Positions 1-49,053 of a stretch of 49,053 nucleotides of DNA are shown here, one piece after another. A program made the translations under genes and the position numbers. The first letter of the stretch is position 1. Each line of letters begins with the position of its first letter. The notes below the pieces were generated by a model. That model was given only the letters and a program-made list of their open reading frames with translations. It was not told where the DNA came from and searched no databases. This DNA comes from Synergistaceae bacterium (GTDB lineage Bacteria > Synergistota > Synergistia > Synergistales > Aminobacteriaceae): assembly GCA_017445205.1 (NCBI GenBank), contig JAFSUP010000101.1, positions 1 through 49,053 on the forward strand. Direction: 5' to 3'.

Positions 1-3000
1 GATTACTCCGGCACACAGGCTTGCAAGGCGCTGCGCTCGCTCGGTTATGAAGTCGTCCTAGTGAACTCCAACCCGGCTACAATCATGACTGACCCCGAAA
101 TGGCAGATATAACTTACATAGAGCCTCTTAATCTCGACCGCCTCGAAGCAATAATCGCGCGTGAACATCCTGACGCTTTGCTCCCGAACTTAGGCGGGCA
201 ATCAGGTTTGAACCTTTGCGCGGAACTTCACAAGGCCGGAATTTTGAAAAAATATAACGTTGAGATAATCGGTGTTCAAGCTGACGCAATCGAGCGCGGC
301 GAAGACAGAATCGAATTTAAGATGACCATGAATAAACTTGGCATCGAAATGGCGCGCTCCGAAGTCGCTTATTCTGTTGACGAGGCTTTGAACATCGCTG
401 AAAGATTAAATTATCCGGTTGTCGTTCGTCCGGCTTACACTATGGGCGGCGCAGGCGGCGGACTTGTTTATAATCGCGACGAATTAAGAACAGTTTGTGA
501 GCGCGGCTTGCAGGCAAGTATCGTTCATCAAGTTTTAATTGAAGAGTCTGTTTCCGGTTGGGAAGAACTTGAATTAGAAGTCGTGCGCGACAAAGACAAC
601 AACATGATAACCGTGTGCTTCATTGAAAACGTTGACCCTATGGGAGTTCATACAGGCGATTCGTTCTGCGTTGCGCCTATGCTCACGATTTCAAATGAAC
701 TTCAAGCTAAGCTTCAGGAGATGGCTTATAAAATCGTCAAACATATCGGCGTCATCGGTGGAACTAATGTTCAGTTTGCACATGACCCTAAAACTGATCG
801 CGTGATTGTAATTGAGATTAACCCGCGAACTTCTCGCTCGTCGGCTCTTGCGTCGAAGGCTACGGGCTTTCCAATTGCTCTTGTGTCAGCGAAGTTAGCC
901 GCGGGATTGTCGTTGAGCGATATTAAGTGCGGTAAGTATGGAACTCTCGACAAATACAAACCTGATGGCGATTACGTCGTCGTTAAGTTTGCTCGTTGGG
1001 CGTTTGAAAAATTCAAGGGCGTTGAAGACAAACTTGGCACTCAAATGCGAGCTGTCGGCGAAGTCATGAGCATCGGCAAAAATTTCAAAGAGGCTTTGCA
1101 AAAGGCAATTCGTTCACTTGAAAAAGGACGCTACGGGCTTGGATACGCGAAAAATTTTCATGAACTTTCAAAATCGGATTTATTGAAGCTGCTCGAATAT
1201 CCGAATAGTGAAAGATACTTTGTGATTTACGAAGCGTTACGCAAGAGTGCGACCGTCGAAGAAATTTTTGAACTCACGCACGTTAAAGAATATTTCTTGA
1301 CTCAAATTAAAGAACTCGTTGACGAAGAAGAAAAAATTTTAACGTTCAAAGGCACGCTTCCGCCTGATGAAGTTTTGATTAAGGCCAAGCGCAACGGATT
1401 TAGCGATAAGTACCTCGCTCAAATCCTTGACGTTTCAGAAGATTTAATCAGAGAACGCCGCGAAGCTCTTGACGTCAACGAAACATGGAGCGGTGTTCAC
1501 GTAAGCGGCACTGAAAACGGAGCTTATTATTATTCAAGCTACAACGCTCCCGAAGCAGTCAATGAAGTGTCAGACAACAAGAAAATTATGATTTTAGGCG
1601 GCGGCCCGAACAGAATCGGTCAGGGAATTGAATTTGATTATTGTTGTGTTCACGCGGCGCAGTCGTTAAAGAAACTCGGCTTTGAAACGATTATGATAAA
1701 CTGCAACCCCGAAACCGTTTCGACGGATTACGACACGTCCGACAAATTATATTTTGAGCCATTGACGCTTGAGGACGTTTTGAGCATTTACAGAGCCGAA
1801 AAGCCTTTGGGAGTTATTGCGCAGTTCGGAGGGCAAACTCCCTTAAATCTCGCGTCGCAGCTTGAGAAGAACGGCGTTAAGATTTTAGGAACGTCGCCGG
1901 AAATTATCGACTTAGCCGAAGACCGAGGACGCTTTAAGAACGTCATGGACGACTTAGGAATCCCTATGCCCGAATCCGGGACCGCGTCAACTCTTGAAGA
2001 AGCTCACGAAATCGCAAATAAAATCGGCTATCCCGTCATGGTCAGGCCGTCTTATGTTCTTGGTGGGCGCGGTATGGAAATCGTTTATGATGAAGAAAAT
2101 TTGTCGCGCTACGTGAATGCCGCTGTCGGTGTTACGCCAGACAGGCCGATTTTGATTGATAGATTTTTGAATCATGCTCTTGAATGTGAAGCGGACGCAA
2201 TTTGCGACGGCGCTCACGCTTATGTCCCTGCGGTCATGGAACATGTCGAACTTGCTGGGATTCATTCGGGCGATTCTGCCTGCGTGTTGCCGTCAAGAAA
2301 TATTAGTGCCGAAGCACTAGCTACGATTAAGGACTATACGCGAAAAATCGCCGAAGCTATGCACGTTGTGGGACTTATGAATATTCAATACGCGATTGAA
2401 AATGAAAAAGTCTTTGTCCTCGAAGCAAATCCGCGCGCTTCTCGAACAGTTCCGCTCGTTTCAAAGGTCTGCGGAATTAGAATGGTGCCTTTGGCCGTCG
2501 AAGCCATAACTCGCGAACTCACCGGGCGAAACTCTCCGCTTGCGACGTTGAATGAAAGAAAAATTCCGTATTACGGAGTTAAAGAAGCTGTCTTTCCGTT
2601 TAATATGTTCCAAGAGGTTGACCCGGTTTTAGGGCCGGAAATGAGAAGCACGGGTGAAGTTTTGGGCCTTGCAACCGAAGCCGGCGAAGCGTTTTTCAAA
2701 GCCGAAGAAGCCGCAAACGCAAAATTGCCGCTCTATGGGAATGTCTTAATGTCGATCAGCGACAAGGACAAAAAAGAAATTTCAAAAATCGCAGAAAAAT
2801 TTATCGCAGCGGGATTCAAAATTTTTGCGACAAAAGGCACTTATGACTTTCTCAAAAATTCCGGCGTTGAGTCTGAACTAGTCGGGACGCAGCGTCCTAA
2901 TGTTATTGACAAAATTATTAACGGCCAAGTGCAGCTTGTAATTAACACGCCGCGCGAGAAAGCTCTCACTAACACAGGCTCATTATTAAGACGCAGCGCA

Positions 3001-3132
3001 ATCAAAGCCGGCGTTCCATACATAACAACAATAGCAGGCGCCCAAGCCGCTATCGAAGGCATAACAGCGGTGAAAAATTGTGAATCAGATTCGCTGAAGT
3101 CGATTCAAGAATGGCACTCGCTAATTAATTAG
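1..3132 (+). CDS. carB: Carbamoyl-phosphate synthase large subunit (5' partial)
   Basis: Makes carbamoyl phosphate from bicarbonate, ammonia (channelled from CarA) and two ATP, for pyrimidine and arginine synthesis in the cytoplasm. The reading frame is open from base 1: it begins DYSGTQACKALRSLGYEVV and runs into NSNPATIMTDPE, the conserved N-terminal strand, so only about 28 residues should lie outside the window. The GTG at 61 is internal and is not the start. Both ATP-grasp halves are present, with duplicated hallmarks (VRPAYTMGGAGGG in the first, VRPSYVLGGRGMEIVYD in the second; EINPRTSRSSALASK and EANPRASRTVPLVSK). The C-terminal MGS allosteric domain follows GNVLMSISDKDKKEI and includes FATKGTYDFL. 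A tandem heptad repeat begins 6 bases after the stop. Confidence 0.97.
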   Translation, partial: DYSGTQACKALRSLGYEVVLVNSNPATIMTDPEMADITYIEPLNLDRLEAIIAREHPDALLPNLGGQSGLNLCAELHKAGILKKYNVEIIGVQADAIERGEDRIEFKMTMNKLGIEMARSEVAYSVDEALNIAERLNYPVVVRPAYTMGGAGGGLVYNRDELRTVCERGLQASIVHQVLIEESVSGWEELELEVVRDKDNNMITVCFIENVDPMGVHTGDSFCVAPMLTISNELQAKLQEMAYKIVKHIGVIGGTNVQFAHDPKTDRVIVIEINPRTSRSSALASKATGFPIALVSAKLAAGLSLSDIKCGKYGTLDKYKPDGDYVVVKFARWAFEKFKGVEDKLGTQMRAVGEVMSIGKNFKEALQKAIRSLEKGRYGLGYAKNFHELSKSDLLKLLEYPNSERYFVIYEALRKSATVEEIFELTHVKEYFLTQIKELVDEEEKILTFKGTLPPDEVLIKAKRNGFSDKYLAQILDVSEDLIRERREALDVNETWSGVHVSGTENGAYYYSSYNAPEAVNEVSDNKKIMILGGGPNRIGQGIEFDYCCVHAAQSLKKLGFETIMINCNPETVSTDYDTSDKLYFEPLTLEDVLSIYRAEKPLGVIAQFGGQTPLNLASQLEKNGVKILGTSPEIIDLAEDRGRFKNVMDDLGIPMPESGTASTLEEAHEIANKIGYPVMVRPSYVLGGRGMEIVYDEENLSRYVNAAVGVTPDRPILIDRFLNHALECEADAICDGAHAYVPAVMEHVELAGIHSGDSACVLPSRNISAEALATIKDYTRKIAEAMHVVGLMNIQYAIENEKVFVLEANPRASRTVPLVSKVCGIRMVPLAVEAITRELTGRNSPLATLNERKIPYYGVKEAVFPFNMFQEVDPVLGPEMRSTGEVLGLATEAGEAFFKAEEAANAKLPLYGNVLMSISDKDKKEISKIAEKFIAAGFKIFATKGTYDFLKNSGVESELVGTQRPNVIDKIINGQVQLVINTPREKALTNTGSLLRRSAIKAGVPYITTIAGAQAAIEGITAVKNCESDSLKSIQEWHSLIN

Positions 3133-3138
3133 ATTAAT

Positions 3139-3193
3139 TAGAAGTGAGGAGTTAGGAATCAGGAATGAAAAAAAATTTTTCTTCGTTCCTGAT
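3139..3193 (+). repeat. Heptad-repeat hairpin, copy a (carB-fic)
   Basis: Four purine-rich heptads (TAGAAGT, GAGGAGT, TAGGAAT, CAGGAAT) occupy 3139-3166, beginning 6 bases after the carB stop. Bases 3158-3169 pair with 3182-3193 (ATCAGGAATGAA against TTCGTTCCTGAT, one G-U pair), with an A/T-rich loop between. A run of T follows at once, so the element could also end carB transcription. The Fic start at 3209 has no Shine-Dalgarno of its own between the hairpin and the ATG. Confidence 0.75.
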
Positions 3194-3208
3194 TTTTTAA
3201 TTTTTAAT

Positions 3209-3928
3209 ATGGAAAATATAATTTTGAAAACGCTGCGCGAAGAAAAATCCGCAAAAATTTCCGGCGGCCTTTATCATGAATTACAAGTCCGAATGACATA
3301 TAACTCTAATCACATTGAAGGCAGCCGATTAACAGAAGAACAAACTCGTTTGATTTTTGAAACTAATACTATCGACGCCCAAGCCGTCCCCATAGATGAC
3401 ATTATCGAAACTGTTCATCACTTTCGCGCGATTGATTATGTTATTGACATAGCGGAAGAAAAACTAACAGAGAAACAAATTAAACATCTTCATTATATTC
3501 TTAAACATGATACGCGCGATTCTACTTTCTCATGGTTCGCAGTTGGAGATTATAAAATTCGCCCCAATTTTGTGGGAGGACATGAAACGGTCAGCCCCGG
3601 AAATGTCGCAGACAAAATTAAAATCTTACTTGCAAAATATAATTCACAGCGAAAAATTTCTTTTGAAAATATTGTAGAGTTCCATGTAAATTTTGAACGC
3701 ATTCACCCGTTTCAAGATGGCAATGGACGAGTAGGGCGGCTCATAGCATTAAAAGAATGTCTGCGTCACAACATAACACCTTTCATTATTGAAGAGTCAA
3801 AAAAATTTTTTTACTATCGCGGTCTTTCAGAGTGGGATAACGCTAAGGGATTTTTAATTGAGACATGCCGCGACGGTCAAGATACTTTCAAAAATTTGCT
3901 AGACGCTCTTGAAATTTCATACAGATAA
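3209..3928 (+). CDS. Fic domain protein (probable AMPylase, self-inhibited type)
   Basis: Fic enzymes usually transfer AMP from ATP to a hydroxyl of a target protein. The catalytic motif HPFQDGNGRVGR is intact at residues 166-177 (consensus HPFx[D/E]GNGRxxR). An N-terminal SNHIEG at residues 33-38 matches the inhibitory [S/T]xxxE[G/N] helix, placing it with Fic proteins that carry their own brake (class II arrangement). Length 239 aa is that of a single-domain Fic protein; no extra DNA-binding or TPR domain is visible. It follows carB after a heptad-repeat hairpin and stands alone, with no separate antitoxin gene. The ATG has no recognisable Shine-Dalgarno; the only AGGA-type sequence is inside the repeat. 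The target is unknown. Confidence 0.9.
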   Translation: MENIILKTLREEKSAKISGGLYHELQVRMTYNSNHIEGSRLTEEQTRLIFETNTIDAQAVPIDDIIETVHHFRAIDYVIDIAEEKLTEKQIKHLHYILKHDTRDSTFSWFAVGDYKIRPNFVGGHETVSPGNVADKIKILLAKYNSQRKISFENIVEFHVNFERIHPFQDGNGRVGRLIALKECLRHNITPFIIEESKKFFYYRGLSEWDNAKGFLIETCRDGQDTFKNLLDALEISYR

Positions 3929-3957
3929 ATCTTTTTTGCAACTTGATTTTATGAAGT

Positions 3958-3989
3958 TTCCGCGTTAAATTGCGCGGGAATTTTATTTT
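3958..3989 (+). terminator. Probable terminator after the Fic gene
   Basis: TTCCGCG (3958-3964) pairs with CGCGGGAA (3973-3980) with one bulged base and an AT-rich loop, followed by TTTTATTTT. It directly abuts the AGGAG of the symporter gene at 4007, so it could also act as an attenuator for that gene. Confidence 0.5.
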
Positions 3990-4006
3990 AGGAGAGCTGA
4001 ATAAAA

Positions 4007-5575
4007 ATGCTCATAAAAATTTTGCTAGTTTTAATCTTCTTCGGAGTAATGCTTGGGATCGGTTTATACTGCCGCAAACATTCAACAGATGTAAACGGCT
4101 TCGTTCTTGGAGGTCGTTCGGTCGGACCGTGGCTTACGGCGTTTGCATATGGAACGAGCTATTTCTCTGCGGTCGTCTTTGTCGGCTACGCTGGACAATT
4201 CGGTTGGCGTTACGGTGTTGCGGCTACGTGGGCGGGACTCGGAAACGCGATAATCGGTTCGTTAATGGCGTGGGCAGTATTAGGCCGCCGAACTCGAATC
4301 ATGAGTCAATATCTTTCAAGCGCAACTATGCCGGACTTCTTCGGAAAAAGATTCGCGAGTAACTCATTAAAGATTGCTGCTTCGATAATCTGCTTCATAT
4401 TTTTAATTCCTTATACTGCGAGTTTATATAACGGCCTTAGCCGACTTTTCGGAATGGCGTTCAGTATTGATTATTCTGTTTGCGTCATCGCAATGGCTAT
4501 TTTGACAGGAATTTACGTTGTAGCAGGCGGTTATATGGCAACGGCGATTAACGATTTCATTCAAGGAATTATCATGCTTTTCGGAATTAGCGCGGTAGTA
4601 GTTGCGGTGTTGTCATCACGCGGAGGACTCTTTGAAGCGTTAGCGGGCCTTGCTGAAATTTCTGATCCTCACGCCACGTCGAAACTTGCGAAAGCACCGG
4701 GAATTTTCACTTCGTTCTTTGGGCCTGATCCGATTAATTTAATGTTCGTTGTAATTTTAACGAGTTTGGGCACGTGGGGACTTCCTCAAATGGTCCAAAA
4801 ATTTTATGCGATTAAGAACGAGAGCGATATTACAAAGGGCACCGTAATTTCAACTTTATTCGCGCTTATAGTTGCGGGCGGCTGTTACTTCCTTGGCGGT
4901 TTTGGAAGACTCTTCACTTCGCAGCTTGACCCTTCAGGAGTTGGAGTACCTGTTGAAGGCTATGACTCTGTTATACCGGTGATGCTTTCGGGCTTGCCTG
5001 ATATTTTGCTTGCAGTGGTCGTGATTTTAGTTTTGTCGGCCTCAATGTCAACTCTTTCATCTCTTGTGCTTGCGTCAAGTTCGACACTGACTCTTGACTT
5101 ATTAAAAGACCACGTTATTAAAGACATGGACGAGAAGAAGCAATTAAAAATCATGCGAATCTTAATTGTGATTTTCATAATTATCTCTGTCATTCTAGCT
5201 TTGATTCAATATAAATCAAACGTTACATTTATAGCACAGTTAATGGGTGTATCATGGGGAGCTTTAGCCGGAGCGTTCCTTGCGCCGTTCATGTATAGCT
5301 TATATTGGAAAGGCGTTACAAAATTTTCCTGCTGGGTGAATTTTATTTTTTCAAGCGTCGTAATGACAGCCAATATTTTCATTCGCCCGGATTTTCCGCC
5401 TATGCTTCAGTCGCCTATTAATGCCGGAGCTTTCTGTATGCTCGCAGGATTTATTATTGTGCCGGTCGTGAGCCTCGTAACGCCGAAGCCGGATAAAAAA
5501 TTCCTTGAAGACGCGTTCTCTTGCTACACTCGCACGGTCATGGTTAGACAGTCGAAAGCACTCGCTGATGATTAA
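4007..5575 (+). CDS. Sodium:solute symporter (SSS family)
   Basis: Inner-membrane secondary carrier that takes up an organic solute with Na+. The 522-residue length and about 13 hydrophobic segments fit the SSS/PutP family. Recognisable pieces are the N-terminal helix followed by VLGGRSVGPWLTAFAYGTSY (family motif region), a Gly-rich segment TGIYVVAGGYMATAINDFIQ, and SASMSTLSSLVLASSSTL in the Na+-site helix. Shine-Dalgarno GGAGA lies 11 bases before the ATG. The last 8 bases overlap the start of the amidohydrolase gene, so the two are probably translated together and the carrier may import that enzyme's substrate. The substrate cannot be read from the sequence. Confidence 0.88.
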   Translation: MLIKILLVLIFFGVMLGIGLYCRKHSTDVNGFVLGGRSVGPWLTAFAYGTSYFSAVVFVGYAGQFGWRYGVAATWAGLGNAIIGSLMAWAVLGRRTRIMSQYLSSATMPDFFGKRFASNSLKIAASIICFIFLIPYTASLYNGLSRLFGMAFSIDYSVCVIAMAILTGIYVVAGGYMATAINDFIQGIIMLFGISAVVVAVLSSRGGLFEALAGLAEISDPHATSKLAKAPGIFTSFFGPDPINLMFVVILTSLGTWGLPQMVQKFYAIKNESDITKGTVISTLFALIVAGGCYFLGGFGRLFTSQLDPSGVGVPVEGYDSVIPVMLSGLPDILLAVVVILVLSASMSTLSSLVLASSSTLTLDLLKDHVIKDMDEKKQLKIMRILIVIFIIISVILALIQYKSNVTFIAQLMGVSWGALAGAFLAPFMYSLYWKGVTKFSCWVNFIFSSVVMTANIFIRPDFPPMLQSPINAGAFCMLAGFIIVPVVSLVTPKPDKKFLEDAFSCYTRTVMVRQSKALADD

Positions 5576-6428
5576 TAAAATAATTGATTTTCATGTTCAC
5601 ACATTCCCGGATAGAATTGCCGCGTCAGCACTTGAGAAGTTAAAGGCCAAGAGCCACACTCGGCCATTCACGGACGGAACATTAAGCGCGCTAGAACTCT
5701 CGATGAAAGAGTCGGGCGTTTCTTATTCTGTCCTTCAGCCGGTTGCAACTCGTCCCGAACAAGTCCCGGGAATTAACGACAAAGCCATAAAATTAAATTC
5801 TGAAGCAAAAAAAATAATTTCGTTCGGAGCAATGCACCCGGATTTTGAAAATTTTGAATCAGAGTTAAAGCGAATTTCTTCAGCAGGAATTAAGGGAATT
5901 AAATTACACCCTGTTTATCAGGGCGTGAGCATTGACGACGAAAAATTTATAAAAATTCTTCAATGCGCCTGTGATTTTGAACTTGCGATTTTAATTCACG
6001 CGGGTTGGGATATAGGATTTCCCGGCAATGATTTCGCGATGCCGACAAAAATCAAAAATGCTCTCGAAAAAATTAAAAATCCTAAAAAAATAATTCTTGC
6101 TCATATGGGCGGCTGGCGAGCTTGGGACGAGGCTGAAAAAATTTTTTGCGATTTTGAAGGCGTTTATATAGACACGGCATTTTCACTTGGAAGTTTCACA
6201 TCGAACGGCGACGGATTTTATAAAAACTCTCAAGAGTGCGAAATGTTAAGCGCAGAAAAATTCACGCAAATAATAAAGAGCTTCGGAGCTTCTCGCGTAA
6301 TCTTCGGGACTGACTCGCCGTGGAGTTCCCAAAAAGACAGCGTAGAAAGCTTCAAAGCCCTTAGTGCGTTAAGAAACGAAGATAAGAATTTAATCTTTTA
6401 TCAGAATGCTGCGTCTATTGTTTTCTAA
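5568..6428 (+). CDS. Amidohydrolase-2 family metal-dependent hydrolase
   Basis: TIM-barrel hydrolase or decarboxylase of the amidohydrolase superfamily (PF04909-like). Visible metal ligands are His9 and His11 (IIDFHVHTFPD), His144 (ILIHAGWD), His179 (ILAHMGGW) and Asp249 (FGTDSPW), the usual order for the fold. An upstream in-frame extension to 5505 exists, but the ATG at 5568 puts HxH at the expected place near the N terminus and overlaps the symporter stop, so it is preferred; 286 aa is normal for the family. Its last 14 bases overlap the convergent lipoprotein gene. Substrate unknown; probably linked to the solute imported by the neighbour. Confidence 0.85.
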   Translation: MINKIIDFHVHTFPDRIAASALEKLKAKSHTRPFTDGTLSALELSMKESGVSYSVLQPVATRPEQVPGINDKAIKLNSEAKKIISFGAMHPDFENFESELKRISSAGIKGIKLHPVYQGVSIDDEKFIKILQCACDFELAILIHAGWDIGFPGNDFAMPTKIKNALEKIKNPKKIILAHMGGWRAWDEAEKIFCDFEGVYIDTAFSLGSFTSNGDGFYKNSQECEMLSAEKFTQIIKSFGASRVIFGTDSPWSSQKDSVESFKALSALRNEDKNLIFYQNAASIVF

Positions 6429-7536
6429 ACGAACACTCAATTTCGTATCTGTAGCTGTCGCCGTCCAGAGTTGTTGCCGTTCCTGACCATACGGTACTGA
6501 TTAACGTATTAGACTCTACGGTGATGACTACATTTTGATTTTTGTCTTCAGTGTCTTCAATTCGCCACACGCTAGTATCGACTTGTACAAGTTTCATAGG
6601 GTCTGCGGAAATATCGCGGCTGAATGTAAAATCTCCCTCGTCCATAACTCTAATGTCGCTCTCGTCCCAAGCCGTCCAACTTTGATTATAAACGACCTGG
6701 GCCGTTCCGGTTTGTGAAGTTGTGTTATTGTTCAGTGCAAGGTCCATGTTCGAAAACGTCATGTAAACATCGCTAGCAAGTCTCAATGTCAAAACTTTAT
6801 CGCTGCCCTGAGTATTGCTTGTCGCGCTGGCTGAGCTGCTGCTGTCATCGCCGGTTGAAAATTTCCAAGTGCCAGTGAGAATATCTGTTATTGTGCTTTC
6901 AGTGCTGGTCGAGTCGTCGGAGTTGTCATCAGTTGTTGCCTCGTCGCTCGTTTTAATGAACGAAGTATTTATAGTGTAACTGCAATCACTATTAAGGCCA
7001 GTGAAATATGTCGTGCCCGTAAGCTGTACATTTGCTTTTCTCGATGATGAAAGCGTAATGAGTATCGCAGGGACGCTTGAAGACGGCGAACTCAATATCC
7101 ATTCATCATCTGTAACGCGTGAAAGAACCATTTCTTGAGTCCTTGTTGTTGAAGTGTCGTCCGAATAACTTCTTATTGTGAAAGTTCCAAGTGAAGTACT
7201 TGTATTTTCGTAGCGAGCTGATGATGTATATGAATAAAATACGGTCGCGCTTGCTTCAGAGTCCGTAGTAGTGTTGTCGAAAGTTATGTCAGCAATAGAT
7301 ATTTTAAAATATTTTACAGTGTATAACAAAAGTGATTCATTATTCGCGCTCGTCGCCTTACCTGAAAAATAATCATTGTCATTGAAAAACCAATTTCCTT
7401 GTAAAGTCGAAACGATTGTTTCATGCAATTCTGACGCGTCTCCGCTCTCAGAAGAATCATCTCCGGCGCTTCCTCCGCAGCCGGAAAATAAAAAAACTAA
7501 AAGCGCCATCGCCAGCAAAAATTTTATTTTGCGCAT
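6415..7536 (-). CDS. Two-repeat lipoprotein of unknown function
   Basis: No family recognised. The N terminus MRKIKFLLAMALLVFLFSGCGG is a lipoprotein signal with Cys20 as likely lipid-attachment site, so the protein should be anchored in an envelope membrane facing the periplasm or outside. After a Ser/Asp-rich linker there are two similar beta-rich units of about 150 residues. Unit 1 starts LQGNWFF and ends SYTINTSFIK; unit 2 starts LTGTWKFS and ends YRYEIECSFRK; a Thr/Asp/Ser linker lies between. The repeated opening G-x-W and the closing aromatic strand resemble lipocalin-like or META-like barrels, but this is weak. The Shine-Dalgarno GAAGGG precedes the ATG. Confidence 0.8.
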   Translation of the reverse strand: MRKIKFLLAMALLVFLFSGCGGSAGDDSSESGDASELHETIVSTLQGNWFFNDNDYFSGKATSANNESLLLYTVKYFKISIADITFDNTTTDSEASATVFYSYTSSARYENTSTSLGTFTIRSYSDDTSTTRTQEMVLSRVTDDEWILSSPSSSVPAILITLSSSRKANVQLTGTTYFTGLNSDCSYTINTSFIKTSDEATTDDNSDDSTSTESTITDILTGTWKFSTGDDSSSSASATSNTQGSDKVLTLRLASDVYMTFSNMDLALNNNTTSQTGTAQVVYNQSWTAWDESDIRVMDEGDFTFSRDISADPMKLVQVDTSVWRIEDTEDKNQNVVITVESNTLISTVWSGTATTLDGDSYRYEIECSFRKQ

Positions 7537-7574
7537 TAATCATTACCCTTCTTTCATTAATTTTACGTAATTTT

Positions 7575-7583
7575 ATTATAACA
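7575..7583 (-). promoter_or_regulatory. Extended -10 promoter for the lipoprotein gene
   Basis: On the minus strand the sequence reads TGTTATAAT, a perfect -10 hexamer with the TGn extension, about 40 bases before the start codon at 7536. No convincing -35 box is seen at the normal distance. Confidence 0.55.
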
Positions 7584-7673
7584 GGAATTTTATTTTTATG
7601 GCGATTTTCTTCCGGGAATAATTGATTGTGATATTATTTGCCCGGAGAAATTTAATGAAAGGGCAAGTTTTTT

Positions 7674-10088
7674 ATGAATGAAAGAAATAATTTTCAAGGA
7701 CATTCAGACAGAAATAATAATAATAGAAAAAACTTCAGAATGAACCCCAATGAGATTCTCCTTGCGCAGCGTCAACGGCAAACTCAAAACTTTAATCAAG
7801 AAAGACCGACGCCACAAAAGCCACGACCGCGCAAGAAAAAAAGGATCTCAATTTTAAAAATTATATTTGCAACTATATTAATCGTGATTTTATTGGCTAC
7901 CGGAGCTTTAAGTGCCGGCGTAGCGTGGTATGTTGTCAAACTTTCCGAAGATCTCCCCAGCATGGTCGAACTTGCTAACCCAAAAAGCAGTTTGCCTTCG
8001 ATTCTTTATGACCGAAACGGCGAAGTCATTGCGCGACTATTTATAGAAAATAGAACTCCGCTTGAGCTCCATCAAATTTCGCCCGAACTTGTTCGCGCTG
8101 TTCTTGCAGCTGAAGACTCTGCTTTTTATCAACACGGCGGGATCAGAATCGGCTCAATCATGCGCGCTCTGTGGACGGACGTTGTAGAAGGCGGCAAAGT
8201 TCAAGGCGCAAGCACGATAACGCAGCAGCTCGCAAGAAATTTATTTTTGTCTCACGAGAAAAGCATCACGCGTAAAGCAAAAGAAATCATTATCGCGATG
8301 AGGCTCGAAAAACTTTTTCAAAAAGATAAAATTCTTGAACTCTATCTCAATACTATAAATTTTGGTCATGGTGCTTGGGGAGCAGAGACCGCCGCACGAA
8401 CTTATTTTGACAAGTCCGCAAAAGACTTAGACCTTGCTCAATCGGCAATACTCGCCGGGCTAATCGCAAACCCCGGACGCTATAACCCGTTGAGCAGTTT
8501 AAGTAACGCGAAGTCGCGACAAAATTATGTTCTCGGACGAATGGAAACTCTAGGCTGGATAACTCCCGAACAACGACAGGCGGCTTATGATGAAGAACTC
8601 GAATTTAGAAGCCGCAAAAATCAAATTGAAGAATTTAACCGCGCTCCTTATTTCGTATCGCACTTGTTGTTTAACGACTTGCTGCCCAAATATGGCAAAG
8701 ACGAAGTTTATAGTGGCGGTATGCAAATTTACACTACGCTCGACGTAAATTTACAGGACAAAGCCCGCGAAGCTATTCAGGGATTAAATAAAAATGTAAT
8801 GGGTGCGCTTGTGTGCCTGGAAGCTGACACTGGCGAAGTGCTGGCTCTCGTTGGTGGCAAAGACTTCAAAGAAAGCAAATTCAACCGCGCTACGCAGGCA
8901 ATCAGACAGCCGGGCTCAAGCTTCAAACCTATAGTTTACGCTGCCGCTATGGAAGAAGATGTTATGCCGAGCGATCACTTTCTTGACGCTCCGATAACGT
9001 TCAGACAACCTGGGAGCCGCGGTAAAGGTTGGTCGCCTCATAACTCAAGCAATGGATATTCGGGCGAAGTTACTTTGCAACGCGCTTTGACAAATTCATT
9101 AAACACCGTCGCTGTTCGAGTAGCCGCTTATATAGGCACTGACGCTATAGTTCAAATGGCTCGCAACATGGGGATCGAAACTAAATATCTTCCGAATGAT
9201 TTATCAGTCGCGCTAGGCTCGGCGAGTTTGACTCCTTTAGAAATGGCCGTGGCGTTTAACTGCTTCAATAACGGAGGGCTGCGAATTGTTCCGTTAATGA
9301 TTCGTGAAATTCGCGACAGAGACGGCAACGTCATTGAACAACGACAGACCGCCGCGACTCAAGGCATGAGACCGGAAACGGCTTACTCGATTCGTTCAAT
9401 GCTTCAAGACGCCGTGAGAGCAGGCACGGGAAAACCTGCGGCCTTGCCTAAAATTAACGTCTTCGGAAAAACAGGAACATCAAACGATTTTATAGACGCT
9501 TGGTTTGTGGGAGGTGTTCCAGGATTAACGACGGCTGTATATGTCGGACGTGATGACCATAAAACGATGGGACGACGTGCCTTCGGTGGAACGATGGCCG
9601 CGCCGGTCTGGAAAAAATTCATGGCTTACGCTGTCAAAGAGATGTCAACGCCGGCAAATTTTGAAGCTCCTCCCGCCTGGGTCAACGTCAGTAAAGTTTC
9701 AATATGTAGAAGTTCCGGCTATCTCGCGCGCTCTGGTTGTCAAGCTGTGCCACTGTTCTTCCCAAAAGGGAAATCCCCTACCGCATCGTGTCCGCTTCAT
9801 GGCGGAAGCTACAGAACCGCTGAAAACGATCCGCGAGGCCCGCGGTTATTCTTAGTTGAGAAGGACGAAGATTATCTTGCAAGACTTGAAAGCAAGGAGC
9901 GCGAATCCCGTTCGTCGTCATCGTCTGAAGTCGCAGAGACGCCTCCGCCTCCTCAGCAGGTTACAGCGCCGGCCACTCAAGCAGCAGTCCCGAGGCCAAG
10001 CGCTCCGGCACCGTCAAGGCAAGAGCCTAAGTTGAGCGAAGTCGAACAGCGTTACAGACAGTTATTAAAAGAATACGGACTTGAATAA
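7674..10088 (+). CDS. mrcA: Class A penicillin-binding protein (PBP1A type)
   Basis: Bifunctional peptidoglycan synthase that polymerises glycan strands and cross-links stem peptides outside the inner membrane. Order: basic Asn/Gln-rich cytoplasmic tail, one membrane helix at about residues 58-85, GT51 glycosyltransferase (EDSAFYQHGG with the catalytic Glu near residue 147; QGASTITQQLARNLFLS; KILELYLNTINFGHGAWG), then transpeptidase with SxxK at Ser415-Lys418 (GSSFKP), an SLN motif, and KTGTS near residue 600. The C terminus is a Ser/Pro/Ala/Gln-rich disordered tail of roughly 90 residues. 804 aa is usual for the class. It stands alone, closed by a terminator shared with the convergent carrier gene. 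Confidence 0.95.
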   Translation: MNERNNFQGHSDRNNNNRKNFRMNPNEILLAQRQRQTQNFNQERPTPQKPRPRKKKRISILKIIFATILIVILLATGALSAGVAWYVVKLSEDLPSMVELANPKSSLPSILYDRNGEVIARLFIENRTPLELHQISPELVRAVLAAEDSAFYQHGGIRIGSIMRALWTDVVEGGKVQGASTITQQLARNLFLSHEKSITRKAKEIIIAMRLEKLFQKDKILELYLNTINFGHGAWGAETAARTYFDKSAKDLDLAQSAILAGLIANPGRYNPLSSLSNAKSRQNYVLGRMETLGWITPEQRQAAYDEELEFRSRKNQIEEFNRAPYFVSHLLFNDLLPKYGKDEVYSGGMQIYTTLDVNLQDKAREAIQGLNKNVMGALVCLEADTGEVLALVGGKDFKESKFNRATQAIRQPGSSFKPIVYAAAMEEDVMPSDHFLDAPITFRQPGSRGKGWSPHNSSNGYSGEVTLQRALTNSLNTVAVRVAAYIGTDAIVQMARNMGIETKYLPNDLSVALGSASLTPLEMAVAFNCFNNGGLRIVPLMIREIRDRDGNVIEQRQTAATQGMRPETAYSIRSMLQDAVRAGTGKPAALPKINVFGKTGTSNDFIDAWFVGGVPGLTTAVYVGRDDHKTMGRRAFGGTMAAPVWKKFMAYAVKEMSTPANFEAPPAWVNVSKVSICRSSGYLARSGCQAVPLFFPKGKSPTASCPLHGGSYRTAENDPRGPRLFLVEKDEDYLARLESKERESRSSSSSEVAETPPPPQQVTAPATQAAVPRPSAPAPSRQEPKLSEVEQRYRQLLKEYGLE

Positions 10089-10130
10089 AAAGTTTCCCCG
10101 TAGTCACAAAAGACCACGGGGAATTTTTAT
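10087..10130. terminator. Bidirectional terminator between PBP and DAACS genes
   Basis: TTCCCCGT and ACGGGGAA pair around a short loop; the hairpin has an A-run on its left and TTTTTAT on its right, so it can stop transcription from both convergent genes. Confidence 0.8.
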
Positions 10131-10157
10131 AAATATAAATGCTTCGGCTACAAGCCG

Positions 10158-11384
10158 TTATCCTAAAATATTTTCAAGTTTTTGTTCAGCGATATTATGT
10201 TTTTCGGCGTAACCTGTGAGAATCAACGTTAAAGCACCGTCGCCAGTTACGTTGCAGGCCGTCCCGAACGAATCTTGAAGCGCGAAAATCGTGAGCATTA
10301 AAGCCGTGCCCGCAGCGTCAAATCCAAGAACTCCCGTGATTAATCCTAACGAAGCCATGACCGTACCGCCGGGGACTCCGGGCGCACCGATTGCGAAAAC
10401 TCCGAGCAGCAAACAGAATAAGACCATGTTGCCGACAGTCGGATAAACGCCATAAAGAATTTTTGAAACAGCCATTACGAAAAATGTTTCAGTCATGACG
10501 GAACCGCAAAGATGAATATTTGCGAACAACGGGATTCCAAAATTCACCATGTCATCGCGAAGCGTCGGTTCGGATTTCCTTGCACACTCAAGAGCTACTG
10601 AAAGCGTCGCCGCGCTCGACATCGTTCCGACTGCGGTCATGTAAGCAGGCCCGTAATTCTTAATAATATTCCAAGGATTGCGCCCTGAATATGCTCCGGC
10701 GATTGAATATAACAGAGCCATCCAAATATAATGTCCCGCCATCACGAGCAAGATAATCATGACGAAAACCGGGAATTGTTTCGTGATTGAGCCTTCATAG
10801 GCAAGTCCGCAGAAAGTCGTTCCGATTAACCACGGAAGAACAGGAATTAAAAATCTTGTAACGATGCTCAAAACGATTTTTTGAAATTCTTCGAGCAGGT
10901 TAATGAAATATTTGCTTCTGTTCCATGCTGCTGCAAGTCCGACAGTTACAGACAAGAACAACGCGGACATTACCGGCATAATCTGCGGGATTGAGAGTTT
11001 GAAGAGAACGTCAGGTAATTCTTTCAAGCCTTCGACTTCGGAAACTATGTGCATAAACGGCAATATCGAATAGCCCGCCGCTGTTGCCGCGAAAGCCGCT
11101 CCGATTGATGACACGTAAGCAAGAATCAAAGCCAAAATTAACATTCTTGAAGCGTTTGTTCCAAGTCTTGTGATCGAAGGCGCAACGAAGCCGATTATAA
11201 TCAACGGCACGCAGAAATTAATAAATTGCCCGGATATGAAACGCACCGTTACGATTATGTTCAGTAACGCGGAGCAGATAGCAGAGCCTTCCATTGAGGC
11301 CAAGACAAGCCCGACCACAGTACCGAGCACAAGCGCCACGATTAATTTGAAAGGCAGCGAACTCGTAAAACCTTTTTCACTCAT
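10158..11384 (-). CDS. DAACS-family amino-acid:cation symporter, probably for neutral amino acids
   Basis: Inner-membrane carrier of the glutamate/neutral amino-acid transporter fold (PF00375). Landmarks: serine-rich hairpin GTMSSAATLSVALE and the substrate-site helix DSFGTACNVTGDG. In the archaeal homologue GltPh the matching site reads D-x-x-R-T-x-x-N; here the arginine that holds the substrate side-chain carboxylate is Gly374, while Asp371, Thr375 and Asn378 remain. That pattern predicts neutral amino acids such as serine, cysteine or alanine over glutamate or aspartate. It lies 32 bases downstream of the cysteine desulfidase-like gene in the ileS run. Shine-Dalgarno GAGGTGA, 6 bases before ATG. 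The cysteine assignment is inference. Confidence 0.88.
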   Translation of the reverse strand: MSEKGFTSSLPFKLIVALVLGTVVGLVLASMEGSAICSALLNIIVTVRFISGQFINFCVPLIIIGFVAPSITRLGTNASRMLILALILAYVSSIGAAFAATAAGYSILPFMHIVSEVEGLKELPDVLFKLSIPQIMPVMSALFLSVTVGLAAAWNRSKYFINLLEEFQKIVLSIVTRFLIPVLPWLIGTTFCGLAYEGSITKQFPVFVMIILLVMAGHYIWMALLYSIAGAYSGRNPWNIIKNYGPAYMTAVGTMSSAATLSVALECARKSEPTLRDDMVNFGIPLFANIHLCGSVMTETFFVMAVSKILYGVYPTVGNMVLFCLLLGVFAIGAPGVPGGTVMASLGLITGVLGFDAAGTALMLTIFALQDSFGTACNVTGDGALTLILTGYAEKHNIAEQKLENILG

Positions 11385-11416
11385 AAAAATTCACCTCTAA
11401 AATTTGATATAAAAAA

Positions 11417-12718
11417 TTACAAGCACGAATCGACATCGATTTTATCAATCATGACGTTCAAAATTTCTTTGTCCGTCTCTTTCATGCCGATCTTGCCAAT
11501 GTAACCCATGTTCTTGATAGTTTTCTCTACGTCGTCTTCAACGAAGCCTTCGCCGCCGCGAAATTCTTTATCGCTCATGCTCATGTAGTGAGCTAGTAAC
11601 GCCGCATGAACAGACGAAGCTATTTTTGCCGCGCAGCTAGGTTTAGCACCGTCGCAGACTATGCCGCCGACGTTCGCAAGAGTGTTAGTGATTGTTGCGC
11701 CGACGCTTTCATAATCGCCTCCGGCCATGTAAGTAATAGCAGCTCCGGCACCACTAGCAGCACTGACAGCTCCGCAGAACGCAGATAGCGAACCAATATA
11801 ATGCTTGATATAAATCGAAACGAGATTGCTCACGGCTAATGCCCGATATAATTTTTCGCGCGACAAGTGCCATTCATTAGCATACTCGACTACGGGCATA
11901 GTAACAGTGATGCCTTGATTGCCGCTCCCGGAATTAATAATCACGGGCATGGGACAGCCGCTCATTCTAGCGTCAGAACCTGCGGCGGCTCTTGCACAAG
12001 CTCGCGAGCGAACATCACTACCCCAGCTTTCAAGCATTGTTTTTCCGACTCTTGCCCCCCAACGATTATCGAGTCCTTCTTGAGAGATTCTCGCGTTACA
12101 TTCAATTTGACGTTCAAAAATTTCTTTCACGTCGTCGGCGTTAAGCTCGTTCGCAAATTCGAGAATCCCGCGCAAAGTCATTAAATTTCTGTTTGCACTT
12201 GAAACTTTCACTTCGGATTTAGAATTTTCAGGGACATTTTCAAAAATTATTTTTCCGTCGTGAGTTATCCGCGTTATATCCGTGTGATGATTTTCGATTC
12301 TGACGCTTGAATTATGACCTTGCGCTTGAGCTTCGACTTCGATATAAAGATTTGGGACGTTTTCAGCTAAAGACACATCGCAGAAATTTTCGCGGACTAA
12401 TTTTTTAGTTTGCTCTCGAGCTTCGTCAGTTGCTCCGGCGATTACTTCGAGTTCTTTAGACGCGTCTCCGCCGACAGTTCCCAAAATCGCAGCGGCTTCG
12501 ATGCCTTTTTGATTTCCCGAGTTCGGAACTATAACGCCCTTGACGTTTTTAATAATGTTGCCGGAACATGAAACTTTTATTTTCTCCGGCATTAGGCCAA
12601 GAGCTTCACGAGCCTTCGCGGCAGCATAAGCTATCGCAATAGGTTCGGTGCAGCCCATAGCCGGGACAAGTTCTTCGCGCAAAATCGCTATGTAATTGTC
12701 GTAAATTTCTTTATTCAT
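11417..12718 (-). CDS. cyuA: L-cysteine desulfidase family protein (CyuA/YhaM, UPF0597)
   Basis: The family splits L-cysteine into pyruvate, ammonia and sulfide using an oxygen-sensitive 4Fe-4S cluster; related proteins act as serine dehydratase-like enzymes. Recognised from LREELVPAMGCTEPIAIAYA near the N terminus and the C-terminal cysteines in CDGAKPSCAAKI and SAFCGAVSAASGAGAA. The frame is open upstream to 12754, but the ATG at 12718, with GGGAA before it, gives the conserved beginning MNKEIYDNYIAIL and starts 3 bases after the end of ileS, so that start is used. 433 aa is typical. With the downstream carrier it probably forms an uptake and breakdown unit for cysteine. Confidence 0.85.
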   Translation of the reverse strand: MNKEIYDNYIAILREELVPAMGCTEPIAIAYAAAKAREALGLMPEKIKVSCSGNIIKNVKGVIVPNSGNQKGIEAAAILGTVGGDASKELEVIAGATDEAREQTKKLVRENFCDVSLAENVPNLYIEVEAQAQGHNSSVRIENHHTDITRITHDGKIIFENVPENSKSEVKVSSANRNLMTLRGILEFANELNADDVKEIFERQIECNARISQEGLDNRWGARVGKTMLESWGSDVRSRACARAAAGSDARMSGCPMPVIINSGSGNQGITVTMPVVEYANEWHLSREKLYRALAVSNLVSIYIKHYIGSLSAFCGAVSAASGAGAAITYMAGGDYESVGATITNTLANVGGIVCDGAKPSCAAKIASSVHAALLAHYMSMSDKEFRGGEGFVEDDVEKTIKNMGYIGKIGMKETDKEILNVMIDKIDVDSCL

Positions 12719-12720
12719 TT

Positions 12721-15519
12721 TTATTTCCCAAGGACGTGCGCGCAACGATGACATAAGCCGTCTTCGTTCGGGTGTTCGTCATACTTCCAGCAGCGCGGAC
12801 ATTTTGAGCCGGGCGCAAAGCCTCCTGCGATTTCAAAGCCTGTTTCAGAGTCATTAAAGATTTTTGACAATGTCAAAGCGTCAACAAATTCAAACTTCGA
12901 CACGATAACAATATCCGCGAGTTCTTCGAGCGTGAACGCGGCGGCGAGTTTCTCAAGCTCTTTAGATTTTTTAACTTGCACGTGAGCTTCTAATGATGTT
13001 CCGATCGTCTTCTCGGCTCTCATTGTCTCAAGCATACGACTGACCGCGCCTTTGAGATTTTCAGCTTCGCTCCAGAGATTATTTAATTCGTCATTGAGTT
13101 TTGATTTATCCTGCTTCGGGAAGTCAGACAAGAAAACGCTCTCGGGCAAATCTGAATCTGTCGTTCGCATTTCTTGCCAAATTTCTTCGGCTGTAAAGCT
13201 CAACAACGGCGCAAGCATTCGCGTTAAGCATGAAAGAATTTCCCACATTGCCGTCTGCGCACTGCGTCGAGTCAAAGAATTTTTATCTTCGACATAAAGT
13301 CTATCTTTGCTGATGTCAAGATAGAACGCGCTCAACTCATTCACGCAGAACGAATGAATCAGCGACACCGGCACATGAAATTCGTACTCTTCAAACGCTT
13401 CATAAACTCGTGAGATTATTCTGTGGAGTCTGTCGAGAATCCATTTGTCCATCGAAAGCAAATCTTCATATTTAACTGCGTTCGTCTTCGGATCGAAGTC
13501 GTGAAGATTTCCGAGCAAAAATCGCGCTGTGTTTCGGATTCGTCTGTAAGTTTCAGAAAGAGTTTTCAAAATCTGCTTCGATATTCTAACGTCATTTCTA
13601 TAATCCGTTGACGCTGCCCACAATCTCAAAATATCCGCGCCGAATTCGTTAATGACTTCCTGCGGTGCTGTGGTGTTGCCGAGCGACTTTGACATCTTGC
13701 GGCCTTCGCCGTCAAGCGTGAAGCCGTGAGTCAAAACTTGTTTATATGGCGCTTGGCCTTTGATTGCTACTGCGGTCAACAATGACGACTGGAACCAACC
13801 GCGGTGCTGATCGCTTCCTTCGAGATACATATCGGCGGGCCATTGAAGCCCGAAGCGTTCATTCAAGACCGACATATGAGAGACTCCCGAGTCAAACCAC
13901 ACGTCTAAGATGTTGCTGTCTTTCTCGACGTTGTGAGAGCCGCAATGATCGCAGCAAGCTTTTTCGCCAAAGAGATTTTCAAGACTTTCGCGCCACCATA
14001 TTGAAGTTCCGTCGGGCGAGTCTTTGACTTTCTCGGCTAACATTCTGATTCTGTCAGGCGTGAGAGTGAAAGCGCCGCAGTCTTTGCAGCGAATTGCCGG
14101 GACAGGCACTCCCCAGACTCTTTGGCGGCTTATGCACCAGTCCGAGCGTGAACTTACCATGTTGAAAATTCTATCGTGGCCCCATTCCGGAATCCATTTA
14201 ATCTCGTTGTCAATTTTGTTTAATGCTTCGTCTTTGAATTTAGCGACGTTGATAAACCATTGATCCGTAGCTCTGAAGATAACAGGCTTTTTGCATCGCC
14301 AGCAGTGCGGATAGCTGTGAGAAATTTTTCCGAGCCCAAGCAAGCGGCCTTTCTCTTTGATTAACTCAAGAGCTTTTTTGCCGCCTTCGTCTAATGACAT
14401 TCCGCCGACAATTTTCATATCTTTCTCAAATTTTCCGGCATGGTCAACGGAGCTATAAACTTTCAAGCCGTAACGCACGCCTGTTTCATAGTCTTCGACG
14501 CCGTGGCCGGGCGACGTGTGGACGCAGCCTGTGCCTGTTTCGAGTTCGACGTAATCCGCAAGCACAACTAATAATTCATGCTCGTAGAACGGGTGAAGCG
14601 GTTTCAGATTTTCGAGTTCCGCGCCTTTAACGATTTTGAAAGGCTCGCCGAGTTCAAGCCCCGTGTTCTTGCAAACAGAATCCTTCAACGCTACTGCGAA
14701 GATATAAACTTTCCCTTCGACTTCATAGAATCCGTAGTCATATCTCGGGTGAACAGCGACGGCAGCACTTGAAGGCAAGGTCCATGGCGTTGTCGTCCAG
14801 ATTACTATATGAACGTTTTTGCCTTCGAGCTCCGGGAATTTTTTTGCGGCGTCCGGCATCGGGTAAGCGACATAAACCGAAGGCGAGTCTTCGTCCCAAT
14901 ATTCAATTTCGCCGGCGGCGAGTGCCGTTTGACAATCCGTGCACCAGTACACAGGCTTCAAGCCTCTATAAATTAATCCTTTCTCGACCATGTCGGCGAA
15001 CGCGTGAAGCTCTAAATGTTCAAACGCAGGGTCAAGCGTGATATAAGGGTGTTCCCATTCGCCAAGGACTCCGAGACGCTTAAACTCTTCGCGCTGAACG
15101 TCAAGATAATGAAGCGCAGTTTCTTTGCATTTTTTGCGAAGCTCTACGGGGTCAACGCCTGTTCCAAGTTTCGACATTCCGCCGTCTTTCAGGGCGCGAA
15201 GCTCTATCGGAAGTCCGTGAGTGTCCCAGCCGGGCACGTAAGGAGTATAGCGGCCGGTCATAGTTTTTGATTTTACGATAAAGTCCTTTAGAATTTTATT
15301 AAACGCTGTTCCGATGTGAATATCGCCGTTCGCATAAGGCGGGCCGTCGTGAAGTTCAAAATGTTCGCTTGCGTCTTTGTGGGCGTTTAATGCTTTGTGA
15401 TAGATGTCGTTCGTGTGCCAAAATTCTAAAAATCCTGGCTCGCGTTTGGCAAGATTTGCACGCATTGGAAAATTTGTTACGGGCAAATTCAAAGTATCTT
15501 TATAGTCTTTTGCTTCCAT
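12721..15519 (-). CDS. ileS: Isoleucyl-tRNA synthetase
   Basis: Class I aminoacyl-tRNA synthetase charging tRNA-Ile. Signature HIGH region is GDIHIGTAFNKILKD (fourth position Thr), KMSKS is GRKMSKSLGN, and the editing domain lies between, with TTTPWTLPSS. A C-terminal zinc module CPRCWKYDEHP...CHRC is complete. 932 aa is normal for the bacterial type. Shine-Dalgarno AGGAGG stands about 13 bases before the ATG. There is too little room between the tRNA terminator and the start for a T-box leader. The cysteine desulfidase-like gene follows with 2 bases between stop and start. Confidence 0.97.
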   Translation of the reverse strand: MEAKDYKDTLNLPVTNFPMRANLAKREPGFLEFWHTNDIYHKALNAHKDASEHFELHDGPPYANGDIHIGTAFNKILKDFIVKSKTMTGRYTPYVPGWDTHGLPIELRALKDGGMSKLGTGVDPVELRKKCKETALHYLDVQREEFKRLGVLGEWEHPYITLDPAFEHLELHAFADMVEKGLIYRGLKPVYWCTDCQTALAAGEIEYWDEDSPSVYVAYPMPDAAKKFPELEGKNVHIVIWTTTPWTLPSSAAVAVHPRYDYGFYEVEGKVYIFAVALKDSVCKNTGLELGEPFKIVKGAELENLKPLHPFYEHELLVVLADYVELETGTGCVHTSPGHGVEDYETGVRYGLKVYSSVDHAGKFEKDMKIVGGMSLDEGGKKALELIKEKGRLLGLGKISHSYPHCWRCKKPVIFRATDQWFINVAKFKDEALNKIDNEIKWIPEWGHDRIFNMVSSRSDWCISRQRVWGVPVPAIRCKDCGAFTLTPDRIRMLAEKVKDSPDGTSIWWRESLENLFGEKACCDHCGSHNVEKDSNILDVWFDSGVSHMSVLNERFGLQWPADMYLEGSDQHRGWFQSSLLTAVAIKGQAPYKQVLTHGFTLDGEGRKMSKSLGNTTAPQEVINEFGADILRLWAASTDYRNDVRISKQILKTLSETYRRIRNTARFLLGNLHDFDPKTNAVKYEDLLSMDKWILDRLHRIISRVYEAFEEYEFHVPVSLIHSFCVNELSAFYLDISKDRLYVEDKNSLTRRSAQTAMWEILSCLTRMLAPLLSFTAEEIWQEMRTTDSDLPESVFLSDFPKQDKSKLNDELNNLWSEAENLKGAVSRMLETMRAEKTIGTSLEAHVQVKKSKELEKLAAAFTLEELADIVIVSKFEFVDALTLSKIFNDSETGFEIAGGFAPGSKCPRCWKYDEHPNEDGLCHRCAHVLGK

Positions 15520-15557
15520 AAAAAAATTTGCTCCTCCTGAAAATTAAATTTCATGAG

Positions 15558-15566
15558 ATAATAGCA
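15558..15566 (-). promoter_or_regulatory. Extended -10 promoter for ileS
   Basis: On the minus strand the sequence reads TGCTATTAT, an extended -10, with TTGCAA 15 bases upstream. It sits just after the tRNA terminator and about 40 bases before the ileS start codon, so the leader is short. Confidence 0.5.
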
Positions 15567-15583
15567 TAATTTTATTTTTTGCA

Positions 15584-15612
15584 ACAAAAAAGCCCGTCGC
15601 TTTGACGAGCTT
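15584..15612 (-). terminator. Terminator of the tRNA-Lys/tRNA-Glu transcript
   Basis: On the minus strand AAGCTCGTC pairs with GACGGGCTT across a 5-base loop, with one G-U pair, and a run of six T follows. It separates the tRNAs from ileS. Confidence 0.85.
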
Positions 15613-15636
15613 GTTAAATCCCATATTCAAATTTTT

Positions 15637-15712
15637 TGGCGGTCCTAGCGGGATTCGAACCCGCGCCGCAGCCTTGAAAGGGCTGTGTCCTAGGCCACTA
15701 GACGATAGGACC
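15637..15712 (-). tRNA. tRNA-Glu (anticodon TTC)
   Basis: 76 bases with an encoded CCA end. The acceptor stem is GGTCCTA paired with TAGGACC, the T-arm has GGTTCGAATCC, and the anticodon stem is CAGCC/GGCTG around CTTTCAA. Second of two tRNAs, 5 bases after tRNA-Lys. Confidence 0.96.
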
Positions 15713-15717
15713 TTCGC

Positions 15718-15793
15718 TGGTGAATCGCGGGGGACTTGAACCCCCGACACCCGGATTAAAAGTCCGGTGCTCTACCGACTGAGCTAGCGATTC
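15718..15793 (-). tRNA. tRNA-Lys (anticodon TTT)
   Basis: 76 bases with an encoded CCA end. Acceptor GAATCGC pairs with GCGATTC, the anticodon stem CCGGA/TCCGG encloses CTTTTAA, and the T-arm has GGTTCAAGTCC. First gene of the two-tRNA transcript. Confidence 0.96.
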
Positions 15794-15812
15794 GCTCAAA
15801 ACAACGCGGGAT

Positions 15813-15841
15813 ATTATATTATTAATTCGCGAAAAATGCAA
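15813..15841 (-). promoter_or_regulatory. Sigma-70-type promoter of the tRNA pair
   Basis: On the minus strand TTGCAT (15836-15841) and a perfect TATAAT (15813-15818) are separated by exactly 17 bases, with the -10 about 20 bases before tRNA-Lys. Confidence 0.75.
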
Positions 15842-15845
15842 ATGT

Positions 15846-15884
15846 TAAAAAAATCACTTCTGGACACAGTGGTCAGAAGTGATT
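15846..15884 (-). terminator. Terminator of the PH-like membrane protein gene
   Basis: AATCACTTCTG and CAGAAGTGATT form a perfect 11-bp stem with an 11-base loop; on the minus strand the stem is followed by a T7 run. It lies between the G-rich hairpin element and the tRNA promoter. Confidence 0.9.
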
Positions 15885-15885
15885 T

Positions 15886-15923
15886 CGCGCCCGAACGGGT
15901 GGGCGGGTGGGAGTGAGGGCGCG
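15886..15923. repeat. G-quadruplex hairpin element, copy 1
   Basis: CGCGCCC (15886-15892) pairs with GGGCGCG (15917-15923) around a 24-base loop that contains GGGTGGGCGGGTGGG, four G3 runs with single-base spacers (a strong G4 pattern) on the plus strand. It lies just past the stop of the 15934-16482 gene, before its terminator, so the transcript there would carry the C-rich strand. Confidence 0.8.
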
Positions 15924-15933
15924 GCAAAAATCT

Positions 15934-16482
15934 CTATAATACGGGAGCTGCGTCAGGATTTTGTGTCGATGGTTGCTGCCTCATGGTGTATTTTCTTGCG
16001 TGTTTCTGAATTTCATCGCGCACGTCTTTGGGAGCCGGAATATTTTTCGCTCTTACTTCTTTCTCGCTTGTTCCAGGTGATGAGATTAAGACGTCGCCAA
16101 TATTCAAAATTGTTTGAATGGCGTTCTGTTTTACATCGATGTCAGCGATTTTCGTAAGTCCAATTTCTTTCGATACTCTGAACTCTGTAAACAGCTTCAG
16201 CGGGTGACAGATCACATATTCGACTTCCTGATTCTCGGGCCTTTCGGGGTCGTCCTTCAAGATAAGGCTCATTGTGGCGCGCTTGACCGCAATCGACAAG
16301 AAGATGAGGACTTCAACAACTGCTACGATTATCCACATCCACTTTAATTTCGCACCGGCGTTAAGTGGTCCCCAAATACTTCCGGCGCAGGCAAGAATCA
16401 AAATTAGAATCATCAGTGAGAAAAGTCCGTAGAAGCTGCGCCACGCAGTCTTGTATTCTTTGATGCTAGTTTCTTGTGCCAT
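15934..16482 (-). CDS. Small membrane protein with a PH-like domain
   Basis: 182 residues, function unknown. Two membrane helices at about residues 17-36 and 49-67 are separated by a short loop, followed by a soluble part with IADIDVKQNAIQTILNIGDVLI, which resembles the beta-strands of bacterial PH domains (bPH2/DUF304 membrane proteins), and a charged tail ending in a Gln/Pro/Ala-rich stretch. The Shine-Dalgarno GGGAGG is far (15 bases) from the ATG. It is divergent from the sugar-acid dehydratase gene and ends at the G-rich hairpin element and its own terminator. Confidence 0.7.
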   Translation of the reverse strand: MAQETSIKEYKTAWRSFYGLFSLMILILILACAGSIWGPLNAGAKLKWMWIIVAVVEVLIFLSIAVKRATMSLILKDDPERPENQEVEYVICHPLKLFTEFRVSKEIGLTKIADIDVKQNAIQTILNIGDVLISSPGTSEKEVRAKNIPAPKDVRDEIQKHARKYTMRQQPSTQNPDAAPVL

Positions 16483-16624
16483 GATAAAAAAATTTTTCCT
16501 CCCTTAGTTTCATTCGTAAAATTCGAGTGAAATTATTATAGCATTTTGAATTTTTATTAAGAGAATTAAGAAACTTGCAATATAATTTAGAAAAATCTTT
16601 TTTGAGGGAGGCAAATTAATTCAC

Positions 16625-18112
16625 ATGAACGAACTTATAAAAATAAATCCTGCTGACTCCGTGGCAGTTGCGTTACGCGCTTTGAAAGCCGGCGAAAAAA
16701 TTCCCGTCTCCGGTGCAGACATTTCGCTTGAGGTTCTAGAGGACATTCCCATGGGACACAAAGTCGCCTTAAAAGAAATTAAATCCGGAGAACCGATCAT
16801 TAAATACGGTTTCCCGATCGGCGCAGCAACTTCCGAAATTTTAAAAGGTCATCACGTTCACACAAACAACGTTCGAACTTTGTTAAGCGGCGCTCACGAT
16901 TACGAATATCACCCGACACACCCGAAACTTGAAAACGTCGCGCCAGAATTTTTTAACGGATATGTCCGTTTTGATGGTCGCGTAGGAATTAGAAACGAGT
17001 TATGGATAATCCCGACCGTCGGCTGCGTCAACGACATTGCGATCGAAATTGAGAAAGCCGCGAAAAAATTTTTAGGCGGCAGCGTCGAAAACGTTCGCGC
17101 ATTCACTCACCCTTATGGCTGTTCACAGATGGCCGACGACCAAGAGAACACTCGAAAAATTTTGGCGAATTTTGCAACTCACCCGAACGCCGGCGGAGTC
17201 TTAATGCTCGGACTTGGCTGCGAAAACAGCGGAATCGAAACCATAAAGCCCTACATGAAAGACTTTGACCCCGAGCGTGTGAAATTTTTAATCGCTCAAG
17301 ATTTCAATGATGAGTTTGAAGCCGCTATGAAACTCATTAACGAACTCGTTGAAAAAATGAAAAAAGATGTTCGAGTTCCGTGCGAGACTTCAAAATTAAT
17401 CGTTGGCCTTAAGTGTGGCGGCAGTGATGGACTTTCAGGCATAACCGCTAACCCGACAATCGGATATTTTTCGGACATGTTAGTAGCTCAAGGCGGCGCG
17501 ACAATCTTAACTGAAGTTCCGGAGATGTTCGGAGCTGAAACGATTTTAATGAATCGTGGCAAAGACGAAGCAACTTACGATAAAACCGTTCATTTAATCA
17601 ACGACTTCAAAGCTTATTATGCTTCTTTAGGAATGCCGGTTTACGAGAATCCTTCGCCGGGCAACAAAGCCGGAGGAATTACGACGCTTGAAGACAAAGC
17701 GTTAGGCTGCACACAGAAGAGCGGCTCTGCTCCCGTCAGTGATGTCTTGCCTTACGCCGGGAAAGTCGTAACGCAGGGCTTGAATTTGTTATCAGCTCCG
17801 GGAAATGATTTAGTAGCGTCAACGGCATTAGCAGCAGCAGGCGCGCAGGTAGTTTTGTTTTCGACAGGGCGCGGAACTCCTTTCGGTTGTCCTGTTCCAA
17901 CGGTGAAGATTTCAAGCAATTCTGATCTAGCTTCACGCAAGAGCAACTGGATAGACTTCAACGCCGGGACCCTCGTAGAGTCAGGAACGTTGCCAGAGAA
18001 AGGGCACGAACTTTTTGATTACGTCTTAAGCGTAGCCAACGGCGCAAAAACTCGAAACGAGATTAATGGCTTCCAAGGTATGGCGATTTTCAAGACCGGC
18101 GCAACGTTATAA
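16625..18112 (+). CDS. Altronate dehydratase family protein (UxaA-like)
   Basis: Dehydrates an aldonic or aldaric sugar acid (altronate in the classic case, giving 2-keto-3-deoxygluconate). The N-terminal 95 residues form the SAF domain (HKVALKEIKSGEPIIKYGFPIG, then HHVHTNNVRTLL). The large C-terminal domain shows GYVRFDGRVGIRNELWIIPTVGCVN, THPYGCSQMADD, GLKCGGSDGLSGITANP and STGRGTPFGCPVPTVKISSN, all family hallmarks. 495 aa is the length of fused UxaA. Shine-Dalgarno GGGAGG is 13 bases from the ATG. An iron-type alcohol dehydrogenase follows after a heptad-repeat element, and a TRAP transporter lies convergent. Galactarate or another sugar acid is possible as substrate. Confidence 0.9.
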   Translation: MNELIKINPADSVAVALRALKAGEKIPVSGADISLEVLEDIPMGHKVALKEIKSGEPIIKYGFPIGAATSEILKGHHVHTNNVRTLLSGAHDYEYHPTHPKLENVAPEFFNGYVRFDGRVGIRNELWIIPTVGCVNDIAIEIEKAAKKFLGGSVENVRAFTHPYGCSQMADDQENTRKILANFATHPNAGGVLMLGLGCENSGIETIKPYMKDFDPERVKFLIAQDFNDEFEAAMKLINELVEKMKKDVRVPCETSKLIVGLKCGGSDGLSGITANPTIGYFSDMLVAQGGATILTEVPEMFGAETILMNRGKDEATYDKTVHLINDFKAYYASLGMPVYENPSPGNKAGGITTLEDKALGCTQKSGSAPVSDVLPYAGKVVTQGLNLLSAPGNDLVASTALAAAGAQVVLFSTGRGTPFGCPVPTVKISSNSDLASRKSNWIDFNAGTLVESGTLPEKGHELFDYVLSVANGAKTRNEINGFQGMAIFKTGATL

Positions 18113-18117
18113 TTAAG

Positions 18118-18164
18118 TAGGAATTAGGAAGTAGGAGTGAGGAAGTAAAAAATTTCTGCTCCTA
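18118..18164 (+). repeat. Heptad-repeat element, copy b (uxaA-adh)
   Basis: Four heptads (TAGGAAT, TAGGAAG, TAGGAGT, GAGGAAG) at 18118-18145, starting 5 bases after the uxaA-like stop and in the same sense. TAGGAG (18132-18137) pairs with CTCCTA (18159-18164) across an AT-rich loop. A T-rich stretch follows. Confidence 0.75.
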
Positions 18165-18191
18165 AAAATTTTAATTTTAAGGTGATAAAAC

Positions 18192-19358
18192 ATGCAAAAT
18201 TTTTTCTGGCACAATCCGACTGCTTTAATTTTCGGTAAAGACACTGTTAAAGACCTCGCCGATTATCTCAAGCACGACGGCGTTAAAGGAGTTTTGCTCG
18301 TGTACGGCGGCAAAGGAATTTTCAAGAGCGGCGCTTATGCTCAAGCTACAGAAATGTTGACGAAGGCAGGAATAAAATTTTCCGAAGTTAACGACATAAA
18401 ACCTAATCCCAAAATTGATAAAGTCCGCGAAGGGATCGCGCGTGTGAAAGCCGGCGGAATTGACGCTATATTACCTGTCGGAGGCGGAAGCGTTTTTGAT
18501 TCAGCGAAGGCAATCGCGGCGGGAGCGTGTTACTCCGGGGACGTTTGGGACTTTTTCAGCGGTAAAGCAAAAATTGAAAAGGCTATGCCGATTTACGGAG
18601 TTTTAACTGCGTCTGCGACTGCTAGCGAAGTCAACGGCTTTTCAGTCATCAGCAATCCCGAATGCGAAATCAAAACTTCAATCAATAGCCCGTTTGTTTA
18701 TCCGAAAGTTTCTGTGATTGACCCGTCATTTCAATTTACGTTGCCTCAAAAGCAAACTGTTTACGGCGGCGTTGACATAATCGCCCACATTTTAGAACGA
18801 GTGCTTGACGGCGACGAAGGCTCAGATTTAATTGATGAACAAGGCTATGCGCTAATCCGAACGATGATGCGAGTTATACCGGAATTAATCGAGAATCCAA
18901 AGGACTACGACGCGAGGGCCGAATATGCTTTAGGCGCGGCTATGGCGCATTGCGGATTTTTATCAGTCGGACGCAAAATCAGAGGCGATTTCTCGTCGCA
19001 CAGAATGGGACATTCGTTGAGCATGTTATACGATGTTGCTCATGGCGCGTCGCTCTCAATCGTAATGCCTGCGTGGGCGCGCTATCTTTATGAAGATAAT
19101 CCCGTCCCGTTCGCTCGACTTGGCGAAGCAGTTTTTGACATTTACGACGGCACCGACGAAGAGAAAGCTCTTGACGCTATAGACGCTCTTGAAGATTTCT
19201 TCAAGGATATAAACTCGCCGACGACGCTGCGCGAAGTTGGAATTAAAGAAGAAGACATTGAGAAGATCGCGGCGAACGCTTCACGCGGTGAGACGTTTGG
19301 AGTTTTGAAAGCGCTTGAGCCGGAAGACGTTTTAGAAATTTTCAAATTAGCGTATTAA
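18192..19358 (+). CDS. Iron-containing alcohol dehydrogenase (YqhD/BDH-like)
   Basis: Group III, NAD(P)-dependent dehydrogenase (PF00465) reducing an aldehyde or oxidising a secondary alcohol. The dinucleotide region has ILPVGGGSVFDSAKAIAAG. The metal site shows Asp and His in GGVDIIAHILERV and two further His in SSHRMGHSLSMLYDVAHGAS, as in YqhD. 388 aa is standard. Shine-Dalgarno AAGGTGA lies close to the ATG. As the partner of the UxaA-like gene it may reduce a sugar-acid intermediate or a fermentation aldehyde; which one cannot be told. The gene ends 9 bases before the G-rich hairpin shared with the convergent TRAP gene. Confidence 0.92.
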   Translation: MQNFFWHNPTALIFGKDTVKDLADYLKHDGVKGVLLVYGGKGIFKSGAYAQATEMLTKAGIKFSEVNDIKPNPKIDKVREGIARVKAGGIDAILPVGGGSVFDSAKAIAAGACYSGDVWDFFSGKAKIEKAMPIYGVLTASATASEVNGFSVISNPECEIKTSINSPFVYPKVSVIDPSFQFTLPQKQTVYGGVDIIAHILERVLDGDEGSDLIDEQGYALIRTMMRVIPELIENPKDYDARAEYALGAAMAHCGFLSVGRKIRGDFSSHRMGHSLSMLYDVAHGASLSIVMPAWARYLYEDNPVPFARLGEAVFDIYDGTDEEKALDAIDALEDFFKDINSPTTLREVGIKEEDIEKIAANASRGETFGVLKALEPEDVLEIFKLAY

Positions 19359-19367
19359 AAAGAGGAG

Positions 19368-19407
19368 CCGCGCTCGAACGGGTGGGCTGGTGGGAGTGAG
19401 AGCGCGG
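19368..19407. repeat. G-quadruplex hairpin element, copy 2
   Basis: CCGCGCTC (19368-19375) and GAGCGCGG (19400-19407) form a perfect 8-bp stem around a 24-base loop identical to copy 1 except for one base (third G-run reduced to GG). One stem pair is C-G in copy 1 and T-A here, a compensated change. It fills the whole gap between the convergent stop codons of the alcohol dehydrogenase and DctM, so it may serve as their terminator or barrier. Confidence 0.8.
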
Positions 19408-19408
19408 A

Positions 19409-20677
19409 TTAAAACAAAATTCCCGGAAACACCAACGGGACAAAGACAATCGCTAAGAACACAATTATTAATCCAATTAAATAAGGCACGACCGCACGAG
19501 AAATTTTTTCAAGCGGCAAGCCTGTTATCCCGGACGCAACAAATAAGTTTATCGCTACAGGCGGCGTTATCATTCCTATCGCAATCCCTACTACAAACAA
19601 AACTCCGAAGTGCATAAGTGAAACATCAAGAGCTTTAATTAACGGCAAGAACACAGGAGTTAATAAAATTATCGCCGAGGAAGTTTCCATGAAGACGCCC
19701 GCAATTAAAATAATAATTGAGATTAATAACATGATTATGTATTTATTAGAAGAGACTGACAGTACTGCTGCCGCGATTGTCTCCGGGATTTTCCAGTTTG
19801 CTAAACACCAACCGAACGGCCCCGAACACGCGATTATAATCATGATAACCGCGCTAGTTTTTGCGGAGCCCGTCATAATTTCAAAGAGTCCTTTAATGCT
19901 TAAGTCGCGATATATGAACATCGAAACGAACACAGCGTAAGCCACTGCGATAGCCGCCGCTTCGGACGGTGTAAAAATCCCGGAAAAAATTCCTCCTAAG
20001 ATTATCAACGGCATCAAAATTCCCGGCACTGCGTAAAAGAAACTTTTTAAGAATCTAGTGAACGAAAATTTTGCGCCCTTCGGATAGTTTAATCGTCGTC
20101 CTTGAACAAGCGCAATTAAAATCAAAAATCCGCCCATTATGAAGCCCGGCACGAATCCCGCTTTGAACAAACTGCTCACGCTGACTTCAGCGATAACGGC
20201 ATATAGCACCATAGGCACCGACGGAGGAATTACTACCCCAATCGTACCGGCCGCCGCGATTAATGCCGCTGAAGCATCTTCACGATAACCGCGCAATTTT
20301 AATTCTTCGATCAAGGCTCCGCCAACCGCCGCAGTCGTTGCTGCTCCAGAACCTGAAATAGCCGCGAAGAACATTCCCGCTAAAACTGAAACTATCGACA
20401 AGCCGCCGCGAATCATTCCTAAAAACGACTCGCAAAAATCTACGAGCAGTTTTGAAATTTTCCCTTTTGACAACAAGTCTCCGGCTAATATAAAAAATGG
20501 AACGGCGATTAATGAGAATGAATTACAACTTTCAAACATTCGTTGAATTATCATCATTAATTTGTTTGTTCCAAGCCCGGACACTATCACGACCGACGCG
20601 GACGTTACGATTGAAAAAGCTACGGGCACGCCGACGGCTAACAAAATTATAAAAACTGAAAATAACAACGCGGCCAT
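19409..20677 (-). CDS. dctM: TRAP transporter large permease (DctM)
   Basis: Large membrane subunit (12-13 helices) of a tripartite Na+-driven periplasmic transporter. The 422-residue length and segments such as VLAGMFFAAISGSGAATTAAVG, GVVIPPSVPMVLYAV and GIFTPSEAAAIAVAYA are characteristic of DctM. It starts immediately after the DctQ stop, with AGGAG 9 bases ahead, and is the last gene of the dctPQM run. The neighbouring UxaA-like and alcohol dehydrogenase genes suggest a sugar acid as cargo, which is inference. Confidence 0.94.
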   Translation of the reverse strand: MAALLFSVFIILLAVGVPVAFSIVTSASVVIVSGLGTNKLMMIIQRMFESCNSFSLIAVPFFILAGDLLSKGKISKLLVDFCESFLGMIRGGLSIVSVLAGMFFAAISGSGAATTAAVGGALIEELKLRGYREDASAALIAAAGTIGVVIPPSVPMVLYAVIAEVSVSSLFKAGFVPGFIMGGFLILIALVQGRRLNYPKGAKFSFTRFLKSFFYAVPGILMPLIILGGIFSGIFTPSEAAAIAVAYAVFVSMFIYRDLSIKGLFEIMTGSAKTSAVIMIIIACSGPFGWCLANWKIPETIAAAVLSVSSNKYIIMLLISIIILIAGVFMETSSAIILLTPVFLPLIKALDVSLMHFGVLFVVGIAIGMITPPVAINLFVASGITGLPLEKISRAVVPYLIGLIIVFLAIVFVPLVFPGILF

Positions 20678-21199
20678 TTATTTTTTCTCCTTTAATTCTT
20701 CAAGCAACATAACAGCCGCGTGAATGGACATTATTATCATGCTGACAGGAAGGCACATGTAAATATATTTCATCTTCACGGGAATCGCCGAAGCCGTTCG
20801 GACTTGTCGCGAACAATATAAAAATCCGTAGTAGCAAAGCACGCAGAATAAAACGAAGCATAGCGCGTGAATTAATGCTCGCAAATTTTTTTTCGTTCGT
20901 GGCGCAAATAAATCTTGAATTACGGTTATAGCGATATTGCCGTTATGACGATACACGCAAGACGCTCCCAAGAATGTTGACCAGATTAATAAAAATCGCG
21001 TTGCCTCTTCTGACCACGAAAGGGACGTGAACCACGTCCGACAAACTACCTGCGCAATCGTGAACACGACCATTAACGCAAGCATCACGGAAATCGAGAC
21101 TCCGCAAATTTTATCGATAGCGTTACTTAATTTTACAAGTGCAGTTAAAAAAAATGAGGAGTTAGGAGTTAGGAGTGAGGAGTTATTTTCGTTTTTCAT
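20678..21199 (-). CDS. dctQ: TRAP transporter small permease (DctQ)
   Basis: Four-helix small subunit that joins DctM and helps receive cargo from DctP. Typical parts are SLSWSEEATRFLLIWSTFLG (the family W-S-E-E-x-x-R motif) and a length of 173 aa. The beginning is odd: the ATG, its Shine-Dalgarno (GAGG and AGGA) and about the first 15 codons (MKNENNSSLLTPNSSFF) are made of heptad repeat copy c, so this N terminus is not ancestral DctQ sequence. No other good start is available before the first helix. Confidence 0.9.
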   Translation of the reverse strand: MKNENNSSLLTPNSSFFLTALVKLSNAIDKICGVSISVMLALMVVFTIAQVVCRTWFTSLSWSEEATRFLLIWSTFLGASCVYRHNGNIAITVIQDLFAPRTKKNLRALIHALCFVLFCVLCYYGFLYCSRQVRTASAIPVKMKYIYMCLPVSMIIMSIHAAVMLLEELKEKK

Positions 21200-21224
21200 T
21201 CCTAATTCCTCATTCCTAATTCCT
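21156..21224 (-). repeat. Heptad-repeat element, copy c (dctP-dctQ)
   Basis: Read on the minus strand, four heptads of the AGGAATT/AGGAATG type (21197-21224) are followed by a 13-base A-rich loop and four inverted heptads of the ACTCCTA/ACTCCTC type (21156-21183). The element contains the TAG stop of dctP, the Shine-Dalgarno and ATG of dctQ and its first codons. It is the longest and most symmetrical copy. In dctP-dctQ mRNA each heptad pair carries one A-C mismatch; in the opposite strand it would be G-U. Confidence 0.85.
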
Positions 21225-22206
21225 AATTGTTGTTCGCAAGTTCGGCTTGGATTCGTGAAATATAATCCGCGTATTGCGGGTAAGCGCTATAAACGCTCTG
21301 CACAGATTTTCTGAATGAATCAACATCAGGATTTTCGACGACTTCAACGCCGTGCGACTTAATCGCCGCGAGCTGTCCAGCTTCCTGATCCGCTACCCAT
21401 TGACGCTCATACTCGGCAGCTTCCTGCGCTGACTGTTCAAAAATTTTCTGCGTCTCTGCGTCAAGGCGTTTGAAAGCTTCAAGCGACATTGTAATAATCG
21501 CTGTCGAATAGCTATGGCGGTCAAGCGTTACAAATTTCTGATTGTAGTCCCAAAGTCCGTAAGAAAAAATTACATTAATCGGATTCTCTTCGCCTTCGAT
21601 TGTGTTCTGCTGCATTGCTGTGAGAGCGTCGGCCCACTGCATAGGTGTAGCATTGACTCCGAGAGCCTTAAACGTCGCTGTGTAAACTTCGTTCTCCATA
21701 ACACGGAGTTTTAATCCTTTAATATCTTCAGCGTTTGCTACAGGGCGAATTGAGTTTGTTACGTTTCTGAAACCGCGCTCGGCATACGCGAGGCCTTTTA
21801 AGTTCGCTTCTTCGAGAGTTGCAAGGAGTTCGCGTCCGATTGTGCCATCAAGAATTTTATAAGCCTCGGCGTTGTTCGCAAACAAGAACGGCATATCTAA
21901 TACGCCCATCATTTTTGAAAAATTCACGAACGGCCCGGAAGTTATAATTCCCATGTCTAACATATCCATAGTCATCGAGTCGAGCATGTCGCTCTCGCCG
22001 CCTAAGCTGCCGTTAGGATAAATTTCGATCTTGTAATTTCCGCCAGTGCGTTCCTCAACGAGGGCTTTAAATCTCTCCGCCGCAACTTGGAAAGAGTCCT
22101 GCTCATTTACAGTCGTTCCGAGTTTCAAAACTGTTTCAGCAAAAGCGCACGAAGCTGACAGCGCAAGCATAAACACTAGCGCGAGGGTTAAAAATTTTTT
22201 GTTCAT
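21223..22206 (-). CDS. dctP: TRAP transporter substrate-binding protein (DctP)
   Basis: Periplasmic binding protein that delivers cargo to DctQM. Signal peptide MNKKFLTLALVFMLALSASC with cleavage likely after AFA. The mature part has LKLGTTVNEQDSFQVAAERF, GFRNVTNSIRPVANAEDIKGLKLR (with the Arg that usually binds the substrate carboxylate) and PMQWADALTAMQQNTIEGEENP, as in sugar-acid and C4-acid TRAP binding proteins. AGAAAGG stands 13 bases from the ATG. The C-terminal stop lies inside a heptad repeat. Cargo probably an acidic sugar derivative, judged from the neighbours. Confidence 0.93.
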   Translation of the reverse strand: MNKKFLTLALVFMLALSASCAFAETVLKLGTTVNEQDSFQVAAERFKALVEERTGGNYKIEIYPNGSLGGESDMLDSMTMDMLDMGIITSGPFVNFSKMMGVLDMPFLFANNAEAYKILDGTIGRELLATLEEANLKGLAYAERGFRNVTNSIRPVANAEDIKGLKLRVMENEVYTATFKALGVNATPMQWADALTAMQQNTIEGEENPINVIFSYGLWDYNQKFVTLDRHSYSTAIITMSLEAFKRLDAETQKIFEQSAQEAAEYERQWVADQEAGQLAAIKSHGVEVVENPDVDSFRKSVQSVYSAYPQYADYISRIQAELANNN

Positions 22207-22248
22207 AAATCTAAAACTGCCTTTCTAAAAAAAATTTCTGAAATAATA

Positions 22249-24276
22249 TCACCAAACTGCTACTCGGTCGTCAGGTGCAAGATACATAGCGTCGCCGCTC
22301 GTAACTCCATAAGTTTTATGAAATTCTTCAAACTGTTGAACAATCGCATTAACCCTGATATAAGGCAAAGCGTGAACATCAGTTTTTAATCTTGAGTCAA
22401 TGTTTTCGCGGGTCTGGACGCTGCGCCAGATTTTTGCGTAAGCTCTGAAAAATTTTTCGTAATCAAAATCTTTGCTCTTGGCCGCAATCCCTAACATAGC
22501 TTTAATTCCAGCCATGTCCGCTATAGTTTCGGTCTGAACGAGTGTACCGTTATACTTTTGTCCTTCGGGCGTTACTTTCATGTTGCTCAAATAATTTATT
22601 AAACGGTCTGCACGAGCTTGAAATTTTTTGTAGTCCTCTTTGGTCCACCAGTCTTGAAGCGAGCCGTTTTTATCAAATTGCGCGCCGTTGGTGTCGAACG
22701 CGTGAGAGAGTTCGTGACCAATGACCATGCCGATGCCGCCGAGATTTTCTTCGCGAGGTCTTTTAGAGTTATAAAAATCGCCGCTTAAAATTCCTGCGAT
22801 TATAAAGATTTCGTTTAATGACGGATCGTAATATGAATTTACGATTATCGCGTCGCTGTCGCCCCACATCTCGCGGTCAACGCGTCCGTTCAATCTGCTG
22901 TAAAAATAATCCCAGCTAAATTTACTTAACTTGTCGAGCGCGCTGCGTAACGTCTCGCCGGATTCTTTCGTGCCGATTTCGAGCGTGCTGTAGTCGCGCC
23001 ATTTGTCGGGATATGCAACCCGCGGTTTAATAGTGTCAAGCTTCTCAATCGCTTTTGCTCGCGTAGATTCTGAAAGCCAATCTTCTTTCGTGAGCATTTC
23101 GCGATAATATGAAATTGCTTCGTTGATTATCTCCGTAACGTCCTGTTTCGTTTCGTCGCTGATGAATTTTTCAACATAAATTTTTGTCAACGGCGTTAAT
23201 AAATTCCCGTGAACAAAATCTGCCGCAAGTTCTACATCAGGCGCGCTCTCATTAATTCCGTAGCGTTCATTTACGAGTTTTTGATATTCGCGATAAGACT
23301 CTTCGTCCGTAGTCGTGATTCCGCCCGAAGCGATATTACGAATTAGATACGCTTTTATATTCTCAAGTTGCGAATCCGCGTATAAATCATTAAGAGCTTT
23401 GAGCCACGCCGGTTCTTGTAAATTCATTCGGTCAGAAAAAACTTTATGAGCCGTCAGAATATCCGCAAACGGAAACACAGGCGATAATTCGCGAAGTTTT
23501 TCAAGCGTTACGGGGTTTTCATACATTTTTTTCAAAGCGTCAGGAGATTCCTTTTCGTCGTGCGTCATCATCGAATCGGCGATAGCGTTTTCAAATTCAA
23601 AACTTTGGTCAAGAATTTTTTTAATCGCGTCGTCATCGTAGCCAAGTTTTTTTAACATGAACGTAGCAAATCCCGAGCGCATTTTCTTAATTCGTTCACC
23701 GTTTGGCGTAAGATTTTTATATTCTGCCGAGTCTCTGAGCATAAGAGCAGTAGCCGGGATTTCAATGTTATAGAATGAAGAGTCTTCATTATCATAGCCT
23801 ATCGAGAAGCCCGCAATGAAGCAACCGTGAAGCCGACACTCTTCACTTTTAAAATATTCCGTGAGTTCGTCAAGTGATTTTATTTTTTCAACTTCGTCAA
23901 CGTGTTTTTTTAATTCGGTTATGCCGGCGGTGTTTCGTGAGGGCCAATCGAGCCACAGCGCGTAAAGATTGCGGACTAATTCAGCGTCGTGCCCCGTCAG
24001 TGATTTGTCAGTCATGAGGCCGCGTAAGTTAGCGTCAAGCTCATACTCTAATTCATAGAATGAACCATTAGCAGCGTATCCGGGTTTTAATTTCGCATTT
24101 TTGATCCAGTCGTGATTGACTGACAAGTAAAAATCTTCGCGAGCCGTCGGCGAATAATCAGGCGACACTCGGCCCAGAATATTCGAGTTTAGCCAAGGAC
24201 GTTCAGAAAATTCAAATGCAAATCCCGATTTCGCGAGGCCAAGCGCAAATAGCGCAGTCAAAATCAATTTATTCAT
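22249..24276 (-). CDS. M13 family zinc metallopeptidase (neprilysin/PepO-like)
   Basis: Secreted or periplasmic endopeptidase for short peptides. Signal peptide MNKLILTALFALGLAKSGFA. Zinc motif HELSH at residues 521-525 in GMVIGHELSHAFDTNGAQFD, third ligand in ETIADMAGIKA, and the M13 substrate strand VNSYYDPSLNEIFIIAGIL. The C terminus DDRVAVW is the family ending. 675 aa matches full-length M13 enzymes, with the helical cap domain at about residues 40-390. Shine-Dalgarno AGGAG is 9 bases before the ATG. The GGDEF gene lies 23 bases upstream on the same strand, so the two are probably co-transcribed. Confidence 0.95.
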   Translation of the reverse strand: MNKLILTALFALGLAKSGFAFEFSERPWLNSNILGRVSPDYSPTAREDFYLSVNHDWIKNAKLKPGYAANGSFYELEYELDANLRGLMTDKSLTGHDAELVRNLYALWLDWPSRNTAGITELKKHVDEVEKIKSLDELTEYFKSEECRLHGCFIAGFSIGYDNEDSSFYNIEIPATALMLRDSAEYKNLTPNGERIKKMRSGFATFMLKKLGYDDDAIKKILDQSFEFENAIADSMMTHDEKESPDALKKMYENPVTLEKLRELSPVFPFADILTAHKVFSDRMNLQEPAWLKALNDLYADSQLENIKAYLIRNIASGGITTTDEESYREYQKLVNERYGINESAPDVELAADFVHGNLLTPLTKIYVEKFISDETKQDVTEIINEAISYYREMLTKEDWLSESTRAKAIEKLDTIKPRVAYPDKWRDYSTLEIGTKESGETLRSALDKLSKFSWDYFYSRLNGRVDREMWGDSDAIIVNSYYDPSLNEIFIIAGILSGDFYNSKRPREENLGGIGMVIGHELSHAFDTNGAQFDKNGSLQDWWTKEDYKKFQARADRLINYLSNMKVTPEGQKYNGTLVQTETIADMAGIKAMLGIAAKSKDFDYEKFFRAYAKIWRSVQTRENIDSRLKTDVHALPYIRVNAIVQQFEEFHKTYGVTSGDAMYLAPDDRVAVW

Positions 24277-24299
24277 TCAAAAATTCTCCTTCAAAATTT

Positions 24300-25538
24300 T
24301 TAGCTGTTGATGAAAGATTGAAATTTTCGCTGCTCTTGATGTTCAGTCAAAACTCTATCGGCTTCCTCAATAAGTCCGGAAACGGTTTCGAGCTTGCTAA
24401 ATTTTTCGTACTTCGCCATGCCCAAGTTAGTGTGAATATGATAAGAAAGGCCGCTCGACATTGACGCGTTGCTTATGTAATTTCTAACGTGCTCAGTGAA
24501 TAATTCAAGCTCGTCTTTGTCTTGAATTTCCGCAAGAACTATAAATTCGTCGCCGTAATATCTCGAAACAAAACACGGGTGAGCTTCTTTGCTAAATTTT
24601 TCAAGCGCAGCCGCTATCATCATAAGAACTTTGTCGCCTTCAAGACGTCCGTAAGCAGAATTTATTGATGACATTCCTTCGACGTCAATCGCAAAAACAT
24701 AAAGGTCTTTCATAGTTTTGTCTTCGCTCTCGGCGCGTTTGTGCACCATTTCTGACAACTTGTGCATCATTCCGTTCCTGTTTGGAATCTTCGTAAGTGG
24801 ATCGATTGATACGAGGCTGTCAGAATACTTCACATGAACGTAAACATCAGCAATCATAATCGCGCCGCAGAATAATGGAATTCTCCATTCGAGCCACTGA
24901 AACAAAACTATTACAAATAAAATTGCAGGATATATTGCCGCTGCTGCGTGGGACATATCGCGTTCATAACGAGTCATTCGAGTCCTGCGGATTAAAGCGA
25001 TGATGACCGCCGCTAAAAAATATCCGGGAACTACAAGCATCATGATTGGGTGCAGGAAACTTATAAAAATTTGTCCTCCTCTAAGAACTACAGACGTGTC
25101 AGTTATGGGAGCAATAATAAGAAGTAAACCTTCAAGTATTATAGGTATGGCGGAGATAATTTTGTTTCGCAATGAACCTGTAAGCCAAGATTCCTGACTA
25201 ACTTCTGAATACACGAACACAAGCCACGCCCCTAAGTGCATAAGAATAATATTCGCAGATATAACAAGATACGATAATGTTGGCGAGTCAGGGATTAACC
25301 CAATGTCAACAAGCGCTCTGAGAATCGACGTAAGACAATAAAGGAACTGAACGAACAACAATCGCAACCAGAACACGCGCGCTTCAGTTTGATCCGAAGC
25401 GTTCAACTGATTATTAAAAATAATGCCAAGGATAATTGCACAGACAAGATTAGCTTCAATGTAAAAAAAACTGTAGCCTGTTGATAACAAAGCTGCTCTG
25501 GTTTCGTTCCAGATTCTCAGCCATGAAATATAAAACAT
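24300..25538 (-). CDS. Membrane GGDEF protein with a YGDEF signature
   Basis: Diguanylate cyclase-type protein: about seven membrane helices in residues 1-245, then a GGDEF domain from about 250 to 405 (DPLTKIPNRNGMMHKL, FAIDVEGMSSINSAYGRLEGDKVL). The active-site loop reads RYYGDEFIV, with Tyr in place of the first Gly. Active cyclases usually have GGDEF or GGEEF, so activity is uncertain; it may be a weak cyclase or a c-di-GMP/GTP sensor. No inhibitory RxxD site is evident five residues upstream. No EAL domain. AAGGGG precedes the ATG by 12 bases. Co-directional with the M13 peptidase. Confidence 0.88.
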   Translation of the reverse strand: MFYISWLRIWNETRAALLSTGYSFFYIEANLVCAIILGIIFNNQLNASDQTEARVFWLRLLFVQFLYCLTSILRALVDIGLIPDSPTLSYLVISANIILMHLGAWLVFVYSEVSQESWLTGSLRNKIISAIPIILEGLLLIIAPITDTSVVLRGGQIFISFLHPIMMLVVPGYFLAAVIIALIRRTRMTRYERDMSHAAAAIYPAILFVIVLFQWLEWRIPLFCGAIMIADVYVHVKYSDSLVSIDPLTKIPNRNGMMHKLSEMVHKRAESEDKTMKDLYVFAIDVEGMSSINSAYGRLEGDKVLMMIAAALEKFSKEAHPCFVSRYYGDEFIVLAEIQDKDELELFTEHVRNYISNASMSSGLSYHIHTNLGMAKYEKFSKLETVSGLIEEADRVLTEHQEQRKFQSFINS

Positions 25539-25643
25539 AAAAATCGACAGCCCCTTCTAATTTTTTTAATTTAGAGTTTGGATTATGAAAATTATATTAC
25601 GAACGACGAAATTTTTTTTAGTTTTGCCTCGTTGCTTTTTCGG

Positions 25644-25671
25644 TTGAAGTTCAAAAAAATTTCTATATAAT
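25644..25671 (+). promoter_or_regulatory. Sigma-70-type promoter of the V-ATPase operon
   Basis: TTGAAG (25644-25649) and a perfect TATAAT (25666-25671) are 16 bases apart; the start codon of the first gene lies about 70 bases downstream. Confidence 0.65.
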
Positions 25672-25746
25672 TTGTTTTGTTCAGACTGTATTCAACAAAT
25701 ATTCACACATAATAAAAAATTAAAAGAAGGGGAGGTGAACAATGTA

Positions 25747-26082
25747 ATGGCGGATAACCCTACGATAGCCGAAATCAAGGCCGCTGAAGTTCAGGCCGCT
25801 AACGCTGTACAGAAAGCTAAAGAGGACGCCGCGAAGAAACTTAATCGCGCAAGCGCAGACGCGGAAAACTCTTTGAAAGAAGCACGGCAAAACGCAGCCC
25901 GCCAGTTCAGAGACAAAATCCGACGCGCTGAAGAAGCAGCCGAGACGAAGGCCGCAGCCACGTTATCAAAACGCGAAGGCGAAGCGAAGGATTTCTACAC
26001 GAAACACAAGGATAAGATTCCTGCCGCGGCTTCATTCATAACGGAAGAGGTGATGAAAAAATATGGGAGTAGCCAAGCTTAA
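25747..26082 (+). CDS. V-type ATPase peripheral stalk subunit H (NtpF-like)
   Basis: 111-residue, almost fully helical Ala/Lys/Glu-rich coiled coil (EIKAAEVQAANAVQKAKEDA, then KLNRASADAENSL), the pattern of the stalk subunit that pairs with subunit E. The frame is open to 25672, but ATG 25747 follows GGAGGTGA by 8 bases and fits; a spurious two-codon ATG-TAA overlaps just ahead of it. First gene of the operon, in the position of ntpF of Enterococcus hirae. It overlaps subunit I by 20 bases. Confidence 0.85.
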   Translation: MADNPTIAEIKAAEVQAANAVQKAKEDAAKKLNRASADAENSLKEARQNAARQFRDKIRRAEEAAETKAAATLSKREGEAKDFYTKHKDKIPAAASFITEEVMKKYGSSQA

Positions 26083-28063
26083 AAAGGCGGAACTTTATTA
26101 TCACAAATCCGTTCATGAACAAATAGCCGCCGCTCTGCAAGAGACCGGAGCCTGTCAGATCATCAGCACCACCGAAGAAAATCAAACTCGCCCCGCTGAA
26201 GTCGAAGCTCTGATTTCAAGCACTGAAGAAAAGCTCGCCGATGTCCGTTATCTGAACAGAACGCTCACGCCTCATTATGTCGATCCTATCCCGGCACTTG
26301 ACAGAATGCTCGGTGAACGTCCTGAAGCAACAATGACGGAGCTTGAAGAGCTTGCTAATAACACGGATTTGAAAGCGATCTGCGAGTCTGTACGCGCAGT
26401 CGAACACGAAACAGGAGAGATAAGACTCAAACTTTCGGAGGCAAAATTAAATGATTCGATTTTGTCGTCGTTAGCTTTTCTTGAGTATCCTCTCTCGATT
26501 TTCACCGAAGGGACCCGGACTGTTACGGCCATTGCCGGGACAATTAAGCCAGAAAACATTTCCGGATTCAAAGCGGCGCTCGGCGATTTCTCAACGCTCG
26601 CTCAAGACACCGAATTAATACTTCAGCCCTATAACGAGAAAGAAAAGCCTACGGAAGTTTACGCCGCTGTAATTTATTCGCGCTCTGTTGAAAATGAAGT
26701 TCGCGAGGCTTGCTCAAAGAACGGATTTTCAGCTATTGAGATTCCTGCCTTCGACGGTACAGCCGCAGAAGAGAAGGAAAAAATTTCAGCGTCAATTACA
26801 GAACTTGAAGCTAAAGAATCAGAATTAGCCGCGAAGATGGTCGAACTTGCGAACGCGAACATGTTGACGGTTCAGAAACTTTCTGACTACTACAACAGTC
26901 TCGCCGGACGCTATAACGGAACGGCCAAGAGCGATGAAACTGAAAGCACAATGCTTACAAAGTTCTGGCTGCCTGCAAACAAAGCCGAAGAAATTAAAAC
27001 TAAAATCGAGGCCATTAGCACAGATATAGATTTGACGCTTTCTGACCCTGCGCCGGACGAAGAGCCGCCGTCGTTATTAAATAACGGAAGCTTAGTAAGA
27101 CCGTTTAATATTTTGACGGAACTTTATTCTTCACCGACTTACAGGGGAATTGACCCTACGCCATTGCTTGCGCCGTTCTTCTGGATTTTCTTTGGAATGT
27201 GCTTGGGCGATGCTGGTTACGCGCTTGTTGTGTTCGGGACGATCCTTTACGTTTTCAAGAAATACAAAAAAATTTCTGTGGGCGTGAAAGATTTCATCAG
27301 ATTATTCTTATTCTGTTCAGTCTCGACGTTTATATATGGAGTCATTTCGGGGAGCTTCTTCGGAAATTTCGTTGACAGCTTCGTACCGATTTTGATTCCG
27401 TTGAAAAATTCTTTAATGCTCGTTGACCCGATGACAAATCCCATGCAAGTTTTAGGAATTTCGCTCTTACTCGGAGTTGTTCATTTAATGTTCGGACTTT
27501 TAGTAGCGGCTTACGACAAACTGCGCTCGGGAGATTTTATTAACGCTATCGGCAATGACATTTCGTGGTTCTTGTTTATCGTCGGTCTTTGCTTGTTCGG
27601 AGTGGCAACGGGAGGAATGCTTCCGCCGCATTTCGTGCAGATTGGCGAATTAATGGCGATAATCGGAGCTGTAATAATTTTCTTCTATGCCGGCAGAGAA
27701 AAGAAAGGAATTATTAATAAGATAATTTCAGGATTTTTAGCTCTTTACGGCTCAACGTCATACCTTGGAGATATTTTAAGCTACAGCAGACTTTTAGCAC
27801 TCGGCTTCGGCTCGGCAGTAATCGGCATGGTTATTAACTTGCTCGGCGGACTCGCGGCTGATATTCCATACGTCGGCTGGCTCATTGCTATCGTCGTAAT
27901 AATCGGCGGACATATCTTCAGCATTGCGATTAACATACTCGGCTCATTTGTTCACCCGTTGAGACTTCAGTATGTTGAATTTTTCGGCAAATTCTATTCG
28001 GGCGGCGGCGAACCGTTTACCCCGATGACGCTCTCGCAAGAATACATTAATGTAAAAGCGTAG
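26063..28063 (+). CDS. ntpI: V-type ATPase subunit I (a-subunit)
   Basis: Membrane stator that forms the ion half-channels next to the K ring. The N-terminal cytosolic coiled-coil half (residues 1 to about 370) begins MGVAKLKKAELYYHKSVHEQ. The C-terminal half has seven or eight helices, with TPLLAPFFWIFFGMCLGDAGYAL, LGDILSYSRLLALGFGSAVI and GSFVHPLRLQYVEFFGKFY, all conserved in the family. 666 aa is usual. It overlaps the upstream stalk gene and is followed after 6 bases by heptad-repeat copy d. Confidence 0.95.
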   Translation: MGVAKLKKAELYYHKSVHEQIAAALQETGACQIISTTEENQTRPAEVEALISSTEEKLADVRYLNRTLTPHYVDPIPALDRMLGERPEATMTELEELANNTDLKAICESVRAVEHETGEIRLKLSEAKLNDSILSSLAFLEYPLSIFTEGTRTVTAIAGTIKPENISGFKAALGDFSTLAQDTELILQPYNEKEKPTEVYAAVIYSRSVENEVREACSKNGFSAIEIPAFDGTAAEEKEKISASITELEAKESELAAKMVELANANMLTVQKLSDYYNSLAGRYNGTAKSDETESTMLTKFWLPANKAEEIKTKIEAISTDIDLTLSDPAPDEEPPSLLNNGSLVRPFNILTELYSSPTYRGIDPTPLLAPFFWIFFGMCLGDAGYALVVFGTILYVFKKYKKISVGVKDFIRLFLFCSVSTFIYGVISGSFFGNFVDSFVPILIPLKNSLMLVDPMTNPMQVLGISLLLGVVHLMFGLLVAAYDKLRSGDFINAIGNDISWFLFIVGLCLFGVATGGMLPPHFVQIGELMAIIGAVIIFFYAGREKKGIINKIISGFLALYGSTSYLGDILSYSRLLALGFGSAVIGMVINLLGGLAADIPYVGWLIAIVVIIGGHIFSIAINILGSFVHPLRLQYVEFFGKFYSGGGEPFTPMTLSQEYINVKA

Positions 28064-28069
28064 TTTAGT

Positions 28070-28126
28070 TAGGAATTAGGAGTTAGGAAGTAGGAATTAA
28101 AAAAAAATTACTCTTGAATCGCTAAT
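28070..28126 (+). repeat. Heptad-repeat element, copy d (ntpI-ntpK)
   Basis: Four heptads (TAGGAAT, TAGGAGT, TAGGAAG, TAGGAAT) at 28070-28097 start 6 bases after the subunit I stop, in the same sense. AGGAATTAG pairs with a degenerate CTAATTCTT near 28120 across a long A-rich loop. The element lies inside the V-ATPase operon and just ahead of the c-ring gene, which must be made in excess. Confidence 0.7.
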
Positions 28127-28132
28127 TCTTAA

Positions 28133-28657
<525 letters not shown>

Positions 28658-28675
28658 TCGGGCAGGTGTTGAGAA

Positions 28676-29254
28676 ATGGCACTTGCTGACATCAAAAAGA
28701 AAATTAAAAACGATTCAGACGCGCAGATTAAGGCAATCGAAGCCGAAAACGACGAGAAAGTCCGCGAAATCAGCCGTAAAGTAAACGCTGAGATCAAAGA
28801 AGTTCAGGATTCTTACGCCGTCAGACTTGGCAAAGAAGAGCCTGAAGTATTGCGCCGTCGTGAAATCGTTGCAGAACTTGACGCTAAGAGAATCGATTTA
28901 GGCGTTCGTCAGCGTCTTGTCGGCGAAGCGTTTGACGCAGCATTAAAACAGCTTGTTGAACTTGCCCCGGACAAATACGTGAAGTTCGCTGATAAATTAA
29001 TGGCGCAGGCGGTTGCGACAGGCAAAGAAGTTGTGTTCGTCGGCAAAAACGAGAAACATTTAGATCAGCGTTGGATCGACGGCTACAATGCGTCCCACAA
29101 CACGTCGCTTACTCTTTCGGGCGAGAAACTTCCGATCGCGGGAGGCTTTGTGCTTAGAAACGACAAGATCGACACAAACTGCTCGTGGGAAATGTTATTG
29201 GCCGACAGCCGCGCAGACATTGAGACCGAAGTAGTGAAGCGGTTATTCGCGTAA
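28676..29254 (+). CDS. ntpE: V-type ATPase peripheral stalk subunit E
   Basis: 192 aa: a long charged N-terminal helix (MALADIKKKIKNDSDAQIKA) for the coiled coil with subunit H and a C-terminal alpha/beta head ending in IETEVVKRLFA, the normal ending that docks on the catalytic head. AGGTG precedes the ATG. In operon order it follows K and precedes C, as in E. hirae. Confidence 0.93.
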   Translation: MALADIKKKIKNDSDAQIKAIEAENDEKVREISRKVNAEIKEVQDSYAVRLGKEEPEVLRRREIVAELDAKRIDLGVRQRLVGEAFDAALKQLVELAPDKYVKFADKLMAQAVATGKEVVFVGKNEKHLDQRWIDGYNASHNTSLTLSGEKLPIAGGFVLRNDKIDTNCSWEMLLADSRADIETEVVKRLFA

Positions 29255-29269
29255 GGAGGTGTTCGGCCG

Positions 29270-30274
29270 GTGAGTTATGTTTATACCGTAGCAAGATTAC
29301 GGGGTATGGAAAATCACTTACTGGACTCGGCTTTCTTTTCGCGCCTTATGGACAGCGCAAACATTGATGACGCATTAAAGGCACTCGGCGAGACTTCTTA
29401 CTCACAATGGATTTCGCAGACTGGTGCGGCAAATTTTGACAAGGCGATTGACTCCGAAATTTTAGCGACTTGCGAAGAATTAAAGAGTTTCGTTCCTGAT
29501 AAAGAACTGCTCGACATTTTCAGACTGCCTTATGATTTTCATAACGTGAAAGTTTTGCTGAAAGGCTTATTCAAAGTCAGAGGCGGAGAGACAGAGGGCC
29601 GCCGTTACGATTTGCTTTCAAAACTCGGGACGATTGACACCGAAGAATTAACGAACGCAATCGAAACTGAAGAATATGGCTTTTTGCCTTACGGACTCAC
29701 TGATTTAATTCCGCAGTGCTGGCAGCTCTGGGACGCTACAAAGAACGCTCAAGCCGTTGAGCTTTTAATAGATCACCAGATGTTCAAAGCTATGCTTGCG
29801 GTCGCTGAAGGTTTGAAAATGCCCGATGTGATTCAGTGGGTTAAGTTCAAAATTGATGCAGAAAATTTGCGTGCGGCGATAAGGCTTGCACGAATGAAAT
29901 TTGATTCGGCGAAGGCGTTACCGTTCTTTCACGAAGGCGGCACAATCAGACCTGACGACATGGCTAAATTATTGAACGAGCCGCAGGAAACTTGGAGCAG
30001 AATTTTATCTTACACGGACATTGGCGCAGTCTTGAACGCCTTGAACGAACAGAGCGACATGAAAGCGTCATTAAGCGACGTGTCGAAAGCTCTTGATGAT
30101 TATCTGCTCAAAGTCCTTGAGAACGCGAAATACTCAATGGACGCGCCTGCGAACGTGCTTTTATTCTTATTAACGAAAGAAGCCGAAGCTCGCAACATGC
30201 GCGTTGCGTTAGTCTGTGTGGCCGGAGGTCTTGACCGTGAGTTCGGAAGGAGGCTGTTAAGCAATGGCAGATAG
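29270..30274 (+). CDS. ntpC: V-type ATPase subunit C (d-subunit, NtpC)
   Basis: Funnel-shaped connector between the central shaft and the K ring, 334 aa, helical. Family landmarks: SYVYTVARLRGMENHLLD at the N terminus, LPYDFHNVKVLLKG and FKIDAENLRAAIRLARMKF. The start is GTG, placed 11 bases after a strong AAGGAGGT that overlaps the stop of subunit E. It overlaps subunit F by 11 bases. Confidence 0.93.
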   Translation: MSYVYTVARLRGMENHLLDSAFFSRLMDSANIDDALKALGETSYSQWISQTGAANFDKAIDSEILATCEELKSFVPDKELLDIFRLPYDFHNVKVLLKGLFKVRGGETEGRRYDLLSKLGTIDTEELTNAIETEEYGFLPYGLTDLIPQCWQLWDATKNAQAVELLIDHQMFKAMLAVAEGLKMPDVIQWVKFKIDAENLRAAIRLARMKFDSAKALPFFHEGGTIRPDDMAKLLNEPQETWSRILSYTDIGAVLNALNEQSDMKASLSDVSKALDDYLLKVLENAKYSMDAPANVLLFLLTKEAEARNMRVALVCVAGGLDREFGRRLLSNGR

Positions 30275-30596
30275 CAAACCTATGGCGGCTATCGGAAGTT
30301 ACGAAATGGCTTTGCCGTTCCAAGCCGTCGGAGTTAAGAGCGTCATCTTAACGGCTGAGAATCGAAACACATTCGAGTCCGAGTTAGAAAAGTTAGCGCG
30401 AGAAGATTACGCCGTAGTTTTCATTCAAGAAGATTTGTTCGTGGAGTTTGCGGGCAAAGTCGAGGAAATTAACGATAAATATCAAACCAGCGTTCTTCCT
30501 GTCCCCGGTCCTTCGGGAGCAACGGGAGCGGGGCTTGCTTCAATCAGAGGTAGCGTCGAAAAGGCCGTCGGTATGGATATTTTTGCGGAAAGATAA
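30264..30596 (+). CDS. ntpG: V-type ATPase subunit F (NtpG)
   Basis: 110-residue Rossmann-like shaft subunit: IGSYEMALPFQAVGVKSVIL, EDYAVVFIQEDLF and the end VEKAVGMDIFAER are typical. GGAGG lies inside the end of subunit C, and the ATG overlaps it by 11 bases, so translation is coupled. Confidence 0.92.
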   Translation: MADSKPMAAIGSYEMALPFQAVGVKSVILTAENRNTFESELEKLAREDYAVVFIQEDLFVEFAGKVEEINDKYQTSVLPVPGPSGATGAGLASIRGSVEKAVGMDIFAER

Positions 30597-30620
30597 ATAT
30601 GGAGGCGGGAGATTATAAAA

Positions 30621-32414
30621 ATGCCTGAGAAAAAAGAAATTAAAGGAACTATAGAGAGGATCTCCGGCTCTCTTGTAGTCGCTGGCGGAATGGCGGGCGC
30701 TAGTATGCAGGACGTTGTGCATATCGGCGAGCTTGGCTTAGTCGGCGAGATACTTGAGGTCAACGGCGACAAAGCGTCGATTCAGGTTTATGAAGAAACT
30801 TCAGGATTGATGCCCGGTGAGCCTGTTGTCTCAATCGGAGAGCCTTTGAGCGTAGAACTTGGCCCCGGAATCATCGAGCAGTTCTATGATGGAATACAGC
30901 GACCCCTTGAATTAATCGAGAAGGCCGCGAACAGTCATTTTATTTCGCGTGGTATCAGCGTCCCTGCGCTTGACAGAAATAAAAAATGGAATTTTGAACC
31001 TAAAGTCAAAGTCGGCGATGAAGTCGAAGCCGGCGACATTTTAGGAGTCGTTCAAGAGACCGTCGTAGTCGAGCATAGAATTATGGTGCCGAACGGAATT
31101 AAAGGCAAAGTCGCGAAAATCGAAAAGGGCGAGCATACAATCGAAGAAATTATCGCGGTCATTGACGACAACGGAACAAAGCACGAAGTCAAAATGCTTC
31201 AGCGTTGGCCGGTCAGAAAGCCGCGTCCTGTTAAATCACGTCTTGCCCCTAACGTTCCTATGACAACGGGACAGAGAGTCGTTGATGCGTTCTTCCCTGT
31301 TGCGCTTGGCGGTACAGCTTGCGTCCCTGGGCCTTTCGGTTCAGGAAAGACAGTCATTCAGCACCAGTTTGCAAAGTGGGCACAGGCTCAAATAGTCGTT
31401 TACGTAGGCTGCGGCGAACGCGGTAACGAGATGACGGACGTTTTATTAGAGTTCCCGGAGCTTGACGACCCGCAGACCGGTCAGCCTTTGATGAAGCGAA
31501 CAACGTTAATCGCTAACACGTCGAACATGCCCGTTGCAGCTCGTGAAGCAAGCGTTTACACGGCGATCACATTGGCCGAATATTACCGCGACATGGGCTA
31601 TTCAGTCGCATTGAAGGCGGACTCGACAAGCCGTTGGGCAGAAGCTCTCCGCGAAATGTCAGGCCGACTTGAAGAAATGCCCGGCGAAGAAGGTTACCCG
31701 GCTTACTTGGGCACGCGTCTTGCAAGTTTCTATGAGAGAGCCGGACGCTGCATCGTCAACGGCAAAGAGGGCCGCGAAGGTTCAATCACCGTCATCGGAG
31801 CAGTTTCACCTCCCGGCGGCGACTTGTCCGAGCCTGTTACACAGAACACACTGCGCGTTACTAAAGTTTTCTGGGGACTTGACGCTAACTTGGCCTATCA
31901 GAGACACTTCCCGGCGATCAACTGGCTTTCAAGCTATTCGCTCTACACGGATAGACTCGACGCTTACTGGGACGAGAAATTTGACGACCAGTGGAGCAGC
32001 TTAAGAGTCGAAGCCATGAGCTTACTTGAGCAAGAATCACAGCTTAACGAAGTTGTCAGATTAGTCGGTATTGACGCTCTTTCACGTGATGAAAGAATGG
32101 TAATGGAGACGGCGAAATCACTTCGCGAGGACTTCTTGCATCAAAACGCTTTCCATGAAATCGACACTTACGCTTCAATGGAAAAGCAATTTAAGATGCT
32201 GAAAACAATCGTTAATTTCCACCACGCCGGACTTGACGCTTTGCACAAAGGCGCACCGATGAATAAATTATTTAATTTGCCCGTTCGTGAGCAGATCGCG
32301 AGAATGCGCTATCTTGAGGAGAAAGACATCGCCCAGATTGACAAACTCGACGACACAATGAAAGAGCAGATTAACGCAATAGTCCCTGTCGGAGGTGATA
32401 CCAATGCTGCCTAG
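30621..32414 (+). CDS. ntpA: V-type ATPase catalytic subunit A
   Basis: Hydrolyses ATP to drive rotation. P-loop GPFGSGKT at about residues 237-244, preceded by the bulge region unique to A subunits (residues about 115-185), then [28 protein letters not shown] and the C-terminal helical bundle. 597 aa is standard. GGAGGCGGGAG stands before the ATG. Overlaps subunit B by 11 bases. Confidence 0.97.
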
Positions 32415-33810
32415 AGAGTATAGAACAATTTCAAGCATTTCCGGCCCTCTTATGATGGTCGAAAAAACTCAAGACGTTCGCTATGATGAACTTGTCGAAA
32501 TCACGTTAGGCAACGGCGAGAAGCGCAGGGGCAGAGTTCTTGAAATCGAGAGCGACCGCGCATTAGTTCAGGTCTTCGAGGGAACATCAGGAATCGAAAA
32601 CGAAGATACAAAAGTTCGTTTCGTCGGCAAAGTCTTAACATTGCCCGTAGCTCGCAACATGTTAGGCCGAGTCTTCAACGGACGCGGCGCACCGATTGAC
32701 GGCGGCGCACCTTTAATCGCCGAGCAGAATCTTGACATTAACGGTATGCCGATGAATCCGTTCTCGCGAGACTTCCCGTCGGAGTTCATTCAGACGGGTA
32801 TTTCAACAATCGACGGACTTAACCCGATGGTTAGAGGCCAGAAACTGCCGATTTTCTCAGCGTCAGGACTTCCTCATAACCGAATGGCCGCGCAGATAGC
32901 TCGTCAAGCTACGGTTATCAGCGGTCATGAAGACTTCGCAGTTGTCTTCGCGGCAATGGGCATCACGTTTGAAGAAGCTTCGTTCTTCATGGAAGACTTC
33001 AGACGCACAGGCGCGTTACAAAGAACAGTTCTTTACATCAACCTTGCTGACGACCCTGCAATCGAAAGAATTTCGACACCGCGTATAGCTTTGACTGCGG
33101 CCGAGTATCTTGCGTTTGAATGCGACATGCACGTCGTTGTAATTCTCACGGACTTGACGAACTACTGCGAAGCTTTGCGCGAAATTTCAGCGGCTCGTAA
33201 AGAAGTCCCCGGCCGTCGCGGCTATCCCGGCTATCTTTACACGGACCTTGCGACAATGTACGAACGCGCCGGAAGACTTAAGGGCAAGAAAGGTTCAATC
33301 ACACAGATCCCGATTCTTACAATGCCCGAAGACGACAAGACCCACCCGATCCCGGACTTGACGGGCTATATCACAGAGGGACAGATTATTTTGAGCCGAA
33401 GCCTTCACCGTCAGGGAATTTATCCGCCGGTCGATGTCATGCCGTCGCTGTCAAGACTTAAGGATAAAGGTATCGGACGCGACAAGACCCGCGAAGACCA
33501 CGCCGACTTGATGAACCAGTTGTTTGCGGCTTATGCTCGCGGCAAAGAAGCTAAAGAGCTTGCGGTTATCTTGGGCGAAGGCGCGTTGTCCGATGAAGAT
33601 AAAGCGTTTGCGAAGTTCTCAACAGTCTTTGAGGATAAATATATCCGTCAGGGTGAGTACGAGAACAGAACGATCAAAGAGACTCTTGAACTCGGCTGGA
33701 ACTTGCTGACTATGATCCCTGTCAAAGAGCTTAAGAGAATTAGAGACGCTTATATCGAAAAATATTTGAACCCTTTACTGAAAGCAAAAGCAGATAAGGG
33801 CGCAGAATAA
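32404..33810 (+). CDS. ntpB: V-type ATPase subunit B
   Basis: Non-catalytic partner of A in the hexameric head. [20 protein letters not shown] at the start, [20 protein letters not shown] (no P-loop lysine, as expected), [24 protein letters not shown]. The frame opens at a GTG at 32395, but ATG 32404 lies 8 bases after GGAGG and is used. 468 aa is normal. Confidence 0.96.
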
Positions 33811-33826
33811 GGGAGGGATTTGACCG

Positions 33827-34447
33827 ATGGCACGCATCAATGTCAACCCCAACCGAATGGAGCTATCGAAGCTCAAGAAGAGACTCGCTGTCGCCAAGCG
33901 CGGACATAAACTCTTGAAAGATAAACAGGACGCTTTAATCAAAGCATTCTTGGAAAAAGCTCGCGCAGGAAAAGAACTTCGCGAGGCTGTCGAGAAAGAG
34001 TTAGCGGAGTGCTACGGGACTTTTGTTTTATCACGTGCGCAGACAACGCCGGAAATTTTGGAGCAGGCTCTTATATTTCCGGGTGCAAAGTCGACTCTCA
34101 CAGTAGATTGGCACAATGTTATGAGCGTCATGGTTCCGGAGTACGATGTCAAGCAGGAGGGCAACCCGGTTAATTATGGTTTTGTTAATGTGCCGTTGCT
34201 GCTCGATGCCGCGCTTGAACAGTTTAGTAAATTAATCGTTCGTTTGCTTCATCTTGCTGCTGAAGAAAAAGCGATTCGTTTAATGGCCGGCGAAATTGAA
34301 AGGACGCGCCGAAGAGTCAATGCTCTCGAGTACGTCATGATACCGAACTTGGCCGAGACAATCCGCTACATCAGCATGAAGCTTGACGAGCAGGAACGTT
34401 CAACTTTGAGCCGCTTAATGAAAATCAAAGAGATCGTTTCGGCTTAA
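33827..34447 (+). CDS. ntpD: V-type ATPase central shaft subunit D
   Basis: Coiled-coil rotor shaft, 206 aa. NPNRMELSKLKKRLAVAKRGHKLLKDKQDAL is summarised here as a basic N-terminal helix of about 30 residues; the other end has RRRVNALEYVMIPNLAETIRYI. GGGAGG precedes the ATG. Last gene of the operon; a strong terminator follows after 6 bases. Confidence 0.95.
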   Translation: MARINVNPNRMELSKLKKRLAVAKRGHKLLKDKQDALIKAFLEKARAGKELREAVEKELAECYGTFVLSRAQTTPEILEQALIFPGAKSTLTVDWHNVMSVMVPEYDVKQEGNPVNYGFVNVPLLLDAALEQFSKLIVRLLHLAAEEKAIRLMAGEIERTRRRVNALEYVMIPNLAETIRYISMKLDEQERSTLSRLMKIKEIVSA

Positions 34448-34453
34448 AAATTT

Positions 34454-34490
34454 TTCCCTCGTGAAAATCATTCGCGGGGGAATTTTTTTA
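34454..34490 (+). terminator. Terminator of the V-ATPase operon
   Basis: TTCCCTCGTGAA (34454-34465) pairs with TTCGCGGGGGAA (34471-34482) over 12 bp with two G-U pairs, loop of 5, then a run of T. It starts 6 bases after the subunit D stop. Confidence 0.92.
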
Positions 34491-34514
34491 TTTTAATGAG
34501 GGAGATGAATAAAA

Positions 34515-34925
34515 ATGAAAAAAATTTTGAGCATTTGTTTAATTTTTGTTCTTGTTGGGCTACTTGTTGGAACTGCTTTTGCAAATGATGATAAAGAACA
34601 AACGATCACTCTTGTGAACAAATCCGGAAGCACTTTCAGTAAGATATATTTAGCTCCTACTGGAAAAAGATATTGGCACTTAAAACAAGATAGATTAAAA
34701 ATAGAAGGCGGCTCGCTCAAAGATGGAGAAAGTCTTGAGTTCACGTTGCCTCAACAAAGCAGCGCCGGTCATTTACCCAAAAATTCCCGCCGCTATTGGG
34801 ATTTTGCAGTTGAGTTACCAAATGGAAAACGCACAAATTGGCTTCATATAGATTTTGCTAACGTCTACAAGCTCGAAATTACCAAGCAGAAAAACGGCAA
34901 ATTGTTTTTGACATACTTTAACTAA
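34515..34925 (+). CDS. Small secreted protein of unknown function
   Basis: 136 aa. Signal peptide MKKILSICLIFVLVGLLVGT with cleavage after AFA. The mature 110 residues look like a small beta-sandwich: TITLVNKSGSTFSKIYLAPTG, then GGSLKDGESLEFTLP and YWDFAVELPNGKRTNW. The pattern V-N-x-S/T-G ... I-Y-x-x-P ... L-x-x-G-E resembles short exported proteins common in anaerobes, whose function is not established. GGGAG lies 10 bases before the ATG. It follows the V-ATPase terminator and points toward the convergent methyltransferase gene. Confidence 0.75.
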   Translation: MKKILSICLIFVLVGLLVGTAFANDDKEQTITLVNKSGSTFSKIYLAPTGKRYWHLKQDRLKIEGGSLKDGESLEFTLPQQSSAGHLPKNSRRYWDFAVELPNGKRTNWLHIDFANVYKLEITKQKNGKLFLTYFN

Positions 34926-34948
34926 AGTTTTTTCGTGAAGAGTAATGA

Positions 34949-36037
34949 TTATGAGATAAAACTATATGTTCCGATATCGTTCCCCCGAATTATTTTCACA
35001 GCGGCTTCAGATTGGTCGACACCGATCCATCGACGGCCAAGAGCATTAGCACAAACAAGAGTCGAACCGCTTCCCGCAAAACAATCAAGAACGATACTTT
35101 CTTTTAATGAAGATTGTGCAATTATTAATTTCAACATATCGTGATTTTTTTCGGTCGGGTAAATTGGATATTGAGGGTCTTTGAACGTCCATACGTCTTG
35201 AATTTTTTTGCCTTCGTGTTTGTCAGCAAATTTTTTTATTCGCGGATTTCCGTTTGAAGACCATTCTATTTTCCCTTCGGCGTCAAGTTTGTCAAATTCA
35301 GATGGATTTGTTCGCCAATGCCGCCCGGCTGGAACTTCAATATTTCGCCAAGCTTGTCCAGTTGTTCCATTTTTAGTTTCGCCCGGAGCGTGAAGGGGAA
35401 TAGTTGTATATCGTCGTCCGTCACTGTCGATTTTTGGAAATTTTTTTATAATCTCATCTTCGCTCAGTGCTTCTGTAATGTCGTTCCAAATATTTTGTTT
35501 CGCGTCTTTTGCATAAAATAAAATCATATCTTTTTCATTTCCCCAAGCTCGTCGGTAAAAATTTTTGGGATTCGATTTTATTCGCGTGATGTCGTTTTTG
35601 AAATTCTCCGCGCCAAAAATTTCATCAAGAATAATTTTTATGTAATGTCCGGTTTTGCAGTCAATATGAAGATACAGCGAGCCACGTTCAGAAAGAAGTT
35701 CATGAATTAATATCAAACGTTCCCACATGAAAGCTAAAAATTTTTCAAGAGGCATTTTGTCGCTATAAGCTCTTGATTTTTTAACGGCACTGATCGTGTT
35801 AGCACGACCGTCAGAAATAAAAAAATCCTGCATCGTATTAAAAGGCGGGTCGATATAAACTAAATCTATTTTTTCACGAAAATTTTTTAATAAAACGGAC
35901 AACACGAGAAAATTTTCGGATTGAATTAAAATATTTCCTTCCTCAGGCAAAGTCATATTTAATTTTTCCGCCGTACGCTTTGCCTTTTGAAGAACATCAT
36001 CGCGCAAAAATTTATTATCAAAATTCAAACGCAACAT
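34949..36037 (-). CDS. Site-specific DNA methyltransferase (adenine-type, Mod-like), orphan
   Basis: Beta-class amino-methyltransferase resembling the Mod subunit of type III systems. The catalytic motif IV is IDPPFNT (DPPF form of DPPY), near residue 65, and the AdoMet motif I DCFAGSGSTLVCANALGRRW lies near residue 325, so the catalytic region comes first, the beta-class order. The central part with WRNIEVPAGRHWRTNPSEFD is the likely target-recognition region. 362 aa is short for Mod. No restriction gene stands beside it, so it looks like an orphan or the remnant of a system. Its target sequence is not predictable here. Confidence 0.87.
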   Translation of the reverse strand: MLRLNFDNKFLRDDVLQKAKRTAEKLNMTLPEEGNILIQSENFLVLSVLLKNFREKIDLVYIDPPFNTMQDFFISDGRANTISAVKKSRAYSDKMPLEKFLAFMWERLILIHELLSERGSLYLHIDCKTGHYIKIILDEIFGAENFKNDITRIKSNPKNFYRRAWGNEKDMILFYAKDAKQNIWNDITEALSEDEIIKKFPKIDSDGRRYTTIPLHAPGETKNGTTGQAWRNIEVPAGRHWRTNPSEFDKLDAEGKIEWSSNGNPRIKKFADKHEGKKIQDVWTFKDPQYPIYPTEKNHDMLKLIIAQSSLKESIVLDCFAGSGSTLVCANALGRRWIGVDQSEAAVKIIRGNDIGTYSFIS

Positions 36038-36085
36038 TTTTATAACGAATATAGAAATTCACGCAACACGAGAGCCGAAAATATT

Positions 36086-37888
36086 TTATTTCTCTTGTCC
36101 ATCGACTTGCATAAACGCCAAGAAAGCTTCTTGCGGAATGGCAACCTTCCCTATCTGTTTCATACGTTTCTTGCCTTCTTTTTGTTTCTCAAGAAGTTTT
36201 CTTTTTCGCGTTATGTCGCCACCGTAACACTTCGCTAAAACGTCTTTTCTTAACGCTTTCACATTCACTCGCACAATTACGCGCCGGCCTATCGAAGCTT
36301 GTATAGGAATCTCAAATAACTGGCTCGGGATTAATTCTTTCAGTTTCGTTACAACTGCATGACCTCGATTATAAGCTTGGTCTTTGTGGCAAATAAAAGA
36401 AAATGCGTCCGCCGCTTCGCCATTTACAAGAATGTCAACGCGAACTAATTCGCTTGCACGCAGTCCGACTAATTCGTAATCAAGAGACGCATAGCCGCGA
36501 GTTTGTGATTTTAATTTGTCGTGGAAGTCAACAATAAATTCTGAAAGCGGCATTTCGTAAACAAGTCTCACGCGTTCGGGCGTTATGTAGTCCATGGATT
36601 TATAAGTTCCGCGTTTATCTTGGACAAGCTGCATGACGCGGCCAGTATATTCGGACGGCATAAACACAGAAAGTTTTATATACGGCTCTCTAATTTCTTG
36701 AATTAATGACGGGTCTGGAAAATCCGAAGGACGATGAGCTTCAATGACTTCGCCCGCGGTCGTTACGACTTCATAAATTACGTTTGGAGCTGTCGCTACG
36801 AGTTCGACACCATATTCTTCGCGCAGCCTTTCTCGAACTACGTCCATATGAAGCAGTCCCAAGAAGCCACATCTAAAACCAAATCCAAGAGCTTCGGAAC
36901 TTTCAGGCTCGTAAGTAACGGCGGAATCATTCAGGCACAATTTTTCTAAAGCGTCTCGAAGTTGCGGATAATTGTCGCGCTCAACAGGATAGAAACCGCA
37001 GAACACGACGCTCTTTACTTTTTTATAACCCGGCAATGGCGAGGCCGCAGGGTTATCGGCGTCCGTGATAGTGTCGCCGACTTGTGCTTCGGCTAACGTT
37101 TTAATGCTTGCCGTGATATATCCGACTTCGCCGGCCTTAAGCTCGTTCACGGGCGTGAAACCGGGTTTGAAAACTCCTGTTTCGTTCACGGGATAAGAAA
37201 TTCCGTTTTGCATGAATAAAATATTTTGCCCGGTTTTAATTTTACCGTTCACGACGCGAACATAACAAATTACTCCGCGATAATTGTCATAAACTGAATC
37301 AAAAATAAGCGCCTGAAGCGGTGCGTTTTCATCGCCGGACGGTGCCGGGACTTCTTGAACAATTCTTTCTAAAATTTCGTTAACACCTTCGCCAGTCTTC
37401 GCACTTGTTAAAACGGCGTCGGAAGCGTCAAGCCCAACGACGTCAGAAATTTCTTTTTTAGCGTTGTCTGGACGAGCCGACGGTAAATCTATCTTATTAA
37501 TTACGGGGAGAATTTCAAGTCCCTGTTCGATAGCCTGATAAGCGTTCGCGACAGTTTGAGCTTCAACGCCTTGCGACGCGTCAACGACGAGTAACGCTCC
37601 TTCACATGCTGCAAGCGAACGAGAGACTTCGTAAGCAAAATCAACATGGCCGGGAGTGTCAATTAAATTCAAAATATAATTTTCGCCGTCCTGCGCTTTG
37701 TAGTCCATTCGGACCGGGACGAGCTTAATCGTTATGCCGCGCTCACGTTCAAGGGCTAGGCTGTCTAAAATTTGAGCTTTCATATCGCGGCTCGCGATTG
37801 TGCCTGTGGCTTCTAAAAGTCTGTCGGCTAATGTCGATTTCCCGTGGTCTATGTGAGCGATTATGCAAAAGTTTCTGATGTTATTCAT
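36086..37888 (-). CDS. lepA: Elongation factor 4 (LepA)
   Basis: Ribosome-associated GTPase. G-box motifs [27 protein letters not shown] and NKIDLPSA are present, followed by the LepA-specific C-terminal domain ending [18 protein letters not shown] and [11 protein letters not shown]. 600 aa is exact for the family. GAGGAAT lies before the ATG. The gene stands alone; on its upstream side is G-rich hairpin copy 3 and a divergent dehydrogenase gene. Confidence 0.97.
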
Positions 37889-37947
37889 AAATTTTATTCC
37901 TCTCTTCTTAACCGTGAAATATTATAATAAAAAGAAAAAAATTTTAT

Positions 37948-37996
37948 GCCGCTCCCTCAACTCTCCCACCCGCCCACCCCGAGTTTCGGTCGCGGC
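37948..37996. repeat. G-quadruplex hairpin element, copy 3
   Basis: On the minus strand the loop reads GGGGTGGGCGGGTGGGA, again four G-runs with single-base spacers; outer arms GCCGC/GCGGC and an inner stem AACTC/GAGTT. It is a diverged copy with a longer stem-loop than copies 1 and 2. It lies between the divergent lepA and D-2-hydroxyacid dehydrogenase genes, so here it is on the promoter side of both genes and cannot be only a terminator. Confidence 0.75.
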
Positions 37997-38017
37997 TCTT
38001 TCAAGGGGAAATGAAAT

Positions 38018-39010
38018 TTGAAAATCTGTTTTTACGCGCTTCGTGAGTTTGATGAGCTTCATTTTTGCAACGAGATGAAGAAAAAATATAAAATTGATTT
38101 CGTTTACTCGACTGAATACCCGAACGAACAAAATATTTCGCTTGCTACAGGTTGCGACGGAGTTAGCTGCACGCCTTGCGACATGTCTGCAAAAGTCTTG
38201 AAAGCGTTTCACGATGTCGGAGTTAAATATATCTTGACGCGCTCAATCGGTTATGACCATATCGACTTAGCCGCCGCGCGTGAACTCGGAATGAAAGTCG
38301 ATAACGTTACATATACTCCGACGGGCGTCGCCGATTACGCGATTATGTTAATGCTTGCGAGCGTCAGGCGATTTGCTCATATCTTAAAGCGCGCTGAACT
38401 TCAAGACTATTCATTAAAAAATAAACTCGGCCGCGATTTTTCTTGCTGTACCGTCGGCGTCATGGGGACGGGCAAAATCGGCCGCACGGTCTTGAAACAC
38501 TTATCGGGTTTCGGGTGCAGGCTTTTAGCTTATGATATTTTTGAAAACGATGAGGCCAAGCACTACGCGAGTTATGTAAATCTCGATGAGCTTCTTCGCG
38601 AGTCTGACATAATCACGCTACACATGAACGCCAACGACGAAAATTATCACATCATAAACCGCGAAACGATTTCAAAAATGAAAGACGGCGCGTACATCAT
38701 CAACACGGCACGCGGGAAATTAATTGACTCAGAAGCATTAATCTGGGGAATTGAGACAGGCAAACTTGGAGGAGCAGCTCTTGACGTCGTGGAATTTGAA
38801 AACGGACTTTATTATTACAATCGAATGGGCGAAGTTATGGTTAATCCGAAGCTTGCAATCCTGCGCTCATTCCCGAACGTGATTTTGAGTCCGCACACGG
38901 CATTTTATACGGCTGAAGACGTTAGAGAAATGGTCGAAGGAAATTTCAGAAGCTGTTTCGAGTTTGGGACGGGCAAAAAATTACATGGCTTTGAAAAATC
39001 AGACGAGTGA
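38018..39010 (+). CDS. D-2-hydroxyacid dehydrogenase (D-lactate dehydrogenase-like)
   Basis: NAD-dependent reduction of a 2-keto acid, most likely pyruvate to D-lactate. The NAD site is GVMGTGKIGRTVLKHL; catalytic Arg in NTARGKLID, the acid in DVVEFENG, and His in LSPHTAFYT. The spread and 330 aa length fit LdhA/VanH-like enzymes. The start is TTG at 38018 (MKICFYALREFDELHF), 9 bases after AGGGGA; the ATG at 38011 is out of frame and runs only 11 codons. It could be another member of the family acting on a different 2-keto acid. Confidence 0.9.
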   Translation: MKICFYALREFDELHFCNEMKKKYKIDFVYSTEYPNEQNISLATGCDGVSCTPCDMSAKVLKAFHDVGVKYILTRSIGYDHIDLAAARELGMKVDNVTYTPTGVADYAIMLMLASVRRFAHILKRAELQDYSLKNKLGRDFSCCTVGVMGTGKIGRTVLKHLSGFGCRLLAYDIFENDEAKHYASYVNLDELLRESDIITLHMNANDENYHIINRETISKMKDGAYIINTARGKLIDSEALIWGIETGKLGGAALDVVEFENGLYYYNRMGEVMVNPKLAILRSFPNVILSPHTAFYTAEDVREMVEGNFRSCFEFGTGKKLHGFEKSDE

Positions 39011-39068
39011 TTCAGAAATTAAAAATTTTTTTGAAGATGACTTTGTGAAATTTGATGACGAGAAATAA
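38985..39068 (+). CDS. Possible 27-residue acidic peptide
   Basis: An ATG inside the last codons of the dehydrogenase opens a frame of 27 residues, MALKNQTSDSEIKNFFEDDF..., rich in Asp, Glu and Lys, ending before the terminator. No clear Shine-Dalgarno and no known family. It may be a real small protein, a decayed gene end, or chance. Confidence 0.25.
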   Translation: MALKNQTSDSEIKNFFEDDFVKFDDEK

Positions 39069-39108
39069 AATTTGAGATTTTTGTAGTGACTAAAGTAGTG
39101 ACCAAAAA

Positions 39109-39141
39109 AGAACTCCTTCCGCAATGGAAGGAGCTCTTTTA
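39109..39141. terminator. Bidirectional terminator after the D-2-hydroxyacid dehydrogenase
   Basis: CTCCTTCC and GGAAGGAG pair around a 5-base loop, with AAAAAAG on the left and TTTT on the right, so it serves both the plus-strand dehydrogenase and the convergent secreted-protein gene. Confidence 0.85.
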
Positions 39142-39163
39142 ATGTTCGAGCGCTTTAACAAAT

Positions 39164-39709
39164 TTATTTCTTCTTTGCTTTAACTTTCTTTGTAGGAACG
39201 GAGCTTGCACTGCTGCTCTTGGCCGTTGACTTAGTGGTAGTTGCGCTCTTTCCGAGAGCGTAGGCTGCGCCCTTCGCAGGTGTCGAACCGGCAGGAATGC
39301 CCGCGAAAGTCTTAGGGTTCTCTTCAGTGCCGTATTCAGTTCCGTGAATTTCGTTGCCCAACATGTCATAATGACGCAGATATGTCAGTGCGAACTGATT
39401 GCCCTCTTTGTTGTACTCGTAGCCGTACTCCGTGAAGTAAAGGCTGCCGGCAACTTCGGGAGAAATTCCGAATTTCGACATAAGAAGCTCAATCGTTTCG
39501 TTTTTAATTGTGGTGTTTGTGTAATATTTTCTTGAGATCGCGTAAGGAACTCCGTTGGCGTCTTTGCCGTAGTCAAGCAAATACCATGTCATTTTGTTCT
39601 TGTCCTGGCCGAGGGCTTTCTGTTTTGCTGCGTCCCATGCCATAACTGGTGAAGCAAACGCTGCGATAACCGCAACGAGAAGTGCGCATAAAATTAATTT
39701 CTTCTTCAT
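39164..39709 (-). CDS. Secreted protein with a Lys/Ser/Thr-rich tail, unknown function
   Basis: Signal peptide MKKKLILCALLVAVIAAFAS with cleavage after VMA. The mature domain of about 110 residues (WYLLDYGKDANGVPYAISRK, then TIELLMSKFGISPEVAGSLY) has many Tyr and Asn, and the tail from about residue 150 is low-complexity Ala/Thr/Lys/Ser ending KKVKAKKK. The frame opens 16 codons earlier, but the ATG at 39709 is the start that gives a signal peptide. No family recognised. AGAAAGG stands 16 bases before the ATG, as in dctP. Confidence 0.7.
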   Translation of the reverse strand: MKKKLILCALLVAVIAAFASPVMAWDAAKQKALGQDKNKMTWYLLDYGKDANGVPYAISRKYYTNTTIKNETIELLMSKFGISPEVAGSLYFTEYGYEYNKEGNQFALTYLRHYDMLGNEIHGTEYGTEENPKTFAGIPAGSTPAKGAAYALGKSATTTKSTAKSSSASSVPTKKVKAKKK

Positions 39710-39792
39710 AATAATTCTTACACTGCCTTTCTTAAAATTATCCAGAAATTTTAACATGCCCGCTATTTTAGCACAAAAATTTTAAATACAAG

Positions 39793-39847
39793 TAGGAATT
39801 AGGAAGTAAAAACTAAAAAACTTATTTGGGATTCCTGCTTCCTAATT
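39793..39847 (-). repeat. Heptad-repeat element, copy e (end of fecCD-type gene)
   Basis: On the minus strand AATTAGGAAG (39838-39847) pairs perfectly with CTTCCTAATT (39797-39806), 10 bp, across an AT-rich loop. The purine arm comes first in the transcript of the permease gene and encodes its last residues (QLGSRNPK); the stop codon lies within the element. No separate terminator is seen for the permease. Confidence 0.75.
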
Positions 39848-40769
39848 GCATTAAAAAAAATGGCCCGCCAGTCAACGCCGTAAGAACTCCCACGGGTAAT
39901 TCTCCAAGATATTGCGCGGCTCCGTCTGCTATCGACAAAACACACGCCCCCATTAAGAACGAATGAAAAATTAAATTTCGATGTCCCGCGCCCGTCAAGG
40001 CTCTCGATATATGCGGAACGACTAGGCCAACGAAGCCAATTATCCCGAACGAACTCACAGCTAGCGCTACGCCCGTCGAAGTAGTGATTAATAAAATTAC
40101 TCGTGTAAGTCGCTCGTTCACACCTAACACCGCAGCACGCTCCCGGCCAAGTGCCATAGCGTCAAGAGCAGGCGCAAATAAAATCGCCGATGTCAAAATT
40201 AAAACCGCTCCCGCGAAAACTGAATAAAAATCTCGAACCCCCGCGCCGGAAATGCTGCCCATTAACCACAAAACCACTGCGCCAATTTTGTCGCCCGCTA
40301 TAGATTTTATAAATGTAACTCCCGCTGAAAGAATCGAATTTGAAATCACGCCCGCTAAAATTATTTTTTCGTTGCCGCCTCGCGATATTAACCCCGTCAT
40401 CAGCAACGCCAATAGCGCTCCCGCGAATGATAACGGCGCGACAAAAATTTCTGACATTATCGCAAGCGAAGCTCCGAACGCAGCTCCCGAAGCTATCCCG
40501 AGTGTATAAGGTTCGGCTAAAGGATTTGCAAGCAACGCTTGAAGCACAACGCCCGCAACGCTTAATAATCCGCCTGTGCCGATTGAGCATAATAATCGCG
40601 GCAATCTCACTGAACGAATGATAATAGATTGTGGCGAGCCGTCAGCGTGAAACAAAAAATAAATCACTTCCGATAAAGGGATTTTCCATTCTCCGAAAGT
40701 GATTCTGAATAACGAAATTAAAATTAGAAGAGTTAGAAGAAAAAATTTTTTTTTAATCCATGAGCGCAT
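39822..40769 (-). CDS. FecCD/BtuC-family ABC transporter permease
   Basis: Inner-membrane permease for iron-siderophore, haem or cobalamin import. Family landmarks: IIRSVRLPRLLCSIGTGG, LAEPYTLGIASGAAFGASLA and SSFGIIGFVGLVVPHISRAL (the loop that touches the ATPase). 315 aa is slightly short. The ATPase and binding-protein genes are not adjacent. It overlaps the CbiK-type gene by 17 bases, so the two are made together. Its C-terminal eight residues come from a heptad repeat. Confidence 0.92.
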   Translation of the reverse strand: MRSWIKKKFFLLTLLILISLFRITFGEWKIPLSEVIYFLFHADGSPQSIIIRSVRLPRLLCSIGTGGLLSVAGVVLQALLANPLAEPYTLGIASGAAFGASLAIMSEIFVAPLSFAGALLALLMTGLISRGGNEKIILAGVISNSILSAGVTFIKSIAGDKIGAVVLWLMGSISGAGVRDFYSVFAGAVLILTSAILFAPALDAMALGRERAAVLGVNERLTRVILLITTSTGVALAVSSFGIIGFVGLVVPHISRALTGAGHRNLIFHSFLMGACVLSIADGAAQYLGELPVGVLTALTGGPFFLMQLGSRNPK

Positions 40770-41634
40770 GAATTTTTCTCACGAAATCTTTTGCGATGTT
40801 TTCATCTTCGCCAAGTCCAACTAAATAAGCAGAAATATTTTTATAGCCCTTCGATTTTAAAATATTGAACCAAGATTCTTCGTCGTCAGCGCCGGCCAAG
40901 TCGTTATTAGCGTGATCGCCCGCGACAATCATTAATGGCGAGAGAACTAATTTTTTAATTTTTGGGCGTTTCTTTAGTTTTGCGAGCACGTCATTAATAT
41001 CCGGTTGAGCTTCGACAGTTCCAATGAAAAATCTTCCATTTGCAATTTTATTTAATTCAACCTGAAGCAGCGAGTAAAAAATATTTGCGTCCTGTACGGG
41101 CGTGCCATGTCCCATTAAGACTATGCCTGTTTCTGTATCATTAAGTTGAGTTTTAAAACGTTCGGCCAAAATCACGGCCATTCGTTCGCAATCTTTATTG
41201 ATGCTAATGAAAGGCGTGCTGAGTTTCAAATTTCTGAATCCGTACTTGCCCTTTAACGAATTGAAAACCTTGAATACATTTTGAATTTCTTGATACTCTT
41301 CGCCGGGGATTAAGTGCGTCGGCATGATTATGACATCTTTGAAGCCGTCGTCATTTAATTTTGCGAGAGCTTCGACGGGATTTGAAATATTTTCGTTAAA
41401 CTCGCGCGCGAGCTTTCGGCGGATTATGTTTGACGTAAACGCTAAGCGAACTTCAGAATCCGGGAAAGAATCTTTTGCTGCGTTCACAAGATTGTCAATG
41501 GCCTTTCGAGCTTCGGGCATCGACGTTCCGAACGACACAACTAAAATCGCGGATTTTTCTTTATCTTCCGCGAATGACAACGAAGGAACAAACAATAAAG
41601 AAATTAGAATTAATGTGCTTAAAAATTTTTGCAT
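40753..41634 (-). CDS. cbiK: Exported CbiK-type sirohydrochlorin chelatase
   Basis: Class II chelatase that inserts Co2+ (or Fe2+) into sirohydrochlorin. Two metal-binding His: MPTHLIPGEEYQEI and LMGHGTPVQD; AGDHANNDLAG holds another His usual for CbiK. Unlike cytoplasmic CbiK it begins MQKFLSTLILISLLFVPSLS with a cleavage site after SFA, so it should work in the periplasm. A periplasmic form is known in Desulfovibrio vulgaris. Excellent Shine-Dalgarno AAAGGAGG. It overlaps the permease gene and is divergent from a precorrin-2 dehydrogenase gene. Confidence 0.9.
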   Translation of the reverse strand: MQKFLSTLILISLLFVPSLSFAEDKEKSAILVVSFGTSMPEARKAIDNLVNAAKDSFPDSEVRLAFTSNIIRRKLAREFNENISNPVEALAKLNDDGFKDVIIMPTHLIPGEEYQEIQNVFKVFNSLKGKYGFRNLKLSTPFISINKDCERMAVILAERFKTQLNDTETGIVLMGHGTPVQDANIFYSLLQVELNKIANGRFFIGTVEAQPDINDVLAKLKKRPKIKKLVLSPLMIVAGDHANNDLAGADDEESWFNILKSKGYKNISAYLVGLGEDENIAKDFVRKIHALMD

Positions 41635-41694
41635 TATTTAACCTCCTTTAAGGATAGGTTATATTATAAAACTAAAAGGGGATATTTATAATTT

Positions 41695-42198
41695 ATGAAA
41701 AATTTTTTGCGGCCTCCGGTTCCATTTTTCCCAATGATGATCGACATTTACGACAAAGAAATTTTAATTGTCGGTGGCGGACGAGTTGCTGCGCGTCGGG
41801 CCGAGACTCTTTTAAAATGCGGAGCAAAAATCACAGCTGTGAGTTCAAAATTTGATTCAAAATTTCCAGATGTCTATAAAAAATTTGAACGCGAGTTTGA
41901 GATTTCAGACATCGACGAAAAATTTTTGTTTATCATTGCCGCGACTGATAGCCGTGAAATTAATAATTTGATTAAAGAAACATCACGCGCAAAAAAAATT
42001 CCCGTGAATGTCTGCGACTCTCAACGCGAATGCGATTTTTATTTCCCATCTCTTATAAATGTAGAAAATATCGCTGTTTCAGTTAACACTGCCGGAGCTG
42101 ATTCAAAACTCACGCGAAGACTTTCGGATCGGTTGCGAAAAATTTGGGCTTCGTGGGTCAAAGAAGAAATTAATTTCTGTTATAATAGCCGCGATTAA
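41695..42198 (+). CDS. Precorrin-2 dehydrogenase (SirC/CysG N-terminal type)
   Basis: Oxidises precorrin-2 to sirohydrochlorin with NAD+, the step before chelation by CbiK. The NAD site is ILIVGGGRVAARRAETLLKC and the core has VNVCDSQRECDFYFPSLI. 167 aa means a short form with the Rossmann part and only a small helical end; CysG's methylase domain is absent. It is divergent from cbiK, from which it is separated by 60 bases holding two TATAAT-like boxes. AGGGG is 13 bases from the ATG. Confidence 0.88.
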   Translation: MKNFLRPPVPFFPMMIDIYDKEILIVGGGRVAARRAETLLKCGAKITAVSSKFDSKFPDVYKKFEREFEISDIDEKFLFIIAATDSREINNLIKETSRAKKIPVNVCDSQRECDFYFPSLINVENIAVSVNTAGADSKLTRRLSDRLRKIWASWVKEEINFCYNSRD

Positions 42199-42245
42199 GA
42201 ATTACGCTTTTAGTGATGCAAGTATTTCACGCAATAGTTAGATAT

Positions 42246-42262
42246 GTTATAATACGTATTAT
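42246..42262 (+). promoter_or_regulatory. Extended -10 promoter overlapped by a 14-bp palindrome
   Basis: TGTTATAAT is an extended -10 (TATAAT at 42248-42253), with TTTCAC 17 bases upstream. ATAATACGTATTAT (42249-42262) is a perfect palindrome that covers the -10 and the start region, a possible operator for the LysM peptidase gene. Confidence 0.55.
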
Positions 42263-42341
42263 CCATAATTAAAATACAAAATTTTATAACATGTCGTGAG
42301 CTATTTGTGTTTAGAAAAGCGCGACAGGTCGGGAGGAATTT

Positions 42342-45585
<3,244 letters not shown>

Positions 45586-45591
45586 TTTTTT

Positions 45592-46797
45592 ATGAAGGCT
45601 GTGAAATTCTGCGCAACATTTTTTTTATTTGTGTTTATGGCTTCGGCCTGTCTTGCGTCGGAGGCTGTTCCCGATCCTGACTTAAACGCCGCGACTTCCG
45701 GCTCGTCTCATCAGATGATGGCGGAAATAGAAAAAATTATTTATGGCTACACCGTGCAGGGCGGTTTAATTGAACGTCTTGCAAAAGTCGAAGAAGATTT
45801 ATTTGGTCGCAGTCTGCCCGGCACAATGGCGGAACGACACGCGGCAATTTTGAATTTCCTTGACATCGGCACGGACGAACAGCCTTCAATGATTTTCAAG
45901 CTCGGAATAGCTGAATGGATCGTCGATAAAAAAATTCGCGCATCTGACCCGGCGGCACGTCGTCTTGAAGACTTGGAAGTCAATCTCACCGGCTCATCAC
46001 GCGGCGGCAGTCCTATAGTTATGAGAGTTGAGAGCCTTTTAGCTACACTCGTTATGGACCCTGTAACCGCGCAGCCCGTGAACGTCCCCGGCGATACGGT
46101 CATGAAGTTCAGATTTATGGACGAGTTGAGCCCCGCGACGTCAAAGGCCGGCGATTTCGTGAGGCTTGCGCTTGCGAACGATTTAATCGTTAATCAATGT
46201 CTTGTAGCTCCTGCGGGGTCGTTATTGATAACTGAAGTCCGCGAAGTCAAACGCCCTAGAATGTTCGGCGTACCCGGCGAAGTCAGATTGTCATTCAACG
46301 AATTAAAGCCGCTCGGCAATCAAAGACCGCATATCTACGTCGGCGACGCTGCACAGAACGCCATCAAAGAAGCTCGCAGAGTTGGTGACAGAGGCGAAGG
46401 CGCTATCGTCGGAGCTGGAGCTGCTAGTATCGCGGGAGCCGCTTTGCTTGGCCCTGTAGGACTTGTTAGCGGCGTTTTCATTCGTGGAAACTCTATAAAA
46501 ATTCCAGCTGGCTCCGTTACGTTCGTTCAGACTTCTGGTGACTGCGTTGTATCGTCTTATCCGATTCCGATTAGTCTTCAAAAGCAATCGAATAATTTAA
46601 CTAGCTCAATGCCCGCTGAAAGTGAAAATCAGACACAGAGCAGCTACAATCCCGACAGAGATACTATAATCAAGCGCGACGTTTTCAATCGCAACAGTTA
46701 CGGCGAGCCTACGAACTCGGGATATGTAAACAATGGCACAACTACAAATAATGGTGGTGGAGATTTTGAACTTCCTCCGGAACAGAGCATTAATTAA
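45592..46797 (+). CDS. Exported protein with helical repeats and a glycine-zipper segment
   Basis: 401 aa, function unknown. Signal peptide MKAVKFCATFFLFVFMASAC with cleavage near CLA-SEA. Two to three helical repeats with L-x-x-L/V-E-x-x-L-x-G spacing (RLAKVEEDLFGRSLPG, RRLEDLEVNLTGSSRGG). A beta-rich part follows with PAGSLLITEVREVKRPRMFG. A Gly/Ala segment GAIVGAGAASIAGAALLG (near residue 275) could insert in a membrane, and the same type of PAGS strand occurs again after it. The C-terminal 80 residues are Asn/Ser/Thr-rich. GGAGG lies in the end of pyrG, so it is in the M23-pyrG transcript. Confidence 0.75.
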   Translation: MKAVKFCATFFLFVFMASACLASEAVPDPDLNAATSGSSHQMMAEIEKIIYGYTVQGGLIERLAKVEEDLFGRSLPGTMAERHAAILNFLDIGTDEQPSMIFKLGIAEWIVDKKIRASDPAARRLEDLEVNLTGSSRGGSPIVMRVESLLATLVMDPVTAQPVNVPGDTVMKFRFMDELSPATSKAGDFVRLALANDLIVNQCLVAPAGSLLITEVREVKRPRMFGVPGEVRLSFNELKPLGNQRPHIYVGDAAQNAIKEARRVGDRGEGAIVGAGAASIAGAALLGPVGLVSGVFIRGNSIKIPAGSVTFVQTSGDCVVSSYPIPISLQKQSNNLTSSMPAESENQTQSSYNPDRDTIIKRDVFNRNSYGEPTNSGYVNNGTTTNNGGGDFELPPEQSIN

Positions 46798-47917
46798 GAA
46801 CATTTTGTTGTTACCCGTCCTGATTTTGACGGCGGGTAATTTTTTTTATGCTTGTGAACAGGCTACGGCCGCAACTCCTTTTGAAGAGACTGTAAGAATT
46901 TTAGAACGCTGGACGGCGACGCATTGGGGACAAGATTGTTTCGTGTGGGTCGTTCATTATCCAGAGGATTTAACAGACTCGTGGGTTGAAGCCGAAGCAA
47001 TTCGTTCCGGCATGAGCGACGTAGAACGCGAAAACTTCAAAAAAAATTTTATTTCCGAATTAAAACTCGAAGAGGCAGAAACGTTTTTAGTGAGCGTGTA
47101 TTCGTTCGGAATGCGGCCTATTAATATTTCGCCCGTAAGTGAAAATATTGCGCTTTTGAGTTCGTCCGGCGAACGCATAAAACCCGTTAAATATGATTCA
47201 GCGCTTGATTATCCTGCAGGAGGAGTTGTTCAAGGGCTCGTGTTCTTTCCTAAGCAGAGCAACAAAGATTACGCTATCGTCGTGAAGGGCATTAGTCCGA
47301 ACGAAAGAATTTTTTCATTTGCTCCAGTCGAAACGCCCGCGCCAGCTTCAGAAAAGAAACAAGAAGTCGTAGTTATGACACTCCCGAAACGTCAAGCAAA
47401 AAAGAAAGTCGAGCCAGAGCCTGAATATACTCCCCCGCCGCCTCCAGTAATCCCGTCACGACCTGTTAAACCGTTGTTCGCTGAAAATAAAGAATCTGAC
47501 GACATGGCTGAGTTCGTAAAATCTGTCAAAGAACGTAGCGCGACTTCAAAAGATTCTGCACCGAAAATCGCCGCGAATAAAACTAGACCTTCAAATATTG
47601 AAAGCGCATATTCGAGCCGTGAAGCAGTATTGAGAAAATTTTTGTCTTTATGGGCAGACTTAAACGCCGTCGAAATGTACGAAATGCTCTCGGAGAACTC
47701 GCAAAAAAACATTTCGCGCGAAAATTTTGCAAAGGCTATAGCGAAGGCCTCGGACTTTAGAGCAAATCTCAAAAAAGATAAATATAGAATAGATTGGGTC
47801 GGCGAAGAACGCGCAAAAATTATTGTTACGCAGCGAACTTTATTTGTGAAGTCTTTAATATCAAAAACTCTCGGCGTAACTCGCGAGGGCTCTTCTTGGA
47901 AAATCGTTTGGGACTAA
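46733..47917 (+). CDS. Exported protein with a C-terminal NTF2-like domain
   Basis: Up to 394 aa; start uncertain (ATG 46733, ATG 46751 or TTG 46766 are possible, none with an ideal Shine-Dalgarno) and it overlaps the previous gene. A signal-peptide-like segment, ALIKNILLLPVLILTAGNFF, is followed by YACEQATAATP. The next 180 residues are a beta-rich domain, then a Pro/Lys-rich linker (EPEYTPPPPPVIPSRPVKP), and a C-terminal domain of about 100 residues (FLSLWADLNAVEMYEMLSEN, then WVGEERAKIIVTQRTLF) with an NTF2-like/DUF4440-type pattern. A terminator-like hairpin lies within the signal-peptide codons. Confidence 0.7.
   Translation: MAQLQIMVVEILNFLRNRALIKNILLLPVLILTAGNFFYACEQATAATPFEETVRILERWTATHWGQDCFVWVVHYPEDLTDSWVEAEAIRSGMSDVERENFKKNFISELKLEEAETFLVSVYSFGMRPINISPVSENIALLSSSGERIKPVKYDSALDYPAGGVVQGLVFFPKQSNKDYAIVVKGISPNERIFSFAPVETPAPASEKKQEVVVMTLPKRQAKKKVEPEPEYTPPPPPVIPSRPVKPLFAENKESDDMAEFVKSVKERSATSKDSAPKIAANKTRPSNIESAYSSREAVLRKFLSLWADLNAVEMYEMLSENSQKNISRENFAKAIAKASDFRANLKKDKYRIDWVGEERAKIIVTQRTLFVKSLISKTLGVTREGSSWKIVWD
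46811..46848 (+). terminator. Terminator-like hairpin inside the signal-peptide codons
   Basis: TTACCCGTC (46811-46819) pairs with GGCGGGTAA (46831-46839) with one G-U pair, an 11-base loop, then TTTTTTTT. It is 13 bases after the stop of the previous gene and in frame within the next one, so it could end the pyrG transcript or attenuate the following gene. Confidence 0.75.
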
Positions 47918-47935
47918 AAAATTTTATTCAAGAAT

Positions 47936-47949
47936 TAGAAATGAGGAAT
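47936..47949 (+). repeat. Heptad-repeat element, copy f (ahead of the toxin-antitoxin pair)
   Basis: Two heptads, TAGAAAT and GAGGAAT, 18 bases after the previous stop, in the same sense. GAGG in the second acts as Shine-Dalgarno for the antitoxin-like gene at 47955. Shortest and least certain copy; no inverted arm. Confidence 0.45.
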
Positions 47950-47954
47950 TAATA

Positions 47955-48221
47955 ATGACGACAGCAACTTTAACCGCACGCGAAGAACTTGAAACTATGT
48001 TGCCGACATTCGATGAACAAAATATGAACAATTTGTTGAAATACGCGAAATTTTTACGGTGGTCGGACATAGAAAAAGAAGAAGATTTTGACGACGACGA
48101 AGACACAAGCTGGGCGGATCTGCCTTTGACTCCCGAAGAAGAAGAAATGCTTCAACAAAGCCGTGAAGACGCCAAAAACGGAAGTTTATTGTCGCTCGAA
48201 GAATTTTTAGAAGGACTATAG
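47955..48221 (+). CDS. Antitoxin-like protein of a RelE/ParE-type pair
   Basis: 88 aa, strongly acidic (EEDFDDDEDTSWADLPLTPE). A helical N terminus ELETMLPTFDEQNMNNLLKY may bind DNA or form the dimer, and the acidic C terminus ending SLLSLEEFLEGL is the usual toxin-wrapping tail. No named antitoxin family is recognised. It is paired with the toxin gene, 9 bases downstream. Confidence 0.8.
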   Translation: MTTATLTAREELETMLPTFDEQNMNNLLKYAKFLRWSDIEKEEDFDDDEDTSWADLPLTPEEEEMLQQSREDAKNGSLLSLEEFLEGL

Positions 48222-48230
48222 GAGTAAGAG

Positions 48231-48491
48231 ATGTGGCAAGTTGAACTAGGTAACAGTGTTAAACGCAAACTAAAACAAATTCCTGAGCCCGACAAAGAAA
48301 GATTGAAAGAAGCAATCCGCCTACTTAGAGATACACCCGAAGCATTGGACATTAAAAAATTAGTAGGCCGTGATGATTATCGCTTAAGAGTAGGGAAATG
48401 GCGCTTTTTGATGGATATTGATGAAAAAGAGAAGAAAATAATCGTTAACACATTGGCTTCTCGTGGCGAAGTCTATAAAAATAAAAAATAA
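48231..48491 (+). CDS. RelE/ParE-family toxin
   Basis: 86 aa with the RelE/ParE fold pattern: basic helix VKRKLKQIPEPDKERLKEAI, then LVGRDDYRLRVGKWRFLMDIDEKEKKIIV and a terminal RGEVYK. RLRVGKWRF has the conserved Arg cluster of mRNA-cleaving RelE toxins. GGAGTAAGAG precedes the ATG. Type II pair with the preceding gene; it lies between envelope genes and may have been inserted. Confidence 0.9.
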   Translation: MWQVELGNSVKRKLKQIPEPDKERLKEAIRLLRDTPEALDIKKLVGRDDYRLRVGKWRFLMDIDEKEKKIIVNTLASRGEVYKNKK

Positions 48492-48497
48492 AAGTTA

Positions 48498-49053
48498 ATG
48501 AAACACAAATTCAAAATCACACCCACAAAAATTTTTATCGTCACGCTCTTCATTGGCATTATTATTCTTGCTCAATATGCCATGCGCGATATGAATTTAG
48601 ACATCGATTTACTTCGTGAAAGTTTAATGAAAATGCCCGGCCTCGTCATGGAAAATATTCAATTTAGTCGCGAAGTCTCCGGCGATATGTGGCGCGTGAA
48701 AATTCCTTATCTCGACAGGGACGGAAATTTATTTAATATCAAATCCCTTGATGTAATTCGCGAAATTTCTGGCGACAATGGCGAATGGAGATTTTTTGGC
48801 AAAGAAGGCATTTATTCAATCGATCAAAGCGTTGCGAGCGTTTATGGCCTTTATGGCACTCTTGAAACTAAAAAACAAACTTGGACTCTCGAAAGCGCAC
48901 AACTCGATTGGACACAAAAAAATAATACTTTCGTTTTTCCTGACGGACTTGTAATTTATGATTCTGAATTTCTTTTACGGACTCCTTTGGCAAGCATGGA
49001 TAATTCCGGCGTGATATTATTAGAGCAGGGAGGCGTAATCCAATGGGTAAAGC
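48498..49053 (+). CDS. LptC-like LPS export protein (3' partial)
   Basis: The frame is open from ATG 48498 to the window end (185 residues visible, stop outside). MKHKFKITPTKIFIVTLFIG is a membrane anchor. It is followed by LVMENIQFSREVSGDMWRVK, GDNGEWRFFGKEGIYSIDQ and a run of beta-strands with x-x-x-W-x-L-x-S-x-x-L (TWTLESAQLDWTQKNN), the LptC/LptA beta-jellyroll pattern. In the family it passes LPS from LptBFG to LptA, so it supports a diderm cell. A related jellyroll protein is possible. Confidence 0.6.
   Translation, partial: MKHKFKITPTKIFIVTLFIGIIILAQYAMRDMNLDIDLLRESLMKMPGLVMENIQFSREVSGDMWRVKIPYLDRDGNLFNIKSLDVIREISGDNGEWRFFGKEGIYSIDQSVASVYGLYGTLETKKQTWTLESAQLDWTQKNNTFVFPDGLVIYDSEFLLRTPLASMDNSGVILLEQGGVIQWVK

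Follow-up and report, generated by a model that had tools for sequence, protein, structure and literature searches.

The four-unit heptad repeats of Xanthomonas (GGGAATC) and Nostoc (GGGGA(C/T)T) lie on the coding strand at stop codons and are unexplained; with three or four G per unit they are quadruplex-capable, and the study describing them could not connect them with mobile elements (PMC4692102). Another seven-base unit, TAACTGA, forms dispersed intergenic direct repeats in Beggiatoaceae, which contain stops in all three frames and for which a role in translation has been proposed (PMC4679880). The palindromic elements of Rickettsia are dispersed palindromes of ~150 bp that are read in frame within unrelated proteins (PMC10969869). 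In the ABC importers of Clostridia, internal terminators located after the genes for solute-binding proteins set the ratios of the subunits (PMC9045158). Among the papers found, a set that covers the literature incompletely, there is no description of the heptad family reported here in Synergistota.

The closest description of the Synergistaceae repeats analyzed here is that of the heptads of Xanthomonas and Nostoc. The features in common are the tandem seven-base unit, the modal number of four units (80 of the 94 arrays in a sample from the genome under study, G000, and 45 of 59 in another genome of the genus, G014, with a similar mode in G008) and the location of the arms at same-strand stop codons (62 of 92 arms in G000 and 34 of 58 in G014). 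However, the Synergistaceae unit, KAGGARK, contains GG only and G-tracts of three or more are not encountered, and the Synergistaceae family differs further in showing filled and empty sites in sister species and documented captured start codons. Like the Rickettsia elements, the Synergistaceae palindromes are included in frame in unrelated proteins but, by description, they belong to another sequence family, and in most captures it is the start codon and the N-terminus, adjacent to a stop, that are taken over. The Beggiatoaceae repeats are similarly dispersed between genes, but lie upstream of start codons and lack Shine-Dalgarno character, whereas the Synergistaceae heptads follow stop codons and are rich in AGGA. 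As with the clostridial terminators, the hairpin described below occupies the junction between a gene for a solute-binding protein and that of its membrane partner; unlike them, it gives no terminator match, has an A+T-rich, translated stem and belongs to a TRAP rather than an ABC transporter.

The window, that is, the entire stretch of 49,053 nucleotides that was analyzed, corresponds to contig C62 in a rumen Synergistaceae draft genome of 1.92 Mb (133 contigs, 80% complete), and rumen Synergistales are the close relatives found for it. In the window, 21 copies of the heptad 14-mer are counted compared to 1.57 expected from shuffles, and the heptad pattern is found 410 times genome-wide, against 36 for a reversed-pattern control; the element considered here is one of hundreds of dispersed copies, which the first-pass annotation had not noticed. 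In the ~242 kb around the matches in G000, a census that is hence enriched for elements, 82 were located. Six genomes of the genus (G000, G007, G008, G014, G020 and G026) carry the pattern in abundance and two (G013 and G021) at trace level; the remaining sampled members of the genus and the family's other genera lack it. Beyond the family, within the order, matches were obtained only in G037 and G046, two or three in each, which is about the level of their reversed-pattern controls.

On the minus strand of the window, the genes of a TRAP transporter follow each other in the order dctP, dctQ, dctM, and the junction of the first two is occupied by a heptad palindrome (Table 1). In the sense of the genes, the junction reads GCGAACAACAAT, the AGGA arm, GAAAAACGAAAATA, the TCCT arm and ATTTTTTTTAACTGCA; its exact form is known from the window assembly alone. 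The first-pass annotation had recognized here four heptads and four inverted heptads supplying the dctP stop, the Shine-Dalgarno sequence and ATG of dctQ and about 15 N-terminal residues. The repeat analysis bears out all these elements of the description, with the extension amounting to 17 codons (MKNENNSSLLTPNSSFF), the translation of the loop and the second arm, after which the native DctQ sequence resumes. The spacing between GAGGA and the ATG is 7 nt, exactly one heptad period, and DctP ends in ..ELANNN with the element, as opposed to ..ELAK without it.

Table 1. Features of the dctP-dctQ junction and other four-heptad arrays of the window
Feature	Coordinates	Strand	Remarks
dctP, solute-binding protein	22206-21223	minus	ORF and Pfam (DctP)
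Whole element (AACAAT, four heptads, loop, four inverted heptads, T-run)	21149..21231	minus	limits relative to the empty site in L069; outer limits approximate
First (AGGA) arm, dctQ sense: TAGGAAT TAGGAAT GAGGAAT TAGGAAT	21198..21225	minus	
dctP stop codon TAG	21223..21225	minus	within heptad 1
Shine-Dalgarno-like GAGGA of dctQ	21207..21211	minus	heptad 3; predicted to be paired in the hairpin
dctQ start codon ATG	21197..21199	minus	begins at the end of heptad 4
Loop separating the arms	21184..21197	minus	holds the G of the dctQ start codon and the next codons
Second (TCCT) arm, dctQ sense: ACTCCTC ACTCCTA ACTCCTA ACTCCTC	21156..21183	minus	inverted copy of the first arm
Element-encoded N-terminal extension of DctQ, MKNENNSSLLTPNSSFF	21149..21199	minus	17 codons; not in element-free relatives
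dctQ ORF	21199-20678	minus	Pfam (DctQ)
Remainder of dctQ	20678..21148	minus	from codon 20 colinear in frame with relatives
dctM	20677-19409	minus	Pfam (DctM)
Four-heptad array	3139..3166	plus	6 nt past a stop codon
Four-heptad array	18118..18145	plus	5 nt past a stop codon
Four-heptad array	28070..28097	plus	6 nt past the stop of a V-ATPase I subunit-like gene

The extension had also been described as not expected in DctQ, and the comparison with relatives, set beforehand as the test, agrees. In the sister species (L069, genome G008), with 92% identical DNA, the dctP-dctQ junction is empty (GCAAAATAAAAATTAAGATGAAGGCACTTGTA), the gap between the two genes is 8 nt and includes no evident Shine-Dalgarno sequence, DctP ends in ..ELAK, and DctQ begins with ATGAAGGCACTTGTA (MKALVKL; native start MKALVKLSN). 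The two DctQ proteins are 97% identical, only from residue 18 of the window protein onward, and the native ATGAAG is lost in the window (GATGAAG replaced by CT). Outside the extension, dctQ is strongly constrained (dN/dS 0.043). Other rumen Synergistales (L070-L075) are element-free as well, with dctQ starting at or near the native position. The capture by the element of the stop codon, ribosome-binding site, start codon and N-terminus is well supported by these comparisons. In a Fretibacterium genome (L148, after position 3963), the initial codons of dctQ contain a different, GC-rich palindrome, GCACTGGAGGGTGCAGGGGGACTGAAGCAGCAGTCCCCCCTGTGC; hairpins of two kinds hence occur at this position.

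As read from the genomes compared, capture of a start codon or N-terminus is recurrent, with cases in MnmA, HydF, PrmC, a UPF0029 protein and GrpE. MnmA starts with MSILIAMSGGVDSS or near it in element-free genomes; G000, G007, G014 and G020 read the second arm instead, e.g., NNSSLLIPNSSLIAMSGGVDSS. In HydF, the entire palindrome is translated, as MQLGIRKEEVGSKDGKRNSSLLTPNSS, and for most of the remaining genomes of the genus homology sets in around residue 31-37. The protein that we take to be PrmC-like, a name given from its sequence and not from a Pfam match, carries the captured MQLGVRSEELGVNFSDSS, with homology elsewhere starting mostly from residue 20-22. A clean insertion provides the UPF0029 protein with ATG and MRSEELETQKTKS, and in G008 the frame is open onward without the insert. 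At the HrcA-GrpE junction, the heptads provide both the HrcA tail (NNEELGVRSEE) and the GrpE ATG; G014 has no element there. Three further sites (C45:870, C42:903 and C99:878) are likely captures as well. MurD (C38) resembles a capture but was set aside, its native start likely being downstream. Heptads are also read within genes: G014 contains genes with internal in-frame heptads (VRSEELGVRSE). The element had been described as a non-coding repeat captured as coding and regulatory sequence; the capture stands, but given that several copies are translated into protein, the term "non-coding" is too restrictive. Separately, two in-frame arrays (C67:5476-5503 and 6666-6693 of G000) are found within a single GTPase-like ORF (IELGMRSEDLGV and EELGVRSEEL), and in-frame heptads occur in an alanyl-tRNA synthetase-like gene of G014 (L259:15696-15724; GIVRSEELGVRSEFK).

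The placement of the elements and the composition of the unit are both relevant to such captures. The stop-adjacent arms counted above start within -20 to +12 nt of a same-strand stop codon, compared to 1.7% of random positions in G000 and 1.6% in G014. The commonest offset is 6-7 nt past the stop codon, and the arms not near stops are mostly the far arms of palindromes. Of the 80 four-heptad arms, 79 carry stops in two or three of the sense-strand frames, which is why they end genes so easily. An ATG is present within 28 of the 80 arms, in 23 of these with AGGA or GGAG at start-site distance; given the period of seven and the AGGA in the unit, every ATG located where a heptad ends has AGGA one unit ahead. 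Some elements are full palindromes, and others consist of the stop-adjacent arm followed by a degenerate second arm. In the single-arm copies near stop codons in G000, for example those at C57:11368, C85:4192 and C66:1521, it is the arm adjoining the stop that is intact, and the distal one has degenerated or is lacking, which holds for recent inserts too.

Nine element sites of G000 are empty in G008, and about as many are common to both genomes. Two inserts are accompanied by direct duplications, of 6 bp at one site (ATTAAT) and of 8 bp at the other (TTAACAAT); one of ~3 bp (TAA) is seen at a third site, and none is clear elsewhere. In being short, in carrying inverted repeats and in their absence from orthologous sites (the nine in G008), the elements resemble MITEs. 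Mobilization by a Y1 transposase, as in the REP/RAYT class, was rejected: the element-rich genomes G000, G007, G014 and G020 have no match to this transposase (PF01797), and across the genus its presence does not correlate with that of the elements.

The first-pass annotation had further proposed that the UCCU of the inverted arm can pair with the AGGA preceding the ATG, and that the element may thereby tune dctQ translation relative to dctP. Such pairing is what the predicted fold of the dctQ-sense RNA contains (-23 kcal/mol, z = -4.3): GAGGA is paired, with an unpaired probability of ~0, and the AUG is in the loop. The A+T-rich sense stem has an A-C mismatch every seven bases; the antisense strand folds more stably (-37.7, z = -8.6) because these mismatches turn into G-U pairs. 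A search of Rfam returned only sub-threshold microRNA hairpins, which were discarded as chance matches to the long stem.

We consider capture of the element combined with hairpin-coupled translation of dctQ to be the probable explanation of the locus as a whole. The sequence comparison shows that a short dispersed palindrome with two arms of four heptads each came to occupy the dctP-dctQ junction once the lineage had separated from the sister species (unless the latter lost it), and that it took the place of the dctP stop codon and of the original dctQ start. Heptad 1 now ends dctP, the AGGA heptads place the Shine-Dalgarno sequence one period ahead of the ATG, and the loop and second arm are read as the 17-residue extension of DctQ. 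In the mRNA, the arms are inferred to pair, hiding GAGGA and presenting the AUG in the loop. With the dctP stop at the base of the stem, the terminating ribosome should open the first heptads, and dctQ would be translated mainly when a ribosome finishing dctP opens the hairpin; the predicted outcome is dctQ translation that is coupled to that of dctP and remains below its level. The AGGA that adjoins the ATG lies at too short a distance to function, and the AGGA that is used is predicted to be buried, so that initiation of dctQ could be poor. On this model, it is plausible that translation of dctP tunes that of dctQ.

The strongest competitor, to which we give somewhat less than an even chance, is neutral insertion: the captured dctQ start would be used since nothing else is left, the hairpin would have no regulatory role, and the element would be tolerated only as intergenic. 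Consistent with this possibility, the stop-adjacent elements follow very different genes without evident common function, many copies present in one species are missing in the next, and housekeeping genes hold captures too. Tolerance alone, however, accounts neither for the nearly constant length of the arrays (four heptads in 80 of 94) nor for the sense-strand bias at stop codons.

A role at the RNA level, in which the element is an internal terminator or a protector of the dctP 3' end that raises dctP over dctQM, as in the clostridial ABC importers (PMC9045158), appears rather doubtful. The stem is followed by eight T, and in G014 (L091, after position 766) this junction likewise holds a heptad palindrome, one that looks independent and leaves the native dctQ start intact. 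In addition, about one third of the clostridial dctP-dctQ junctions scanned contain a GC-rich terminator-like hairpin, which suggests that TRAP transporter operons use internal termination; these junctions include L076, L080, L082-L086, L088, L089 and others. Yet a consensus terminator scan (GC-rich stem plus T run) gave no match at the window junction, nor any terminator-like site in 20600-21700, and intrinsic termination was rejected on this account and kept as a low rival only. The A+T-rich stem with its regular sense-strand mismatches argues in the same direction, and the scan of element-free rumen Synergistales detected no hairpin at the dctP-dctQ junction.

Improbable, in our assessment, is a dctQ start at V38 (GTG) or M39 (ATG), which would make the element an untranslated insert that truncates the protein. 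Only two amino acids differ from those in the sister DctQ, at residues 28 and 37, and both positions precede codon 38; the differences hint at relaxed constraint in this segment and would also fit a downstream start, as does the Pfam DctQ match, which begins at residue 43. Against such a start, ~20 residues found in all close relatives would be dropped, the nearest GGAG is 11-14 nt away, beyond the usual spacing, and the frame of the element is open into dctQ and has a well-spaced Shine-Dalgarno sequence. There is no in-frame ATG, GTG or TTG between the element and codons 38-39, and a start further downstream, the outcome that would have spoken against the original claim, is accordingly not supported. 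Assembly error or contamination, conceivable for a metagenome-assembled genome of the draft quality given above, can hardly be credited considering that the element lies mid-contig with intact frames on both sides, that its flanks are 92-95% identical to the sister, and that the heptad family is found also in the separate assemblies G007, G008, G014, G020 and G026.

Apart from the proposal for this single locus, it is conceivable, if unlikely, that heptad palindromes in general are mobile translation-signal cassettes: a copy that lands after a stop would at once terminate one gene and initiate the following one, with the initiation site concealed by the copy's own hairpin. The capacity to do so would derive from the seven-base period, which is a good Shine-Dalgarno spacing, and from a unit that holds AGGA, stops and ATG. 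If so, new N-termini and coupled expression in operons would arise repeatedly by way of such cassettes, and the same logic could explain the four-unit heptads of Xanthomonas and Nostoc. In the pairs of sites before and after insertion, a selfish-looking repeat comes to serve as stop codon, ribosome site and start codon as well as protein sequence. The pairs also link these four-unit heptads, for which Xanthomonas and Nostoc have so far offered no explanation, with insertion at stop codons in another phylum, and make the origin and function of such heptads testable through the comparison of sister species.
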